This document shows, piece after piece, positions 1 through 64,000 of a stretch of 64,000 nucleotides of DNA. Below the pieces are notes generated by a model. It had not been told where the DNA came from, did not search any database, and saw nothing but the letters and a program-made list of their open reading frames with translations. Source of the DNA: an uncultured Prevotella sp. (GTDB taxonomy: Bacteria; Bacteroidota; Bacteroidia; Bacteroidales; Bacteroidaceae); the NCBI GenBank assembly GCA_905233825.1, contig CAJOFE010000005.1, positions 34,992 to 98,991 of the forward strand, read 5' to 3'. Made by a program: the position numbers and the translations under genes. Each line of letters begins with the position of its first letter. Within the stretch, counting starts at the first letter, position 1.

Positions 1-503
1 ATGACCATCACCACGTCAATGTCCGTCACCTGTGCACGGCTGACGGCATGGAAGCCCACGCTCATCGGCTCAACAAGGGCAGTCACTTTCGGTGTGAGTC
101 CTCCAGCGGGGATGATCTTCTCCCAAGGCAGGACAATATACTCTTTCATAGCGCCATTGCGCTGCACGCCCAATGTCTCGTTGTGCTGGCAGGCGTTCAC
201 TCGTTGGTTGCGGCACGAAGCGCACTTGCCACAATTGGTATAGGGGTTGCAAGTCACCACCATGTCAGGCTTCAGGTTCTCAGGCACTCCATCGCCCACA
301 GCCTCAATGGTAGCACCCACCTCATGACCTGGAATAACGGGGTTCAGAGCCATCGTGTTACGGCCCATAAAAGTATTGATGTCTGAGCCACAGAAGCCTA
401 CATAGCATAGCTTCAGCAGCACCTCTCCCTGGCCAGGAGCCTGGGGATTCTCCATTTCAATAATGTTCAACTCTTGGTTGTGTGAAATCTGTATTGCTTT
501 CAT
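1..503 (-). CDS. Zinc-dependent alcohol dehydrogenase family protein, partial (C-terminus beyond left edge)
   Basis: The first 167 residues of a medium-chain zinc dehydrogenase run off the left edge of the window. The catalytic-zinc signature is visible (Cys38 in GFCGSD, then GHE at residues 59-61). So is the structural-zinc lobe, with four cysteines at about residues 91, 94, 97 and 105 (CGKCASC...C). These enzymes oxidise sugar alcohols or hydroxy-acids with NAD(P). As the last visible gene of the fucose operon it could handle an intermediate of L-fucose oxidation or reduce a product of the isomerase route; this is inference from context. The start is the ATG just downstream of a GACGGATAGACG-type repeat that fills the gap after the transporter gene. 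The cofactor-binding half is not in the window. Confidence 0.85.
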   Translation of the reverse strand, partial: MKAIQISHNQELNIIEMENPQAPGQGEVLLKLCYVGFCGSDINTFMGRNTMALNPVIPGHEVGATIEAVGDGVPENLKPDMVVTCNPYTNCGKCASCRNQRVNACQHNETLGVQRNGAMKEYIVLPWEKIIPAGGLTPKVTALVEPMSVGFHAVSRAQVTDIDVVMV

Positions 504-504
504 A

Positions 505-543
505 TTTTTAGACGGATAGACGTTTTTATTTGACGGATAGACG
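505..543. repeat. GACGGATAGACG-family repeat before the alcohol dehydrogenase gene
   Basis: TTTTTAGACGGATAGACG, a T-rich run, then TGACGGATAGACG. It lies immediately upstream of the minus-strand start codon, as at 58700. Confidence 0.88.
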
Positions 544-564
544 AAAGAACGTTTTTTGACAGGG

Positions 565-1881
565 TCACCCCTTCACCTCACTTCTTCCATGATACATTCG
601 GTAGCCGTAGAGCGTGACGATGATGAAGCAAATGAGAGGCAGGATGAACGAGAAGTTGGTGGCAGGGAAACTGCCGAAGACAGTGCCCTGGTCGATGATG
701 GCGGCCTGTAGGGGAGGCAGTACGGAACCGCCGAGGATGGCCATAATGAGGCCTGCGGCACCGAATTTGGCATCGTCGCCCATGCCGTCAAGGGCAATGC
801 CATAGATAGTGGGGAACATAAGTGACATGCAGCCGCTAATGCACACCAGGCAATAGACGCCCATGCGATTCTGGAACAGGATGACACCCAACGTGAAGAC
901 CATCGCCAGCACACCAAAGATGGCCAGCAACTTGGCGGGTTTCAGCCACTTCATCAGGAAGGTGGCAATGAAGCGCGAGCAGATGAAGAAAATCATAGCG
1001 AAGATGTTGAAGCGCTGCGACAGCACCTCGGCATCCTGTTCACCCATGCCCTCGGCCATAAAGACGCGCGTACCATACTGGATGATGAAAGTCCAACACA
1101 TAATCTGCGCTCCGACATAGAAGAATTGGGCGATTACGCCCTCTCGGTAGGGTTTCATCGAGAAGATGCGGCGCAACGTGGGCAGGAAATGGATGTCCTT
1201 CGACTGGTCACCGTTCCTAGGCATCTTGGAGAAGAATATAATGAGGAACATAGCTACAATGACCAACCCGATGATGAGATATGGAGAGATGAGCACGCTG
1301 AGATCCTGTTCTTTCATCGCCTCAAACTCCGCATCGCCCAACAGGGCACGCTCGTCGCTACTCATGGGGTTGAGACGGGCCTGGATGAAGTTCATGGCCA
1401 CGAACATGCCGATGATGCTGCCGCAGGGGTTAAAGCACTGCGCCATGTTCAGGCGGCGTGTTGCAGTCTCAGGAGCGCCCATCGCCAGGATATAGGGATT
1501 GCAGCTCGTTTCCAAGAACGACAGGCCGCAGGTCATGATGAAATAGGCGATTAGGAAGCATCCATAGACGCCTACCGCCTTCGCCGGGAAGAACAGTAGT
1601 GCACCCGTGGCATAGAGGCCAAGGCCCATGAGCACACCCGACTTATAACTGAACTTACGGATGAAGATGGCGGCAGGGAAGGCCATACAGAAATAGCCGC
1701 CGTAGAAAGCCACCTGCACCAGCGCACCCTCGGTGACGCTCATGCGGAAAATCTTTGAGAAAGCTTTTACCATTGGGTTGGTAATGTCGTTGGCAAAGCC
1801 CCATAGGGCAAAGCACAGCGTCACAAGGATAAAGGGAACAAGGATTTTCTTATCGATTAACTTCGCTTTCATTCGTGTCAT
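565..1881 (-). CDS. fucP: L-fucose:proton symporter, MFS family
   Basis: A 438-residue major facilitator with about twelve hydrophobic segments. It has FucP-like features: an early WGFANDIT segment, the ETSCNPYI stretch in the first half, and a RRLNMAQCFNPCGS segment before a large loop. FucP imports L-fucose, and related sugars, with protons across the inner membrane. The gene lies 25 bp downstream of fucI in the same operon, which supports the substrate. A second in-frame ATG three codons in is an equally possible start. Confidence 0.9.
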   Translation of the reverse strand: MTRMKAKLIDKKILVPFILVTLCFALWGFANDITNPMVKAFSKIFRMSVTEGALVQVAFYGGYFCMAFPAAIFIRKFSYKSGVLMGLGLYATGALLFFPAKAVGVYGCFLIAYFIMTCGLSFLETSCNPYILAMGAPETATRRLNMAQCFNPCGSIIGMFVAMNFIQARLNPMSSDERALLGDAEFEAMKEQDLSVLISPYLIIGLVIVAMFLIIFFSKMPRNGDQSKDIHFLPTLRRIFSMKPYREGVIAQFFYVGAQIMCWTFIIQYGTRVFMAEGMGEQDAEVLSQRFNIFAMIFFICSRFIATFLMKWLKPAKLLAIFGVLAMVFTLGVILFQNRMGVYCLVCISGCMSLMFPTIYGIALDGMGDDAKFGAAGLIMAILGGSVLPPLQAAIIDQGTVFGSFPATNFSFILPLICFIIVTLYGYRMYHGRSEVKG

Positions 1882-1906
1882 TTATTTTAATTCGTTGTTT
1901 CGCAAT

Positions 1907-3730
1907 TCACTTGTATATCGGACCAAAGTTCTGACAGGCGCGATAGTCGGCTCCCTCCTTGTCCATGCCGAAGGCGTTCCATGCGGCAGGACGGAAGATG
2001 TTGCTGTCGCTGATATTGTGCATCGAGACGGGAATGCGCAAGATAGAGCAAAGTGTGATGAGGTCAGCTCCGATGTGCCCATAAGCAATGGCACCGTGGT
2101 TGGCACCCCAGCAGTTCATCACGGAATAGACATCCTTGAAGCAGTCTTTCTTCTCGTCGAGACGGGGAACGAACCAGGTGGTGGGCCATGTAGGGTCGGT
2201 ACGTTTATCAAGGATGTCATTCGTCATTTGGTCGAGCTCTACCGTCCATCCCTCAGCCAGTTGTAATACAGGACCGAGGCCAGCTACCATATTTACACGA
2301 AGCATGGTCATCGGCATTCCGCCCTTCGAGAGGAAGTGCGAGCTATAACCTCCACCACGGAAGTAGTCGCGGTCAGCAGGCATCCATGAAGTAGCCTTCA
2401 GACAGGCCTTCATGTCGGCCTCATTGATATTCCAATGTTCTTTCATCGTGGGCTGCCCGTTGGCATCAGTCATAGCCCCCGTAGCATCGAGGGTAGTAGC
2501 ACCACTATTAATAAGATGTATGAAACCTCCTGCAGCTTGTCCCTCAGGACGTTTTCCAGCCACACGCTCTACGGCTTCAGGACTCCAGTAAGTGCGGATA
2601 TCGCTGAACATCACGCCGCGATTAGTGAGCAGATGGCCGAAGAGCATCGACAGGCCATTGAGGAAGTCGTTCTCAGTAGCTAAGACATCGGCCTCGCGAG
2701 TGCCGTTCCAATCGAAGCTGGTGCAGAGCATCGACTCGGGGAAGTCGAAGTTGGGCTTGTAGTCCGTCCACTGACGCTGTCCCTGCACACCACCGAAGAG
2801 GGCGTTGTGACCAAGAGCTTCCTCTTTGTACCCCATCTCCAAGAGGCGGGGATTGCCGTGCATCAGGTCGCGGATAATCATCATCGTCTTCACGGTGAAC
2901 TCCCAGTCGGCATCCTTCTCTTCGCGATTCTTCCCCTTCCCCTTTCCGTTGAAGGTGGTCATCGGTGTTCCTGGGAAGAGCGAACGGTCTTCGTTGTAGT
3001 CGTGACCTTCCTGTGGCTTGCAATATTCATCTACCCATTGCATGGCCTTCTTGAACTCTTCAGGATCATAGATGCCGAAATCTACGCGACGAAGTATTTC
3101 CACCAAAGATACATACTCTGTACGCATGCCGAGATAGTGCTGCAGGAAGTCGGCATCGACAATCGAACCAGCAATGCCCATACAAGTGTTACCCATCGAT
3201 AGGTAGCTCTTGCCTCGCATCGTGGCTACAGCCTGGGCAGCACGTGCAAAGCGCAATATCTTCTCAGCCACATCGGCAGGAATAGTATTATCATCCAAGT
3301 CCTGCACATCATGCCCGTAAATACCGAAAGCGGGCAAGCCCTTCTGAGCATGGGCGGCGAGGACTGCAGCCAGATAGACGGCACCAGGACGCTCTGTTCC
3401 ATTGAAGCCCCAAACGGCTTTGGGATAGTGTGGGTTCATGTCCATTGTCTCCGAGCCGTAGCACCAGCACGAAGTGACGGTGATGGTACTTCCGACGCCC
3501 TCACGCTCGAACTTCTCGGCGCAGGCGGCACTCTCAGCCACACGGCCTATCGTTGTGTCGGCGATGACGCACTCCACAGGCGAGCCATCGCCGTTGCGCA
3601 GGTTCTTGGTTATCAACTCGGCAACAGCTTTGGCCAGCGCCATCGTCTTCTCTTCCAAACTCTCGCGCACACCACCCTGACGACCGTCGATGGTGGGGCG
3701 AATTCCGATTTTAGGGTAATTAGTCTTCAT
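1907..3730 (-). CDS. fucI: L-fucose isomerase
   Basis: A 607-residue protein, close to the roughly 590 residues usual for FucI. This Mn-dependent cytoplasmic enzyme interconverts L-fucose and L-fuculose, and also D-arabinose and D-ribulose. The N-terminus ([11 protein letters not shown]), the ENDFLNG segment at residues 353-359 and the C-terminal SMHNISDSN...WNAFG stretch are family hallmarks that carry the metal and substrate residues. It sits between the amidohydrolase (13-bp gap) and fucP. No fuculokinase or fuculose-phosphate aldolase gene is present nearby, unlike classical fuc operons; they may lie elsewhere. Confidence 0.95.
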
Positions 3731-3743
3731 ATCTTATGGTCTT

Positions 3744-4634
3744 TTATTCACTCATATTCTTAATATATGGCAAGTCGGGCAGATTCTTGAAACCGTAGAA
3801 ATGCAGGGCATTTTCGCCTAAGAAAGCTGCCTTCTCGTCATCAGTCAGCTCTTGGCTCTTCGTGATGAAGTCGTAGCTCATGCGATAGGTAATGGCGGTG
3901 ATGGTACGAGGATAGTCAGAACCCCACATCAGCCTGTCCATACCCACCCAGTCAGCTGCCTGACGGATGCTGCGCACAGCCGAGGGATAAGGATAGAACT
4001 CCGAGTTGTAAAGCCAGGTGATGCCACCCGACTCTATCATCACGTTCTGCCCTTCAAGCGCTAACTTTACCTGTTGTTCGAACGAGGGTGTGGTGACCAT
4101 ACCGAAGTGTCCGATAGCAACCTTCAGTTGCGGACACTCCTGAATGATCTCAGCCATCTCGCCAATCTGCTTCTCGTCGTCGGCTAAGCACATCGAGAGT
4201 ACCAGCCCTTGTTGCTCCATATATTTGAATACAGGCATCAGCGAGAATAGCGACTCCTTGATACGATGACCAGGAAAGGCGATACCTTTCAGGCCAGCCT
4301 CAGCCACCTGCTTTGCTTCTTCCAGACTCCAGGCCATTCCCATGCAGAAGAAACGGTCAGGATACTTGCGCTGCACCAGCGTGAGATAGTCGTTCTGACA
4401 GCCATCAATGATTTCCTGCACCACTACAGCAGCTCCCACCTGAGCATAGTTCATGTTCGAAAGGAACACTTCAGCCGTATTCTGGCCATCAATCATAAAG
4501 GGAGGCAACATCTGCACCTCTTCATCGAAGAAAATGCTCCGCCCGTTCTTCAGCGACAGGATGCGTTTCCCGTCGATGCTGGTGTCCTGCTTCAGCCACA
4601 AGTGGCTATGTGCGTCGATTATGTATTTTCCCAT
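3744..4634 (-). CDS. Amidohydrolase family protein, probable sugar lactonase
   Basis: A 296-residue amidohydrolase-2 (PF04909-like) TIM-barrel. Metal-ligand motifs are visible: DAHSHLW at residues 8-14, a central AIGHFG histidine and the WGSDYPR aspartate near the C-terminus. In oxidative L-fucose pathways a protein of this superfamily opens L-fucono-1,5-lactone to L-fuconate. The adjacent dehydrogenase, whose 3' end overlaps this start by 16 bp, fits that role, but it is inferred from context. Decarboxylases of the same superfamily are the main alternative. Confidence 0.8.
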   Translation of the reverse strand: MGKYIIDAHSHLWLKQDTSIDGKRILSLKNGRSIFFDEEVQMLPPFMIDGQNTAEVFLSNMNYAQVGAAVVVQEIIDGCQNDYLTLVQRKYPDRFFCMGMAWSLEEAKQVAEAGLKGIAFPGHRIKESLFSLMPVFKYMEQQGLVLSMCLADDEKQIGEMAEIIQECPQLKVAIGHFGMVTTPSFEQQVKLALEGQNVMIESGGITWLYNSEFYPYPSAVRSIRQAADWVGMDRLMWGSDYPRTITAITYRMSYDFITKSQELTDDEKAAFLGENALHFYGFKNLPDLPYIKNMSE

Positions 4635-5560
4635 GTCACACGCTGTTGATTACCAATAATCTCCTTCACCGCGTTCACAAGTTCCCAGTCAGGTTCCTCG
4701 TTGGCCCACTCGATGTTGCGCTTCACGTTCTCAGGATTGGCCGATGAGAAGAGGGTCGAGGCGATACGTGGGAAACTGACGGAATACTGCACGGCGAGTT
4801 TCTCGATGGGATAGCCTTTCTCCTTGCAATAGGCAGCCGCCTTCTCGCAAGCCTTCACCAAAGGCTTAGGGGCTGGATGCCATGCAGGTACACCACGTTG
4901 TGATAGCAATCCCATGCTGAGTGGTGAGGCATTGATGACGCCCACGTTATGATGCTCGAAGAAACCTACGTAGTCGGCCAGCGCATCATCGTTCAGCGTA
5001 TAGTGGCAGAAGTTCAGGATACTCTCCACGCCCTCGCTTCTTTCCACCACCCATTTCAGGTTCTCCAGTTGCAGGTCGGTGATGCCCACATGACCTACTA
5101 CGCCTTGATGTTTCAGCTCGAACAGGGCAGGCAACGTCTCATCGACCACTTTCTGCAGACCACCAGGCAATGCTGCCTGGAACTCAATATCGTGCACATT
5201 GATCAGATCGATGAAATCAATGCCTAAGCGCTCGATGCTCTCATACACGCTACGAGTCACTCGCTCTGCCGAGTAGTCCCACGTGTTCTTTCCGTCCTGA
5301 CCATAGCGGCCCACCTTCGTGCTCAGGTAATATTTCTCACGGGGAATGCCTTTCAGGGCCTGTCCCAACACCGTTTCTGCCTTGTAGTGACCGTAGTAGG
5401 GACTCACGTCAATGAAGTTAATTCCTCCCTCGATGGCGACCTCCACCGCACGGATACTCTCGTCCAGCTTTGTCTCGTGGAACACACTACCCAGCGACGA
5501 AGCGCCGAAGCTCAAATGGGAAATCTTCATTCCCGTCTTTCCAAGTTCTGTATATCTCAT
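4619..5560 (-). CDS. Aldo/keto reductase, L-fucose/L-galactose dehydrogenase-like
   Basis: A 313-residue AKR barrel. The tetrad is visible as NFIDVSPYYG (Asp and Tyr), a lysine in STKVGRY and a histidine in NVHDIE. The opening ELGKTGMKISHLSFGAS and overall length resemble the L-galactose/L-fucose 1-dehydrogenase (D-threo-aldose dehydrogenase) branch. The predicted reaction is NAD(P)-dependent oxidation of C1 of L-fucose to the lactone. It is the first gene of the operon: a good promoter lies 22-52 bp upstream, and the next gene overlaps its 3' end. Confidence 0.85.
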   Translation of the reverse strand: MRYTELGKTGMKISHLSFGASSLGSVFHETKLDESIRAVEVAIEGGINFIDVSPYYGHYKAETVLGQALKGIPREKYYLSTKVGRYGQDGKNTWDYSAERVTRSVYESIERLGIDFIDLINVHDIEFQAALPGGLQKVVDETLPALFELKHQGVVGHVGITDLQLENLKWVVERSEGVESILNFCHYTLNDDALADYVGFFEHHNVGVINASPLSMGLLSQRGVPAWHPAPKPLVKACEKAAAYCKEKGYPIEKLAVQYSVSFPRIASTLFSSANPENVKRNIEWANEEPDWELVNAVKEIIGNQQRVTWENT

Positions 5561-5582
5561 CTTATTCTTAGTTTATAGGTTG

Positions 5583-5612
5583 CAAAGGTACGAATAAGCG
5601 AGAACAATACAA
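5583..5612 (-). promoter_or_regulatory. Promoter of the fucose operon
   Basis: On the minus strand, TACCTTTGC lies 22 bp before the AKR start, with a TTG exactly 19 bp upstream of it. This is the Bacteroidota sigma pattern. Confidence 0.75.
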
Positions 5613-5707
5613 AATAAAAAAACAATTTTTTGTTTTTATTGTCGAGCGAAAGTACCTTCGACGAAGTCAAAGGTAGAACAAAGCGACGTAGCAAAGTACA
5701 AATTAGC

Positions 5708-5778
5708 ACGCTCCAAAACGAAATTAGGACGGCGCTAAAATGATTTTGGAGGCTTCTAAATTGATTTAGGACGGCGCT
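5708..5778. repeat. 21-bp degenerate tandem array (array A)
   Basis: Three consecutive 21-bp units begin at 5708, 5729 and 5750, with a partial fourth at 5771. Each has a GC-rich head such as ACGGCGCT, an A/T-rich middle (AAAATGATTT) and a terminal GG. The block TTAGGACGGCGCT occurs at 5724 and again 42 bp later, exactly two periods. The rest of the 329-bp gap between the divergent operons holds only the two promoters; I see no gene in it. Confidence 0.8.
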
Positions 5779-5825
5779 CGCCATTTAATACATAGTTAGG
5801 AAATTTCAAAATAACAGATTATTTC

Positions 5826-5858
5826 TTTTGTATTTCGCCCGATTTTCATTACCTTTGC
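5826..5858 (+). promoter_or_regulatory. Promoter of the GH29 fucosidase gene
   Basis: TTTTG at 5826-5830, 19 bp, then TACCTTTGC at 5850-5858, about 31 bp before the start codon. Confidence 0.85.
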
Positions 5859-5889
5859 AGGCAGAAGCAGTAACTAATAACAAGAACAC

Positions 5890-7509
5890 ATGAAGAAAAC
5901 TATTCTGACGATGATGCTGAGTTGCACGATGCTGGCAGCTACGGCGCAAGAGACTTATCGCATCCCAGTTTCTGAGCAGCACGAGAAGATGCAGACGGGA
6001 CAGTATGAACCTACGTGGGAGAGCCTGAAGACCCACCAGACGCCTGAATGGTTCCGCAATGCGAAGTTCGGCATCTGGGCTCACTGGGGTCCGCAATGCG
6101 TGGAGGGAACGGGCGACTGGATGGCGCGCTCGATGTATATGGAGGACTCGCGTGAGTACAAGTATCATGTGGAGCACTACGGCCACCCGTCGGAGTTCGG
6201 ATTCAAGGACATATTGCCCTTGTTCAAAGCTGAGAAATGGGACCCTGAAAAGCTGGTGGAGCGCTACAAGCGTTGTGGTGCGCAGTATTTCTTTGTCTTA
6301 GGCAACCATCACGACAACTTCGACCTGTGGGACTCGAAGTATCAGGAATGGAACTCGAAGCGCATCGGCCCGAAGCGCGACATTCTGGACGAATGGGCTA
6401 AAGCCGCCAAGAAGGCAGGACTGCCTTTGGGCATCTCGTTCCATGCTGACCACGCGTGGACTTGGTATGAGCCAGCACAGCGTTTCGACGTGAAGGGTCC
6501 GAAGGCTGGCGTCTATTACGACGGCAACCTGACGAAAGCCGACGGCAAGGGAAAATGGTGGGAAGGATTGGACCCGCAGAACCTCTATCAACAGAATCAC
6601 CCCATGAGCTTTGACTCGTGGAGCAACGGTAAGATTCACGACCAATGGGGATGGGAGAATGGTGCCTGTCCGCCATCGCAGGAGTTCGTCACCAACTTCT
6701 ACGACCGTACGCTCGATGCTATCAATCGCTATAATCCCGACCTGATTTATTTCGACGTAACGGTGCTGCCCTTCTATCCGCTGAGCGATTGTGGCCTGAA
6801 GATTACTACACATCTTTATAATAAGAACCCTCGCGCTGTGGTGTTCGGCAAGATTCTGGACGACGAGCAGCGCAAGGCGCTGACTTGGGATGTGGAGCGT
6901 GGAGCCCCCAACGAGATTATTCCTGAGCCTTGGCAGACGTGCAACTGCATCGGCGGCTGGCATTACAACACCAGCATCTACGAGCGAGGCGGCTACAAGA
7001 GTGCTGCTACGGTGGTGAAGCAGTTGGTGGATATCGTGTCGAAGAACGGCAACCTGCTGCTCTCTATCCCCCTGCGTGCCGACGGCACCTACGACGACAA
7101 AGAGGCTAAGGTGCTCGACGACTTGGAGGCTTGGATGACGGTAAACGGCGAGAGCATCTTCGGCACCCGTCCGTGGGTGAGATTCGGCGAAGGCCCTGTG
7201 GCCGAGGAGGACATCAAGATTAATGCGCAAGGCTTCAACGACGGAAAGTTCTCGAATATGGATTCGCGCGACATCCGCTTCAACCAGACGCAGAAATATC
7301 TCTACGTCACAGCGATGGGCTGGCCTGAAGACGGAAAGCTCGTCATCAAGTCGCTGGCCAAGAAGAACCCTGACTTCAAGAAGAGCATCAGCAACGCTTA
7401 TCTGCTGGGCTACGGAAAGGTGAAAGCCCGTCAGACTGCTGAAGGATTAGAAGTAAAGTTGCCTGAGCCCTGCAACAAGATTGCTCCTGTGCTAAGAATC
7501 GCCAAGTAA
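5890..7509 (+). CDS. Secreted alpha-L-fucosidase, GH29
   Basis: A 539-residue GH29 enzyme with a signal peptide (about residues 1-19, ending ATAQ) for periplasm or cell surface. The catalytic barrel has family landmarks: AKFGIWAHWGP near residue 58, NHHDNFDLWDS at 139-149, and the probable nucleophile Asp289 in DLIYFD. It releases terminal L-fucose from host or plant glycans. It is transcribed divergently from the fucose uptake and oxidation operon, so release and use of fucose are linked. The C-terminal part (from about residue 450) looks like the usual beta-sandwich domain. Confidence 0.93.
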   Translation: MKKTILTMMLSCTMLAATAQETYRIPVSEQHEKMQTGQYEPTWESLKTHQTPEWFRNAKFGIWAHWGPQCVEGTGDWMARSMYMEDSREYKYHVEHYGHPSEFGFKDILPLFKAEKWDPEKLVERYKRCGAQYFFVLGNHHDNFDLWDSKYQEWNSKRIGPKRDILDEWAKAAKKAGLPLGISFHADHAWTWYEPAQRFDVKGPKAGVYYDGNLTKADGKGKWWEGLDPQNLYQQNHPMSFDSWSNGKIHDQWGWENGACPPSQEFVTNFYDRTLDAINRYNPDLIYFDVTVLPFYPLSDCGLKITTHLYNKNPRAVVFGKILDDEQRKALTWDVERGAPNEIIPEPWQTCNCIGGWHYNTSIYERGGYKSAATVVKQLVDIVSKNGNLLLSIPLRADGTYDDKEAKVLDDLEAWMTVNGESIFGTRPWVRFGEGPVAEEDIKINAQGFNDGKFSNMDSRDIRFNQTQKYLYVTAMGWPEDGKLVIKSLAKKNPDFKKSISNAYLLGYGKVKARQTAEGLEVKLPEPCNKIAPVLRIAK

Positions 7510-7534
7510 GCGATAGCAAAGTAAGCTACGAGTA

Positions 7535-7582
7535 GGCCAGCCTGTTAAGACGCTAAAGACGCTATCAGGTTGGCCATTTTTT
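7535..7582 (+). terminator. Terminator after the fucosidase gene
   Basis: GGCCAGCCTG pairs with CAGGTTGGCC (one G-T pair), followed by six Ts. The 21-nt loop holds a GACGCTAAAGACGCTA repeat, which also contains the stop codon of the convergent kinase gene. Confidence 0.8.
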
Positions 7583-8636
7583 CGCGATAGGCTTCTACCT
7601 GCTGGAAATAGCGCAGCTGGTTGCGCGTGCGCACCAGATTGTGCTCGGGATAGCGAATCTTGTAGTAGGTATCGCCATTCAGATAGTCCGTCAGGAACCT
7701 CACAGCCTGCATCATGGGGAACAACGCCACAGCAAAGGGCAGATGCTCGCGCTCGACGGGCGTGAGGAAGGAAGCTGCCGACTCCAGATAGCCTCGGGTG
7801 AACGCCTCGAAGATGTCCCAACGGAAGGCGATGCTATCCAGTTCGGGACTGTCTTCTGCAACGCTATTGGCGGCCGTACGCAGGAAATCGCCATAATCGG
7901 AGAAGACGTAGGCGGGCATCACGGTATCGAGGTCGATGACGCAGAGCACACGACCCTCGTGGTCGAACAGCATGTTGTTCACCTTCGTGTCGCAATGACA
8001 GATGCGCTTAGGCAACTTTCCCTCACGATGCAGCCGCTCGGCTAAGCACATCTCATCAGCATGCTCGTCAATCAGTTTCAACTCCTCAGCAACCTCTTTC
8101 ACCCTTCCAACCTTATCTTCTCTCACAGCCTGACGCAATTGGTTGATGCGCAGTTCCATATTGTGGAAATCGGGAATAGTCTCGCCTAAAGGCTCCTGCA
8201 AGTCCGTCAGTTGCTGCTCGAAGCGTCCGAAAGCCCGTCCGCAGTCATAGGAACTTGCAGGCGTCACTTCATCAACGGTCAGCGTGTCTGGAATATAGAC
8301 AGATAGCCGCCAATAGCTCTCGCCGTCGAAGTAGTATGTCTTTCCCGTAGCAGTAGGCACGAAGCGAAGCACACGACGGTCGAGGTCGCCAGCTCCCTCA
8401 GCCTCCAGTTTCTTTCGCAAATGATTGGTCACAGCCTCTATGTTATGCTGCAACAGTTCCACATCGGTGAAGATGTGATGATTGATGCGCTGCAACACAT
8501 AATCGGGCTTTTCGTTCTCGATGGTCTTGACCAGATAGGTATCGTTAATCAGCCCGTTACCCAAAGCATTCACCTCGCCGACAGTTCCCTCTATCGAGAA
8601 ATGTCCTACTATCTCCATCAATTGCTCTTTCTTCAT
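7545..8636 (-). CDS. Phosphotransferase family protein, NahK-like N-acetylhexosamine 1-kinase
   Basis: A 363-residue aminoglycoside-phosphotransferase-fold kinase, close to the roughly 360 residues of bifidobacterial NahK. The catalytic loop HCDTKVNN lies at residues 214-221 and the metal-binding DLDT at 235-238. NahK-type enzymes phosphorylate the anomeric carbon of GalNAc or GlcNAc. The gene lies 24 bp downstream of a GH109 alpha-N-acetylgalactosaminidase in the same orientation, so GalNAc is a sensible substrate (inference). Its last codons and stop are formed by a GCGTCTTTAGCGTCTTAA repeat, so the native C-terminus may have been altered by the repeat. Confidence 0.75.
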   Translation of the reverse strand: MKKEQLMEIVGHFSIEGTVGEVNALGNGLINDTYLVKTIENEKPDYVLQRINHHIFTDVELLQHNIEAVTNHLRKKLEAEGAGDLDRRVLRFVPTATGKTYYFDGESYWRLSVYIPDTLTVDEVTPASSYDCGRAFGRFEQQLTDLQEPLGETIPDFHNMELRINQLRQAVREDKVGRVKEVAEELKLIDEHADEMCLAERLHREGKLPKRICHCDTKVNNMLFDHEGRVLCVIDLDTVMPAYVFSDYGDFLRTAANSVAEDSPELDSIAFRWDIFEAFTRGYLESAASFLTPVEREHLPFAVALFPMMQAVRFLTDYLNGDTYYKIRYPEHNLVRTRNQLRYFQQVEAYREKMANLIASLAS

Positions 8637-8640
8637 TTTC

Positions 8641-8672
8641 TAATTTTCAATTCTCAATTCTTAATTCTTAAA
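8641..8672. repeat. AATTCTTAATTC-type simple repeat
   Basis: A short run of CAATTCTCAATTCTTAATTC-like sequence fills the gap between the GH109 gene and the downstream kinase gene. It belongs to a family seen at many other spacers in this window. Confidence 0.7.
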
Positions 8673-10046
8673 CGCATAACTGAATCCCTTGATGCGGTTC
8701 CAGGCACCACGAGTGAAATCGGGGATGGCCACCGGAAGCGAGCCGTTCTCTAACGAGATGCGCGTCAGCTCGCCCAAGCAGCACCATTCGGCCATATCAT
8801 AAACGTCCATATCAAGGGGCAACCCGTTCTGAAGACAATAGACCAGCCGATAGTCCATGATAAAGTCCATTCCCCCGTGACCACCCACACGACGGGCCTT
8901 CTCTTCCAACTCCTTCACGAAGCTGGGCAGATACTTGTGAAGCATTGCTTGACAAAGGCTGTCGGGCATAGCTGCATGGGCGCTCAGGTTCTCGTGATTG
9001 GGAATATCATTGCTGAGCTTCTCCTGACGGAACAACAGCTGATTCACAGGATATTTGCTGGCGTAGCCGTCGGAACCCACAATCTGGAACATGCGGCTGT
9101 AGGGACGAGGCGTCAGCACATTATGCTGGATGAGCATTGTCTTGCCCAAAGCTGTGCGGATAAGCGTCGATGTCTGATCAGCATTCTGGAAGTCGGGACA
9201 ATCCTTTCCCGTCAGCTTCTTCGTGATGCGTGCGCCGTTATAAGGCTTGGTGTCCATAGCCACCAGATACTCCATGCGGTCGCCGCGATGGATGTTCAGC
9301 ACCTGACAATCGGGACCTATGCCGTGAGTGGGATAGACGTCGCCGCGATACTTCGAGTTATAGTCCAGTCGCCAGTTGTTCCAGTATTCCGTCCAGAAAT
9401 CGTCGAGATTGTGCAGATAGGCTCCTTCCACATGCAGCACTTCGCCGAAGAGTCCCTGCTGGGCCATATTCAGCGCAGCCAGCTCGAAGAAGTCATAGAC
9501 GCAGTTCTCCAGCATCATACAATGCTTGCGCGTGCGCTCCGAAGTATTGATAAGCTGCCATATCTCTTCCATATTCATGGCTGCCGGCACCTCTATGGCC
9601 ACATGCTTGCCGTGCTCCATCGCATAGAGGGCGAGCGGCACATGGTGCACCCAGTCGGTAGCGATGTAGATGAGGTCGATGTCGTTGCGGTCGCACATCT
9701 TCTTATATGCTTCGGTTGAACCGCTATAGGCTGCAGCACGCGGGCGCCCATGACGCTCAAGCAGCTTCTGGCAGGCTTCCACTCGGTCGGCTTCCACATC
9801 GCAGAGCCCCTTCACATCGGTACCTTCTATCTGTGCGAAACGCTCTACGGCTCCCGGACCACGCATGCCGAGTCCTATGAAGCCCACGCGCACCGTCTTC
9901 ATGGGCGGAGCAGTCAGTTGCAGCACGTCTTGCTGACCAGCAGGCCGCTCGGGCACCTGGGTCTTGATCATCTTCACTTGCTGGGCTGAGATGCCCGTCA
10001 GCGCAAGCATCCAAACCATCATCAGAACAGGAAAATACTTTTTCAT
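8661..10046 (-). CDS. Gfo/Idh/MocA family protein, GH109 alpha-N-acetylgalactosaminidase-like
   Basis: The 461-residue product has a signal peptide ending near ISAQ and an NAD-binding Rossmann motif GFIGLGMRG. It also shows GH109 hallmarks: EVPAAMNMEEIW, the LENCVYDFFELAALNM stretch and a C-terminal HGGMDF. GH109 enzymes use tightly bound NAD in a redox-assisted cleavage of terminal alpha-GalNAc, as on blood-group A and mucin O-glycans. The start chosen is the ATG of MKKYFPVL: an upstream reading-frame extension would span the promoter at 10083-10113 and so cannot be translated from it. Confidence 0.88.
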   Translation of the reverse strand: MKKYFPVLMMVWMLALTGISAQQVKMIKTQVPERPAGQQDVLQLTAPPMKTVRVGFIGLGMRGPGAVERFAQIEGTDVKGLCDVEADRVEACQKLLERHGRPRAAAYSGSTEAYKKMCDRNDIDLIYIATDWVHHVPLALYAMEHGKHVAIEVPAAMNMEEIWQLINTSERTRKHCMMLENCVYDFFELAALNMAQQGLFGEVLHVEGAYLHNLDDFWTEYWNNWRLDYNSKYRGDVYPTHGIGPDCQVLNIHRGDRMEYLVAMDTKPYNGARITKKLTGKDCPDFQNADQTSTLIRTALGKTMLIQHNVLTPRPYSRMFQIVGSDGYASKYPVNQLLFRQEKLSNDIPNHENLSAHAAMPDSLCQAMLHKYLPSFVKELEEKARRVGGHGGMDFIMDYRLVYCLQNGLPLDMDVYDMAEWCCLGELTRISLENGSLPVAIPDFTRGAWNRIKGFSYAFKN

Positions 10047-10082
10047 AGCTGTATTCTCATTAGTTAGTATTAATATTTGGTG

Positions 10083-10113
10083 CAAAGATACAAACAAAAT
10101 AGCAAACGGCCAA
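10083..10113 (-). promoter_or_regulatory. Promoter of the GH109-kinase operon
   Basis: On the minus strand, TATCTTTGC with a TTG 20 bp upstream, about 37 bp before the chosen GH109 start. Confidence 0.75.
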
Positions 10114-10135
10114 CACTTTTTCCATTTTTATTTTG

Positions 10136-10144
10136 TACCTTTGC
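10136..10144 (+). promoter_or_regulatory. -7 box for the YiiX-like lipoprotein gene
   Basis: TACCTTTGC lies 35 bp before the start. No clear -33 TTG is seen. Confidence 0.6.
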
Positions 10145-10178
10145 GTCGTAATATACACTACCTTTACGCTCTGTTTGT

Positions 10179-10757
10179 ATGAAAAAGACAAGAAAGACAT
10201 CGATTCTGATGCTGCTGACGCTCTGCTGTGCAGCATGCACGTCGCTGAGAACGGGCGACCTGCTGTTTCATGTAGCAGGACAGCGTAACCGCATCACCGA
10301 TGTGACTCCGGGCATGATCGACCATGTGGCCATCTATATGGGCAACGACAGCGTAATCGAGGCGATACCAGGAAATGGAGTCATCACTACCCCACTCCAT
10401 GCTGTGCTGCATCGCGAAGGCGGACACTATATCGCAGGACGGGTGAAGAAGGCTGATGGAAGGCTTTCGGTGGCTCATGCGCGCCATTATCTGGGTCTGC
10501 CCTACGACTCGCTCTACCTGCCCTACAACGAGGCCGTCTATTGCTCCGAACTGGTGCAGCTTTCGATGGTCGATAAACGAGGACGGAGGCTCCTTGCTCC
10601 CGTTCCTATGACCTTCCGCAATGCCGACGGGCAGATTCCCCTTTCGTGGCAGCAGCTCTATCAGCGCAACGGGCTGTCTGTGCCCGAGGGCGAGCCAGGA
10701 AGCAACCCCGCAGAGATGTCGCAACGCAGGCAGGTAATAATAAAAAAATTAAAATAA
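10179..10757 (+). CDS. YiiX/YebB-like NlpC/P60-superfamily lipoprotein
   Basis: A 192-residue protein with a lipoprotein signal (hydrophobic run then a cysteine-rich CCAAC lipobox region near residue 19). The fold looks like the permuted papain-like YiiX group: LRTGDLLF near residue 23, a histidine in MIDHVAIYMG, and the cysteine of YCSELV about 90 residues later. That arrangement (His before Cys) is typical of permuted NlpC/P60 peptidases or amidases. The substrate, perhaps cell wall peptide or lipid, is not evident. It is monocistronic between its own promoter and that of pgk. Confidence 0.75.
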   Translation: MKKTRKTSILMLLTLCCAACTSLRTGDLLFHVAGQRNRITDVTPGMIDHVAIYMGNDSVIEAIPGNGVITTPLHAVLHREGGHYIAGRVKKADGRLSVAHARHYLGLPYDSLYLPYNEAVYCSELVQLSMVDKRGRRLLAPVPMTFRNADGQIPLSWQQLYQRNGLSVPEGEPGSNPAEMSQRRQVIIKKLK

Positions 10758-10792
10758 TGCTCGTGCGTGCGCGTAATGTGAAATAAATTGTG

Positions 10793-10801
10793 TAACTTTG
10801 C
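10793..10801 (+). promoter_or_regulatory. -7 box for pgk
   Basis: TAACTTTGC lies 46 bp before the pgk start codon. Confidence 0.6.
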
Positions 10802-10846
10802 AGCCTAAAAATAGTAAACAGTATATCATTTAAATTGTAAATCATC

Positions 10847-12118
10847 ATGACAATCAACGAAATGAACTTTGCCGGTAAGAAGGCAATCGTGCGCGTCGAT
10901 TTCAACGTGCCCCTCGACGAGAATGGTAAGATTACTGACGACACCCGCATTCGCGGTGCGCTGCCCACGCTGAAGAAGATTCTGGCTGACGGCGGTGCTG
11001 TCATCATCATGAGCCACATGGGTAAGCCCAAAGGCAAGGTGAACCCGAAGCTCTCGCTGGGTCAGATTCGCGAGGCTGTGGAGAAGGCACTCGGCGTTCC
11101 CGTTGCTTTCGCTCCCGACTGCGCCAAGGCTCAGGAGGCTGCTGCTGCCCTGAAGATGGGCGAGGCTCTGCTGCTCGAGAACCTGCGCTACTATCCCGAA
11201 GAGGAAGGCAAGCCCGTGGGCATTGAGAAGACCGACCCCGCTTACGACGACGCCAAGAAGGCCATGAAGGCCAGCCAGAAGGAGTTTGCAAAGACGCTGG
11301 CCAGCTATGCCGACTGCTACGTGATGGATGCCTTCGGCACCGCTCACCGCAAGCATGCTTCTACCGCCGTCATCGCCGACTACTTCGATGCCGACAACAA
11401 GATGCTCGGCCTGCTCATGGAGAAGGAAGTACAGGCTGTGGACAACGTGCTCTCAAACATCAAGCGCCCCTTCGTCGCCATCATGGGCGGCTCGAAGGTG
11501 TCTTCCAAGATCGGCATCATCGAGAACCTGCTGGGTAAGGTCGATAAGCTCATCCTCTGCGGTGGTATGACCTACACCTTCGCAAAGGCTCACGACGGCG
11601 AGATCGGCAACTCTATCGTTGAGCTCGACAAGCTGGACGTTGCCCTCGGCGTTGAGGAGCTGGCCAAGAAGAACGGCGTAGAGCTGGTTCTCGGCTCCGA
11701 CTGCACGGCTACCAACGGCCTCGACTTCGGTACGATGACCGTGAAGGAAGGCTCAGAGATCATCAACTGCCCCGCAAACAAGGTTCCCGCAGGCTTCGAG
11801 GGCGTCGATGCAGGTCCTGAGAGCCAGAAGGCATTCGCCGAGGCTATCAACGGTGCCAAGACCATCCTGTGGAACGGTCCTGCCGGCGTGTTCGAGTGCG
11901 ACGCTTTCACCGCTGGCTCACGTGCCATCGGCGAGGCTATCGCAAAGGCAACTGCCGAGGGAGCTTTCTCGCTCATCGGTGGCGGCGACTCGGTGGCTTG
12001 CGTCAACAAGTTCGGTCTGGCCGATCAGGTGAGCTACATCTCTACCGGCGGTGGTGCCCTGCTCGAGGCTATCGAGGGTAAGGTACTTCCCGGTGTGGCA
12101 GCCATCAAAGGTGAGTAA
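10847..12118 (+). CDS. pgk: Phosphoglycerate kinase
   Basis: A 423-residue two-domain kinase of glycolysis that makes ATP from 1,3-bisphosphoglycerate in the cytoplasm. Conserved segments are in order: [13 protein letters not shown] near the start, [32 protein letters not shown], the mid-protein [10 protein letters not shown], and the C-terminal GGGDSVACV with STGGGALLE. Codon use is strongly biased, as expected of a highly expressed gene. Confidence 0.98.
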
Positions 12119-12151
12119 AGCTACGGTTTTATCCGATTAAGCACGGAATTC

Positions 12152-13003
12152 ATGAAGAAATTCCTGATTACGATGTTAGGGCTTTTGGTCATACTGAGCT
12201 GTGGCCAGAAGCCCAAATCGTCTTCCTACGACGATGATGAGGAAGATGAAGAAGAAGTACGCGAGGAACTGAAGCTGAAGACCTACAAATTCAGCGAAAC
12301 CGACGGAATGGCTCATGTAGATATCAGCGTCGAATATCCCGTCAAGGGCGAGACCAAGCTGGTCGATGCCATCCGCACCCACATCGCCAATCACGTAGAG
12401 CTGGAAAGCGACGAGGTGGAGCTCTCCGACGGACAAGGCGTCATCGACTACTACGGCAAGAACCTCATGAACGAGATGAGAAGCCTCGCCTCAGACTACG
12501 AGGGCGACGACTACGTCACCGAGGTCTATCACAACTGGACGTTCACCAAGCTTTGCGAAACCGATGAGTTCGTCACCTTCATGGGCGAGACCGAACTCTA
12601 CGAGGGCGGCATTCACGGCGTAGGCTATCAGGCTGGCATCACCTTCTTCCAGAAAGACGGCAAGCAGTTCACCAGCGACATGCTGCGCAACACCGACGGC
12701 TCCGACTTCCAGAAGCTGCTGCGCGAGGGGCTGCGCCAATACTTCGAAGTAGAGACCGACGAGCAGCTGTCTGAAGAGCTCATCACCGTCGAAGACGTCA
12801 ATCACATCCCCATGCCTTCTGCCGACCCCTATATCACGAAGGAGGGCATCCAGTTCATCTATCAGCCCTACGAAATCTCCTACTACGCTGCCGGTCTTCC
12901 CACCGTCACCATTCCCCTCGGGAAGATGCAGCCTTTCCTCACCAAGAAGGCCAAAGAGCTGCTTGAAGGAGACGAGGACGAGGATGATGACGACGACGAG
13001 TAG
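12152..13003 (+). CDS. DUF3298/RsiV-like lipoprotein
   Basis: A 283-residue protein with a lipobox (LLVILSC, Cys17), a strongly acidic linker just after it and an acidic C-terminal tail rich in Asp and Glu. The C-terminal IQFIYQPYEISYYAAG and TVTIPLGKMQPFL match the DUF3298 domain that is also found in RsiV. Its role is unknown; it is probably an envelope protein. It follows pgk by 33 bp with no promoter between them, so read-through is likely. Confidence 0.75.
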   Translation: MKKFLITMLGLLVILSCGQKPKSSSYDDDEEDEEEVREELKLKTYKFSETDGMAHVDISVEYPVKGETKLVDAIRTHIANHVELESDEVELSDGQGVIDYYGKNLMNEMRSLASDYEGDDYVTEVYHNWTFTKLCETDEFVTFMGETELYEGGIHGVGYQAGITFFQKDGKQFTSDMLRNTDGSDFQKLLREGLRQYFEVETDEQLSEELITVEDVNHIPMPSADPYITKEGIQFIYQPYEISYYAAGLPTVTIPLGKMQPFLTKKAKELLEGDEDEDDDDDE

Positions 13004-13030
13004 TTCCCTTTATCATTCACTAAGCCTCTC

Positions 13031-13240
13031 CCCCGCCTGCCTGTGGCAAGTAAGAATTTAGAATTAAGAATTTAGAGGTATTGCCTGTGGCAAGGAAGAT
13101 GGTAGATGTAAGAAGTACTTCCTACTTCACAATTCTTACTCGGCGAAGCCGACACCTCTAAATTCAAAATTCTTAATTCTTCCTTGCTGAAAGCAATCCC
13201 TCTTAATTCCTAATTCTTAATTCTAAATTCTTAATTCTTA
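13031..13240. repeat. Composite of mini-hairpins and AATTCTTAATTC repeats
   Basis: Short perfect hairpins with 3-nt loops are spaced by AT-rich AGAATTTAGAATT and AATTCTTAATTC runs. They are TGCC-TGT-GGCA (13038-13048), TTGCC-TGT-GGCAA (13081-13093), TCGGC-GAA-GCCGA (13140-13152) and TTGCT-GAA-AGCAA (13184-13196). The stretch fills the space between two convergent genes. No ORF of note lies in it. Confidence 0.75.
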
Positions 13241-13810
13241 ATTCCCTTCCGGTCGCGTCGGCACCGCTGAGCCTCCATTCGCCTTATACGTCTCCCAATC
13301 CTCCAGGGGTATGCGCTCAATCCAGGTGGTGCGCTTGTGGGTCTGCGGGTCCTCGACCATGTTCACCTTCACGTAGTCACCCTTCACGAACGAGCACTGC
13401 TGCTTGAAGTACTTCGAGGTGAGCTTCTGGATGTCGTCGCCGATGGGCTTGAAGCGCAGGTGCACGCCGGCAATCATGTCCTCCGTAGGCGTGGCGATGA
13501 ACGTCTCCACGTCGCTCTTCCCCGCGTTCGGGGCGCACTTGATCGAGGGGTAGAAGATGCCCAGGCCCTCCAGCTCCACCGAGTGTCCCTGCGAGCACAG
13601 CTCGGGGATGCACTTCTTCAGCTGGGCCAGCACCAGCTTCAGCACCTCGTCGGTGACCAGCGAGCCGTGCTCCGACATGTGCTTGATGAGACCGCCCGTA
13701 GAGAGGCAACCCTTCAGGTAGAGTGCGGGATAGATGCGTCCGTACTTCGTGCTCGACTCGTTGTTGTTACGGCGAGCGTCAATCTGCATTTGTAAGTTCT
13801 GTTCTGCCAT
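13238..13810 (-). CDS. HU-family (HU-HIG type) DNA-binding protein
   Basis: A 190-residue protein of the Bacteroidota-specific elongated HU group: LSTGGLIKHMSEHGSLVTDE and VELEGLGIFYP resemble the helical body and beta-saddle of HU/IHF, with a basic C-terminal extension. Such proteins are commonly encoded beside DUF3987/VirE-type primase genes in Bacteroidales, and one lies 2.5 kb away here. The promoter sits 156 bp upstream, leaving a long leader that contains array B. The C-terminus ends in repeat-like TTAATTC sequence. Confidence 0.8.
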   Translation of the reverse strand: MAEQNLQMQIDARRNNNESSTKYGRIYPALYLKGCLSTGGLIKHMSEHGSLVTDEVLKLVLAQLKKCIPELCSQGHSVELEGLGIFYPSIKCAPNAGKSDVETFIATPTEDMIAGVHLRFKPIGDDIQKLTSKYFKQQCSFVKGDYVKVNMVEDPQTHKRTTWIERIPLEDWETYKANGGSAVPTRPEGN

Positions 13811-13881
13811 AGTCTAGTTAGTAGTTAGTTTTTTGTAGTTAGTAGTTAGTTTTTAGTTAGTTTTTGTGTGTGTCGAGCAGC

Positions 13882-13933
13882 TGCCTCCTAAAACGATTTT
13901 GGCGCCTCTGAAATCCGTTTTGGTGCGTGCAAG
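13882..13933. repeat. 21-bp degenerate tandem array (array B) in the HU leader
   Basis: Two full 21-bp units begin at 13882 and 13903, with a partial third. The core CTAAAACGATTTTGG nearly equals the CTAAAATGATTTTGG core of array A 8 kb away. The array lies between promoter and start codon of the HU-like gene. Confidence 0.75.
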
Positions 13934-13965
13934 CTGGTACCGAGCTGCGGGCTGCTTTTCACAAT

Positions 13966-13997
13966 GCAAAGTTACAACAAACTTACTTTGAAACCAA
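13966..13997 (-). promoter_or_regulatory. Promoter of the HU-like gene
   Basis: On the minus strand, TAACTTTGC with a TTG 20 bp upstream. Confidence 0.7.
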
Positions 13998-14053
13998 ATT
14001 ATTTGAATAAAACGTCGCGTTAAAATTTGTAAAACGCCGCGTATCTCTCCTAC

Positions 14054-14080
14054 CGTCTCAAACGCCTCAAACGTCTTTTT
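14054..14080 (+). repeat. CCTCAAACGTC-family repeat copy
   Basis: CGTCTCAAACGCCTCAAACG followed by TC and a T-run. It matches the motif at 14206-14244 (opposite orientation), 16899-16925 and 18696-18734. Confidence 0.8.
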
Positions 14081-14205
14081 CATTTTTCTGAAAATGCACA
14101 CAACTGATGGGCACAAACACCAAAGCCTCGCGTACATTATATATAATATATAATATAATTAATATATATTAACTATTGTCTCTCTCTGCGTATGTGTGTT
14201 TTGCC

Positions 14206-14244
14206 AAAAAGACGCTAAGACGTTTGAGACGCTTGAGGCGCTTT
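14206..14244 (-). repeat. Left inverted repeat of the DUF3987 cassette
   Basis: AAAAAGACGCTAAGACGTTT and the following 19 bp form the reverse complement of the right arm, with two mismatches. Confidence 0.85.
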
Positions 14245-14280
14245 TCTCCGTTAAGTCAGTATTTTTGGGTATATTTTTGT

Positions 14281-14318
14281 ACTCGCATTCAGACTTGTTC
14301 TGGGTGCGAGTTTTTTTT
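14281..14318 (+). terminator. Strong intrinsic terminator without an obvious gene
   Basis: ACTCGCA pairs perfectly with TGCGAGT, with a possible inner CAGA/TCTG pairing, and eight Ts follow. No convincing ORF lies upstream on the plus strand back to 13811, so it may end a small RNA or block incoming transcription before the cassette. Confidence 0.7.
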
Positions 14319-14412
14319 GTAAAAAAAGGGAAGCAAAGGGAATTATCGGGAATTATTGAGCATTATCGGGAACCAAAGGGTCAGAAACGGAAATTGTAAT
14401 TTCAGATATATG

Positions 14413-14421
14413 TAATTTTGC
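14413..14421 (+). promoter_or_regulatory. Likely -7 box of the cassette
   Basis: TAATTTTGC lies 140 bp before the first cassette gene. No TTG is at the standard spacing. Confidence 0.45.
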
Positions 14422-14433
14422 AAACATAAAAAT

Positions 14434-14545
14434 CGAGGTGGTAAACCTCAAACATAAAATCATCCGAGTGATGTGAGCAGAGAAGTCTCATGAGTTCAAC
14501 GGGCCGGCCGTTTCAAAGCTTCTTCACTCACAAGTTTAAACAACA
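14434..14545 (+). other. Structured leader ahead of the cassette
   Basis: Downstream of the -7 box the RNA could form GAGGT/ACCTC. A long stem could also join GTGAG-C-AGAAG to CTTCT-CACTCAC around an inner AACGG-GCCGG-CCGTT hairpin. The function is unknown; a regulatory leader or recognition site is possible. The 750-bp gene-free stretch 13811-14560 otherwise holds array B, the HU promoter, repeats, an AT-rich run at 14137-14170 and the terminator. Confidence 0.45.
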
Positions 14546-14560
14546 AAAAACTCGGAGATT

Positions 14561-15037
14561 ATGAAGAAGAATTTGAAGCAAGTCCGCCCTGAGGACTTTG
14601 ACGTGAAGGCGCTGATGGCGGCTGCACGAGAGGGAAGACTGTATGTAGATGAAAGAAGGACTATAGTCAGCAAGGAGGAAGTAATAAAAGAGGTTCGTGC
14701 GTATGTGGCGCGTATCAAGCCATTTGTTACCCCAAAGTATCGCCCGTTGGTTGACGATATATGGGAACAGATTCTTAGCTGCGACGATTTTGTTGAGTTC
14801 CTGACCCCAGACGTCAAGGCCAGAAAGTGCAGGACGTTCAATAAATACGGCGTGATGCGCATCATCGGCGTGTTGCGCGAGAAGAATGTCTATGAACGCT
14901 ATAGCGACCGGAAATATGTGGCGCTGCTGGAGCAGACCGACAGGGATTGCTCTTACAGAAGCTACTTGGGACTGGGACTTGAACAGCGGTCTTTGCTGTT
15001 GAAGATAAGACAAATCGTAAGTTTAACTTTTGGATAA
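14561..15037 (+). CDS. Hypothetical protein, first gene of the DUF3987 cassette
   Basis: A 158-residue protein I do not recognise. It opens MKKNLKQVRPEDFDVKAL and is basic and mainly helical in appearance. It shows a central stretch rich in charged residues (KARKCRTFNKYGVMRIIGVL) and a C-terminal SYLGLGLEQRSLLLKIRQI segment. There is no signal peptide or membrane segment. Its place behind the structured leader and ahead of a cysteine-rich ORF suggests a DNA-associated or regulatory role, which is only a guess. The base composition is more AT-rich than in flanking chromosomal genes. Confidence 0.6.
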   Translation: MKKNLKQVRPEDFDVKALMAAAREGRLYVDERRTIVSKEEVIKEVRAYVARIKPFVTPKYRPLVDDIWEQILSCDDFVEFLTPDVKARKCRTFNKYGVMRIIGVLREKNVYERYSDRKYVALLEQTDRDCSYRSYLGLGLEQRSLLLKIRQIVSLTFG

Positions 15038-15070
15038 AACCGATTGTTTTTATCCATCTGAAATCTATAG

Positions 15071-15079
15071 TAATTTTGC
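15071..15079 (+). promoter_or_regulatory. Second internal -7 box of the cassette
   Basis: TAATTTTGC, identical to the box at 14413, lies 30 bp before the cysteine-rich ORF. Confidence 0.5.
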
Positions 15080-15108
15080 AGCGTAAATCTTTCAATCGAA
15101 CAAAAAAG

Positions 15109-15459
15109 ATGAAAAAGGAGTACATAAGAAACGCTCACGGGATTGCCATCAAGAAATGCTGCGCAAGTTGCAGATACAAGGACTTGAGCAAGGCTCATTC
15201 TACAAGGTTCTGCACCCGACGCAGGAAAGATGTCAAGGCGCATAATCTCTGCCGTCATTGGGAGATGAGCAAACAGGTACAGATGGCAGGATGGTCGGAA
15301 GGCAGAGTGAAGCGGAAGGAGTATCTGAGGTATCTTTTGGCGGAGTGTGAAGACCGTAGGTTAGCTACACACCTGGGGCTTCAGGTTGAAGCGAAAAGTA
15401 TCGATGAGATAAGAGTGAAATTTGAACAGGAGCAAGGCTCCATCTATATCAACAATTAA
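15109..15459 (+). CDS. Small cysteine-rich (putative zinc-binding) protein
   Basis: A 116-residue basic protein. Cysteines are arranged as KCCASCRYKD (about residues 14-23), RFCTRRRKD (33-41) and LCRHWEMS (47-54), consistent with a single zinc site followed by a helical, highly charged C-terminal half. The ATG of MKKEYIRN was chosen because it follows the TAATTTTGC promoter; an upstream in-frame extension would overlap that box. The function is unknown. It probably acts with the neighbouring replication-type proteins. Confidence 0.6.
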   Translation: MKKEYIRNAHGIAIKKCCASCRYKDLSKAHSTRFCTRRRKDVKAHNLCRHWEMSKQVQMAGWSEGRVKRKEYLRYLLAECEDRRLATHLGLQVEAKSIDEIRVKFEQEQGSIYINN

Positions 15460-15475
15460 AATAACGTTACAAACT

Positions 15476-15784
15476 ATGATTAGAATCAAAGGATTCATCA
15501 AGGCAGTCGGTCAGACGAGAGACTGGACTGACAGGAACGGCGAACAGCGCCAGAGTGTAAACCTCTTGTTGACTTTCCCCTATGTGGCGAAAGACGGAAG
15601 GGAACTATGCGACGAGATGATAGGCGAGATGACGCTGCCTAAGGACAAATCGTTAGAGGGTATCAAGAAGGCGTGTGAGGGTCACGAGAAGTGCGAGATA
15701 CACGTGGGGTTCAACCTCTCTGACTGGAACGGTAGGAAGATTCAGAACATCAGGGTGTATAACCTGACAAGACTGATGATGTAA
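15476..15784 (+). CDS. Small OB-fold-like protein of the cassette
   Basis: A 102-residue protein starting MIRIKGFIKAVGQTRDWTD. The beta-rich pattern (strand, turn rich in charged residues, QSVNLLLTFPY, then CEIHVGFNL and a final strand NIRVYNLTRL) resembles a small OB-fold nucleic-acid-binding protein. A role like a single-stranded-DNA-binding partner of the downstream primase-helicase is inferred from context; there is no diagnostic motif. The start is the ATG after the previous stop rather than an upstream in-frame codon that would overlap it. Confidence 0.55.
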   Translation: MIRIKGFIKAVGQTRDWTDRNGEQRQSVNLLLTFPYVAKDGRELCDEMIGEMTLPKDKSLEGIKKACEGHEKCEIHVGFNLSDWNGRKIQNIRVYNLTRLMM

Positions 15785-15877
15785 AAGAAAAAGTAATCGG
15801 GCGAAGGATGAGCGAGGAAACGTGTCCGGACAAATGAGCTCTACTAAAACCCCGCTTTCCGAAGCTCACAAATTCGC

Positions 15878-16276
15878 ATGATTATGAAAGACAAAAAGAA
15901 GTACAAGCATCAGAGAGATGTAACGCTGGATGGCATGCTGACCATCGGCAAGTGTGAGAACAACCTGCGCCGCGCTGAGTTCGAGTGCTGCGAGGACGTA
16001 GAGGTGGAAGCCTTCGTGGGGCGCTTCAAGGTGCAGGGAATGCGCGACGGCAGCCTGTATATGGAGGAGATGCCCCGTCGCATCAGAAACAAGCCCTTGT
16101 TCCGTCAGGACAACAGCTCGCTGACGCTGGGCCGCAACGGTCTCTACTACTTCGTGTTCACCTGCGCAGAAGGCGAGATGGCTTCGTTGCCCGAGCTGCT
16201 GATGAAGGAAGCGCGCGAGACCGCCGCAAAGGTCATCAGGATGGTTCTTGAAGGAACAAACGGAGGAAAGGAGTAA
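15878..16276 (+). CDS. Hypothetical protein upstream of the DUF3987 gene
   Basis: A 132-residue protein of unknown function. The N-terminus is basic ([17 protein letters not shown]) and the middle is beta-rich ([19 protein letters not shown]). An aromatic [14 protein letters not shown] is followed by a helical tail ending in GGKE. The stop codon is 7 bp before the next start, so the two are probably translationally coupled. An ATG two codons in is an alternative start. Confidence 0.55.
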
Positions 16277-16283
16277 GGAGACT

Positions 16284-18725
16284 ATGATGAGACCAAGCTA
16301 TTTCAACAACGTGAGAGACCGCAGGGCGAAAACCCTGACCCCTGCGGCGCTCTCCGCCCTGCAGACACAACAGCAGACCATCAGGGCTATGGCCGAGATA
16401 GGCCGACTGCAGAAAGAACAGAAGGACATACGTCCGGGTAAGGAGATGCTGAGCGTGGTGACCTGGGGCGCACGCTACAAGGAGGGCGAGCCTCGTGGCA
16501 CAGAGGGCGCACAGCCTACGGGACTCTTCTTCATAGACTGCGACCACCTGAAGGAACAGCCTCGCGAGGTGTATGACCGACTGATGGCAGCCAGCAGCAT
16601 CGGGGACGAGGTGCGACGGAAGGCTGTAGCCGACGTGATGAGGCAACACACCAAAGGTGCCCACGTGACTCCCAGCGGCGAGGGGCTGCGCATCATCCTC
16701 AGCAAGCTGCTACCCCAGAAGGACAACGAGGCTAACATCGAGGCTTTCAAACAGATGCTGGCTGCTGATCCGGCTATGGAGAGCGTCGATACGAAAGTGA
16801 AGGACATCGGGCATCCGAGCTATGTGCCGAGTCTGGACTACTGGATCTACTTTGACAACGACATCCTGAATGATGATGAACACACAGAAACAACAGCAAG
16901 CGCCTCAAACGCCTCAAACGTCTTTGCAACATTTTCCCAAAACGCAGGAGCAGAAAGCGTTCAGACTCAGGACGAGCTACGGGGAGATTATAGACTTCGA
17001 CTGAACTACGATGCTGAAGGCTATCCCATAGGTGAGAACGGCAAGCGGCTGCAGACGGAGTATCGCGGCCACCTGCTGACGGAGATTCGCGACAACATCG
17101 TGACGCTGATGGGCGGACAACCCAAGGTGGGCGACCGCAATATGCGTACCTACAAAGTGCTGTCGGCAATGGCTCCCATCGTCGATTACAAGGAAGAGGT
17201 GCTGCGCACGCTGATTCCCTACTGGGGGCTAACCTGGGACGAAGCGGAGCCTATAGCCAAGAGTGCCGCCAAGCGCCGACCATCGGAAAAGCTGCCCTAC
17301 ATGCTGTGGAAGGTGCTGCGCGAGATGGGTATCGACGATGTGTCGATGCAAGTGGATGAGGAGGAATTGATGGATGATGGACAATGGATAGCGGACCATG
17401 AAGAATTACCCATCGTCAATTCTCAACTATCCATCAACAAGTTGCCGCCGCTGGCTCCAGTCTTCAAGCAGTGGGTCTCGCGTGCTCCGAAAGACTATGC
17501 AGAGATGATCTACTTCACGGTGCTCTTCTGCATGGCCTGCTTAGCCTCGAAGCTCCGTGCGCGCTATCTCGACGGGCGCATCCACTCGCCGTCGTTCTTC
17601 TTCACCGTAGAAGGCACATCGGGTTCAGGAAAATCGTGGGTTATCGATGTGTGCGACATGCTGCTGGAACCAATGGCCCAGGATGATGCCAAAGGGCAGG
17701 AGAAGCAGATGGAATATGAGCGCGAACTGAAACGCTGCCGCAACAAGGCCAAGCAGCCCGAAGACCCGATGGTCATACAGCGACTGCTGCCCGCAACCAT
17801 CTCGGTGACGGCCTTCCTGAAGCAGAATTTCCAGAACAAGGGGTTGCATGCGCTGACCATCTGCCCCGAGGTAGATACGATGGTGAAGCAGCACAACAGA
17901 GGTGCCTGGGGGCAACTGTCGGACATCTACCGACTGGCCTACGAGAATCAGGTGGCGTCGCAGAAGTTCATGTCGGAGAACTCGTTCTCAGGAAGCGCAA
18001 AAGTATTCTATAACCTGCTTGTGACCGGGACGCCGAGGAGCATGGGTCGCTTTTTCCGCAATGTGGAGGACGGACTCGTGACGCGAACCATCCCGATAGT
18101 GCTGCCCGATCAGTTCGGTGCCCGGAATCCGGAATGGAAGCCTTGGACGGAGCTACAGCTTAAAGTCATCAGCGACACCATCAGCAGCGTGTATCATGCG
18201 CTGTCGATGGACGAAGAGGGCAACGTAGCCGATGAACATGTGATGAAGCTCGACTGGCTGAACGATGCCATCGACGGTTGGCTGGAGGAACAGCGGTTGA
18301 AGTCTATCAAGGAGATGTCGCGCTCGCGTGACCAATATCGGCGCCGAGCTGCCAACGACGGGTTCCGCGCAGGAATGGTCATCTACTATCTGCTGGGCGA
18401 GAAGCCCACAGCAGAGGTGAAGCGCAAGACAATAGCCAACGCCCTCTATGTGGCCACCTATGCCGTTGAATCGCTCATAGCAAAGTATGGTCGCGAGACC
18501 GAGGAAACGCTGGTTGATAAGGACAGGCGCCCTGCGAAGAGCATCATCCTCTTCGACATGATGCCCGACGAGTTCACACGCGACCAACTGAAGCAGAAGA
18601 TGCAGGAACTGAAGGTGCTGACCAAGTTGCGCGATGTAGTGTGGCGATGGGTAAAATCAGGACTCATTGAGGTGCTTCCTGACGGCACCATCCGCAAAGC
18701 GCCTCAAACGCCTCAAACGTCTTAG
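16284..18725 (+). CDS. BT4734/VirE-N primase-like and DUF3987 helicase-like protein
   Basis: An 813-residue protein. Residues about 60-210 look like the VirE-N/BT4734 domain ([10 protein letters not shown], then [10 protein letters not shown] and an aspartate-rich end), related to primase-polymerase folds. The C-terminal half is a DUF3987 P-loop helicase-like domain with Walker [10 protein letters not shown] and downstream [18 protein letters not shown]. Such proteins are common in Bacteroidales mobile or island regions; their biochemical role is not established. The start is the ATG after AAGGAGTAAGGAGACT. Two segments appear repeat-derived: 16899-16925 and 17368-17440. The stop codon lies within the right inverted repeat. 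Confidence 0.8.
16899..16925 (+). repeat. 27-bp CCTCAAACG repeat inside the DUF3987 gene
   Basis: The 27 bp are identical to 18697-18723, but here they are read in a different frame, giving SASNASNV rather than APQTPQTS. Confidence 0.9.
17368..17440 (+). repeat. Intergenic-type simple repeat in frame within the DUF3987 gene
   Basis: GATGATGGACAATGGATAG and CGTCAATTCTCAACTATCC resemble the AATTCTCAATT spacer repeats elsewhere in the window. They are translated as a hydrophilic linker between the two main domains. Confidence 0.6.
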
Positions 18726-18734
18726 CGTCTTTTT
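18696..18734 (+). repeat. Right inverted repeat of the DUF3987 cassette
   Basis: This arm is the partner of 14206-14244. It contains the last eight codons and the TAG stop of the DUF3987 gene. Confidence 0.85.
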
Positions 18735-18748
18735 AGTAAAAACAGAAA

Positions 18749-18786
18749 GAGGCTGCTACTGATGATGTAGCGGCCTCATTCTTCTT
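18749..18786. terminator. Bidirectional terminator between the DUF3987 gene and prfC
   Basis: GAGGCTGCTAC pairs with GTAGCGGCCTC (one G-T pair). ATTCTTCTT follows on the plus strand and TTTCTGTTTTT on the minus strand. Confidence 0.85.
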
Positions 18787-18799
18787 CGCTCCTTCCTCC

Positions 18800-20440
18800 T
18801 CAGAACTCTGAGGTGAAGTGGAACTGAATGTGCTTGAAGTCCTGCTGAGCCATCTGGAGCATATAGCCGGAGTCGGCAAGGAAGACGTCGCGACCCTCCT
18901 TGTCCTTCGCCATATATTGATACTTGCGCTTCTTGAACTGCTCGAGCTCATCGTCATCATCGCTCGAAATCCAGCAGGCTTTATAGAGGTGCACAGGTTC
19001 CCAGCGGCAGCGGGCGTTGTACTCGTTCTCCAGTCGGTATTGAATGACCTCGAACTGCAGCTGACCGACGGTGCCCACAATCTTACGGTTGTTGAACTGA
19101 TTGATGAAGAGCTGGGCCACACCCTCGCCCATCAGCTGGTCGATGCCTTTCTGCAGCTGCTTGGCTTTCATGGGGTCGTCGTTCTCAATATACTTGAACA
19201 GCTCGGGCGAGAACGAGGGCAGACCTCGGAAGTGCAGCTGCTCGCCCTCGGTCAGCGTGTCGCCAATCTTGAAGATGCCTCCCGTATCGGGTAAACCTAC
19301 GATGTCGCCCGGCCAAGCCTCGTCGATGGTGCTCTTGCGCTGAGCCATGAACTGGGTGGGCGAAGTGAAGCGCATGGTCTTCTGCTGACGCACATGAAGG
19401 TAGGGCTGGTTGCGCTGGAATCGGCCTGAGCAGACCTTGCAGAAGGCGATGCACGAGCGATGATTGGGGTCGATGTTGGCGGTAATCTTGAAGATGAAGC
19501 CGGTGAACTTGGGTTCCTCGGGCTGCACGTCGCGCTCCTCAGCCTTCGTAGGACGAGGACTCGGGGCAATCTCCACGAAGCAGTTCAACAGCTCCTGCAC
19601 GCCGAAGTTGTTCAGCGCCGAGCCGAAGAACACAGGAGCCACCTCAGCCGAGCGGTAGGTCTCGACGTCGAACTTGGGATAGACGCCATCAACCAGCTCC
19701 AGGTCTTCGCGCAGCTTGGCAGCATCCCACTCGCCTACCCTCTTGTCGAGCTCTTCGCTGTTGATATCTACCTCCACCTTTTCGGTGACGCGCTGCTTGT
19801 CGGGAGTGAAGAGGTCGAGCTTCTGCTCATAGATGTTATATACTCCCTTGAACTTCGCCCCTTGATTGATGGGCCAGCTGAGCGGGCGCACGTTGATTTC
19901 CAGCTCGTGCTCCAGCTCGTCGAGGAGGTCGAAGGGGTCGCGGCCCTCGCGGTCCATCTTGTTGATGAAGATGATGACAGGCGTCTTGCGCATGCGGCAG
20001 ACGGTCATCAGCTTGCGGGTCTGCGTCTCTACGCCCTTGGCACCATCGACCACAATGATGGCGGAATCGACGGCCGTCAGCGTGCGGAAGGTGTCTTCGG
20101 CAAAGTCCTGGTGGCCAGGTGTGTCGAGGATGTTCACCTTGTAAAGCAACCCCTCCTCAGTCCCCCCGAGGGGGGAAGTTCCTGAAGCCTCCCCTCGGGG
20201 AGGTTTGGAGGGGGTCATATAGTCAAACTCCATCACCGAAGTGGAGACGGAGATGCCGCGCTGCTTCTCGATATCCATCCAGTCGCTGGTGGCGGTCTTC
20301 TTGATCTTGTTACTCTTCACGGCGCCGGCCACCTGTATCTGTCCGCCGAAAAGCAGGAACTTCTCGGTCAGCGTGGTCTTACCGGCATCGGGGTGCGATA
20401 TAATCGCAAACGTTCTTCTTCTTTCTATCTCTTGATTCAT
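18800..20440 (-). CDS. prfC: Peptide chain release factor 3
   Basis: A 546-residue translational GTPase that recycles RF1/RF2 from ribosomes. G1 is at SHPDAGKTT (residues 15-23), G3 at DTPGH (106-110), and G4 at NKMD. Length exceeds E. coli RF3 (529), mostly because of about 24 extra residues (around 76-99). These are encoded by a GC-rich palindromic repeat inserted between the switch region and the DTPGH motif. The gene is last in the lysE-DUF4924-rfbD-prfC run; its ATG overlaps the rfbD stop (ATGA). Confidence 0.96.
20148..20217. repeat. Palindromic GC-rich repeat in frame within prfC
   Basis: It contains CCCCCC-GA-GGGGGG (20162-20175) and CCTCCCC-TC-GGGGAGG (20188-20203), enclosed by outer CCCCTCC/GGAGGGG arms. 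It is read as [20 protein letters not shown] followed by EG. This looks like a dispersed Bacteroidales intergenic palindrome landed in frame. Confidence 0.8.
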
Positions 20441-21285
20441 AGTTTCTTAATACATTCTTTCAGCGATTCTTCCCAATAAGGAATCTCGATATCATAAGTC
20501 TGCTTGATCTTCGTCTTGTCGAGTACGGAATAGTGCGGACGGGCAGCAGGAGTAGGATATTCTGCCGTATGCAACGGACGCACATGGCAGGTTGTGATAC
20601 CAGCGATGCGATGGATAGCCTTCGCGAAATCGTACCACGAGATAACACCCTCATTACTAAAATGATACACGCCTGGCTTCACGCCTTGGTTAATGGCAGC
20701 AAAGATGGCTACAGCCAGGTCGCGGGCATAGGTGGGCGAACCTATCTGGTCGAAGATGACGCCCAGCTCGGACTTCTCCTTGCCCAGACGAATCATCGTC
20801 TTCACGAAGTTGTTGCCGAAGGTGGAGTACAGCCAAGCCGTACGGATAATCATCGAGCGCTCGCAATGGGCTTGCACGTTCAATTCGCCCACGAGCTTCG
20901 TCTTGCCATAGACGCTGTTCGGACAGGTATCCTCGTCTTCGGTATAGGGCGTATGATTGGTGCCGTCGAAGACATAATCGGTAGATATCTGTATCATCCA
21001 TCCGCCCCGCTGACCCATAGCATGAGCCAGATAGGCAGGAGCCTCAGCGTTCAGCCGCTGGCACAGCTCCTCGTTGTCCTCGGCCTTATCCACAGCGGTA
21101 TAGGCAGCGCAGTTCACGATGCCGTCGATGTTGTTCTCCTCGACGAAAGCCTCAATGGCTTCCTGGTCGGTAATGTCAAGTTCTTGCACATCCGTATTAA
21201 AATAGGTGTGCTGCGGATTCTCTTTCTCTAAGAGCTGCATCTCGTTGCCCAATTGGCCATTACAACCAGTAATGAGTATATTCAT
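20437..21285 (-). CDS. rfbD: dTDP-4-dehydrorhamnose reductase
   Basis: A 282-residue SDR enzyme that makes dTDP-L-rhamnose for surface polysaccharide. It has the NAD(P) motif GCNGQLG near the N-terminus, ISTDYVFDG with the catalytic serine/threonine, and YGKTK with the Tyr-Lys pair. The start is the ATG of MNILITG; a TTG three codons earlier would overlap the upstream stop. The other rhamnose genes are not in this window. Confidence 0.93.
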
Positions 21286-21286
21286 G

Positions 21287-21832
21287 CTATTCAAACTTTA
21301 GTCCTTCTTCCTTATCTTTCTTATAGTAGTCGCTAAGCATACCTACAAACGTTGATACTTCCTTCACGGCATGCTGGGTATTGGGGGTCACTTCCTTCTT
21401 TTGCAGACGAAGCATCATCACGCCGTAGAGCAGGTTCAGGCAAGTCTCTATCTCGCCCTCCTCCTTATGTGCACCGCGATTGCGCAACTCCACGATGAAA
21501 GGCAGCACCTTATAGTAGGCTGTGTTGTAGAAGGGAAACTTGGGCGAGCTGAGCAGCTGCAAATGCAACTCAGTGAGCAGCTGCAACGTTGTGCGGTTGA
21601 TCTGCAGATGTCCTTGCTCGCGACAGCCTTCCTCGTTCATCATGCGGATGAGATTACCATACCAGTCGATGAGCTCTTCTTTCTGCTCATCGTCATAGTC
21701 GAAATGCTCCACATACTCACGTCGTATGCGAGGCAATGAACAGCCGAAAGCACGAATGGTGTCCTCCACCTGCCACATATAGAGCAGGTATTCAGCAATG
21801 TTCGTCTTGCGTAACTCTTGAGATATATACAT
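21287..21832 (-). CDS. DUF4924 family protein
   Basis: A 181-residue, largely helical cytoplasmic protein (MYISQELRKTNIAEYLLYMW, then ELRNRGAHKEEGEIETCLNL). It matches my memory of the Bacteroidota-restricted DUF4924 family. The function is unknown. It is 8 bp after the LysE-type gene and one base before rfbD, so it is clearly cotranscribed. Confidence 0.75.
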   Translation of the reverse strand: MYISQELRKTNIAEYLLYMWQVEDTIRAFGCSLPRIRREYVEHFDYDDEQKEELIDWYGNLIRMMNEEGCREQGHLQINRTTLQLLTELHLQLLSSPKFPFYNTAYYKVLPFIVELRNRGAHKEEGEIETCLNLLYGVMMLRLQKKEVTPNTQHAVKEVSTFVGMLSDYYKKDKEEGLKFE

Positions 21833-21840
21833 TAGTTATT

Positions 21841-22500
21841 TTAGAAAATACGGAAGATGTTCGTCACCGTACCCAATAGGATGATGATGCTCACCAGCAT
21901 GACGATAGCGCCGATAATCTGGTTGATGATGCGAATGCCGTTGTTGTCGAACTTCGTACGGATTTTGTCGATGAGCCAAGTCAATCCATACCACCACAAC
22001 AGCGCTCCACCAGCCACACTAAGGAAGCTCACGCCCATATCGAAAGGATGGCTCGGAGCAAAGGCAAACTGTGCAAACAAGGCACCGAAGAGGATGATAA
22101 TGAGCGGGTTGCTGAGCGTCACAAGGAAAGCCGTCCACGCATTATACCACAAAGTGCCCTTCTGCTTGCCCGACTGTCGCATCTTCTTCAACGGGTCGTT
22201 GCGATAGGTGAAGAAGCCGAAGCACAGCAGCACTATACTACCGATGACCTGCAGGTAGAAACGATAGGTGGGGTCATTGACGAAGTCAGTAACAAAACTC
22301 ATGCCGAGACCCGTGATGCCTGCATAGAGCATGTCGCTGGCTGCTGCTCCGACGCCCGTCACAAACCCATACCAGCGGCCCTTGTTCAGCGTGCGCTGCA
22401 CACAAAGTATGCCGACGGGTCCCATGGGTGCCGAAGCGATGATGCCAATGAGCATTCCCTTGAACACGAAGTCCAGAATATTAGGTACTACTTGAAACAT
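21841..22500 (-). CDS. LysE-family amino-acid exporter-like membrane protein
   Basis: A 219-residue protein with about six hydrophobic segments and the LysE-type opening GMLIGIIASAPMGPVGILC. LysE-family members export amino acids or related metabolites; the substrate here is unknown. The start shown (MFQVVPNILDF) lies only 5 bp from the end of a good TACCTTTG box, so the mRNA may be leaderless. The GTG/ATG codons further upstream are excluded because they precede that box. Confidence 0.82.
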   Translation of the reverse strand: MFQVVPNILDFVFKGMLIGIIASAPMGPVGILCVQRTLNKGRWYGFVTGVGAAASDMLYAGITGLGMSFVTDFVNDPTYRFYLQVIGSIVLLCFGFFTYRNDPLKKMRQSGKQKGTLWYNAWTAFLVTLSNPLIIILFGALFAQFAFAPSHPFDMGVSFLSVAGGALLWWYGLTWLIDKIRTKFDNNGIRIINQIIGAIVMLVSIIILLGTVTNIFRIF

Positions 22501-22505
22501 GAGTG

Positions 22506-22536
22506 CAAAGGTACAAAAAAAGAGTGGGATATACAA
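22506..22536 (-). promoter_or_regulatory. Promoter of the lysE-DUF4924-rfbD-prfC operon
   Basis: On the minus strand, TACCTTTG with a TTG 20 bp upstream. It almost touches the start codon. Confidence 0.7.
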
Positions 22537-22554
22537 AGAATTATGTTTTTTTCT

Positions 22555-22586
22555 TTTGTTTTCTCAAATCTATTCCGTAACTTTGC
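22555..22586 (+). promoter_or_regulatory. Promoter of the ROK kinase gene
   Basis: TTTG at 22555-22558, 19 bp, then TAACTTTGC. Confidence 0.85.
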
Positions 22587-22629
22587 ACTCAAATAGCAAT
22601 AATTATTACCAACAAAACATAAAAGAACT

Positions 22630-23616
22630 ATGAATGAACAAGCAGGAATAAAGCCGTATGTCATCGGCTTGGACTTAGGAGGTACAAACTCCGTTTTCGG
22701 TATCGTCGATTCGCGTGGAGAAATCAAGGCCACCACAGCCATCAAGACGGGCGGATATGACTCAGCCGAGGCTTACGTAGATGCATGCGTCAATGCCCTT
22801 CAGCCCATCATCGAACAAGTTGGCGGCATTGAGAAAATCAAGGCTATGGGCATCGGAGCCCCCAACGGCAACTACTACACGGGCACCATCGAGTTTGCCC
22901 CCAATCTGCCCTGGGCTCACGAAACGAAGGTTCCCCTCGCACAGATGTTCAGCGACAAGCTGGGGGGCATTCCCGTAGCGCTGACCAACGATGCCAACGC
23001 AGCCGCTATCGGCGAGATGGTATATGGTGTGGCTCGCGGCATGAAGAACTTCATCGTCATCACCCTCGGCACAGGCGTAGGCTCGGGCATCGTGGTAAAT
23101 GGCCAGTTGCTCTATGGCTGCGACGGTTTTGCTGGCGAGTTAGGACACGTCACGATGGTTCGAGGCAAGGAAGGACGCAGTTGCGGATGCGGACGCACGG
23201 GCTGCTTAGAGGCCTATTGCTCGGCAACAGGTGTCGCACGCACGGCTCGCGAACTGTTGGCAACAACTACCCGTCCCTCCATCCTGCGCGAGATGAAGCC
23301 CGAAGACATCACCTCGCTCGATGTATCGATAGCAGCAGGTAAAGGTGACGAACTGGCCAAGGAGATTTATGAGTTCACAGGTCACATGCTGGGTGAAGCC
23401 TGCGCTGACTTCGCTGCCTTCTCCTCACCCGAAGCTTTCATCTTCTTCGGAGGTATGGTCAAGGCTGGCGAGCTAATCATGAAGCCCATCCGCGAATCCT
23501 ACAACGAGCACGTCCTGAAGATTTTCCGCAACAAGGCCCAGTTCCTCGTCAGCGGTCTCGACGGCGCTTCCGCTGCTGTCCTCGGTGCCTCTGCCGTAGG
23601 TTGGGAAATACAATAG
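22630..23616 (+). CDS. glk: ROK family glucokinase
   Basis: A 328-residue sugar kinase. It has the ATP-binding GLDLGGTNSVFG near residue 14, the catalytic LTNDANAAAIGE, GTGVGSGIV, and the ROK zinc motif CGCGRTGCLE. Glucose is the usual substrate in Bacteroidales, feeding glycolysis. The enzyme is convergent with the GH13 alpha-glucan enzyme (2-bp gap), with malQ nearby, which fits intracellular glucan use. Confidence 0.93.
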   Translation: MNEQAGIKPYVIGLDLGGTNSVFGIVDSRGEIKATTAIKTGGYDSAEAYVDACVNALQPIIEQVGGIEKIKAMGIGAPNGNYYTGTIEFAPNLPWAHETKVPLAQMFSDKLGGIPVALTNDANAAAIGEMVYGVARGMKNFIVITLGTGVGSGIVVNGQLLYGCDGFAGELGHVTMVRGKEGRSCGCGRTGCLEAYCSATGVARTARELLATTTRPSILREMKPEDITSLDVSIAAGKGDELAKEIYEFTGHMLGEACADFAAFSSPEAFIFFGGMVKAGELIMKPIRESYNEHVLKIFRNKAQFLVSGLDGASAAVLGASAVGWEIQ

Positions 23617-23618
23617 AT

Positions 23619-25253
23619 CTATTCAAGAGCAAGAACTACAGAGCCTCGTGCGGACAGTTCTACTCTAACGATACCATCACGGTTTAGCTCGACCTGTTTG
23701 CCCTCATCGGTAAGCAGGTCGATGGCTTTGTAGTGACCCTCTTTGATGTTCAGATAATCGAAGGCATGAGCTGGGATGCAAACATCGGAAGTGACAGGCA
23801 CATCGTCGAAGTTTGCCACCACCAGCAGCAGGTTCTTTTTGCTTTTTCGCAAGAAGGCATACTGACGGCACAAGTGCTGATTGACGTACATAAGGTCGAA
23901 CGAGTCACCATCGGTAACAGCTTTCTCCGTGCGGGCGATATTCAATACCTTTTTATAATAAGAGATAAGACCTCCTTCAACTCCCCCTGTAGGGGGAGAG
24001 TTCAAAGACCAGTAGTCGAAGATGGTGGTACGTCCGTCGCGTCCGCTGAAGCCCTCAGCATCCATACCTCGTTCGCCCCACTCCTGTCCGGCATAGAGCA
24101 TAAAGGGATTCTGCTGCATCAATGTGCTGACCACCAAACCTGGTAGCGCTTTCTCAGCAGAGCCGACAAAGAAATCGCTGGCCAGTCGTAGCTCGTCGTG
24201 ATTCTCCAAGAAATAAAGCATGTGTTCCTTGATATCATCCGTTTGCTGCCAAGCCCAAGTGATGGCATTGGTGTCGCGACGATGGCAAAGAACATCACCC
24301 ATCGCGTCATACATGCCTACCTTGTCATAGAGGTAGTCGAAGCCCGAGGCAATGTAATGGCGATACTCGGAAGGATTATACACTTCTCCGATAAAGATAA
24401 TGTCTGGATGCTTTTCCTTTACCTGAGGCGTAGCCCAAGCCCAGAACTCAGCAGGAACCATCTCAGCCATATCACAGCGGAAACCATCGACACCCTTCGC
24501 AGCCCAGAAAAGCAGGATGTCGAGCATTTTTGTCCATGTATTGGGGATGGGGTCGAAGTGCCCTACTCGACCTGCATAGTAATCCACACCATAGTTCAGC
24601 TTCACCGTCTCGTACCAGTCGTTCTGCCCGGGTGCATTGTGGAAGCAATCGTTGCCCGTTGCCTTTGCAGGCGTTTCCGTATATGATTCGTTCTCACCAT
24701 GATAGAGGTCGAAATAAGGAGTGAAGCTTTGCCCAGGACAATAGTAGAAATTATTCTGAGGGTCGAAGCCATGATCGGGGTTGTCGTCCTCGCCCAAGTC
24801 CTTCACGCCCTTAGGCTTTGCGATGCTATGATACTGACGAGCCACATGATTGGGCACGAAGTCGATGATAACCTTCAGGCCTGCACGATGGGTACGACTG
24901 AGCAACTTCTCGAACTCCTCCATGCGTTTCGGCACATCAACAGCCAAGTCGGGGTCAATATCGTAGTAATCTGTAATGGCGTAAGGCGACCCCGCCCTAC
25001 CCTTCACCACAGCGGGATGCTGACGGGGAATGCCATACTGGCTGTAGTCGGTCATCGTTGCGTGACGAATAACACCAGTAAACCACACATGGCTGACACC
25101 CAGCTCACGAATCTGCTTCAACACTGTGGGTGTGAAATCGTTCAGTTTCCCACAGCCATTCTCTTCTATGGTACCAAAAGGTTTACGCGTCTGACAGCGA
25201 TTGCTATACAGACGCGTAAAGATTTGGTAGATGATCATTTTACTCGATGCCAT
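23619..25253 (-). CDS. GH13 alpha-amylase-family protein, cytoplasmic
   Basis: A 544-residue alpha-glucan-acting enzyme with no signal peptide. The catalytic triad is visible: nucleophile in GFRCDMAE, acid/base in FIGEVY, and the third Asp in LENHDE. Specificity (alpha-amylase, neopullulanase or similar) cannot be read off. A palindromic repeat is inserted in frame (LNSPPTGGVEGG) after the WSL segment, in the C-terminal third. The ATG of MASSKMIIYQIF overlaps the fabD stop by 14 bp; the ATG five codons further in is an alternative. Confidence 0.88.
   Translation of the reverse strand: MASSKMIIYQIFTRLYSNRCQTRKPFGTIEENGCGKLNDFTPTVLKQIRELGVSHVWFTGVIRHATMTDYSQYGIPRQHPAVVKGRAGSPYAITDYYDIDPDLAVDVPKRMEEFEKLLSRTHRAGLKVIIDFVPNHVARQYHSIAKPKGVKDLGEDDNPDHGFDPQNNFYYCPGQSFTPYFDLYHGENESYTETPAKATGNDCFHNAPGQNDWYETVKLNYGVDYYAGRVGHFDPIPNTWTKMLDILLFWAAKGVDGFRCDMAEMVPAEFWAWATPQVKEKHPDIIFIGEVYNPSEYRHYIASGFDYLYDKVGMYDAMGDVLCHRRDTNAITWAWQQTDDIKEHMLYFLENHDELRLASDFFVGSAEKALPGLVVSTLMQQNPFMLYAGQEWGERGMDAEGFSGRDGRTTIFDYWSLNSPPTGGVEGGLISYYKKVLNIARTEKAVTDGDSFDLMYVNQHLCRQYAFLRKSKKNLLLVVANFDDVPVTSDVCIPAHAFDYLNIKEGHYKAIDLLTDEGKQVELNRDGIVRVELSARGSVVLALE
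23969..24003. repeat. Palindromic GC-rich repeat in frame within the GH13 gene
   Basis: CTCCCCCTGTAGGGGGAG (23981-23998) is a perfect 8-bp-arm palindrome flanked by CCTTCAA and TTCAAAG. It resembles the repeat in prfC. Confidence 0.75.
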
Positions 25254-26127
25254 GAGCACTAACTTCTTTGTTTATCTTGGCAATCATACCCTGCAGCGCC
25301 TTACCAGGACCACACTCGGTGAAGTCGTCAGCACCGTCGGCAATCATGTTCTGCACGCACTGTGTCCAACGCACGCTGCTGGTAAGCTGGGCAATGAGAT
25401 TAGCCTTAATCTCGGCAGCGTCAGTATGGGGTTTGCCATCCACGTTCTGATAGACGGGGCACTTAGGAGTCTTGAACTCCGTTGTCTCGATGGCTGCCTG
25501 CAACTCGTCCTTAGCAGGCTGCATCAGGGGGCTATGGAAAGCGCCGCCCACCTTCAACGGCAGAGCGCGCTTGGCACCAGCAGCTTTCAGCTGCTCACAA
25601 GCCTCGTTGATAGCTTCGATGTCGCCAGAGATAACCAGCTGACCAGGATTGTTATAGTTGGCGCAAACCACTACATGACCTTCGCGGTTGATGGAAGCGC
25701 AAATTTCCTCTACCTTCTCATCGGGCAAACCGATAATCGCGGCCATCGTCGAGGGCTGAGCCTCGCAAGCCTTCTGCATAGCCATTGCACGAGCATACAC
25801 CAACTTCAGGCCATCCTCGAAGCTAAGGGCACCAGCAGCCACAAGCGCCGAGAACTCGCCTAATGAGTGACCAGCTGTCATCTTGGGATCGAAAGCGTCA
25901 CCCATGCAAATGGCAGAGATGACGGAGTGCAGGAACACAGCGGGCTGAGTGACTTTCGTCTGCTTCAGATCGTCGTCCGTTCCCTCAAACATAATATTCG
26001 TAATTCTGTAACCCAGAATCTCGTTAGCTTTTTCAAAAAGTGCTTTTGCTGTCTCGTTGTTGTCGTAGAGGTCCTTACCCATCCCTACGAACTGTGCTCC
26101 CTGTCCGGGGAATACAAATGCTTTCAT
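25240..26127 (-). CDS. fabD: Malonyl-CoA:ACP transacylase
   Basis: A 295-residue enzyme that loads malonyl groups onto acyl carrier protein for fatty-acid synthesis. The opening FPGQGAQFVGMG, the nucleophile Ser in GHSLGE and the catalytic His in GGAFHSPLM are all present. It is first of a two-gene unit with the GH13 gene, from a promoter 37 bp upstream. Confidence 0.97.
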   Translation of the reverse strand: MKAFVFPGQGAQFVGMGKDLYDNNETAKALFEKANEILGYRITNIMFEGTDDDLKQTKVTQPAVFLHSVISAICMGDAFDPKMTAGHSLGEFSALVAAGALSFEDGLKLVYARAMAMQKACEAQPSTMAAIIGLPDEKVEEICASINREGHVVVCANYNNPGQLVISGDIEAINEACEQLKAAGAKRALPLKVGGAFHSPLMQPAKDELQAAIETTEFKTPKCPVYQNVDGKPHTDAAEIKANLIAQLTSSVRWTQCVQNMIADGADDFTECGPGKALQGMIAKINKEVSAHGIE

Positions 26128-26163
26128 TTTCTTTAATTCTTAATGATTTATGAGTTTGCGGCT

Positions 26164-26172
26164 GCAAAGGTA
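26164..26172 (-). promoter_or_regulatory. -7 box for fabD
   Basis: TACCTTTGC on the minus strand. No TTG is seen at standard spacing. Confidence 0.6.
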
Positions 26173-26180
26173 CAAAAAAA

Positions 26181-26225
26181 ATATGAATTGGGAATTGAGA
26201 ATTGAGAATTATTTCGTATCTTTGC
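26181..26225 (+). promoter_or_regulatory. pyrB promoter embedded in an AATTGAG repeat
   Basis: GAATTGGGAATTGAGAATTG supplies the -33 TTG (26195-26197). Exactly 19 bp follow, then TATCTTTGC (26217-26225). Confidence 0.85.
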
Positions 26226-26245
26226 ACTCGAAATAACTTAAGTCA

Positions 26246-27196
26246 ATGATGGACAAGCATAATTTTGTAACCATTGCCGACTTGACCAAAGAGAAAATAC
26301 TCTATATGATCAAGCTGGCCGAAGAGTTTGAGAAATACCCCAACAGGGAACTGTTGAAAGGAAAAGTGGTGGCTACGCTGTTCTTTGAGCCCTCGACACG
26401 CACCCGTCTCTCGTTTGAAACAGCTGCTAACCGTTTGGGAGCCCGCGTTATCGGCTTTGCCGACCCGAAGGTGACCAGCGGCACGAAGGGCGAGACGCTG
26501 AAAGACACTATCCTGATGGTGGCCAACTACGCCGACGTCATCGTGATGCGCCATTTCATTGAGGGAGCCGCACAATACGCCTCAGAGGTAAGTCCCGTCC
26601 CCATCGTAAATGCAGGCGACGGCGCCCATCAGCACCCTTCGCAGTGTATGCTTGACCTCTATAGCATCCACAAAACGCAAGGAACTTTAGAGAATCTAAA
26701 CATCTACATGGTTGGTGACCTGAAATACGGGCGTACTGTGCACTCGCTGCTTATGGCCATGCGTCACTTCAACCCCACCTTCCACTTCGTAGCCCCGAAA
26801 GAGCTGGCCATGCCAAAGGAATACAAGCTCTACTGCGAAGAGCACGGCATCAAGTACCAGGAGCACACGGCCTTCAACGAGAAGATTATTGCCGATGCCG
26901 ACATTCTCTATATGACACGTGTGCAGAAGGAGCGTTTCAGCGACCTCATGGAATACGAACGGGTGAAGAATGTCTATATCCTAAACAACGACATGCTTCG
27001 ACTGGCTAAGCCGAACATGAGAATCCTGCACCCGCTGCCCCGTGTAAACGAGATTGCCTATGATGTGGATGAGAATCCCCATGCCTACTATATCCAGCAG
27101 GCCGGTAACGGTCTCTTCGCTCGCGAAGCCATCTTCTGCGATGTGCTCGGCATCTCACTTGATGAAGTGAAAGCTGACAAGACCATAATAAAGTAG
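26246..27196 (+). CDS. pyrB: Aspartate carbamoyltransferase catalytic subunit
   Basis: A 316-residue enzyme of pyrimidine synthesis. The carbamoyl-phosphate motif [21 protein letters not shown] and HPLPRVNEI are all present. It pairs with the regulatory chain encoded 33 bp downstream, as in the E. coli class B holoenzyme. Confidence 0.97.
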
Positions 27197-27229
27197 TATA
27201 AGGAGTAAGGAGAAAAGAAGTAAGTAGAT

Positions 27230-27676
27230 ATGAATAAGAAAGAACGTCTGGTTGCTGCTATTGAGCACGGCACCGTCATCGACCATATTCCTGCAGAGAA
27301 AACTTATCAAGTGGCTAGTCTGTTGGGGCTCTTCGATTTGAAGACGCCAGTCACCATCGGCTTCAATTATCCTTCGCTGAAGGTGGGCAACAAGGGCATC
27401 ATCAAGGTATCGGACAAGTTCTTTAGCGATGACGAGATATCACGCCTCTCGGTGGTAGCCCCGAAAGTCATCCTCAACATCATCCGCGACTATGAAGTGG
27501 TGGAGAAGAAAACCGTAGAGACGCCCAGCGAGATTCACGGTATTGTGAAGTGCAACAACCCCAAGTGCATCACGAACAACGAGCCTATGGCTACCCATTT
27601 TCATGTGGCCGATGGCATCCTGACCTGTCACTACTGCGAAAAGGAACAGGACATCAGCAAGGTAGAATTGGTCTGA
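27230..27676 (+). CDS. pyrI: Aspartate carbamoyltransferase regulatory subunit
   Basis: A 148-residue regulatory chain that binds nucleotides and joins PyrB trimers. The C-terminal zinc domain has its four cysteines as CNNPKC...CHYC. The stop codon is immediately followed by the stop of the convergent malQ gene; a hairpin covers both. Confidence 0.96.
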
Positions 27677-27698
27677 TTACCGCTTGCTGCGGGTAATC
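27675..27698. terminator. Shared hairpin covering the pyrI and malQ stop codons
   Basis: GATTACCGC pairs with GCGGGTAATC (one bulged G). The stem spans both stops, and ATCATTTTGATTTT follows on the plus strand. Confidence 0.6.
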
Positions 27699-30202
27699 AT
27701 CATTTTGATTTTCTTATTATACTTCTCGGCAGCAGCAAGCTGTTCGATAGTAAGGTGCATACGCCACTGCCAACGATTGTAGGGGTCGCTGGGCGTGTTG
27801 ATGTGCTCCTCACGCAGATTCTTTGCTCGCAGCTCACCGTCCATAGCCAGCCAGTCTTGCAACGACAGGATGCAGAGCATGGATGGACAATAGAGATGAC
27901 GGGCGATAATTTCCTCAGCCAGATGAGCTGGCAACTGCTCAGGAGCACGTCCCTGCTTCTGCAGCATGGTGACATAGTAGCGCTGGGCATGCTCAGGATG
28001 ATCCTGCCACCAAAGGCGCAAAGGCGGCATATCGTGGGTACTGATGGTGGCCACACTGCGCACAGGGTTTCCGTCAAGATGTGCAAATTCCATGCCCGAA
28101 GATTTTGGCATCTGCTGAATCTCTAATGTCAGTATGCGCAAACTATCAAGTACTGGTTCTACACAATCGGGTAGCATGCCTAAGTCTTCAGCACAAAGCA
28201 GCATGTGGGTAGAACGCATCAGCTGTGACAAGCGGTCATAACCCGTCTTTCCCCAGAACATGTTGTGACGCTGATAGAAGAAGTTATTGTAGATGCGCAT
28301 GTAGGCATCCTTCTCCTCATTGGAGAGAGCCTCGAACACTGGTTCCTGCCAAGCCTGGATGCGGGGATGATACATGTCGGGCTGGTGCGAATCTTCAAGG
28401 AAGAGCACATTGCTGACCAGCTGGTAGAGCCCGTCGCGAATCCATAAGCTATTCTCGTCGCCACGTCCCTCAAAAAACTCGCGCACACGCCGTTGTGTGC
28501 TCACCTCTTCTTTCAGGTCGTAGAGGCCATAGGCCTTCCTAACGAGGAAGGTGTCGCGCACATACTGAGCATGAATGCCGAAGACACGATCGATGACACG
28601 GTCGTTGATGAAAGGCTGCGTCAGGAAGTCACGACGGAATGGCAGTCCGAAATATTTTATCTCGCCTGCCGTCAGAGGCAATGCTGGCGAGAAATGGCCC
28701 ATCGTACCGAAGAGCTGTTCCGAAGGAATCTCCCAGATGCGGAAGAAACCCAGCACATGGTCGATGCGCAATGCATCAAAATACTGCTGAAGCCACTGCA
28801 TGCGACGGGCAAACCAGTCGCCGATACCTTCTGCTGACCAGTTATACGTCGGGAATCCCCAGTTCTGTCCTTGCCGGGCGAAAACATCTGGCGGAGCACC
28901 TGTCAGACTGTCATGATTGAAGAATTCAGGATGCTCCTTCACTTCCTGACTGTCGCGACAGACACCGATGGGCAGGTCACCCATCAGAATGACGCCTCGC
29001 TCGCGGGCATGGTCGGCGGCACGCTTCAGTTGCAAATGCAGATGACGCTGCACGAATTCGTGGAAAGTCTCCCCCTTCTGGGGAAGGTTGGAGGAGGCTT
29101 CCTCGTAATACGCCTTCACATATTCCATCTTTACCCGATGCACAGCCTCATAGTCGCTATAGCTCAGCGCATTCAACTCGCGCTGCTGGCGACGGAAGGC
29201 AGTCATCCGCTTCTTGTCTTTAAGCGGCCCTAACTGGTTCAGGTCAATGTAGTGGGGATGAAGCTCAAAAGCCGACATGATATTATAGGGATACGAGTCG
29301 GCCCACTGCCCCTCGTGTGTTGTGTCGTTCACGGGTAGCAGCTGGATGACCTTCATTCCCACCTCAGCGGCCCAGTCGATGAAACGATAGAGGTCGCCAA
29401 AGTCCCCCACTCCACAACTATGTTCACTACGCAGAGAGAAGACTGGCACACACACACCCGCTGCCCGCCATGATCTCTCTGACAGGCGCAGAGGATCGCC
29501 GTAGGCCACATAAACTTCGCCGTCACTCAGCTCATCAGTCAATATACGGTTGTCGCCTCCTTCCCATTCCACCAGCTCGTGCTTCTCCTGGTCGATAACC
29601 ACATATTTGTATTCCAAGGGCATACCCAGCCAATCAACGTTCAGCGTCAGCATCCAGTCGCCCATTCCGGCCTGTTCCATAGGCAGATAACGCGCAGGGT
29701 TCCATGAGCCCAAGGCAGGATGGCTGCCAATGACGGCCAATTGCTGCCCAGCCATCAGCTGAGGTGCCGACACTCGGAAAAGCACCGTCTTTCTAAAAAG
29801 CGGGAGTCTGAGAGGTGAAAGTTGAGAGGTAAGTGGTAAGAGATGAGAGGTTACCTGATACGCACTACTATACAGATGCGCGGCTAATGGCAAGTCGCGC
29901 CAATGATCAGCCATTCGATAACATTTCGAAGCATCGCAGGCATACAAACGGGGAACGCCATCCCATTCACGGCGCAGTTCATGTCCCTCGCCGTCCTCTA
30001 CAATATAGATATAGGTGAAGGCCTCGACAGGACTGCGCCTGCTTTCCAATACCGCCGTCTCTGCCGTCCAGTATTCGCCATCGTCTGTCAGCATAGGCAA
30101 CCGTTCCTGACGCTCCGTGCCATCCTGCTGATAATAGCTGACCATAGCTACCAGCTGCTGTCCCCACTCCGTGCGATAGTGTATAGAAAACCTAAGTTTC
30201 AT
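27677..30202 (-). CDS. malQ: 4-alpha-glucanotransferase with N-terminal CBM20 domains (DPE2-like)
   Basis: An 841-residue GH77 disproportionating enzyme for maltose and maltodextrin. Two starch-binding CBM20-type domains come first (about residues 1-95 and 120-215). The catalytic domain follows, with nucleophile region RIDHVLGFFRIWEIP, AEDLG and STHDMP. This layout resembles plant DPE2. Two stretches look repeat-derived: SHLLPLTSQLSPLRL between the CBMs and SSNLPQKGE in the GH77 insertion. The start MKLRFSIHY follows the promoter; longer in-frame starts would cross it. Confidence 0.93.
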   Translation of the reverse strand: MKLRFSIHYRTEWGQQLVAMVSYYQQDGTERQERLPMLTDDGEYWTAETAVLESRRSPVEAFTYIYIVEDGEGHELRREWDGVPRLYACDASKCYRMADHWRDLPLAAHLYSSAYQVTSHLLPLTSQLSPLRLPLFRKTVLFRVSAPQLMAGQQLAVIGSHPALGSWNPARYLPMEQAGMGDWMLTLNVDWLGMPLEYKYVVIDQEKHELVEWEGGDNRILTDELSDGEVYVAYGDPLRLSERSWRAAGVCVPVFSLRSEHSCGVGDFGDLYRFIDWAAEVGMKVIQLLPVNDTTHEGQWADSYPYNIMSAFELHPHYIDLNQLGPLKDKKRMTAFRRQQRELNALSYSDYEAVHRVKMEYVKAYYEEASSNLPQKGETFHEFVQRHLHLQLKRAADHARERGVILMGDLPIGVCRDSQEVKEHPEFFNHDSLTGAPPDVFARQGQNWGFPTYNWSAEGIGDWFARRMQWLQQYFDALRIDHVLGFFRIWEIPSEQLFGTMGHFSPALPLTAGEIKYFGLPFRRDFLTQPFINDRVIDRVFGIHAQYVRDTFLVRKAYGLYDLKEEVSTQRRVREFFEGRGDENSLWIRDGLYQLVSNVLFLEDSHQPDMYHPRIQAWQEPVFEALSNEEKDAYMRIYNNFFYQRHNMFWGKTGYDRLSQLMRSTHMLLCAEDLGMLPDCVEPVLDSLRILTLEIQQMPKSSGMEFAHLDGNPVRSVATISTHDMPPLRLWWQDHPEHAQRYYVTMLQKQGRAPEQLPAHLAEEIIARHLYCPSMLCILSLQDWLAMDGELRAKNLREEHINTPSDPYNRWQWRMHLTIEQLAAAEKYNKKIKMMITRSKR
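29066..29100. repeat. GC-rich palindromic repeat in frame within malQ
   Basis: CTCCCCCTTCTGGGGAAGG followed by TTGGAGGAGG resembles the inserts in prfC and the GH13 gene. It encodes SSNLPQKGE. Confidence 0.65.
29803..29855. repeat. AGAGGTGAAAGTTGAGAGG-type simple repeat in frame within malQ
   Basis: The degenerate direct repeats GAGAGGTGA, GAGAGGTAA and GAGAGGTTA are translated as SHLLPLTSQLSPLRL between the two CBM20 domains. Confidence 0.65.
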
Positions 30203-30223
30203 AGTCCTTGCTATTTTTACCCG

Positions 30224-30232
30224 CAAAGATAC
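30224..30232 (-). promoter_or_regulatory. -7 box for malQ
   Basis: TATCTTTGC on the minus strand, 22 bp before the start. Confidence 0.65.
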
Positions 30233-30237
30233 AAAAT

Positions 30238-30284
30238 AATTCACAATTCACCATGAGCAATTCACAATTATTTCGTACCTTTGC
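30238..30284 (+). promoter_or_regulatory. mltG promoter abutting an AATTCAC repeat
   Basis: Repeats of AATTCAC run into AATTATTTCGTACCTTTGCA. The last 20 bases are the same as at pyrB except for one T/C change. Confidence 0.75.
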
Positions 30285-30305
30285 AGCACTTTTTTATAAA
30301 AAAGA

Positions 30306-31340
30306 ATGAAACTCAAGAAGAAACACTACATCCTCGGAGGCATCGGCGCCCTCATTCTGGCTGCTGCCGTCATTGCCTTCATGTTCTATCAGCAAATCAG
30401 TGCTACATTGCTGAGCGGACAAGACACACATTATTTATATATAGACAATGACGACACGCCCGACTCGGTCTTTGCCAAGTTATCGTCCGTCAGCACCGAG
30501 CGGGGTATGAAGGGACTTCGGCGGCTGGCCTCCTACTATGACTACGGACAGCATCTGCGCACGGGTCGTTATGCCATCGAGCCGGGACAGAAAGCCCTTG
30601 ATGTATTCCGTCAGCTGCGCAACGGACAGCAGACACCCGTGATGCTCACCGTACCTGAGGTGCGTACAATGGATCGCATGGCGGCACGACTCAGTGCCAA
30701 GCTGATGCTCGACAGCGCCACCATCGCCCAAGCACTCCACGACCAAAGCTACTGCCAACAGCTTGGTTACGACACCACTACCATCACCTGCCTTTTCATA
30801 CCCAACACTTACGAGGTATATTGGAACACCAGCCTCGATGCCCTGATGCACCGACTCAGCAAGGAGCACGATTCGTTCTGGAACGAACAACGCCGACAGC
30901 AGGCTGCAGCACAAGGACTGACGCCTAACGAGGTGGTCACTTTGGCCAGTATCATCGACGAGGAAACAGCCAACAACGCGGAGAAGCCTGCCATCGCTGG
31001 CATGTATCTGAACCGTCTTCGTCGTGGCATGCTGCTACAGGCCGACCCTACCGTGAAGTTCGCTCTCGGCGACTTCACCCTGCGTCGCATTCTGAATCGT
31101 CATTTAGAAGTGGAGAGTCCTTATAACACTTACAAATATCCAGGACTGATGCCCGGCCCCATTCGCGTTCCCTCCGTGCAGGCCATCGAAGCCGTCCTCA
31201 ACCCCGAGCAGCACGACTATCTCTATATGTGCGCCAAGGAGGATTTCTCAGGCACTCACAATTTCGCCCGCACACTGGCTGAGCATAACCAGAACGCCCG
31301 TCGTTACCAGCAGGCACTGAACCAGAGAGGGATTAGGTAA
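30306..31340 (+). CDS. mltG: Endolytic murein transglycosylase
   Basis: A 344-residue YceG-family enzyme that cuts nascent glycan strands and so helps set peptidoglycan length. A single N-terminal membrane anchor (residues 8-27) is followed by the periplasmic domain. The catalytic-region motif reads LASIIDEET (213-221), where many bacteria have SIVEKET. The PGLMPGPI segment is also typical. It is monocistronic. Confidence 0.93.
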   Translation: MKLKKKHYILGGIGALILAAAVIAFMFYQQISATLLSGQDTHYLYIDNDDTPDSVFAKLSSVSTERGMKGLRRLASYYDYGQHLRTGRYAIEPGQKALDVFRQLRNGQQTPVMLTVPEVRTMDRMAARLSAKLMLDSATIAQALHDQSYCQQLGYDTTTITCLFIPNTYEVYWNTSLDALMHRLSKEHDSFWNEQRRQQAAAQGLTPNEVVTLASIIDEETANNAEKPAIAGMYLNRLRRGMLLQADPTVKFALGDFTLRRILNRHLEVESPYNTYKYPGLMPGPIRVPSVQAIEAVLNPEQHDYLYMCAKEDFSGTHNFARTLAEHNQNARRYQQALNQRGIR

Positions 31341-31472
31341 GTGAGAAATGAGAAATGAGGAATGAGAACCAACGGTTGAAAGCCGAAGGGAAAGTCAAAT
31401 AAGGAATGAAGGATAAAAATACGAATGCGGCAGCAAATTCTTCATTCTTCATTCTTCATTCTTCATTCTTTT
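31341..31472. repeat. Inverted simple repeats GAATGAG / CATTCTTCATTC
   Basis: GAGAAATGAGAAATGAGGAA sits just after mltG. ATTCTTCATTCTTCATTC, its approximate reverse complement, runs into the metG promoter. Nothing else lies in this gap. Confidence 0.75.
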
Positions 31473-31475
31473 TTG

Positions 31476-31484
31476 TACCTTTGC
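31476..31484 (+). promoter_or_regulatory. -7 box for metG
   Basis: TACCTTTGC follows directly on the CATTCTT repeat. Confidence 0.7.
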
Positions 31485-31510
31485 ACCCCAAATAAATGAT
31501 ATAAACAACT

Positions 31511-33577
31511 ATGGATAAGAAAAGCTACAAGCGTTACACCGTCACCTCGGCCCTGCCCTATGCCAACGGCGGTGTACATATCGGACACCTGGCTGGTGTA
31601 TATGTGCCAGCCGATATCTATGTGCGCTATCTCAGGGCAAAGAAGCGCGAGGTGCTTTTTGTCGGAGGCTCCGACGAACATGGCGTGCCTATCACCATCC
31701 GTGCCCGCAAGGAAGGCATCACTCCGCAGGACGTGGTGAACCGCTACCATGCTATGATTCGCGACTCGTTTGAAGACTTCGGAATCTCCTTCGATGTCTA
31801 TTCCCGTACGACCAGCAAGACGCACCATCAGTTTGCTGCCGACTTCTTCCGTAAGCTCTACGACGAGGGCAAGCTGACTGAGGAGACCACCACGCAGCTC
31901 TACGACGAAGAAGCCCATCAGTTCCTGGCCGACCGCTACGTTACTGGCGAGTGTCCCCACTGTCACAATCAGGGAGCCTATGGCGACCAGTGTGAGAAGT
32001 GCGGGCGCGACCTTTCGCCCACTGAGCTCATCAACCCGAAGAGCACCATCAGTGGCTCTACGCCTGTGCTGAAGGAGACAAAGAACTGGTATCTGCCCCT
32101 GAACGAGTATCAGGAATGGCTGAAGCAGTGGATATTGGAGGGGCACAAAGAATGGCGGTCGAATGTCTATGGACAGTGCAAGTCGTGGTTGGATATGGAT
32201 TTGCAGCCTCGCGCCATGACCCGCGACCTCGACTGGGGCATCCCTGTTCCCGTCGAAGGCGCAGAAGGGAAAGTGCTCTACGTATGGTTCGATGCCCCCA
32301 TCGGCTATATCTCAAACACAAAGGAACTTTGCGAGCGTGACCCGGAGCGTTGGGGTACCTGGCAGAAGTGGTGGCAGGATGACGACACTCGCCTCGTTCA
32401 CTTCATCGGCAAGGACAACATCGTGTTCCATTGCATCATCTTCCCCGTGATGATGAAGGCACACGGCGGCTACATCATGCCTGACAACGTACCCGCCAAC
32501 GAATTCCTGAACCTGGAGAACGACAAGATATCAACCTCACGCAACTGGGCCGTATGGCTGCACGAATACCTCGTTGATTTCCCAGGCAAGCAGGACGTGT
32601 TAAGATATGTACTGACAGCCAATGCCCCTGAGACAAAGGACAATAACTTCACATGGAAGGACTTTCAGGAGCGTAACAACAATGAGTTAGTAGCAGTCTA
32701 TGGCAACTTCGTCAATCGCGCCCTGCAGCTCACGCAAAAGTATTGGGAGGGCGTTGTGCCCCAGCGCGGTGAACTGCTTGACGTCGATAAGGCCGCCATT
32801 GAAGAATTCAAGAATGTTAAAGATAAAATTGAAGAGTTGCTGGAGCAATTCAAGTTCCGCGATGCCCAGTTCGAGGCCATGAACCTCGCCCGCATAGGCA
32901 ACCGCTACATCACCGAATGCGAGCCGTGGAAGGTATGGAAGACCGATCCGAAGCGTTGCGAGACCATCCTCAACATCTGCCTGCAACTGGTGGCCAACCT
33001 CTCGATTGCCTTCGGCCCATTCCTGCCGTTTAGCAGCAATCGTCTGCGCTCGCTTATCAACGAGCAATACCTCGACTGGGAGCAGCTGGGCAGTATCGAC
33101 CTGTTGCCTGCTGGTCATCAGCTCAACGAGCCGCAGTTGCTCTTCGAGAAGATTGACGATGAGACCATCCAGCGCCAACTCGACAAGCTGGAAGCTACGA
33201 AGAAAGCCAATGAGGCCGCCCAGTGGCAACCCGCTGCCATCAAGGAAACCGTGAGCTTCGAGGACTTCGAGAAACTCGACATCCGCGTGGGTATTGTGAA
33301 AGACTGTCAGGCCGTACCCAAGTCGAAGAAGCTGTTGCAGTTCACCATCGATGATGGCACGGGTACCCTGCGCACCATCTGCTCGGGCATCGCCCAGTTC
33401 TACGAGAATCCTGCAGAGCTGATTGGCCGTCGCATCCTCTTCGTGGCCAACTTTGTGCCCCGCAAGATGATGGGCATCGAGAGTCAGGGCATGATTCTCT
33501 CTGCTGTCGATGCTGACGAAAGCCTCAGCGTGGTCACCACCACGAAGGACGTGAAGCCCGGCAGCTTGGTAGGATAA
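31511..33577 (+). CDS. metG: Methionine-tRNA ligase
   Basis: A 688-residue class I synthetase. The HIGH motif is HIGH at residues 23-26 and the KMSKS equivalent is KISTS at 339-343. A zinc knuckle CPHC...CEKC is in the connective region. A C-terminal EMAP-type tRNA-binding domain (about residues 580-688, [14 protein letters not shown]) gives the long dimeric form. Confidence 0.98.
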
Positions 33578-33608
33578 AGTTTCTTTATAAACAACAGAAC
33601 ATAGTAGT

Positions 33609-33630
33609 GGCTGGCCCGAAAGAGCCAGCC
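33609..33630 (+). terminator. Possible weak terminator after metG
   Basis: GGCTGGC pairs with GCCAGCC across eight bases, but no T-run follows. Confidence 0.4.
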
Positions 33631-33687
33631 GCTAACGTGTTATAAACACCGCTCTGCTTCGACCAACATCGTTTTGGAATGGAATGA

Positions 33688-33774
33688 GGTGCCTTCAAAA
33701 TAACTTTTGCGCCTACGCAAAATGGTTTACGCGCCTACGCAAAAAGGTTTGTGCGCCTACACAAAATAAAAAGC
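33688..33774. repeat. 22-bp tandem array (array C)
   Basis: Units with GCGCCTACGCAAAA cores begin at 33709, 33731 and 33753, exactly 22 bp apart. They are preceded by a diverged unit (GGTGCCTTCAAAAT). The rest of the gap from 33578 to 33931 holds only the promoter and an AT-rich run. Confidence 0.85.
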
Positions 33775-33878
33775 TGCTTCAGCCCCTTATTCTTCTTCTC
33801 TAGGAAGTTTAGTTTCCCCCCAAGCCATTGCAAAGTTACGAAGAAAAAAAGAATTAGCAAAAGAATCAGGCAAATAAT

Positions 33879-33910
33879 TTGCGGAATAGGAAGAAAACGA
33901 CTACCTTTGC
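33879..33910 (+). promoter_or_regulatory. Promoter of the DUF6057 gene
   Basis: TTTG at 33879-33882, 19 bp, then TACCTTTGC. Confidence 0.85.
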
Positions 33911-33931
33911 ATCGAAATAACATCGACGAAC

Positions 33932-35419
33932 CTGAAAAAGAAACTCATACCCTATCTATGCCTGTTGCCTGTACTCATCGTGCTGGCAATATGGGAGCAG
34001 GACTACCTGTGGACAGCACAGGAGCAGAACTTGTTTCTGCACACGCCGATGTTCTTCCATCAGTGCATGCAGACATCGGGCGGTCTGCTCTCTTGGGCAG
34101 GAACCTATCTTACGCAATTCTTCTATTACCCCATGCTTGGAGCAGGAATACTTTGTGTGCTCTGGGCTTTCATGATGTGGCTGCTGAAGCAGACGTTCCG
34201 CATCCCCGACCGTTGGCTGTGGCTGACGCTCATCCCTGTGGTGATGTTGCTGCTAAGCGATATGGGATTGGGCTACTGGATATATTTCCTTAAGCTACGC
34301 GGACATTTGTTCGTAGGCACGCTGGGCGTTATCGTTACTACGGCATTGATATGGGGGTACAAGATGATGCCCCGACAAATGCGCATTCCCTACATCATCG
34401 CTACAGTCCTCGTCGGCTATCCCCTCTTTGGATGCTACGGACTACTGGCAACGCTGCTGATGGGTCTAATAGAGGTGAGAAGAAAGTGGATTCCTTCGGT
34501 TATTGCCATTATTACAGTAATAGTAGTACCTCTGCTCTTCTACCATTTCATCTATTACCTGACCCCCATCAGCAATATCTATTGGACGGCACTGCCCGTC
34601 TTTACCCATAACGACGTGAGCGACCTGCAGCGATACGTTCCATATATGGTCATCATGCTATGGCTGGTTGTAGCTTCTCTGCATCCCCACCTGCCCAGAA
34701 AGGTCGGCATGTCGGCAGTAGTCCTCTCCATCATCATCGCAGTATGGGGATGGAACAAGGACGGCAACTTCCACCGCGAGCTGACCATGAGCCGACAACT
34801 GGAACAGCAAGACTGGGAAGGCATGCTCAAGACCATCAGTAATACCGACGACGAGCCCACCCGTGCGATGTGCATGATGAAGAATCTGGCCCTGCAACGC
34901 ACAGGACGGCTGAGCAGGGACATCAACAACTATCCAGATGGCTTTGCCCGTCCCGATGCTCCCTTCCCCGTGCATGCCGTTCACACCATCGGCAAGATGC
35001 TCTACCTGCAATATGGTATCCCCAACTACTGCTACCGCTGGTGCATGGAAGACGGTGTAGAGTATGGATGGAGTGTGGAGAAGCTGAAGCTGATGGTGAA
35101 GTGCTCGTTGCTCAATGGCGAGACGGTTGCCGCCCAGCGTTATCTGTCGCTGCTGAAGAAGACCAGCTTCCACCGCTCATGGGCCAGGAAGTATGAGGCC
35201 TACCTGCGCCAGCCGCGTCTCATCATGCAGGATGAGGAGTTTAAAGGCATCTTCCCCCTGCTGCGCGACGATGATTTCCTTACCAGCGACCAGTCGCAAT
35301 TAGAGCCGTTCCTCATCGAGCATCTGGTCACTATGCCTGGCGACAATCCCCAGCAGGCAGAACTGAAGAGAATCTATTTCCCCTTCTACCTAAACCGCAT
35401 CAAATATGTTGAGCAATAA
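33932..35419 (+). CDS. DUF6057-type membrane protein with a probable CTG start
   Basis: A protein of about 495 residues with roughly seven to eight membrane helices in the first 270 residues, then a soluble, helical C-terminal half resembling TPR-like repeats. It looks like the Bacteroidota DUF6057 family (from memory). No ATG is suitably placed: the first in-frame ATG (34049) would cut off the first helix. A CTG at 33932 gives MKKKLIPYLCLLPVLIV, a normal signal anchor, 22 bp after the promoter. A TTG at 33965 is the alternative. The downstream lipoprotein gene overlaps by 14 bp. Confidence 0.7.
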   Translation: MKKKLIPYLCLLPVLIVLAIWEQDYLWTAQEQNLFLHTPMFFHQCMQTSGGLLSWAGTYLTQFFYYPMLGAGILCVLWAFMMWLLKQTFRIPDRWLWLTLIPVVMLLLSDMGLGYWIYFLKLRGHLFVGTLGVIVTTALIWGYKMMPRQMRIPYIIATVLVGYPLFGCYGLLATLLMGLIEVRRKWIPSVIAIITVIVVPLLFYHFIYYLTPISNIYWTALPVFTHNDVSDLQRYVPYMVIMLWLVVASLHPHLPRKVGMSAVVLSIIIAVWGWNKDGNFHRELTMSRQLEQQDWEGMLKTISNTDDEPTRAMCMMKNLALQRTGRLSRDINNYPDGFARPDAPFPVHAVHTIGKMLYLQYGIPNYCYRWCMEDGVEYGWSVEKLKLMVKCSLLNGETVAAQRYLSLLKKTSFHRSWARKYEAYLRQPRLIMQDEEFKGIFPLLRDDDFLTSDQSQLEPFLIEHLVTMPGDNPQQAELKRIYFPFYLNRIKYVEQ

Positions 35420-36911
35420 GTTCCTCCCTTTCCTATTCTTTCTGCTCCTCACAGCCTGTCACGGGCCTCAGCTGCCAGAGCAGTTCAGCCAGGTGAACAG
35501 TATGCCGAAGATATATCCCGACTATGCGGATGTGACCATCCCCGTGAACATCGCCCCACTGTGTTTTGAGCTGTTCAACGAGGCGGACGAGGCAGTCACC
35601 CGCTTCTCCTGTGGTTCTGACGAGCTTATCGTTGAAGGACTGAAAGCAAGGCCAGATATCAACGAATGGAAAGAATTGCTGGCAAAGTCTGCCGACAAAG
35701 ATATCACTGTAGAGGTGTTTGCCCATCACGACGGGCAATGGGCACGATTCCATCCCTTCACACTTCATGTGTCGCCCGACCGCATCGACCCCTGGCTGAG
35801 CTACCGTCTCATCTCACCCTCCTATGTATCCTACGAGGAGCTGACTATCAATCAGCGTTGTTTGGAGAACTTCGATGAAGAGGTCATCGCCAGCAACATG
35901 CTTTGCAGCAGCGAGGAAAAAGGACAATGCATCAATTGTCATAGCTACCAGCAATATAATCCCCAGCGCATGCAACTCCACGCCCGTCATGCTCACGGCG
36001 CCACTCTCATCGCCTACGACGGACAATTGCAGAAAATTGATAACACTCCCCCTCCCGTCTATCCCGCCTGGCACCCCACGGAGAAGCTCATCGCCTACTC
36101 GCAGAACTCTACCATGCAGACCTTTCACACTGTCGATATCGACAAGATAGAAGTCTATGACCTACAGAGCTCGCTCTGCCTCTACGATATCGACCGCCAG
36201 CAGATGATACCCATTGAGGAGCCTTCCAACGAAATGGCCACATACCCCGCATGGTCGCCCGACGGTCGTTGGTTGTATTATAGCAGTGCTCACTTTGAAT
36301 ATGCTGCCGACACTATCGATATGGAAGAGATTACTCTACGCACCCGCGACCTGAAATACAACATCTACCGCCGTTCCTTCGACATCACGAACCGTCAGTT
36401 CGGAGAACGAGAACTCGTCTTCGATGCTGACAGTCTCTTCGCCCCTGCCGAAGGAGAGATGTCCGAAGGACAGAGAGGAGGAAGCGCCACCCTGCCTCGC
36501 ATCTCGCCCGATGGCCGATGGTTGCTCTTCACGATGGGCGAGTATGGTTCGTTCCACATCTGGCACCACGATGCCGATCTGTGGATAGCCCCCATCTGCC
36601 TCCCCCAACTGGGTGAGGTGGCTCGCCCTCTCGACGAACTGAATAGTTCTGAGGCAGAGAGCTACCACTCCTGGTCGAGCAACGGACGCTGGATAGTCTT
36701 TTCCTCACGCCGACACGACGGCATCTTCACCCGTCCCTTCTTTGCACACATCGATGAAGAAGGGCTCGGAAGCAAGCCCTTCGAGTTGCCCTCAGCCGAT
36801 CCTGATTATCATCTACAACTGCTGAAGAGCTATAACGTGCCTGAGTTCACCAAAGGTCCCGTAACGCTCACTCCCCAGCAAATAGCCTCAAAATTAAAGA
36901 GTGGTGAGTAA
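35406..36911 (+). CDS. TolB/PD40-repeat lipoprotein with a CxxCH heme-binding motif
   Basis: A 501-residue lipoprotein (LLLTAC, Cys18). Around residue 175 it has CINCH, the covalent heme c attachment motif. Three or more PD40/TolB-like propeller blades follow, recognisable as YPAWSPDGRW, ISPDGRW and HSWSSNGRW. A heme-bearing propeller at the outer or periplasmic membrane is suggested; the reaction is unknown. It overlaps the DUF6057 gene and probably works with it. Residues around APAEGEMSEGQRGG come from a small TGTCC-GAA-GGACA hairpin repeat and look inserted. Confidence 0.78.
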   Translation: MLSNKFLPFLFFLLLTACHGPQLPEQFSQVNSMPKIYPDYADVTIPVNIAPLCFELFNEADEAVTRFSCGSDELIVEGLKARPDINEWKELLAKSADKDITVEVFAHHDGQWARFHPFTLHVSPDRIDPWLSYRLISPSYVSYEELTINQRCLENFDEEVIASNMLCSSEEKGQCINCHSYQQYNPQRMQLHARHAHGATLIAYDGQLQKIDNTPPPVYPAWHPTEKLIAYSQNSTMQTFHTVDIDKIEVYDLQSSLCLYDIDRQQMIPIEEPSNEMATYPAWSPDGRWLYYSSAHFEYAADTIDMEEITLRTRDLKYNIYRRSFDITNRQFGERELVFDADSLFAPAEGEMSEGQRGGSATLPRISPDGRWLLFTMGEYGSFHIWHHDADLWIAPICLPQLGEVARPLDELNSSEAESYHSWSSNGRWIVFSSRRHDGIFTRPFFAHIDEEGLGSKPFELPSADPDYHLQLLKSYNVPEFTKGPVTLTPQQIASKLKSGE

Positions 36912-36934
36912 AGATACCCACCACTCTTTTTCTT
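36898..36934 (+). terminator. Terminator after the propeller lipoprotein
   Basis: AGAGTGGTG pairs with CACCACTCT, followed by TTTTCTTT. The stem's 5' arm is the end of the coding region. Confidence 0.88.
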
Positions 36935-36947
36935 TGCATTAAACTGA

Positions 36948-37949
36948 TTAGCACTGAGCGAGCTTGCCGTCAGAACCCAGCACATTCACAATCTTGTGGA
37001 TGTACATCTTCTTCATGTTCTCGCGAGCGGGCTTCAGATACTGACGAGGATCGAAGTCTCCAGGGTGCTCAGCCAGGTGCTTGCGGATAGCAGCAGTCAT
37101 AGCCAGACGAGAGTCGCTGTCGATGTTGATCTTGCAGACGGCGCTCTTGGCAGCCTTACGCAGCTGCTCCTCGGGAATACCGATTGCGGCCTCCAACTTG
37201 CCACCGAACTGGTTGATGGTGTTCACCTCGTCCATAGGAACTGAAGAAGAACCGTGCAGCACAATGGGGAATCCAGGAAGCTTCTTCTCGATCTCAGCGA
37301 GGATGTCGAATGCCAATGGGGGCGGAACGAGCACGCCGTTCACCAATGTGCATTGCTCGGGAGTGAACTTGTGAGCACCATGAGAAGTACCGATAGAGAT
37401 AGCCAATGAGTCGCAACCAGTACGGGTAGCGAAGTCAATCACCTCCTCGGGCTTGGTGTAGTGAGACTCTGCAGCAGAAACCTCATCCTCAACACCAGCC
37501 AGCACACCGAGCTCAGCCTCAACGGTCACGTCGAACTGATGAGCGTAGTCAACGACCTTCTTTGCCAGAGCAACATTCTCCTCATAGGGAAGGTGTGAAC
37601 CGTCGATCATTACTGACGAGAAGCCCATGTCGATGCAATCCTTGCAAAGCTCGAAAGTGTCACCGTGATCCAGGTGCAGCACAATCTCAGGATGAGCGCA
37701 ACCCAGCTCCTTAGCGTAAGCCACAGCACCCTCGGCCATATAGCGCAGGATGGTAGCGTTGGCATAGTTGCGGGCGCCCTTCGACACCTGCATGATGACA
37801 GGCGACTTTGTCTCAACGGCAGCCATAACGATGGCCTGCATCTGCTCCATCGTATTGAAGTTGAAAGCGGGGATGGCATAGCCGCCGGCTACTGCCCTCT
37901 TAAACATCTCGCGGGTATTCACGAGACCTAAATCCTTGTAGTTTACCAT
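36948..37949 (-). CDS. fba: Class II fructose-bisphosphate aldolase
   Basis: A 333-residue zinc aldolase of glycolysis. The HLDHGDTFELC segment carries zinc and catalytic residues, and GSSSVP and AISIGTSHGAHKF bind phosphate and substrate. It is monocistronic with its own promoter. Confidence 0.97.
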   Translation of the reverse strand: MVNYKDLGLVNTREMFKRAVAGGYAIPAFNFNTMEQMQAIVMAAVETKSPVIMQVSKGARNYANATILRYMAEGAVAYAKELGCAHPEIVLHLDHGDTFELCKDCIDMGFSSVMIDGSHLPYEENVALAKKVVDYAHQFDVTVEAELGVLAGVEDEVSAAESHYTKPEEVIDFATRTGCDSLAISIGTSHGAHKFTPEQCTLVNGVLVPPPLAFDILAEIEKKLPGFPIVLHGSSSVPMDEVNTINQFGGKLEAAIGIPEEQLRKAAKSAVCKINIDSDSRLAMTAAIRKHLAEHPGDFDPRQYLKPARENMKKMYIHKIVNVLGSDGKLAQC

Positions 37950-37992
37950 TGTTTGATTATAAATAATTAATTAGTAATGTTGTAATTAGGCT

Positions 37993-38001
37993 GCAAAGTT
38001 A
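37993..38001 (-). promoter_or_regulatory. -7 box for fba
   Basis: TAACTTTGC on the minus strand, 44 bp before the start. Confidence 0.65.
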
Positions 38002-38200
38002 CAAAAAAGAAGTGAGAAGAGAGAATACCTGCGAGAGAAAATTATCTCGTTTTACGCATTTTAAGTGTTAGATAGTTCCTGCATTCACAGCAACAACTCA
38101 AAATGTAATCTTCGCTTTGCAAGTCACAACGGATGTTCGAAAAAACAAATGTCGTTCTTTTAGTCGGCTATCGTCTTTGTGAAAGCGACTAAGCCGAACG

Positions 38201-38266
38201 TCCAGGACTTGGAAGTGCCGTTTCCGAGACTTGGAAATGGCATTTCTAAGGCCTGGAAATGCCGTT
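38201..38266. repeat. 22-bp tandem array (array D)
   Basis: Three units begin at 38201, 38223 and 38245, exactly 22 bp each, with a shared GACTTGGAAATGCCGTT-like core. Confidence 0.85.
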
Positions 38267-38271
38267 TGTTT

Positions 38272-39261
38272 TTAGATGTTCTCCACCCCACAATAAGGAC
38301 AGCGGCCCTTGCTATGCAGATGACGGCCACAATGCCCGCAAATATACTTGGCACGACTATAACGGAAGTAGCGCCAAAGAGCAAACACAACATAGGCACA
38401 GAACAGAGGATAGCCGATATAATAAAGGGTGGAGACGCTCAGCACGACATATACTACCGAGCAAACGGCAGCAAGGCCGAGGATATAGAGCAAGGACTGA
38501 CCTGTAGAAAGACGACGGCGGATGTCGTCGAAAGCGGCAATGCCCACAATGAAAATGGCCCAGACGGAGAAGAGGAACATGCCCAGATGCAAGGGTACGG
38601 AGAAGGGGTTGAGCGTGGGGTGATAATAGAAATGGCGCCACGACTCGGGATTGAGCAACTGGATAGTGCTGTAGAACACTGCCGATGCTGCCACCAACAG
38701 CGTAAGCAAGGTGGGATAGAAGGAGTCGATGTCGCGAAAATGCACGATGTGGGCATTATGGCGATAGAGACGGTTGACAATGAACAAAGCCATACACAGC
38801 ACGACAATGCCCAGCATGATGAGCAGATGGGTGTCGGAGAAGAAATCGATAAAACGGGAGATGACATTATCCGGCGACACACGTTCGAGCATGTCTTTCT
38901 CGTGAACCCACCCCATCGTAAGCTGGTCGCGAGCCACCTGCACCCATACAGAATCGACTGTATCGACTGGCAATGTAACGATGTCAGCCACTACAAGACG
39001 ATCTTCTTTCTGCACAGTGATGGTATCGACCAGCATGCCGCTGACGGCTTCGGAAGGCTGCTGGACAATGAGTTGCAGGCTATCGCCAGTGACCACGAAG
39101 TTGTAGTTCTGCGAATAATGATGCGTGGTGTAGAAAGAGACGGAATCCACCTGCTCCTCAGTAGGAATCCAGCCGTCGGGTGTAGGCGACTCCTGACGGT
39201 AGCACCCTTGCAGCAGGATGACCACACACATTATTATATATATACAAGACTTACTACGCAT
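38272..39261 (-). CDS. Membrane lipoprotein with C-terminal zinc ribbon
   Basis: A 329-residue protein with a lipobox (VVILLQGC), an extracytoplasmic domain of about 120 residues, four to five membrane helices, and a terminal zinc ribbon (CGHC...CPYC). I do not recognise the family. It ends the long minus-strand run that begins with the kinase module, and its start overlaps the U32 stop by 8 bp. The zinc ribbon echoes those of the signalling proteins upstream. The ATG of MRSKSC was chosen over a TTG two codons earlier. Confidence 0.65.
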   Translation of the reverse strand: MRSKSCIYIIMCVVILLQGCYRQESPTPDGWIPTEEQVDSVSFYTTHHYSQNYNFVVTGDSLQLIVQQPSEAVSGMLVDTITVQKEDRLVVADIVTLPVDTVDSVWVQVARDQLTMGWVHEKDMLERVSPDNVISRFIDFFSDTHLLIMLGIVVLCMALFIVNRLYRHNAHIVHFRDIDSFYPTLLTLLVAASAVFYSTIQLLNPESWRHFYYHPTLNPFSVPLHLGMFLFSVWAIFIVGIAAFDDIRRRLSTGQSLLYILGLAAVCSVVYVVLSVSTLYYIGYPLFCAYVVFALWRYFRYSRAKYICGHCGRHLHSKGRCPYCGVENI

Positions 39262-40999
39262 CGGCAAGAACGTTCATCTGACAATGACCACAATCAAACT
39301 GCAAACGGAAACGACGTCCGTCAGCCAAACGAAGAAAGAGAGGTTCGCGCCATTGAGGCTTGCGGCCTCCGCGTCGCTCGCAGAATCCTAATTCATAGCG
39401 TAGGCAGTAGCGGCATTGCATTAAAGTATTACCTTTGTCAAGTTTGATGTTGGAAGGTGAAATTTGGATGTGTCGCTTCGCGAGGTTGAAGGTTGAGGGT
39501 GGAAGTACATAGTTCTTCTTTACGTCCTCCTTCCTACTTCCTACATTCTCCTTCTCTACTGCCATCCTTCTCAATGATGACAACTGACTACTGGGTATGA
39601 AATAGTTGAAGTCATCGGGAATATCGACAGAAGTACACTCATAGGGGGTATCACCCAAACGGGTAAGCTGACGAATGATATTGTCACGCTGAGAAGTGCG
39701 AGCCTCCTGATGCTCTTGACAAATGGAGACTTCGGTTGTACCCATCCGAAGGACAAACCCGTCAGCAGAGGCATGAAGGCTCATGGTAACAGGAATCTTA
39801 CGAACTGCACTCTGGCGACTCAGCGTTCGCTCCATAGCCTCGTCGTTGCTACGGTAGAGCAACGTTCCAGGAACAAGACCAGCAGGCACCGTCTGAGGGA
39901 AGAGACGATTACCCTCTGCCCTATTGACACGGAAGCCTCGCAGCTCGCGGCCATCGAAGAAGCACAAACCGTCGCCATTGACAAAGGAGGCTGTACCAGC
40001 CACAACAAGCGAGGGACCTCGCAGTTCTTTTACTATACCCACACATTGCCCGATAGCTTTAGGAGTATCGAAAGAGGCCATCGAAGACTGACGGCCATCC
40101 ACAAAGTATGTGGTATAGCCGCGATTGAAAGTACGGTCAAGGTCTGGCTGGAAGGTGTAACGGGAACGGCCACGCGATGCTCGTTGATACTGACCAGGAT
40201 GACTAACAATATACCTGTCGAGTAACTGGCTGTAGGCCGCTGTTACGTTCTTCACGTAGGAAACATCTTTCAGCCGACCTTCTATCTTGAATGAAGTAGC
40301 TCCTGCCTCTATGAGACGTCCGAGATGAGCACTAAGATTCAGGTCTTTCAACGAAAGCAGATGACGCTGATGCTCGAGTTCCCGCCCGTCGGCATCGAGA
40401 AGGTCGAACTTCATACGACAGAACTGAGCACACTCTCCTCGATTGGCACTTCGATGAAAACAATGCTCAGAGGCATAGCACAAGCCTGAGTAGCTGACGC
40501 AGAGAGCTCCATGCACAAAGACTTCCAATTCCATCTGAGGCACCTGCCAATGAATAGCGGTAATCTCTTCGATAGAGAGCTCGCGTGCCAACACTGCCCG
40601 TTGGAATCCATGCTGATGCAACCATTCTACTTTCTCTGCCGTGCGGTTATCGGCCTGTGTAGAAGCGTGAAGCACAAGAGGAAGATCCTTTGCCATAGAC
40701 AAGAGCTGCATGTCCTGCACCAGCACGGCATCGACGGAGATGTCTGCCAACTGGCGCAGCAATTGACGTACATCTTCTATTTCGTCCTCATAAATCAGGG
40801 TGTTGACGGTGACAAAGACGCGTGCATCAAACTGATGGGCATAACGACAAAGGGCATCTATGTCATCAATGCTATTGCCTGCGGCTGCCCTGGCCCCAAA
40901 GCGGGGCGCACCAATATAGACGGCATCGGCTCCATGATCGATGGCAGCGATGCCCGTCTGCAGATTCTTTGCAGGAGCAAGCAATTCTAACGATGTCAT
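39254..40999 (-). CDS. U32 family protein, RlhA-like
   Basis: A 581-residue U32 protein: ELLAPAKN at the start, HGALCVSYSGLCY and the cysteine cluster around RGECAQFCR in the middle, then a DUF3656-like region. This architecture resembles E. coli RlhA, which is needed for a 23S rRNA cytidine hydroxylation; older annotations say peptidase or collagenase. A block of about 35 residues near position 485-520 (LPPSTFNLAKRHIQISPSNI) looks repeat-derived. A cysteine-rich tail follows. The start overlaps the metA stop (ATGA). Confidence 0.82.
   Translation of the reverse strand: MTSLELLAPAKNLQTGIAAIDHGADAVYIGAPRFGARAAAGNSIDDIDALCRYAHQFDARVFVTVNTLIYEDEIEDVRQLLRQLADISVDAVLVQDMQLLSMAKDLPLVLHASTQADNRTAEKVEWLHQHGFQRAVLARELSIEEITAIHWQVPQMELEVFVHGALCVSYSGLCYASEHCFHRSANRGECAQFCRMKFDLLDADGRELEHQRHLLSLKDLNLSAHLGRLIEAGATSFKIEGRLKDVSYVKNVTAAYSQLLDRYIVSHPGQYQRASRGRSRYTFQPDLDRTFNRGYTTYFVDGRQSSMASFDTPKAIGQCVGIVKELRGPSLVVAGTASFVNGDGLCFFDGRELRGFRVNRAEGNRLFPQTVPAGLVPGTLLYRSNDEAMERTLSRQSAVRKIPVTMSLHASADGFVLRMGTTEVSICQEHQEARTSQRDNIIRQLTRLGDTPYECTSVDIPDDFNYFIPSSQLSSLRRMAVEKENVGSRKEDVKKNYVLPPSTFNLAKRHIQISPSNIKLDKGNTLMQCRYCLRYELGFCERRGGRKPQWREPLFLRLADGRRFRLQFDCGHCQMNVLADA
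39434..39572. repeat. Composite simple repeat and mini-hairpin inside the U32 gene
   Basis: The tract runs AAGTTTGATGTTGGAAGGTG, then a TCGC-TTC-GCGA hairpin (39473-39483), then GGTTGAAGGTTGAGGGTGG and CCTTCCTACTTCCTAC. It has the same makeup as the intergenic block at 13031-13240, yet it is open in the gene's frame. Confidence 0.65.
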
Positions 41000-41913
41000 C
41001 CTATCTTATTGATGTCGTAAGGTGTTTCCTGGTAGACGTAGTAGTTCACCCAATTATTATAGAACAAGTTTGCATGAGCACGCCACGAAACAACTGGCGG
41101 TAGCGAGGGGTCTTCATTCTTATAATAGTTGATGGGTTTCTCTACATCAGAACGTACGCCCGCATCGCGGCGATATTCATTGTCGAGCGTATTAGGGGCA
41201 TACTCTAAATGGCCCGTGATGAAGAATTCACGACCGCCACGAGCCATCACGATGCTCACACCACTCTGCTCAGACTCTGCAATGAGGTTCAGCTCTGCAT
41301 GCTGTTCAATATCAGCACGCCTGACCTCAGTGTGACGACTATGGGGCATCATAAAGGTATCATCGAAGCCCCGGAAGATAGGAAGCTGAGTGTCGAGCGT
41401 ATGCTGAGGGAAGATACCGAACATCTTCTTCTCCAACGGATACTTGGGAACGCCATAATAGTGATAGAGTCCAGCCTGAGCAGCCCAGCATATAAAGAGC
41501 GTACTGGTGACATGTGTCCTTGCCCAATCAAAGATGCCGACGATTTCTTCCCAGTAGCTCACCTGTTCATAGTCCATTGTCTCAATGGGAGCACCCGTAA
41601 TAATCATTCCGTCGAACTTCTCGTTCTTCATGTCGGCGAAATCGCGATAGAACATCATCATGTGCTCAATGGGCGTGTTCTTCGGCGTATGGCTGCGCAG
41701 TTTCATAAAGCTGATGTCAATCTGCAGCGGCGTATTGGAAAGCAAGCGCACAAGATCAGTCTCCGTCGTAATCTTCAGAGGCATCAAGTTCAAGATAACA
41801 ATGCGCAACGGGCGGATGTCCTGAGCATGTGCCCTGGAATTGGCCATCACGAAGATATTCTCTTTCTTGAGAATATCAATGGCCGGCAATCGATCTGGTA
41901 AACGTAAAGGCAT
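40996..41913 (-). CDS. metAA: MetA-family homoserine O-acyltransferase, probably O-acetyltransferase
   Basis: A 305-residue enzyme of methionine synthesis. The nucleophile is Cys142 in FICWAAQAGLYHYYG, and the active-site His lies in MPHSRHTE. Residue 111 is Glu (GAPIETMDY). Known MetA enzymes with Glu111 use acetyl-CoA, while E. coli with Gly111 uses succinyl-CoA, so this one is predicted to make O-acetylhomoserine. It lies 23 bp downstream of the PP2C gene on the same strand, an unusual partner. Confidence 0.93.
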   Translation of the reverse strand: MPLRLPDRLPAIDILKKENIFVMANSRAHAQDIRPLRIVILNLMPLKITTETDLVRLLSNTPLQIDISFMKLRSHTPKNTPIEHMMMFYRDFADMKNEKFDGMIITGAPIETMDYEQVSYWEEIVGIFDWARTHVTSTLFICWAAQAGLYHYYGVPKYPLEKKMFGIFPQHTLDTQLPIFRGFDDTFMMPHSRHTEVRRADIEQHAELNLIAESEQSGVSIVMARGGREFFITGHLEYAPNTLDNEYRRDAGVRSDVEKPINYYKNEDPSLPPVVSWRAHANLFYNNWVNYYVYQETPYDINKIG

Positions 41914-41936
41914 CCCTCTTTCTCTATGGTTTTATA

Positions 41937-42680
41937 TCATCCTACCTTGACAATAATAGCCGACACATTGTCGAGACCTCCTGCATCCTCGGCCTTGGCA
42001 CACAACATGTCAGCAGTGTCATCTTCAAGTAATCCGTCTCTTAACTGCTCATCGGAAAGCATGTCTGAAAGGCCGTCGCTACAAAGCAGGAAAGTATCAC
42101 CTGGCTGAATGTCAGCCGTACATTCCACAATATCAATAAAGCTGTTCTTACAGCCTCCGCCTATGCAATTCGTAATAATACTGGAGCGCTCTGTCTCGCC
42201 AAGAAGATTGCTCAGTGAATGATCAGTAGAAAGTTGAGACAACTCGCCATTGTGCAGATGATAGATGCGACTATCGCCGCAGTTCATCCAATAGAACGCA
42301 CCTCCGTAATAAGCCAACACGACCAGTGTCGTTCCCATTTTACTGAAACGCTCGTCGCTCTTTCCCTTTGAATCGATCATGATATTGATGCTGGCTAACC
42401 AATCGTAGATGGCTTCATTGAAATCGGAGATGGAAAGGCCTACGGGCAGATCGGAAAAGAAGAATTGAAGATTATGCAGCACATCATTGCTGGCCACCTC
42501 GCCACTATTATGTCCACCCATACCATCGGCCAAAGCCAACAAGTACCGGTCAATAGACGAGAGGTCTTTGTGTGCACTCATCCTCCCATTGCGCACAAAC
42601 CACTGGTCAACAAGGATCATATCCTCATTATTACTCCTTACGCATCCTGTCTTACTGGATGCGGTTATATTGAATTTCAT
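41937..42680 (-). CDS. PP2C-family Ser/Thr protein phosphatase
   Basis: A 247-residue Mn/Mg-dependent phosphatase. Motifs in order: RSNNEDMILV near residue 15, LADGMGGHNSGE, MGTTLVVL, NCGDSRIY, FLLCSDGLSDML and GGLDNVSAIIV. The metal-binding aspartates are all present, so it is probably active. It is soluble and cytoplasmic. It is the last gene of the signalling module and presumably reverses the kinase encoded three genes upstream (inference). Confidence 0.92.
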   Translation of the reverse strand: MKFNITASSKTGCVRSNNEDMILVDQWFVRNGRMSAHKDLSSIDRYLLALADGMGGHNSGEVASNDVLHNLQFFFSDLPVGLSISDFNEAIYDWLASINIMIDSKGKSDERFSKMGTTLVVLAYYGGAFYWMNCGDSRIYHLHNGELSQLSTDHSLSNLLGETERSSIITNCIGGGCKNSFIDIVECTADIQPGDTFLLCSDGLSDMLSDEQLRDGLLEDDTADMLCAKAEDAGGLDNVSAIIVKVG

Positions 42681-42692
42681 TGCTCCTATTCC

Positions 42693-43271
42693 TTAGCTGA
42701 TGCTAACTTGCAGATTGATGTTTGCTATAGTCAGAATGTCGCCATTCTTCAATGACATATCTGTGTCAGGCTGAAGAAGATGCTCATTGAGCTTTGTTCC
42801 GTTAGACGAGTGCTTGTCAGACACACACCACCCTGAGCCGCTGTTGTATTTTAGTTGTGCATGTACTCCAGAAACATACATGTTCTGCTGGAAGAACTGA
42901 GAATAAGGCCCTTGGCGTCGGCCTATCACAGCCCCGTTCATTCCGATGAAACGAATGTTAAGTGTATCGTTATAGAGCATGAGCTGAGGAATGCCCTGAG
43001 GCATACCCGATGACATACGGACAACTCCACGATTAGTGGCGACAAACTCCTGAGAGACAAATCCTGACGACACCGAGATAGCACCGTGGGAAATGTTTCC
43101 CCGTCGGTTTTGGTAATCATCAGGCGACACCATGAGGCCGCCACAGCTGGTGCAACGACGCCCAATGCCTACACGTCCACATTTCTCACAATATAGCAAT
43201 GCCTGTCCACATTGGTCACAATAGTGAGAATCGTCGTCAATCTCTTCCTTACAGTTTGGACAAATGATCAT
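42693..43271 (-). CDS. Zinc-ribbon and FHA-domain protein
   Basis: A 192-residue protein. The first 45 residues hold a double zinc ribbon (CPNC, CDQC, CEKC, CTSC). A linker follows, then a C-terminal FHA domain (about 95-192) with AVIGRRQGP, the SGVHAQLKY strand and DKHSSNGTKLN. FHA domains bind phosphothreonine peptides, so this is the likely reader of the kinase's marks. It is 12 bp from the PP2C gene. Confidence 0.88.
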   Translation of the reverse strand: MIICPNCKEEIDDDSHYCDQCGQALLYCEKCGRVGIGRRCTSCGGLMVSPDDYQNRRGNISHGAISVSSGFVSQEFVATNRGVVRMSSGMPQGIPQLMLYNDTLNIRFIGMNGAVIGRRQGPYSQFFQQNMYVSGVHAQLKYNSGSGWCVSDKHSSNGTKLNEHLLQPDTDMSLKNGDILTIANINLQVSIS

Positions 43272-43304
43272 ATCTACGTCTACGATATAATATTATACAT
43301 TTTA

Positions 43305-46300
43305 TTATTTAGGTTCAATGATGTCTTCCGGCTGAATGAGCTGATAGGTTTCCTTCGTCACCTGATCAGGCGGCAACTGCGACACTCTCATTGACAGCTG
43401 CTGAACCGTAGCATCAAGCAGATTACGCATCTCACGGGCATTACCGAATGTTTCATCCTTCGTCATCAGCATCCTACAGATGACATCAAGCACCTTGAAC
43501 TCGGCAGTAGGCGAAAGAATGTAGGACTCTTTCTGAGCCATCTTCTTGAAGATAGCCAGAAGTTCGTCTTCGTTATAGTCTTCAATATGCAGTTTATGCG
43601 TAAAGCGACTGGCCAATCCGGCATTGGCCTGCATGAACTCATCCATCTTGTCCTTATAGCCGGCAGCTATGACCACAAACTTACCGCGATCATCCTCCAT
43701 ACGCTTCATCAACGTGTCGATAGCCTCCTTACCGTATTGGTCGTTCTGGTCGGAAAGAGTATAGGCCTCGTCAATGAACAAGATACCCCCCATAGCCTTA
43801 TCGCACATGGAATTGACAATCTTAGGCGTCTCACCCATGTACTTACCTACAAGCGTAGCACGACTGGCCTCTATCACTCTTGACGTTGGCAGGATGTCCA
43901 TAGACTGCAGGATCTCTCCCATCTTACGGGCAATTGATGTCTTACCAGTTCCAGGATTACCCATCAGTACAAAGTTCATCGACAGTTGCTGCACCTTACC
44001 AGCACCCAAAGCCGCACGCTGCTTCATGAACATGCTCTGTACTGCCAGTCGGCGTATGCTATTCTTCACGGAGCGCATACCAATGAAGTCATCCAGCTCA
44101 TTGAGCACCTCATCAAGCGGGCGTACAGCCGTACTCTGAGCAGCAGGCAAGTCTTCAGTAGTCAGCTTGAAGATGTCTTCTTCACTGAATCCTGGCTTAT
44201 TCATCAGCGTCACCAGACGCTGGCTCTGTTTCTCTACGGCTTCGTTGAAGATACGGCGAGCCTCTCGAGCATTGCCGAAGTTCTTGTCGCGCCGCAGATA
44301 AAGTTGCTCAAACTCACGATGAATGGCAGCCTGCGTAGCATCGTCAATAGTAAAGTTCTTTGCAGCGGCCAGATTGAGGAATATCTGCGTCAGCTCGTCA
44401 GGTGTGTAGTCTTCAAAGTGTATTGTCTGCGTGAAGCGGCTCTTCAGACCTGGGTTACTGTCAATGAAATCGTGCATCTGGTCTGTATAACCAGCCACAA
44501 TACATATAAACTTACCGCGGTCGTCTTCCAATCGCTTCAGCAACGTGTCGATAGCCTCGCCACCGAAAGAATCGTTATCACTCGACTTCAACGTGTAAGC
44601 CTCGTCGATGAAGAGTACTCCACCCATAGCCGAGTCTATTAGCTGATTCGTCTTAATAGCCGTCTGGCCGGAGAAACCAGCTACGAGCTTCGAACGGTCA
44701 GCTTCTACAAGCTGTCCTCGGGAAAGGATGCCAAGCGTTTTGAAAACATCGGCCATGATACGTGCCACAGTGGTCTTGCCCGTACCAGGATTACCCGTAA
44801 ACACATAATGCTTACCCTGGAAGGTATTGGTCTCACCACGCTTAATCTGCAGGTTGAGGAATGCGGCAAGATTCGTCACCTCCTTCTTCACACTTTCCAG
44901 ACCGACCATACCCTCGAATTTCTTCAGGCATTCAGTATAATCGACCTCCTTCGGTGCCTCGTAAGGAACATCAGCCGTCTCAATGGTCATCAGTTGCTCA
45001 TTCGACATCTGTGAGATATCACCATTCTGCAGTCGCTTAGCCTGGTTTTTGCAAATCTGGTCGAACAACGAACGCATTGTACGACCATTGGCAAAGTCCT
45101 TGTCACGCTGCTTGTGGAGCTCGGTAATCATCTTCTTCGTCAGCTCTTTGGCCTCGGGTGAGAACATGTATTTCTTTCCCGAAGCAAAGACTTCCATGAT
45201 GCTGAACAGCTCCTCGGGGTTGTAGTCCTCAATATTCAGGAAATAATTGAAGCGGCTGCGCATACCAGGATTGACACGGAAGAGGTTGTCCATCTCCGTG
45301 CGATAGCCAGCAGCGATGACGACGAACTTCCCACGATCGTCCTCCATACGCTTCATCAGCGTCTCCAATGCCTGGGCACCCTGATTGTCGCGTTCACCAG
45401 CCTGACTGAGAGGTGCCAACGTGTAAGCCTCATCAACAAACAGGATACCACCCATTGCCTTGTCGCACAAACGGTTCACCACCTTAGGAGTCTCACCCTG
45501 ATAGGGAGATACCATATGCGAACGATCTACCTCAACAACATGACCGGAATCCAGATAACCGATAGCCGCCAGAATTTCACCCAGCTTTCGGGCGATAGTG
45601 GTCTTACCCGTTCCAGGATTGCCCGTCAGCACGATATGCATAGACAGTTTCTCCTGTTCACCGAGGCCACGTTCCTGACGCTGCAAGCTGTTCTGTACGG
45701 AGAAAGCTATCTCGCGTACGGCCTGCTTCACCTCCGTCATACCAATGAATGAGTCGAGGTCGCTCAGGATGTCTTCAAGCGAGCGCTCTTCGGGCACATA
45801 CCCCTTGATGTCTTCTTTCTCCACTTGCTCCGCATGGGTACCACGACTGATGAAAGAGGTGAAAATGTCCTCTGCGGTCTTCATGGCCAGATGAGCATTA
45901 CCGAATGTCTCGTCCTTAATCTTGATCTGATACTTGAAAAAACGCGTCAGCTGGTGATCAGCTTCTGGCGAGAAATTGCTAAGCCCATATTTGGTACGCA
46001 ATTCCAACTTGGTGATGTCGCACAACTCCTGGAAATTAGGAGTAGGAAGTCGGAAAGTATATTTGAAGCGGTTCTTTACTGCAGGGTTGCTCTCCAAAAA
46101 ATCATCGAGGCCTTTGGGAAGACCAGCCATAATCACAATGGGATTATCGTCCCATTTATCCATTTCGACAAAGAGCTTATCCAGAGGATTCACCTGATTG
46201 GAATACTTGTCAGGCAACAATTTCTGCACATTGTCGAAGAAGAGCAAACCACCACGTGCTTTCTTGATGTTCTCATCCCATTTGTCAACAAAACGCTGGT

Positions 46301-46619
46301 AGTCAACAGCATCAACCATCGTCAGCTTTGGCTTATCAATGATCTTATGATGGAAGAAATAGTCACGGATGATACTCGACAAAGCGGTCTTACCCGTACC
46401 TGTCTCTCCTATAATGATTGCGTTTACCGACAAGCGTACTGTCGAGATGTCCTTACGGGAACGCAGGTAGGTATAAGTATCAACAATGGTCTTCAACTGA
46501 GCCTTGACATCGTCAAGTCCAACCATTTTGTCAAGCGTATTAATCAAAATGGGCTGTCCGCACCACTTACAGTATTTCGCTACGCTTCTGTTCTCCTTAT
46601 GGCAAAATTCACATGTCAT
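43305..46619 (-). CDS. Four-module AAA+ ATPase with N-terminal zinc ribbon (CbbX/SpoVK/EccA-like)
   Basis: An 1104-residue protein. It has one zinc ribbon (residues 3-20: CEFC...CKWC), then four P-loop modules with Walker A at 71-78 (GETGTGKT), 333-340, 609-616 and 887-894 (each GNPGTGKT). Walker B is FVDEAYT/FIDEAYT in modules 2-4 but FFDNVQK in module 1, so module 1 probably binds but does not hydrolyse ATP. Modules 2-4 carry the CbbX-type sensor NFGNARE/FANGRT and arginine segment SRF. This family remodels protein complexes; the target here is unknown. Confidence 0.9.
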   Translation of the reverse strand: MTCEFCHKENRSVAKYCKWCGQPILINTLDKMVGLDDVKAQLKTIVDTYTYLRSRKDISTVRLSVNAIIIGETGTGKTALSSIIRDYFFHHKIIDKPKLTMVDAVDYQRFVDKWDENIKKARGGLLFFDNVQKLLPDKYSNQVNPLDKLFVEMDKWDDNPIVIMAGLPKGLDDFLESNPAVKNRFKYTFRLPTPNFQELCDITKLELRTKYGLSNFSPEADHQLTRFFKYQIKIKDETFGNAHLAMKTAEDIFTSFISRGTHAEQVEKEDIKGYVPEERSLEDILSDLDSFIGMTEVKQAVREIAFSVQNSLQRQERGLGEQEKLSMHIVLTGNPGTGKTTIARKLGEILAAIGYLDSGHVVEVDRSHMVSPYQGETPKVVNRLCDKAMGGILFVDEAYTLAPLSQAGERDNQGAQALETLMKRMEDDRGKFVVIAAGYRTEMDNLFRVNPGMRSRFNYFLNIEDYNPEELFSIMEVFASGKKYMFSPEAKELTKKMITELHKQRDKDFANGRTMRSLFDQICKNQAKRLQNGDISQMSNEQLMTIETADVPYEAPKEVDYTECLKKFEGMVGLESVKKEVTNLAAFLNLQIKRGETNTFQGKHYVFTGNPGTGKTTVARIMADVFKTLGILSRGQLVEADRSKLVAGFSGQTAIKTNQLIDSAMGGVLFIDEAYTLKSSDNDSFGGEAIDTLLKRLEDDRGKFICIVAGYTDQMHDFIDSNPGLKSRFTQTIHFEDYTPDELTQIFLNLAAAKNFTIDDATQAAIHREFEQLYLRRDKNFGNAREARRIFNEAVEKQSQRLVTLMNKPGFSEEDIFKLTTEDLPAAQSTAVRPLDEVLNELDDFIGMRSVKNSIRRLAVQSMFMKQRAALGAGKVQQLSMNFVLMGNPGTGKTSIARKMGEILQSMDILPTSRVIEASRATLVGKYMGETPKIVNSMCDKAMGGILFIDEAYTLSDQNDQYGKEAIDTLMKRMEDDRGKFVVIAAGYKDKMDEFMQANAGLASRFTHKLHIEDYNEDELLAIFKKMAQKESYILSPTAEFKVLDVICRMLMTKDETFGNAREMRNLLDATVQQLSMRVSQLPPDQVTKETYQLIQPEDIIEPK

Positions 46620-46652
46620 TATTTTGCTTCACTTTATAATAGTGTCAGGTTA

Positions 46653-49595
46653 TCAAGAAAAAGGCAACTTCATGTCAAGAATACTGGAACTGAATATACA
46701 GAATTCAAGCACCATAATGAGAGCAAGCACCGACCAAAGGACATAGTGAACCACTGATTCTCCTGAAAGAGAATTCACCTGGTCACTAACCTCATCGAGC
46801 AAGCCGAATTTCGTACTCTTATATCGTTGCGACTTTGTCTTGAACGTATAATATAGAGGCTCTAATAGCGATGACTTCACGTCGTCGCTTTTCAACACCT
46901 CCTGCATAGTTTCTGAATCCGATACATGATTCTCCTTAAATGCCGTGAAATAGCAGATAAGCATATACACGACGGTGATAGCCACCACCACATAGTTCAG
47001 AATACCGGGGTTGGCAGTTTGTACCTTCGCAATAATAAATATAGGTATTGCGGAAGAGGCGACTCCAAGCACTCCCATTAGCGTGGAGAGCATCGGACCC
47101 ATTCCTTTGAAGTAACATCTGACACCCACAATAATACCCGTCATTCCACCTAATGGCAAACCCATCGACAGGAACTTGTGTTCCATCAGATAACTGCGCC
47201 CTGTAATACCGAATATCAGTACTAACAATATCCAAATTCCACAGAGGGAACAGAAGATATACTTCCACATCTTTTCTTTGGCACGTGCCTTGCTCCATTG
47301 CTTCCTGACGGCAGCCACCCTCGACTTCGTGTCTTCACAAGCCTTTGTGAACCTGCGGTAATAGGGTTGCTGATTATCCAGACGTCCCAAAGCCATAATC
47401 CACTCTTCCAGCTCACGCTCATAGCTATATTCCTCGGCAAACTCACGAGAGGGATCCTCGTGGTAATATACCGACATCCACTGAGCGAGAGCTCCGTTGC
47501 GCAATTCCGAGCGAATGAGCGATGTAAACGAGATGTCAATGCTACGCCCATCATTAAGTATAGTACCATTAGGCAACAGATAGCCGGGCTTGGCACCCAG
47601 GATACGGCAAAAGCGATAGAGCGCCGTACGTAAGTCATACGCGCTCAAACGGTCACGGTTCTCTGGCAATGAGAGGTCGAAGCAGCGTGTGGCCTCATTC
47701 ATAATCTCATACCATCCGTGCAGTTGAGCATAATAATGGAAACGTCCATCCTTATCGGTATATTCCATCATTTGCACGGCAAAATCTTCAGAAGATAGAT
47801 GCTCTGTCTGCATCAGCTGATGTGACAACAAGTCACCAATTTCCGCAGGCTTATAGGCACTACGAAGGTCGTAGGCTGCTTCCCTATCTAAGTTGTACAG
47901 CACCTTATAGCATAACTGACGGGAATAAGGCTGTCCTTGTGTCAAAATACGCAACGACTCACAGGCCATCATGTCTTCATGGGCATACATCCATGAAAGT
48001 AGGCGACCGTCGCACAGTGCCAGCCAATCATCTTCAGAAGGATTGGAATAGCCAAAGGCATGAGTTATCTCCTTAATGGTCGATGACGGATGCCTGGAGA
48101 GGAATGGTATTTCCGAGTCTATCTCATACACCATACGTACCACCGAGGTGTTGGCATCGTTACCCTCCTCGAAATAAGAGCGCAGACGCTGGACGTCACA
48201 CTTTACATGTGTATCAAGCCAGAGGAAGAGAGAATCATTAGGATTCTTCAGTAAGACGGCATAATTCTCCCTGTTGCATAGGAGTGCTAAAGCCACGCTG
48301 TGCACGTCGTCACAAGCATTTCCCTGTATGTCAATATACGGATAAGTGGGATCCATTGTATATAAAGCACACATAAATCCCGCTTTCTTATCTACTGGAT
48401 ATTTGTTGATGACAATATCTTTCAGCAGTTCCGAGAGTTTCGTGTTACCGCTATTCTCTAACCAAGTGATGATACGTCCGTTATAGAGGTAGTTAATGCC
48501 CAGCTTCTCACGTTCGGCAAGCATGGGAACCAATTCATGAACATTGTCAGCCACAAGGTTCTTTTCGGGATCAACAATAAAGCTCTTATAGCGCAGGAAA
48601 GGCGAAGAGAGATCAACAGGAACATCTTCACCGAGGAACCAGCGCTCAACCTGGTCATAACCCCATCTGTTCTGCTGATTCACCGATGTCAGTCCCTGTA
48701 TCAGCCTCTTCACTTTATCGGGAAGCTCACCGAGACGGGGCAACCGTCCTTCACTCTTCTGCTTCATCATGATGCGCTCGTTCGAGCTCATCGGATTCTC
48801 ACCTAACCACGCAGCAAAAAGAGTAATACCCAGCGAATAGTAGTCGGCAGCCTCAGTAATCTCTACCTCTCCGTCTATCACGTCAGTGTACATCTCGGGA
48901 GCGGCATAGATAGGCGTGCGGGCCTGAGTCGTATGGAAGGTGCGGGCATCGCCTTCACGCAAGGCAGAGATGCCGAAATCACCTAGTACCAACTGCTTCT
49001 GCTCGTCATCGCGGAAGAAGAAATTGGTAGGTTTGATATCCTTGTGCAGCACACCGTGAAGATGACAATATGACAGAGCAGCCGCACTTTGCAAAGCAAT
49101 ACGACGAAAACGGTTGAAGTCGCCCTCCAACTTCAGGTCGCGCAACGTTCCTCCGCGCAGATATTCCATCAGCTCATAATAGCGGTGCTTGCCATCAACG
49201 TATGTCTTGCCATAATCGAACAATTCCACAATCATCTCAAACTGGAAGGAACGTACCACCTGCATGAGCTTCTTGTTGATATCGAAGTTGGGATAATAGA
49301 CTTTCAGTACATATTCACTTTCCTCGCCTACTCGCTTTACGAGAAACACCTGTGCCTCGCCTGAGCTTTCACTCAGCGTATTTATGAGTTCATAAGTATC
49401 GCCTTTCAGTACGAATGTCTTGACATCTGTGTTCTCCACCGCCTGAGTTCTGCTATTACCACTTGGGCGTATGGTCGTATCTGCCACGACAGCCTGGTTT
49501 TGCTTTGGCTTGGCATCAATATGCATAGTACTGTCTGGCGCAAACTTCTGTGCCTGGTCAGCAGGTCTGATGGTTGTTAGGTTATCGTCTGCCAT
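46653..49595 (-). CDS. Membrane-anchored Ser/Thr protein kinase
   Basis: A 980-residue protein. A threonine-rich N-tail (with TIRP repeated at about 8-11 and 41-44, plausible phosphosites for the FHA partner) precedes a kinase domain at about 66-310. Lys98 is in VLKVYYP, the catalytic loop HKDIKPTN is at 184-191, DFG at 206-208 and APE at 232-234. A long helical region follows, then about five membrane helices near the C-terminus. All catalytic residues are present. The start MADDNLTT is 4 bp after the upstream stop; longer in-frame starts would overlap that gene. Confidence 0.9.
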   Translation of the reverse strand: MADDNLTTIRPADQAQKFAPDSTMHIDAKPKQNQAVVADTTIRPSGNSRTQAVENTDVKTFVLKGDTYELINTLSESSGEAQVFLVKRVGEESEYVLKVYYPNFDINKKLMQVVRSFQFEMIVELFDYGKTYVDGKHRYYELMEYLRGGTLRDLKLEGDFNRFRRIALQSAAALSYCHLHGVLHKDIKPTNFFFRDDEQKQLVLGDFGISALREGDARTFHTTQARTPIYAAPEMYTDVIDGEVEITEAADYYSLGITLFAAWLGENPMSSNERIMMKQKSEGRLPRLGELPDKVKRLIQGLTSVNQQNRWGYDQVERWFLGEDVPVDLSSPFLRYKSFIVDPEKNLVADNVHELVPMLAEREKLGINYLYNGRIITWLENSGNTKLSELLKDIVINKYPVDKKAGFMCALYTMDPTYPYIDIQGNACDDVHSVALALLCNRENYAVLLKNPNDSLFLWLDTHVKCDVQRLRSYFEEGNDANTSVVRMVYEIDSEIPFLSRHPSSTIKEITHAFGYSNPSEDDWLALCDGRLLSWMYAHEDMMACESLRILTQGQPYSRQLCYKVLYNLDREAAYDLRSAYKPAEIGDLLSHQLMQTEHLSSEDFAVQMMEYTDKDGRFHYYAQLHGWYEIMNEATRCFDLSLPENRDRLSAYDLRTALYRFCRILGAKPGYLLPNGTILNDGRSIDISFTSLIRSELRNGALAQWMSVYYHEDPSREFAEEYSYERELEEWIMALGRLDNQQPYYRRFTKACEDTKSRVAAVRKQWSKARAKEKMWKYIFCSLCGIWILLVLIFGITGRSYLMEHKFLSMGLPLGGMTGIIVGVRCYFKGMGPMLSTLMGVLGVASSAIPIFIIAKVQTANPGILNYVVVAITVVYMLICYFTAFKENHVSDSETMQEVLKSDDVKSSLLEPLYYTFKTKSQRYKSTKFGLLDEVSDQVNSLSGESVVHYVLWSVLALIMVLEFCIFSSSILDMKLPFS

Positions 49596-49599
49596 AGGT

Positions 49600-50517
49600 T
49601 TATTTATCATCTTTAACTTCTTGTGTTGAGGAATGACCCAGAATGACCCATTGTCCGCCCAACTGGGGCTTTGCACATCCGCAAGGACTGGAATGAAGGG
49701 CATTCTTATAGTTACATTTCCATGCTAACCGCACGCCGATAGGCTTCTGTGCCATTGCATAGTTACGAACTTTTGCCGGCGACGGCGAGGCCGGTATGGC
49801 CATCTTGCCGAGGAGTTGCGACAGCTGCTCCAGCTTTCTTTGTTTCTGAATGTCAAGTTCTTCTTTTGATACCCTATGATAGCGGGGCTGAGGAATCTCT
49901 GGCTCAGCCACTCCCTCGTCCTGTGCCAGCAGACGAAACACGCGCTCCCTCAGCTGCAGGCTGGCTTCATCGTTGCTCATATCACTATCACTGGTATAGG
50001 GTAACTGCATCTGCAGCTCGTTGTACTCACGGGCCAGCAACACCAGTTCCTGATAGTCAGGACGCTCACGCAACTGCGCCATCATCTGCTTGGCCTCGTC
50101 TGTCAAAGGCTGCCCACATTGCTTGCAGAAAGCAAAGTCATTCAGCGTGTGACAGGTAGGACAGACAATACCACCACGAGGAGAACCACACTCCGGACAA
50201 TAGGGATCATTTTCATTGAAACGAGCGCCACAGAACGAGCACACATCGGGGCGGATATAATGATGGCAGACCTCACAGAAGTCAGCATCAGGATCCAGCT
50301 CGTTACCACAATTGGGGCAACTTCCCACATGCAATAGTTCACCACACGACGCACAATACTTTGCTTCGGGCTCATTGATGGTACCGCACTTGGGACAAGC
50401 AACACCACTGGCCGTCTTGGCCTGCATCTGCATAGCCTGACGTCCATCTTGAGTCACCTCCAAAGGTCCCATCTCTCGTTGCCGTTCAGCAGGACGTTGT
50501 GTTATTTCGTCAGTCAT
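49600..50517 (-). CDS. Multi-zinc-ribbon protein, first gene of the signalling module
   Basis: A 305-residue soluble protein. Between residues about 41 and 137 it carries four consecutive C-x2-C/C-x2-C ribbon pairs (two double zinc ribbons). A helical middle follows. Near the C-terminus lies a separate cysteine cluster (WKCNYKNALHSSPCGCAKP) that could bind another metal. The function is unknown; it may be a scaffold or adaptor, because three of the other module members also carry zinc ribbons or threonine-rich tails. Its promoter is the only one seen for the whole run. Confidence 0.82.
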   Translation of the reverse strand: MTDEITQRPAERQREMGPLEVTQDGRQAMQMQAKTASGVACPKCGTINEPEAKYCASCGELLHVGSCPNCGNELDPDADFCEVCHHYIRPDVCSFCGARFNENDPYCPECGSPRGGIVCPTCHTLNDFAFCKQCGQPLTDEAKQMMAQLRERPDYQELVLLAREYNELQMQLPYTSDSDMSNDEASLQLRERVFRLLAQDEGVAEPEIPQPRYHRVSKEELDIQKQRKLEQLSQLLGKMAIPASPSPAKVRNYAMAQKPIGVRLAWKCNYKNALHSSPCGCAKPQLGGQWVILGHSSTQEVKDDK

Positions 50518-50546
50518 AAGATTATCAATTTAGGTAAAAATGATGT

Positions 50547-50577
50547 GCAAAGTTACAAAAAGTTTTCTAAAAAGCAA
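50547..50577 (-). promoter_or_regulatory. Promoter of the kinase-AAA-FHA-PP2C run
   Basis: On the minus strand, TAACTTTGC with a TTG exactly 19 bp upstream. The next gene gaps downstream show no comparable box. Confidence 0.82.
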
Positions 50578-50595
50578 ATATCTTTGAAAAAATAT

Positions 50596-50626
50596 TTGTC
50601 AAACAAAACTTTTTTTATACATTTGC
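50596..50626 (+). promoter_or_regulatory. Promoter of relA
   Basis: TTTG ending at 50598, 19 bp, then TACATTTGC. The start codon is 20 bp further on. Confidence 0.82.
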
Positions 50627-50646
50627 ATGAAAAATCAGGCAAAAAC

Positions 50647-52860
50647 ATGACAGAACTGATAGAATTTACCCCTGAAGAAAAGGAACTAGCACTGGATTTA
50701 TATGCCCAGTTAAAAGAAAAAATAGCCTCTTCTTTACAAGAAGACGACGAGCAGCGCGTGCGACAGCACTTGATGACGGCTTTCGAGCAAGGACAGGTGG
50801 CTCGCGACTTCTTCGGCCTCAACCCCATCGTCAGTAGTCTGCAGACGGCTATCCTGGCCGTTGACGAGATAGGTCTGCGCCGCGATGCCGTACTGGCCAT
50901 CATGCTCAACCCCTGTGTGGAGGGGGGACTGCTCACCATCGACGAGGTGGGATCCGACTACGGAATTGCCGTAGGACGCATCCTGCATGGACTGCAGCGC
51001 ATACAGGAACTTTACAAGAAAAATCCTGCTGTTGAGAGCGAGAACTTCCGCAACCTGCTGCTCTCGTTTGCCGAAGATATGCGCGTCATCCTCATCATGA
51101 TTGCCGACCGCGTAAACCTGATGCGACAGATTCGTGACACCCCCAACGCCGAAGCCAAGCGTGAGGTCAGTCAGGAAGCAGCCTACCTCTATGCGCCCTT
51201 AGCCCACAAGTTGGGTCTCTACAAGCTGAAGAGTGAATTAGAAGACCTGTCGCTGAAATATTTAGAGCACGACGCCTACTATCACATCAAGGAAAAACTG
51301 AACGCCACGAAGGCTGCACGCGATGCTTATATAGAACGATTTATTCATCCTATCAATGAGAAACTTACGACTGCTGGATTAAAGTTCCACATGAAGGGAC
51401 GCACCAAGTCCATTCACTCCATCTGGCAGAAGATGAAAAAACAGCATTGTGCCTTCGAGGGCGTCTATGACCTCTTCGCCATCCGCATCATCATCGACTG
51501 CCCACCAGAGGAGGAGAAACAGCAGTGTTGGAAGACTTTCGCCATCATCACCGACATGTACACCAGCAACCCGAAACGCATGCGCGACTGGCTCAGCGTG
51601 CCCAAGTCGAACGGCTACGAGAGCCTGCACATCACCGTTCGTGGCCCTGAAGACAAATGGGTAGAAGTGCAGATACGCACCGAGCGCATGGACGAGGTGG
51701 CCGAACGCGGTGTGGCTGCCCACTGGCGTTACAAAGGCGTGAAGGCCGACAGCGGAGGTATGGACGAATGGTTGAACGGCATCCGTCAGATGCTGGAGAA
51801 CACCAGTGGAATGGAGGCAATGGACGACTTCCGCATGGATCTCTACGACGACGAGATATACGTCTTCACACCCCGTGGAGACCTGCTGAAATTCCCCAAG
51901 GGAGCCACCGTGCTCGACATGGCCTATCACATCCACTCGAAGGTGGGTAGCCAGTGTACGGGTGCACGCATCAATGGCCGCGTTGTCACCTTCCGTCAGG
52001 AACTGCATTCGGGTGACCAGATTGAAATTCTCACCTCTTCCACGCAACGCCCCAAGCAGGAGTGGCTGTCGATTGTGAAGACCTCACGTGCCAAAGCCAA
52101 GATCCGACTGGCCATCAAAGAGACCCAGCAGAAGGAGGCGCTACTGGTTAAAGAAATGCTTGAACGAAAGTTCAAAAACCGCAAGATTGACTTAGAGGAA
52201 TCAGTCATGATGCGCACCATGAAGAAGCTGGGCTACAAGGAGGCCAGCGACTTCTACCGCGACCTGGCAAGCGAGACGCTCGACATAGCCACCGTCATCG
52301 ACAAATACGTGGAGGTGCAGCAAGCCGACAAGACGCCTGGCACAGAAGCCCACTCAGCCGATGAGTTCGTGCTGGAGACATCTCATTTCTCGTCGCTCAC
52401 CCCTCGCTCCTCAGAAGACGTGCTGGTCATCGGTAAGGACTTGAAGGGATTGGACTACCAGCTGGCCCACTGCTGCCATCCCATCTATGGAGACAATGTC
52501 TTCGGCTTCGTCACCGTTAGCGGCGGCATCAAGATCCACCGCACCGACTGCCCCAATGCCCCTGAGCTGCGCCGTCGCTTCGGCTATCGCATCGTGAAGG
52601 CCAAATGGAGCGGAAAGGGGGAATCGCAATACCAAATCACCCTGCGCATCATTGGCAACGACGACCTGGGCATCGTAAACAACCTTACCAGCATCATCTC
52701 GAAAGACGAGAAACTGGTGCTGCGCAGTATCAACATCGACTCTCACGACGGCCTATTCCGGGGCAATCTGGTTGTCATGATGAGCGATACGACCCGTCTT
52801 GAAGCCCTCATCAAGAAGCTACGCACGGTGAAAGGTGTCAAACAAGTGGAAAGAATATGA
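50647..52860 (+). CDS. relA: RelA/SpoT-family (p)ppGpp synthetase with a degenerate hydrolase domain
   Basis: A 737-residue long RSH protein for the stringent response. In the N-terminal HD region the metal HD motif is replaced by LNPCVEGG (residues 87-94), so hydrolysis is probably lost. The synthetase core is intact (GRTKSIHSIWQKM, YDLFAIRIII, VPKSNGYESLH, VEVQIRTERMDE). TGS, zinc-finger-like (LAHCCHPI) and ACT domains follow. A TSHFSSLTPRSS linker before the zinc-finger part may come from a spacer repeat. The start MTELIEF follows the promoter; upstream in-frame codons are before it. Confidence 0.93.
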   Translation: MTELIEFTPEEKELALDLYAQLKEKIASSLQEDDEQRVRQHLMTAFEQGQVARDFFGLNPIVSSLQTAILAVDEIGLRRDAVLAIMLNPCVEGGLLTIDEVGSDYGIAVGRILHGLQRIQELYKKNPAVESENFRNLLLSFAEDMRVILIMIADRVNLMRQIRDTPNAEAKREVSQEAAYLYAPLAHKLGLYKLKSELEDLSLKYLEHDAYYHIKEKLNATKAARDAYIERFIHPINEKLTTAGLKFHMKGRTKSIHSIWQKMKKQHCAFEGVYDLFAIRIIIDCPPEEEKQQCWKTFAIITDMYTSNPKRMRDWLSVPKSNGYESLHITVRGPEDKWVEVQIRTERMDEVAERGVAAHWRYKGVKADSGGMDEWLNGIRQMLENTSGMEAMDDFRMDLYDDEIYVFTPRGDLLKFPKGATVLDMAYHIHSKVGSQCTGARINGRVVTFRQELHSGDQIEILTSSTQRPKQEWLSIVKTSRAKAKIRLAIKETQQKEALLVKEMLERKFKNRKIDLEESVMMRTMKKLGYKEASDFYRDLASETLDIATVIDKYVEVQQADKTPGTEAHSADEFVLETSHFSSLTPRSSEDVLVIGKDLKGLDYQLAHCCHPIYGDNVFGFVTVSGGIKIHRTDCPNAPELRRRFGYRIVKAKWSGKGESQYQITLRIIGNDDLGIVNNLTSIISKDEKLVLRSINIDSHDGLFRGNLVVMMSDTTRLEALIKKLRTVKGVKQVERI

Positions 52861-53579
52861 TTAGCAAGAACCAAATCAAGTTTGTCAAGCAGCTGGAACA
52901 AAAGAAATATCGCCAGCGTGAGGGTGCTTTCGTGGCAGAAGGCCCCAAGGTAGTGGGCGACCTACTGATGGCCAAGTACAGCCCCATACACCTTTTCGCC
53001 ACAGAAGAATGGGCTACAGCCAACAACAAACAGGACTGTCTCATCGTCACTCCCGACGAACTGCGAAAGCTCAGCTTTCTCCAGCATCCCCAACAGGTGC
53101 TAGCCGTCTTCCGAATGCCATCATATTCCAAACTTCAAACTTCAAGCCTCACCCTCGCCCTCGACGGCATCCAAGACCCAGGAAACCTAGGCACCATCAT
53201 CCGTATTGCCGACTGGTTTGGCATCAACACCATCGTCTGTTCCGAGGACACTGCCGACGCATGGAACCCCAAGGTGGTGCAGGCCACGATGGGCAGCATT
53301 GCGAGGGTAAGCATGATTTATACAAATCTGGAAGAATACCTCAGCCACGCCACCCTACCCGTCTGCGGCACGCTGCTCGACGGCGATAACATCTACACAC
53401 AGGAGTTGCCGCATGAGGCCATCATCGTTATGGGCAACGAGGGCAACGGCATCAGCCCTGCCATCCGCCAGATGGTCACCCATCGCCTGCTTATCCCCCA
53501 GTTCCGCCCAGGTGCCGAGAGTCTGAACGTGGCCATCGCCACTGCCATCACCTGCTCCGAATTTCGCAGAAGACCATAG
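52857..53579 (+). CDS. TrmH/SpoU-family 23S rRNA methyltransferase
   Basis: A 240-residue SPOUT enzyme. An N-terminal substrate-binding domain (FVKQLEQKKYRQREGAFVAE) is followed by the knot: LDGIQDPGNLGTIIR, IVMGNEGNGIS and ESLNVAIATAI. It probably methylates ribose in 23S rRNA; the site is unknown. Its ATG overlaps the relA stop (ATGA). A KLQTSSLTLA segment just before the knot resembles a spacer repeat. Confidence 0.9.
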   Translation: MISKNQIKFVKQLEQKKYRQREGAFVAEGPKVVGDLLMAKYSPIHLFATEEWATANNKQDCLIVTPDELRKLSFLQHPQQVLAVFRMPSYSKLQTSSLTLALDGIQDPGNLGTIIRIADWFGINTIVCSEDTADAWNPKVVQATMGSIARVSMIYTNLEEYLSHATLPVCGTLLDGDNIYTQELPHEAIIVMGNEGNGISPAIRQMVTHRLLIPQFRPGAESLNVAIATAITCSEFRRRP

Positions 53580-53659
53580 AAAAGGTTGCACTTGTTGATA
53601 CAGCGCGAACTGAATCCCGAACTAATTTAGCCCGTTGCGCAAGGTTTTTCTTTTTTTCT

Positions 53660-53691
53660 TTGGGTATTTCAGAAAATGTTACTACCTTTGC
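53660..53691 (+). promoter_or_regulatory. Promoter of the 2-oxoacid:ferredoxin oxidoreductase operon
   Basis: TTG at 53660-53662, 20 bp, then TACCTTTGC. Confidence 0.82.
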
Positions 53692-53720
53692 ACGACTTTT
53701 TTAAATTATAGTAATGTATT

Positions 53721-53951
53721 ATGGCTAAAATGAAAGGTGCTATCGTCATCGACACCGCCCGCTGCAAGGGATGTGTGCTCTGCGTGGAGGCTTGTCCGCA
53801 GAACGTCATCGCCCTGGCAGGGAAGGTCAACGTGCACGGCTATCCCTATGTCGAGGCCGTCAAGCAGGAGGCCTGCATAGGCTGTGCTTCGTGCGGCATT
53901 GTCTGCCCCGACGGATGTATCACGGTTTATCGTAAAAAAGTAGAAAGCTAA
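53721..53951 (+). CDS. 2-oxoacid:ferredoxin oxidoreductase, delta (4Fe-4S) subunit
   Basis: A 76-residue ferredoxin with two clusters: CKGCVLCVEACP and CIGCASCGIVCP. It carries electrons from the oxidoreductase core to the cell's ferredoxin. It is first gene of a four-gene D-A-B-C operon, a layout known for 2-ketoisovalerate (VOR) and 2-oxoglutarate (KOR) enzymes. Confidence 0.92.
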   Translation: MAKMKGAIVIDTARCKGCVLCVEACPQNVIALAGKVNVHGYPYVEAVKQEACIGCASCGIVCPDGCITVYRKKVES

Positions 53952-53954
53952 GTG

Positions 53955-55037
53955 ATGGAACAGAAAGAAGTGGTATTGATGAAAGGCAACGAGGCCATTG
54001 CCCACGCTGCCATCCGCTGCGGAGTAGATGGATACTTCGGCTATCCCATCACCCCGCAGAGTGAAGTGATTGAGACGCTGGCAGAGCTGAAGCCCTGGGA
54101 GACCACCGGCATGCAGGTGGTGCAGGCTGAAAGCGAACTGGCAAGTATTTATATGGTCTATGGTGCTGCAGGTGCCGGCAAGCGGGCTATGACATCGTCG
54201 TCGAGCCCCGGCGTGGCTCTGATGCAGGAGGGTATCACCTATCTGGCTGGTGCCGAGCTGCCCGCACTCATCGTGAACGTGCAGCGTGGCGGCCCTGGAC
54301 TGGGCACCATCCAGCCTTCGCAGGGCGACTATTTCCAGGCAACGCGCGGCGGTGGCAACGGCGACTACAACGTTATCGTGCTGGCTCCCGCCTCGGTACA
54401 GGAAATGGCAGACTTCGTAGATCTGGCCTTCGAGCTGGCCTTCAAGTACCGCAACCCCGCCATGATTCTCTCCGACGGTGTTATCGGGCAGATGATGGAG
54501 AAAGTGGTGCTGCCTCCCTACAAGCGCCGCCGCACGGACGAGGAAGTCATCGAGCAGTGTCCCTGGGCTTCTACAGGCAAGACGAAGAACCGCCTGCGCA
54601 ACGTCATCACCTCGCTGGAGCTGAAGCCCGAGATTATGGAACAGCGTAATCTGGCCCTGCAGGAGAAATACCGCCAGATTAAGGAGAACGAGGTGCGCTA
54701 CGAGACGCAGCTGATGGACGATGCCGAATACATGATTGTGGCCTTCGGTTCTGCTGCCCGCATCGCCGAGAAGTCGGTGGAGCTGGCTCGTCAGGAGGGT
54801 ATCAAGGTGGGGTTGTTCCGTCCCATCACCCTGTGGCCGTTCCCCACGAAAGAGATTGCTGCACTTGCCAAGGGCAAAAAGGGCGTGCTGGTGGCCGAGA
54901 TCAACGCCGGACAGATGGTGCAGGACGTGCGCCTCGCTATCAACGGCGCCGTGCCTGTAGAGCAGTTCGGACGTCTCGGTGGCATCGTGCCCGACCCGGA
55001 AGAAATCGTAGGAGCATTGAAAACTAAATTGATGTAA
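53955..55037 (+). CDS. 2-oxoacid:ferredoxin oxidoreductase, alpha subunit (VorB/KorA-like)
   Basis: A 360-residue subunit with the PFOR domain I/II fold (GVDGYFGYPITPQSE at the start, then VQAESELASIYM). It oxidatively decarboxylates a 2-oxoacid to acyl-CoA together with the beta subunit. VOR and KOR cannot be told apart by eye; the four-subunit form with separate ferredoxin slightly favours VOR. The start is the ATG one codon after a GTG. Confidence 0.9.
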   Translation: MEQKEVVLMKGNEAIAHAAIRCGVDGYFGYPITPQSEVIETLAELKPWETTGMQVVQAESELASIYMVYGAAGAGKRAMTSSSSPGVALMQEGITYLAGAELPALIVNVQRGGPGLGTIQPSQGDYFQATRGGGNGDYNVIVLAPASVQEMADFVDLAFELAFKYRNPAMILSDGVIGQMMEKVVLPPYKRRRTDEEVIEQCPWASTGKTKNRLRNVITSLELKPEIMEQRNLALQEKYRQIKENEVRYETQLMDDAEYMIVAFGSAARIAEKSVELARQEGIKVGLFRPITLWPFPTKEIAALAKGKKGVLVAEINAGQMVQDVRLAINGAVPVEQFGRLGGIVPDPEEIVGALKTKLM

Positions 55038-55041
55038 GACT

Positions 55042-55812
55042 ATGGAAGCAAATGAAATAATGGCACGAGAGAATCTCGTATATAAGAAGCCAACGCTTCT
55101 GAACGACAACAACATGCACTACTGCCCAGGATGCTCGCACGGCGTGGTGCATAAGCTCATCGCTGAGGTCATCGAGGAGATGGGAATGGAAGAGAAGGCC
55201 GTAGGTGTAAGCCCTGTGGGATGCGCCGTCTTCGCCTACAACTATATCGACATCGACTGGCAGGAAGCCGCCCACGGACGTGCTCCCGCCATCGCCACTG
55301 GCATCAAGCGCTGCTGGCCCGACCGACTGGTATTTACTTATCAGGGCGACGGTGACCTGGCCTGTATCGGTACCTGCGAAACCATCCACGCGCTGAATCG
55401 TGGCGAGAACATCGTCATCATCTTCGTCAACAATGCCATCTACGGTATGACGGGCGGACAGATGGCTCCCACCACCCTACTCGGTCAGAAGACCTCTACC
55501 TGTCCCTACGGCCGCGACCCGAAGCTGCACGGCTATCCCCTGAAGATGGCCGACATCGCCGCTGGACTGGAAGGCACCTGCTATGTCACCCGCCAGTCGG
55601 TGGAGAGCGTGGCCAGCATCCTCAAGGCCAAGAAGGCTCTGAAGAAGGCTTTCCAGGCTTCGATGGACGGCAAGGGATCGAGCCTCGTGGAATTCGTCAG
55701 CACCTGCAACAGCGGCTGGAAGCTCACGCCCTCGAAAGCAAACGAATGGATGAAGGAGAACATGTTCCCCTTCTATCCCAAAGGAGACCTGAAAGATACT
55801 ACGAGTCTTTAA
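55042..55812 (+). CDS. 2-oxoacid:ferredoxin oxidoreductase, beta (thiamine-diphosphate) subunit
   Basis: A 256-residue TPP-binding subunit: the cysteine motif CPGCSHG near residue 29 and the TPP motif GDGDLACIG...NAIYGMTGGQ. It lies 4 bp after the alpha subunit gene. Confidence 0.92.
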   Translation: MEANEIMARENLVYKKPTLLNDNNMHYCPGCSHGVVHKLIAEVIEEMGMEEKAVGVSPVGCAVFAYNYIDIDWQEAAHGRAPAIATGIKRCWPDRLVFTYQGDGDLACIGTCETIHALNRGENIVIIFVNNAIYGMTGGQMAPTTLLGQKTSTCPYGRDPKLHGYPLKMADIAAGLEGTCYVTRQSVESVASILKAKKALKKAFQASMDGKGSSLVEFVSTCNSGWKLTPSKANEWMKENMFPFYPKGDLKDTTSL

Positions 55813-55843
55813 TTGAGAGTTAAGAATTAAGAGTTAAGAAACG

Positions 55844-56389
55844 ATGAAAAAAGAAATTATCATATCAGGTTTCGGAGGGCAGGGCGTGCTCTCTATGGGA
55901 AAGATTCTGGCCTACTCTGGCTTGATGGAAGACAAGGAAGTGACGTGGATGCCAGCCTACGGCCCTGAGCAGCGTGGCGGTACGGCTAACGTCACCGTCA
56001 TCGTGAGCGACGAGCGCATCTCCTCGCCCATCCTCAGCAAGTATGACATCGCCATCGTGCTCAACCAACCCTCGCTGGAGAAGTTCGAGCCGAAGCTGAA
56101 ACCAGGCGGCATACTCATCTACGACAGCTATGGCATCATCAATCCGCCTACCCGTCAGGACATCAACGTGTATAAGATTGACGCTATGGACAAGGCTGCC
56201 GCTATGAAGAACGGCAAGATATTCAACATGATTGTGCTGGGCGGACTGCTGAAGGTGTGCCCCGTAGTGGGAACCGGAGGCGTGGAGAAAGCGCTGAAGA
56301 AAACACTACCCGAGCGCCACCACGAGCTCATTCCCCTGAACATGCAGGCCATTGATGAAGGCGGCAAGATCATAGAAAAGATACAATAA
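55844..56389 (+). CDS. 2-oxoacid:ferredoxin oxidoreductase, gamma subunit
   Basis: A 181-residue PFOR domain III subunit: IIISGFGGQGVLSMGKILAY and AYGPEQRGG are family signatures. The 31-bp gap before it contains a GAGAGTTAAGAATTAAG simple repeat. A bidirectional hairpin terminator follows. Confidence 0.92.
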   Translation: MKKEIIISGFGGQGVLSMGKILAYSGLMEDKEVTWMPAYGPEQRGGTANVTVIVSDERISSPILSKYDIAIVLNQPSLEKFEPKLKPGGILIYDSYGIINPPTRQDINVYKIDAMDKAAAMKNGKIFNMIVLGGLLKVCPVVGTGGVEKALKKTLPERHHELIPLNMQAIDEGGKIIEKIQ

Positions 56390-56392
56390 GAA

Positions 56393-56432
56393 AAACCGCA
56401 TTGCCAACGACGGCGATGCGGTTTCTCTTTTC
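56393..56432. terminator. Bidirectional terminator between the oxidoreductase and antiporter genes
   Basis: AAACCGCATTGCC pairs with GGCGATGCGGTTT, with TCTCTTTTC on the plus side and TTTTTCTT on the minus side. Confidence 0.88.
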
Positions 56433-56446
56433 TCAGTAGCGAGGTG

Positions 56447-58693
56447 TCAGCAATGCAACAGACGCTGCAAATCGTCTTCCTCTCCCACTACCCAGATAAT
56501 ATCTCCTTCTGCAAAACGACGGGAAGGACGGAAGGGCGACAGGTTCTCCTTTCCCTCTTCCAGTCCTACAACCATACAGTTGTACTCGCTGCGCAGGTTG
56601 CTCTCCTCTAAGGTCTTGCCGATGAAAGGACTATCCTGTCCGATGATGAGCTGACGTAGCTTCATCTCGCGTTTCTCCAACTCCATATCCTCGTGGCGCA
56701 CCTCCCTCTCCAATGCCTGGTGCATAGCCGCTAACTGCGTGTCGCTGCCTATCACCTGAATACGGTCGAGGGGAAACAGTACATCCTTGCCGTCAGGGAT
56801 ATTCTGACGATTGGCACCACGCAGGATGCTGCTCACATGAACGCCGTACTTATGTCCCAGGTTCAACTGCATCAGCGTCATACCTGCCCACAGCGAGTTC
56901 TGCGGAATCTCGAAATCAGCAATATGGATATCACGATCCAACAGACGCCCTTCATACAGGGGACGCTTCTTCCCATGAACCTGCGCCTCGATGTCACGTG
57001 AACGGAGGTTATTGATGAACAGCCTTTCAAGCAGGATGCTGCGGCGCTTCACTCCACGCGATGCCACCATCAGCACTACGGCCACGATGCCCAGCGTAAG
57101 GATAATGGCAGGGGCAAAATTCGTCACGCGCTTACAGACGTAGAACACGAAAGTGGCAGCAATGAAACCACGCACCAGAATGGTGAACATCAAGGGCAGA
57201 CGGTTGCGGTTGCTCTCTGCCCACAGCACCTTCCACTCCTCGCTGTGGTTTTTCTTCATCACCATAGCACGCAGGAAAGGCGAAATGAGCACCACCGTCA
57301 GCACACCCGTAATGGCATTGGCATACCACCCTTCGGGCAGCACCTTATTCATGAACGGATGGAACAGCATGAACATCACGGCAATGACAGCCGCAGAAAG
57401 AATGCCATACACCACCGTATAGATAGCCATCTGCGTGAGCAACTGCTTCCACTTGCTGCGCTCCGTAGTATTAGGGCGGCTCATCGACAGTTGATTCATC
57501 GCACGGATAAGCCGCGAAGGTAGCCTGTGTTCCAAGGCGTTATAAGCCGGTGTGGCAAGCCGTATCATGTAAGGTGTAAGGAAAGTCGTTATGACGGATA
57601 CGGCCACCACAACCGGATATAGGAAGTCGCTGATGACACCCAATGACAGACCTAACGAGGCAATAATGAAGGAGAACTCGCCTATCTGTGCCATCGAGAA
57701 ACCACAACGCATAGCACTCTTCAGACTCTCGCCACCCAGCATGAAGGCGAAGGAGCCGAACACCGACTGGCCTATCAAAATAGTCATGATGAGCAGGAAG
57801 ATGGGCAGCGCATATTCTATGATAATGTGAGGATCGACCAGCATGCCTACGGAGACGAAGAAGATGGCACCGAAAAGGTTCTTCACCGGCTCCACCAGCT
57901 TCTCTATACGCTCAGCCTCGATGGTCTCAGCCAAGATGCTGCCCATGATAAAGGCACCGAAAGCCGACGAGAAGCCTACCTTCGTGGAGAACACCGCCAT
58001 AGCGCAGCACAGCCCCAGCGACACAATCAGCAGCACCTCGGCATTGATCAGCTTCCTCACCTTACGAAGAAGCAACGGAATGGCAAAGATGCCCACCACC
58101 AGCCAGAGAATCAGGAAGAAGCCTATCTTCAATACTGAAGTCAGCATCTGACCGCCCTCCACACTTCCGTTGGCAATGGCACTCAGCATCACCATCATGA
58201 CGATAGCCAGGATGTCCTCCAGGATGAGCACACTCATCACCAGACCCGTAAACTGCTGCTGTCGTAAGCCCAAGTCATCGAACGCCTTATATATAATAGT
58301 GGTGGAACTCATGGCCAGCATGCCGCCCAGGAAGATGCAGTCCATCTTCGACCACCCGAACACATGACCTACGAGCATGCCCAGCATCGACATCGAGAAG
58401 ATGATGCACATCGTACTGATAATCGGCGAGGCACCCATCCTCAGAATCTTCTTGAACGAGAAGTCCAGACCTAAGGAGAACAGCAGGAACATCACACCGA
58501 TGTCGGCCCACAGGTGAATGTTTGACATATCCACCACACTGGCCGTATAGGGCATGTGTGGTGATACCAGAAAGCCTGCTACGATATATCCCAACACCAG
58601 CGGCTGCTTCAATTTCTTGAAGATCAGCGTCACGGCTCCGGCCACAATCAGTATCAGTGCCAGGTCTTGTATCAGTGCAGGTAGCTCACTCAT
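56447..58693 (-). CDS. CPA2/KefB-type cation:proton antiporter with TrkA-C domain
   Basis: A 748-residue membrane protein. About twelve helices form the CPA2 transporter core (GYIVAGFLVSPHMP, FLLFSLGLDFSF). A second membrane region of several helices lies around residues 415-540. A cytoplasmic TrkA-C-like regulatory domain ends the protein (about 640-748, IGKTLEESNLR, GDIIWVVGEEDD). It exchanges K+ or Na+ for protons. A repeat of the GACGGATAGACG family sits directly upstream of the start. Confidence 0.9.
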   Translation of the reverse strand: MSELPALIQDLALILIVAGAVTLIFKKLKQPLVLGYIVAGFLVSPHMPYTASVVDMSNIHLWADIGVMFLLFSLGLDFSFKKILRMGASPIISTMCIIFSMSMLGMLVGHVFGWSKMDCIFLGGMLAMSSTTIIYKAFDDLGLRQQQFTGLVMSVLILEDILAIVMMVMLSAIANGSVEGGQMLTSVLKIGFFLILWLVVGIFAIPLLLRKVRKLINAEVLLIVSLGLCCAMAVFSTKVGFSSAFGAFIMGSILAETIEAERIEKLVEPVKNLFGAIFFVSVGMLVDPHIIIEYALPIFLLIMTILIGQSVFGSFAFMLGGESLKSAMRCGFSMAQIGEFSFIIASLGLSLGVISDFLYPVVVAVSVITTFLTPYMIRLATPAYNALEHRLPSRLIRAMNQLSMSRPNTTERSKWKQLLTQMAIYTVVYGILSAAVIAVMFMLFHPFMNKVLPEGWYANAITGVLTVVLISPFLRAMVMKKNHSEEWKVLWAESNRNRLPLMFTILVRGFIAATFVFYVCKRVTNFAPAIILTLGIVAVVLMVASRGVKRRSILLERLFINNLRSRDIEAQVHGKKRPLYEGRLLDRDIHIADFEIPQNSLWAGMTLMQLNLGHKYGVHVSSILRGANRQNIPDGKDVLFPLDRIQVIGSDTQLAAMHQALEREVRHEDMELEKREMKLRQLIIGQDSPFIGKTLEESNLRSEYNCMVVGLEEGKENLSPFRPSRRFAEGDIIWVVGEEDDLQRLLHC

Positions 58694-58699
58694 ATTTCT

Positions 58700-58738
58700 T
58701 TTTTAGACGGTTAGACGTTTTTTTTTGACGGATAGACG
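58700..58738. repeat. GACGGATAGACG-family repeat before the antiporter gene
   Basis: TTTTTAGACGGTTAGACG, a T-run, then TGACGGATAGACG. It matches 505-543 at all but two or three positions. Confidence 0.88.
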
Positions 58739-58759
58739 ATTATACAACTATTATACGGT

Positions 58760-59143
58760 TTAGGCGATGGGGCGGGAATAAAGACGAGTCTTGGTTTTTA
58801 TCTCCAATTTTTCGCTACCGAAGTTTATAAGGATACCATGATCAATACCTGTTGCTGTTAGGTAATTAACCAATTGGACAGAGTGGGCAACGACTAATGC
58901 ATTGACGGCTTTCAACTCAACAATCACCTTTTCCTCAACAACGATGTCAGCACGATATTCACCGACACATATTCCATCATAATATACTTGGATAGGCTTC
59001 TCCACTTCTATAGACAGACCATGTTTCTTCATTTCTATGTACATAGCATTCTTGTAGATCTTTTCTTCAAAGCCATAGGTCAACTGTGCACGTACAGCTT
59101 TCGCACACTCCACAATAGTATCTATCAACTCCTTTGCTTCCAT
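58760..59143 (-). CDS. GxxExxY family protein
   Basis: A 127-residue protein of the GxxExxY family: GFEEKIY at about residues 24-30, followed by a PD-(D/E)XK-like core (YRADIVVEEKVIVELKA). The family is often described as nuclease-like, with unproven function. The region is clearly more AT-rich than its neighbours. It is flanked on both sides by GACGGATAGACG-family repeats in inverted orientation, which suggests it moved into the pepT-antiporter run as a unit. Confidence 0.88.
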   Translation of the reverse strand: MEAKELIDTIVECAKAVRAQLTYGFEEKIYKNAMYIEMKKHGLSIEVEKPIQVYYDGICVGEYRADIVVEEKVIVELKAVNALVVAHSVQLVNYLTATGIDHGILINFGSEKLEIKTKTRLYSRPIA

Positions 59144-59157
59144 AAAAAACGTCCCTT

Positions 59158-59197
59158 CGTCTAACCGTCTAAATACCGTTCATCCGTCTATCCGTCA
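59158..59197. repeat. GACGGATAGACG-family repeat between pepT and the GxxExxY gene
   Basis: CGTCTAACCGTCTAAA followed by CATCCGTCTATCCGTCA is inverted relative to 58700-58738. Its last three bases are the pepT stop codon. Confidence 0.88.
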
Positions 59198-60421
59198 ATC
59201 ATTATAGCCAGCTGTCAGTTCACAAATCTTGATGACTACCTGCATCGCTTTCTCCATCGACTGGATAGGCACGAACTCGAAGGGTCCGTGGAAGTTGATG
59301 CCACCGGCGAAGATATTCGGACAGGGCAAGCCCTTGAACGACAGTTGGGCACCGTCGGTACCACCACGAATGGGCCTTACCTTCGGAGCTACACCCACCT
59401 CCTGCATAGCCCGCAATACCAGATCGATGACGTGCATGTTGTCGGGCTCTATCTTCTCCTTCATGTTGTAATACTGGTCATTCACATCGGCCACTACCGT
59501 CCCCTCACCGTATTTCTCGTTCATCTTGTCGGCACAGGCCTTGATGAATCGCTTGCGACTTTCGAACTTCTGGCGGTCATGATCGCGGATGATATAGCTC
59601 AGACGTCCCTGTTCGGTTGATGTCTGCATGCCGATGAGGTGATAGAATCCCTCATAGCCTTCCGTCGTCTCGGGAGTCTCGTCGGCAGGCAGCAGAGCAG
59701 CAAACTCAGCAGCCAGGGCGTTGGCATTCACCATCTTGCCCTTAGCATAGCCGGGGTGCACGCTCACGCCCTTGATATTGATCTTAGCTGAAGCGGCGTT
59801 GAAGTTCTCATACTCCAGCTCGCCTACGTCTCCGCCGTCCATGGTGTAGGCCCATTGGCAGCCGAACTTCTCCACGTCGAAATGATGGGCACCCATACCT
59901 ATCTCCTCGTCGGGATTGAAAGCCACACGTATCTTTCCGTGCTTCACCTCGGGGTGCTCCTTGAGCCACACCATTGCCTGCACAATCTCTGCGATGCCCG
60001 CCTTATCGTCGGCACCCAAAAGCGTATGGCCGTCGGTCACAATCAGGTCCTCACCCACATGTCCCAACAGCTCGGGGAACTTCTTGGGCGACAGGACGAT
60101 ACCCTCGGAAAGCGTGATGTCTCCTCCATCGTACTGAGCCACGATGCGTGGCTTGATGTCGGCACCCGAGCAATCGGGCGATGTGTCATAATGGGAGATA
60201 AAGCCTATCGTCGGCACGCTGTCTTTCATGTTGGCAGCTAAGGTGGCATATATATAGCCTTTGTCGTCCATCTCCACCTCCTGCAAGCCCTCGCGCTCCA
60301 GCTCTTCTTTCAGATATTTGGCAAACACCAGTTGCTTCGGTGTGCTGGGCACCGTCTGGCTTTCTTCTGCCGATTGTGTGTCGAACTTCGTGTAGTTCAG
60401 GAATCTCTCAGTAATATTCAT
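59195..60421 (-). CDS. pepT: Peptidase T (tripeptide aminopeptidase)
   Basis: A 408-residue M20 metallopeptidase that removes the N-terminal residue from tripeptides. Zinc-ligand segments are [22 protein letters not shown] and the [15 protein letters not shown] glutamates, followed by the dimerisation domain. The stop codon TGA overlaps a GACGGATAGACG repeat. Confidence 0.95.
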
Positions 60422-60453
60422 ACAATAATTATTTAATTAATATCATTTTGTTT

Positions 60454-60462
60454 GCAAAGGTA
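60454..60462 (-). promoter_or_regulatory. -7 box for pepT
   Basis: TACCTTTGC on the minus strand, 33 bp before the start. It probably also serves the GxxExxY and antiporter genes. Confidence 0.65.
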
Positions 60463-60471
60463 CAAAAAAAA

Positions 60472-60515
60472 CACCATTCACCATTTACTTTTCACCAATT
60501 TTTTTGTACCTTTGC
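60472..60515 (+). promoter_or_regulatory. carB -7 box abutting a CACCATTCACC repeat
   Basis: CACCATTCACCATTTACTTT and TTCACCAA run into TTTTTTTGTACCTTTGC. There is no clear -33 TTG. Confidence 0.65.
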
Positions 60516-60545
60516 ACCCAAATTACAACACATACAGTTATTATT

Positions 60546-63500
60546 ATGGCAAAACAAAAGCTTAAGAAGGTGCTCGTACTTGGTTCGGGCGCTCTGAAAA
60601 TCGGACAAGCAGGTGAATTTGACTACTCTGGCTCGCAGGCCTTGAAGGCCCTTCGTGAGGAAGGTATCAAGAGCGTGCTGGTGAATCCCAACATCGCTAC
60701 CATCCAAACTTCGGAGGGTATTGCCGACACGGTGTATTTCCAACCCGTGACCACCCACTTCGTCACTGAAATCATCAAGAAGGAACGCCCCGACGGCATT
60801 CTGCTCGCCTTTGGAGGACAGACGGCGTTGAACTGCGGCACTGAGCTCTACCAGAAGGGTATCCTGAAGGAGTATGGCGTCGAGGTGTTAGGCACCAGCG
60901 TAGAAGCCATTATGAACACCGAAGACCGCGACCTCTTTGTGAAGAAGCTGGCCGAGATTGAGCTGAAGGTTCCCGTCTCACACGCTGTGGAGAACATGGA
61001 CGACGCCCTGAAGGCAGCCCACGAGATTGGCTTCCCCATCATGATACGCTCGGCCTACGCACTGGGCGGTCTGGGCTCAGGCATCTGCCCCGACGAGAAA
61101 GCTTTTGTGGAACTGGCCGAAAGCGCTTTCACTTTCGCTCCGCAAATCCTGGTAGAAGAGAGTCTGAAGGGCTGGAAGGAGATAGAGTTCGAGTGCATCC
61201 GCGATGCCAACGACCACTGCTTCACCGTAGCCTCGATGGAGAACTTCGACCCCTTAGGCATCCACACCGGCGAGTCAATCGTGGTGGCTCCCACCTGCTC
61301 GCTGAAGCCTGAACAAGTGACGATGCTCCAGGAGCTCACCATCAAGTGCGTGCGTCACTTGGGCATCGTGGGCGAGTGCAACATCCAGTTCGCCTTCAAC
61401 GCTGAGACCAACGACTACCGCATCATCGAGATCAACGCCCGTCTGAGCCGCTCATCGGCTCTGGCCTCGAAAGCTACCGGCTATCCCCTCGCCTTTGTCG
61501 CTGCCAAGATTGCCCTCGGCTATACGCTCGACCAGATTGGCGAGATGGGCACCACCTCATCGGCATACGTGGCTCCGAGCCTCGACTATATGATCTGTAA
61601 GATTCCTCGCTGGGACTTGACGAAGTTCGTGGGCGTGAGCCGTCAGATTGGTTCGTCGATGAAGTCCGTAGGCGAAATCATGAGTATCGGACGCTCGTTC
61701 GAGGAGATGATCCAGAAAGGCCTGCGCATGATTGGTCAGGGCATGCACGGCTTCGTTGGCAACGACCACACGAAGTTCGAGAATCTAGACGACGCCCTGC
61801 AGAACCCCACCGACCTGCGCATCTTTGCCATTGCCCAGGCTTTGGAGGAGGGCTATACCGTAGAGCGCATTGAGGAGCTGACGAAGATTGACGTCTGGTT
61901 CCTGGAGCGCCTGAAGCACATCGTCGATCTGAAGCACCAGCTGCTACAGTACAACAAGCTGGAGGAACTGCCCGACGAGTTCCTGCTCGAAGTGAAGCGC
62001 TGTGGCTTCTCCGACTTCCAGATTGCCCGCTTCGTACTGAAGCCCAAGAGTGGCAACATGGAGAAGGAAAACCTGGCTGTGCGCAGCTACCGCAAGGAAC
62101 ATGGCATCATGCCCTCGGTGAAGCGCATCCCCACCGTCGCCTCGGAGCATCCCGAACTGACCAACTACCTCTACTTCACCTATACCCACATACCCGCTTT
62201 CGGTCGTCAGGAGGGTGAGATATATAAGCCCAAGCACGACATCAATTATTATAATAATGAGAAATCGGTGGTGGTGCTCGGCTCTGGTGCCTACCGCATT
62301 GGTTCCAGCGTAGAATTCGACTGGTGCTCGGTGAATGCCATCAACACGGCACGCAAGCTGGGCTACAAGTCCATCATGATCAACTATAACCCCGAGACCG
62401 TCAGTACCGACTACGACATGTGCGACCGACTCTATTTCGACGAGCTGTCGTTGGAACGCGTGCTCGATGTCATCGACCTGGAGCAGCCTCGTGGCGTCAT
62501 CGTCTCGGTGGGCGGACAGATTCCTAACAACCTGGCCATGAAGCTGCACCGTCAGGGTGTGCCCGTGCTGGGTACCAGCCCTGTGAACATCGACCGTGCC
62601 GAGAACCGCGACAAGTTCAGCGCCATGCTCGACAAGCTGGGCATCGACCAGCCACGTTGGCGAGCCCTCACCTCTTTCGAGGATGTCAAGGAATTCGTTG
62701 AGGAAGTAGGTTATCCTGTCCTCGTACGTCCTTCCTACGTGCTCTCCGGTGCCGCTATGAATGTGTGCTACGACGATGACGAGCTGCATCGCTTCCTCAA
62801 CATGGCTACTGAGGTGTCGAAGGAGTTCCCCGTCGTCATCTCGAAGTTTATGACCGAGACCAAGGAGATAGAGTTCGACGCCGTAGCCGACAAGGGCGAG
62901 GTGGTAGAATACGCTATCTCGGAGCATGTGGAATATGCCGGTGTGCACTCAGGCGATGCCACGATGGTGTTCCCTGCCCAGCACATCTATTATAGCACCA
63001 TCCGCCAGATCAAGCACATCAGCCGCGCCATTGCGAAGGAGCTGAACATCAGCGGCCCGTTCAATATTCAGTTCTTGGCCAAGAACCGCGAGGTGAAGGT
63101 CATCGAGTGCAACCTGCGTGCCAGCCGCTCGTTCCCCTTCGTATCGAAGATCCTGAAGCGCAACTTCATCGAGACGGCTACGAAGATCATGCTCGATGCT
63201 CCCTACGAGCGTCCCGACAAGAGCGAGTTCGACATCGACCGCATCGGCGTGAAGGCCAGCCAGTTCTCATTTGCCCGCTTACAGAATGCCGACCCCGTGC
63301 TCGGCGTGGATATGAGCTCTACGGGTGAGGTGGGATGCCTGGGCGACGATTTGAATGAAGCCATGCTCAACTCACTGATAGCCACCGGCTACCGTCTGCC
63401 CAAACAAGGCGGCAGCATCCTCATCTCGTCGGGTGGCGCCAAGGGTAAGGTGAGCCTGCTCGAGCCTGCCAAGGAACTGGTGAAGAAAGGCTATGAGGTG

Positions 63501-63815
63501 TATGCCACCGGTGGTACGGCGAAGTTCTTCAACGACAACGGCGTGAAGGCCACTGCCGTCAGCTGGCCCGACGAGGAGGGCGAGAACAACGTGATGGACA
63601 TGATTGCCGCCCATCGCTTCGGACTCATCATCAATGTGCCGAAGAACCACACGAAGCGTGAGCTCACCAATGGCTACCGCATCCGCCGTGGTGCCATCGA
63701 CCACAACATCCCCCTGATGACTAACGTCCGTCTGGCTAAAGCCTTCATCGAGGCTTTCACCGCCATCAACGAGAACGACATCAAGATCAAGAGCTGGCAG
63801 GAGTACAACAACTAA
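60546..63815 (+). CDS. carB: Carbamoyl-phosphate synthase large subunit
   Basis: A 1089-residue enzyme with two ATP-grasp halves. It starts KVLVLGSGALKIGQAGEFDY and repeats as VVVLGSGAYRIGSSVEFDW at about residue 575. A C-terminal MGS-like allosteric domain follows (from about 950). It makes carbamoyl phosphate for arginine and pyrimidines, the substrate of the PyrB encoded elsewhere in this window. The small subunit gene is not adjacent. The start MAKQKLKK follows the promoter; an upstream in-frame extension crosses it. Confidence 0.96.
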   Translation: MAKQKLKKVLVLGSGALKIGQAGEFDYSGSQALKALREEGIKSVLVNPNIATIQTSEGIADTVYFQPVTTHFVTEIIKKERPDGILLAFGGQTALNCGTELYQKGILKEYGVEVLGTSVEAIMNTEDRDLFVKKLAEIELKVPVSHAVENMDDALKAAHEIGFPIMIRSAYALGGLGSGICPDEKAFVELAESAFTFAPQILVEESLKGWKEIEFECIRDANDHCFTVASMENFDPLGIHTGESIVVAPTCSLKPEQVTMLQELTIKCVRHLGIVGECNIQFAFNAETNDYRIIEINARLSRSSALASKATGYPLAFVAAKIALGYTLDQIGEMGTTSSAYVAPSLDYMICKIPRWDLTKFVGVSRQIGSSMKSVGEIMSIGRSFEEMIQKGLRMIGQGMHGFVGNDHTKFENLDDALQNPTDLRIFAIAQALEEGYTVERIEELTKIDVWFLERLKHIVDLKHQLLQYNKLEELPDEFLLEVKRCGFSDFQIARFVLKPKSGNMEKENLAVRSYRKEHGIMPSVKRIPTVASEHPELTNYLYFTYTHIPAFGRQEGEIYKPKHDINYYNNEKSVVVLGSGAYRIGSSVEFDWCSVNAINTARKLGYKSIMINYNPETVSTDYDMCDRLYFDELSLERVLDVIDLEQPRGVIVSVGGQIPNNLAMKLHRQGVPVLGTSPVNIDRAENRDKFSAMLDKLGIDQPRWRALTSFEDVKEFVEEVGYPVLVRPSYVLSGAAMNVCYDDDELHRFLNMATEVSKEFPVVISKFMTETKEIEFDAVADKGEVVEYAISEHVEYAGVHSGDATMVFPAQHIYYSTIRQIKHISRAIAKELNISGPFNIQFLAKNREVKVIECNLRASRSFPFVSKILKRNFIETATKIMLDAPYERPDKSEFDIDRIGVKASQFSFARLQNADPVLGVDMSSTGEVGCLGDDLNEAMLNSLIATGYRLPKQGGSILISSGGAKGKVSLLEPAKELVKKGYEVYATGGTAKFFNDNGVKATAVSWPDEEGENNVMDMIAAHRFGLIINVPKNHTKRELTNGYRIRRGAIDHNIPLMTNVRLAKAFIEAFTAINENDIKIKSWQEYNN

Positions 63816-63839
63816 ACATCTCTTCCAGCACAACCAACC

Positions 63840-63878
63840 ACCGGCCTGCTCAGATTGTTCTAGGCAGGCCGGTATTCT
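63840..63878 (+). terminator. Hairpin after carB
   Basis: ACCGGCCTGC pairs perfectly with GCAGGCCGGT. The tail is only weakly T-rich (ATTCT). Confidence 0.7.
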
Positions 63879-63881
63879 AAG

Positions 63882-63991
63882 AGAACGCCTCTTTTGCCCA
63901 TAAAGAACGCCACTTTTGCCCTCAGAGAAGGCACCTTTTGGCCATAGAGAAGGCACCTTTCTGCCCTGAAGAAGGCATCTTTTTTCTTCAG
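63882..63991. repeat. 22-bp tandem array (array E), five units
   Basis: Units begin at 63882, 63904, 63926, 63948 and 63970, exactly 22 bp apart. Each opens AGAACGCC or AGAAGGCA, then CTTTTGCCC or a variant. It may continue past the right edge. No gene is seen in the stretch after carB. Confidence 0.92.
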
Positions 63992-64000
63992 GAGCAAAGG

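Follow-up and report, generated by a model that had tools for sequence, protein, structure and literature searches.

What does a set of five genes do that places a membrane kinase, a phosphatase and an FHA protein next to a multi-module AAA+ ATPase? Bacterial kinase-PP2C-FHA switches are best known from secretion systems or mycobacterial regulation. The set studied here lies in a stretch of 64,000 nucleotides from an uncultured Prevotella sp. (the whole stretch is called the window below). As a preliminary description had proposed, five open reading frames lie at positions 41937–50517, all on the minus strand. In order, they encode a zinc-ribbon scaffold-like protein with three double-zinc-ribbon stretches and a C-terminal Cys cluster (49600–50517, 305 aa), a membrane Ser/Thr kinase (46653–49595, 980 aa from the ATG, beginning MADDN), a zinc-ribbon AAA+ protein with four modules of the SpoVK/CbbX/EccA type (43305–46619, 1104 aa), a double-zinc-ribbon FHA protein (42693–43271, 192 aa) and a PP2C phosphatase (41937–42680, 247 aa). 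By Pfam, the first protein has the three double-zinc-ribbon stretches, the second Pkinase, the third four AAA and three AAA_lid_6 domains, the fourth DZR and FHA, and the fifth PP2C. The kinase probably starts at the ATG at 49595 rather than with the longer frame from 49703.

Bacteroidetes-type promoters have the consensus TTTG-N19-TAACTTTG, and a perfect match is found on the minus strand at 50548–50578, 30 bases before the first gene. The promoter had been placed at 50547–50577; the site exists but the place was off by one base. The window contains 11 such sites compared to 0.24 expected, and its scan gave no further site on the minus strand between 50548–50578 and a gene that we term orf331. 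From the zinc-ribbon gene to orf331, the intergenic gaps are only 4, 33, 33, 12, 23, -4 and -14 bases; thus, the packed unit consists of eight genes and not, as first described, of five. The five genes, here called the cassette, are its first part, and the operon runs on into three co-directional minus-strand genes: metA of the homoserine O-succinyltransferase family (40996–41913), a U32 peptidase family gene (39254–40999) and orf331 (38272–39267), which has an N-terminal hydrophobic segment, a beta-containing domain, hydrophobic helices and C-terminal CxxC pairs. Together with relA/spoT, metA and U32 are the window neighbours annotated by Pfam.

The close packing could mean that the cassette serves metA, U32 and orf331, and all eight genes of the block are present in 64 of 80 loci, with most of the others cut short. 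We consider this reading very improbable, as metA, U32 and orf331 stand without the cassette in 17 of the 19 cassette-free loci that were fetched, and metA was not seen among the ORFs listed for distant cassette blocks. For the same two reasons, the three genes are more likely a landing site for the cassette, and their presence in cassette-free loci led us to reject a metabolic coupling to metA. orf331 was found in 55 of 60 same-genus genomes. Its fold search gave nothing at E 0.001, with SH3 and tudor folds among the weak matches, so that its beta-containing domain may at best be called weakly SH3-like. A homology of orf331 to membrane genes that neighbour the cassette at distant loci (L041, L042, L184) was rejected, since hhalign detects none.

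We then ask whether the five genes belong together. Among the 80 fetched Prevotella-type loci, 73 contain all five genes in order, and four of the seven exceptions are contig ends. The identical order recurs outside the genus, in further families and in a different class of the phylum (L040–L042, L194, L195, L230, L231, L233, L234). The expectation that the cassette genes stay together holds in most loci; it fails for PP2C in four FHA-bearing loci (L034, L053, L057, L101), where a remnant search with L033 as positive control did not recover the gene. A variant locus (L184) encodes a diverged kinase-like protein, and tail motif (see below), FHA and PP2C are all absent. This protein has HGD, GDYDS and a gap at the APE position, and scores 26.8 bits with Pkinase, under the cut-off of 31.7; it retains the aligned K, D, N and D positions, and therefore a loss of its activity is not certain.

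Among 295 genomes, a profile of the kinase C-terminal region matches four (G000, G191, G200, G414), and the full profile of zinc ribbon plus module 1 of the AAA+ protein matches the same four, the next best hit (E 2.5e-38) starting after the ribbon. In a second sample of 395 genomes, which overlaps with the first, the kinase is present in seven genomes and the zinc-ribbon AAA+ in the same seven, with a gap in E from 1.9e-89 to 2.9e-42. Within the samples searched, kinase and zinc-ribbon AAA+ thus co-occur exactly, genome for genome. Taken with the 73 complete loci, homologues are not scattered without the other four genes, and the ORFs listed for the relatives do not place the cassette in a known secretion or defence locus. 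In agreement with the preliminary description, neither a vWA nor a T6SS gene is found among nine window proteins searched with Pfam; reading the ORFs listed for the relatives' blocks by eye revealed no gene for vWA, Ter, secretion, a nuclease or a toxin, and Pfam was run on selected proteins of the relatives.

The cassette is patchily distributed, being present in 20 of 60 same-genus genomes and in 4 of 295 in the order. SUKH or DUF1963 genes, whose families include immunity proteins, flank or sit within three distant loci. Both observations would suit a role in conflict (defence), with the cassette as the signalling half of such a system, related to TerY-P or MADS-type modules, and the AAA+ protein acting as a disaggregase or effector loader. 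Such a reading is also in line with PADLOC, where the kinase has mad6 as its best match (114.9 bits) and the AAA+ protein matches mad8 of the MADS system (63.1 bits), although the NCBIfam MAD6 model scores the kinase at 88 bits, against a cut-off of 460. In addition, TerY-P pairs a kinase-zinc ribbon with PP2C, and tandem AAA+ proteins of the SpoVK type are found as extensions of some CoCoNuT loci, according to the available part of PMC11090510. We nevertheless regard defence as unlikely: vWA, nuclease and toxin genes are lacking among the ORFs read, PADLOC gives no match for PP2C, FHA and the zinc-ribbon protein, and within the genus, the cassette label can be explained by one gain plus three losses at a single site. 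The orf331 tree comprises 41 rows from the 55 genomes with a match. The kinase C-terminal region has no plasmid or phage match; this also speaks against defence, and a mobile element was rejected for this reason.

The AAA+ protein is a member of the SpoVK/CbbX/EccA clade. It scores above the NCBIfam cut-offs of SpoVK (785 vs 423 bits), EccA (709 vs 467) and CbbX (654 vs 459), where the scores are for the whole protein with its modules summed, and it matches the solved structures of CbbX (3syk) and EccA1 (9lur, E 5.1e-49). The clade is marked by a GY signature at sensor 1 (PMC10659427, in the part available), which is present as AGY in modules 2–4, while module 1 has AGL. An N-terminal zinc ribbon (residues 1–24, 46548–46619; Cys 3, 6, 17 and 20 invariant in nine aligned sequences) is followed by module 1 (45750–46532), module 2 (44955–45749), module 3 (44136–44954) and module 4 (43308–44135), all on the minus strand; in the module tree, modules 2 and 4 are of type A and module 3 of type B. 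The description of four modules with a zinc ribbon is borne out, with the qualification that the first module lacks the Walker B glutamate. It retains Walker A and has Asn in place of this Glu, and is thus predicted not to hydrolyse ATP. Across the family, chains consist of one degenerate module and two to five modules of two mostly alternating types; 3 of 11 chains (L233, L234, L254) break the A-B alternation. At the module 1 Walker B position, L041 and L042, which a length filter kept outside the 90 aligned AAA rows, have D and not N, and L196 retains DE with an altered Walker A. The ribbon-less AAA+ of L184 contributed three modules to the first module tree and was left out of the second.

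The kinase retains the K, catalytic D, N and DFG-D positions in all 88 aligned sequences. Its kinase domain (residues about 60–320, 48636–49418), supported by Pfam, model and fold search, is preceded by a tail of residues 1–57 (49425–49595) that is predicted to be disordered (pLDDT < 50). It is followed by an all-helical domain (residues about 340–740 of the model, 47376–48578), which is part of the profile that detects distant relatives, and by C-terminal hydrophobic segments (46677–47258). Hydrophobicity identifies four strongly hydrophobic segments, and the model helix at residues 807–829 may be a fifth. The best 50 matches listed in a fold search with the kinase model were all kinases, and no relative of the helical domain was among them. 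At one distant locus (L195), the kinase carries a C-terminal SH3_3 fusion.

Repeats of a Thr-only motif occur in the kinase tail at about 30 times the level of shuffled sequences; the motif reads [DE]-x-T-[ILMV]-[RK]-P or D-K-T-[VI]-R. In the window kinase, the motif count finds L-T-T-I-R-P at 49563–49580 and D-T-T-I-R-P at 49464–49481, the latter also found by the genome pattern scan. We counted 127 sites of T.[RK]P in 84 kinase tails compared to 4.1 in shuffles (maximum 11), and 46 sites compared to 1.2 in the tails of the zinc-ribbon protein, where 40 of 86 carry the motif, although these summed counts are not independent because the tails come from related sequences. The window protein has E-I-T-Q-R-P at its N-terminus (50491–50508). 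In the kinase tails, a Ser version of the motif is found 4 times (2.8 in shuffles) and the reversed motif 0 times (4.2). Before motif and residue counts, L043–L052 were left out; a tail could be taken from 81 of 90 kinase frames, and three (L194–L196) were added by hand. When tested singly, 25 of 30 kinase tails are significant at p < 0.05, related tails among them; the test included 18 database tails, with P0135 and P0098 not among these, and the tails of L042, L184, P0134, P0136 and P0137 do not reach significance on their own. L036 lacks any T.[RK] site of the types counted, yet FHA and PP2C are present. The motif also occurs at the FHA C-termini of Ignavibacteria-type relatives, as EKTIRV (L230), DKTVRI (L231), DATVRV (L233), EKTVRI (L234) and DKTIRL (L254), whereas FHA linkers show hardly any enrichment (4 vs 0.8, shuffle maximum 4).

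Scans of whole genomes point back to the kinase. In four Ignavibacteria-type genomes (G586, G540, G731, G536), the kinase tails are the only sites with at least two pattern matches within 500 bases, and G686 is without a cluster; motif totals match those of the reversed control, and no second cluster outside the kinase tail was found in the five genomes scanned. The kinase tail is also the sole cluster in G200; in G414 the pattern was unsuited and caught one tail site. In the own genome of the window, the pattern has 6 matches compared to 7 for the reversed control: one of the two kinase sites, one in-frame single copy in a long peptidase-like ORF (L137) and four in frames of 16 to 95 codons. 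Other proteins bearing the tail motif were rejected for this genome.

The remaining proteins have the residues expected of their roles. In the zinc-ribbon protein, Cys 67–134 are conserved in 89 of 89 sequences and Cys 41–58 in 82 of 89; a frameshift in its gene was rejected because the odd C-terminus is conserved among relatives. The pThr-binding pattern of FHA (R, S, H, N) is matched by 71 of 89 sequences, one with W for N, and in the other 18, read by eye, IGR, S, H and N are all there. The metal-ligand positions of PP2C are kept in 84–85 of 85 aligned sequences.

A reader of phosphothreonine need not read the tail. The motifs might be autoregulation sites of the kinase or a docking site for another protein, with FHA reading the unrelated phosphothreonine of a client, much as the Fha of T6SS reads that of TssL, a machine part, in the available text of PMC3953482. 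This alternative seems doubtful to us, as the motif is Thr-only, direction-specific and common to kinase tail, scaffold tail and the FHA C-terminus of one lineage, and is absent in the one case where FHA is absent (L184, n=1). Another possibility is that the cassette controls a machine for secretion or surface assembly whose genes lie elsewhere, in the way of PpkA/PppA/Fha for T6SS and EccA for T7SS. The kinase-FHA logic resembles the T6SS threonine phosphorylation pathway (PMC3953482, in part) and the AAA+ protein matches EccA1, but reading the blocks revealed no secretion gene and the FHA protein scores 29.9 bits with NCBIfam TagH, far under the cut-off of 120; we hold this to be improbable.

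With moderate confidence, we instead favour the reading that the five genes form a phosphothreonine switch governing a dedicated AAA+ remodeller of the SpoVK/CbbX/EccA clade, probably at the envelope. The phospho-controlled remodelling machine suggested earlier is thus supported by linkage, co-occurrence and the Thr-motif tail, a sequence clue beyond the first reading that points to a coupling of writer, reader, eraser and remodeller. We infer that the kinase, predicted to be a membrane protein, would write phosphate onto the repeated [DE]-x-T-[ILMV]-[RK] motifs, both on its own tail, which is predicted to be disordered, and on the zinc-ribbon scaffold. These phosphothreonines would serve as docking sites for the zinc-ribbon FHA protein, and PP2C would erase the marks of tail and scaffold. 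FHA docking would recruit or gate the AAA+ protein through the common zinc ribbons, and the docked complex would control it in remodelling one dedicated client, with the A and B modules possibly forming an alternating ring. Membrane anchoring, SH3-type neighbours and, by analogy, the precedent of the clade suggest a client at the envelope: SpoVK activates MurG, CbbX acts on Rubisco and EccA on T7SS (PMC10659427, in the part available).

More tentatively, the cassette could be a Bacteroidota-wide machine not described before, in which a receptor kinase with tandem FHA-docking barcodes of its own (D-K-T-[VI]-R) switches on the AAA+ protein via the FHA-zinc-ribbon reader. The AAA+ protein would then be a single-chain, covalently concatenated hetero-ring with a hydrolysis-dead regulatory module and alternating A/B SpoVK-clade modules, three to six per chain. 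In the literature searched, we found no published description of this five-gene set. Such a switch would be hard-wired to an AAA+ protein from a clade in which each of the few members studied is devoted to one enzyme or machine. With the tail barcode comes a concrete and inexpensive handle on how the switch would be read, and a route to the client, and the chains of three to six modules would be a natural series for studies of concatenated AAA+ rings.

Lastly, we compare the cassette to known systems. The archaeal ArnA, with ArnB and the kinases ArnC/ArnD, is likewise a zinc-finger-FHA protein that binds a kinase-phosphorylated partner; this partner is a vWA protein, and AAA+ is not mentioned in the part of PMC6509490 available. 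With TerY-P triads (TerY vWA, PP2C, kinase-zinc ribbon), the cassette shares an operon that combines kinase, PP2C and zinc ribbon, and tandem SpoVK-type AAA+ proteins occur at some TerY-P-associated loci (PMC11090510, in part). It differs by an FHA and multi-module AAA+ core and by the absence of vWA from the nine proteins scanned; its zinc ribbons are on AAA+, FHA and scaffold and not on the kinase, which gave no zinc-ribbon match and ends in hydrophobic segments. The MAD6 score likewise leaves the kinase outside MADS. Like PpkA/PppA/Fha of T6SS, the cassette pairs a kinase with an FHA protein that would read phosphothreonine, so that a machine would be switched post-translationally (PMC3953482, in part). 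A PP2C (PppA) belongs to both sets, and the R, S, H and N residues for putative phosphothreonine binding are present in FHA. In contrast to T6SS, it has no adjoining T6SS genes (none in the nine proteins scanned, and TagH under its cut-off), and it adds a SpoVK/CbbX/EccA-clade AAA+, a zinc-ribbon FHA and repeated Thr motifs on the kinase. SpoVK occurs in sporulating Firmicutes and has a short N-terminal domain of its own (PMC10659427, in part), whereas the window AAA+ has four modules, a zinc-ribbon N-terminus and relatives in Prevotellaceae records. EccA has a TPR N-terminus and a T7SS neighbourhood, whereas the window protein has the zinc ribbon and metA, U32 and relA/spoT as neighbours. With the clade as a whole, it shares scores above the cut-offs, GY in modules 2–4 and the solved relatives 3syk and 9lur; it differs in having three to six modules per chain, a degenerate first module, an N-terminal zinc ribbon and a place in a phospho-signalling operon.

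The window covers positions 34992-98991 of contig C5 in a 3.33 Mb genome (G000), and the five minus-strand proteins that the preliminary description had placed at 41937-50517 are all found there. By Pfam and NCBIfam, the first protein has double zinc ribbons, the second Pkinase, the third four AAA stretches, the fourth a zinc ribbon with FHA, and the fifth PP2C. From the zinc-ribbon gene through PP2C, the intergenic gaps are 4, 33, 33 and 12 bases, and the packing extends past PP2C, where metA, a U32 peptidase gene and orf331 follow at 23, -4 and -14 bases, respectively. The promoter described before the cassette is also present, as a perfect TTTG-N19-TAACTTTG, although at 50548-50578 and not at 50547-50577; it lies back to back with an opposite-strand promoter preceding a relA/spoT gene. 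The window has eleven perfect TTTG-N19-21-TANNTTTG sites between 5583 and 53690, including three divergent pairs with a spacing of 16-17 bases at 22.5, 33.9 and 50.6 kb.

The genes had been proposed to form one module, and they indeed stay together in relatives. A search of genome contigs with the AAA+ protein gave 251 confirmed relatives, and we fetched the best 80, which are Prevotella or Prevotellaceae records and one Bacteroidales record, many with rumen or ruminant names. Among these best 80 of 251, the five genes are complete and ordered in 73, and the eight-gene block that includes metA-U32-orf331 is complete in 64. Four of the seven exceptions are truncated by contig ends (L056, L058, L080, L091), and three are without PP2C (L053, L057, L101; the L053 contig also ends before the zinc-ribbon gene). 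L034 likewise lacks PP2C. When these four loci were searched in translation against a positive control, L033, no PP2C remnants were detected, where for L101 the absence was judged within the 1.5 kb remaining on the contig. In all four, the cassette genes are otherwise kept and nothing of PP2C follows FHA. The PP2C eraser seems to be the most dispensable part. In the searches, three AAA+ orthologues show one in-frame stop each (G075:C2:29834-33133, G138:C71:32445-35744 and G145:C34:71650-74943), which reflects either a pseudogene or an assembly error.

In a family sample, four-module AAA+ orthologues, full-length or split by contig ends, occur in 7 of 121 genomes. The order zinc-ribbon protein, kinase, AAA+, FHA, PP2C recurs in other genera of the family (L040, L041, L042; 23-40% identity), in other families of the order (L194, L195) and outside the class (L230, L231, L233, L234; families f135 and f153); among named proteins, the one closest to the L233 kinase belongs to an Ignavibacteriaceae bacterium. 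The row is broken by a short extra AAA fragment in L194 and by a SUKH gene in L230, and in genome G536 the parts are split over two contigs (L232 and L254). SUKH (SMI1/KNR4) and DUF1963 genes, encoding putative adaptor or immunity-type proteins, lie within or directly after three distant cassettes (L230:8289-9080, L234:10445-10963, L194:17931-18572).

Kinase and AAA+ also coincide genome by genome. Two profiles were built from loci with both genes, each without the other protein: A1 covers only the kinase C-terminal region, and A2 the AAA+ zinc ribbon and module 1. A1 matches 4 of 295 genomes of the order (G000, G191, G200, G414) and 7 of 395 genomes of the phylum, two samples that share G000 and a few other genomes. 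A2 finds the same four (E <= 5.5e-69; the next match, at 2.5e-38, begins past the ribbon) and the same seven (E <= 1.9e-89; next match 2.9e-42). Weaker A2 matches (E up to 1e-8) are other AAA+ proteins, in 267/295 and 178/395 genomes. Under random placement, a calculation that ignores kinship, the chance of exact coincidence is 3e-9 and 4e-15, respectively.

Residues 1-57 of the kinase have very low AlphaFold confidence, and we take this tail as probably disordered. Across relatives it is variable save for repeats, for instance DRTIVADRTIVADKTIVAD (L062), DKTLKPD (L194), SGTQRP (L195) and DKTVRA (L231). In 84 kinase tails T.[RK]P occurs 127 times compared to 4.1 in shuffled tails (500 shuffles, maximum 11), whereas the Ser version occurs 4 times (2.8 shuffled) and the reversed motif 0 times (4.2 shuffled). 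The N-terminal tails of the zinc-ribbon protein contain 46 T.[RK]P compared to 1.2 shuffled (40 of 86 tails carry it), and 75 FHA linkers contain 4 compared to 0.8. The tail motif also terminates five FHA proteins of Ignavibacteria-type loci. Tested singly, 25 of 30 kinase tails are enriched in T.[RK] (p < 0.05); the 30, from 12 loci and 18 database proteins, include near-identical ones, and L042, L184, P0134, P0136 and P0137 are not significant. The L036 kinase tail has no site of the listed kinds. FHA readers typically select Thr, not Ser, and the Thr-over-Ser bias is what an FHA reader would require.

In modules 2-4 of the window AAA+, Walker A is accompanied by Walker B DE, the GY signature and an arginine-finger position. 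Module 1 also has Walker A, but it lacks GY in the window protein, and its Walker B glutamate is N in 88 of 90 aligned sequences (S in one, a gap in one). In a tree of 59 modules, module 1 is a separate group (100/99) and the remaining modules divide into type A, a single group in 85% of bootstraps, and type B (82/100). The chains read 1-A-B-A (window, L033, L036, L095), 1-B-A-B (L040, L194, L195), 1-B-A (L041, L184b) or 1-A-B-A-B (L230, L231), with 1-A-B-B (L233), 1-A-B-B-B (L234) and 1-A-B-A-A-B (L254) as exceptions. Since both phases of alternation occur, these sequences suggest that A-B adjacency matters, and A and B may form an alternating ring. The six-module AAA+ at L254:51-5186 (G536:C139; open frame of 1712 codons) could in principle supply a whole hexamer from one chain. 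A CbbX-type AAA+ of ~1100 aa in four genomes of the family (L197-L200), in a conserved neighbourhood where genes of ~138, 200 and 502 aa precede it, is a different system.

A divergent sister of the cassette, L184 (G157:C26), is the second locus of its genome. It contains two AAA+ proteins, a zinc-ribbon protein, a diverged kinase-like protein, a pentapeptide-repeat protein and two membrane proteins. Both membrane proteins have an SH3-type region at the N-terminus, and one of them matches SH3_3. The kinase-like protein scores below the Pkinase cut-off, with HGD for HRD, GDYDS for DFG and a gap at APE, and retains K, D, N and D at the aligned positions. FHA, PP2C and the tail motif are absent. 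In this one case, reader, eraser and tag are jointly absent where the writer has diverged, and AAA+ and scaffold remain.

The kinase ends in four, perhaps five, hydrophobic segments. These are followed by a bacterial SH3 domain in L195 and, by eye, by a C-terminal extension in L040, L041, L042, L194 and L230 (no Pfam match for that of L194). Membrane genes adjoin the cassette-type loci L041, L042 and L184, the one at L042 having no Pfam match; orf331 is similar to them in layout, with no detectable homology. Together, the segments, SH3 domains and membrane neighbours make an extracytoplasmic cue plausible.

In a genus sample, orf331 is present in 55 of 60 genomes (33/33 good ones) and AAA+ in 20 (10/33 good ones), and the two share one contig in 19 of these 20. 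Among the 40 AAA+-less genomes, 19 orf331 neighbourhoods were fetched: 17 contain metA-U32-orf331, two U32-orf331, and none the cassette. In a tree built from 41 orf331 rows, of which 15 are cassette-bearing, the cassette label requires 4 changes compared to a shuffled mean of 12.3. This fits a single gain and three losses, and incomplete genomes account for two of the three loss rows. The cassette-free loci and the tree pattern thus indicate that the cassette arrived, or persisted, upstream of metA in one clade, and metA looks like a landing site rather than a partner.

We conclude that the cassette is a real, conserved and uncommon signalling unit. We infer its mechanism, which would act on a putative client. 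Our literature search found no description of the five-gene set; a figure of SpoVK-clade operons in PMC10659427, which includes a zinc-binding label, may draw it, and that paper's text has neither kinase nor FHA. The parts come from known families, and we found no report of their combination or of the tail motif. By the features tested, the cassette is distinct from T6SS, T7SS, MADS and TerY-P.
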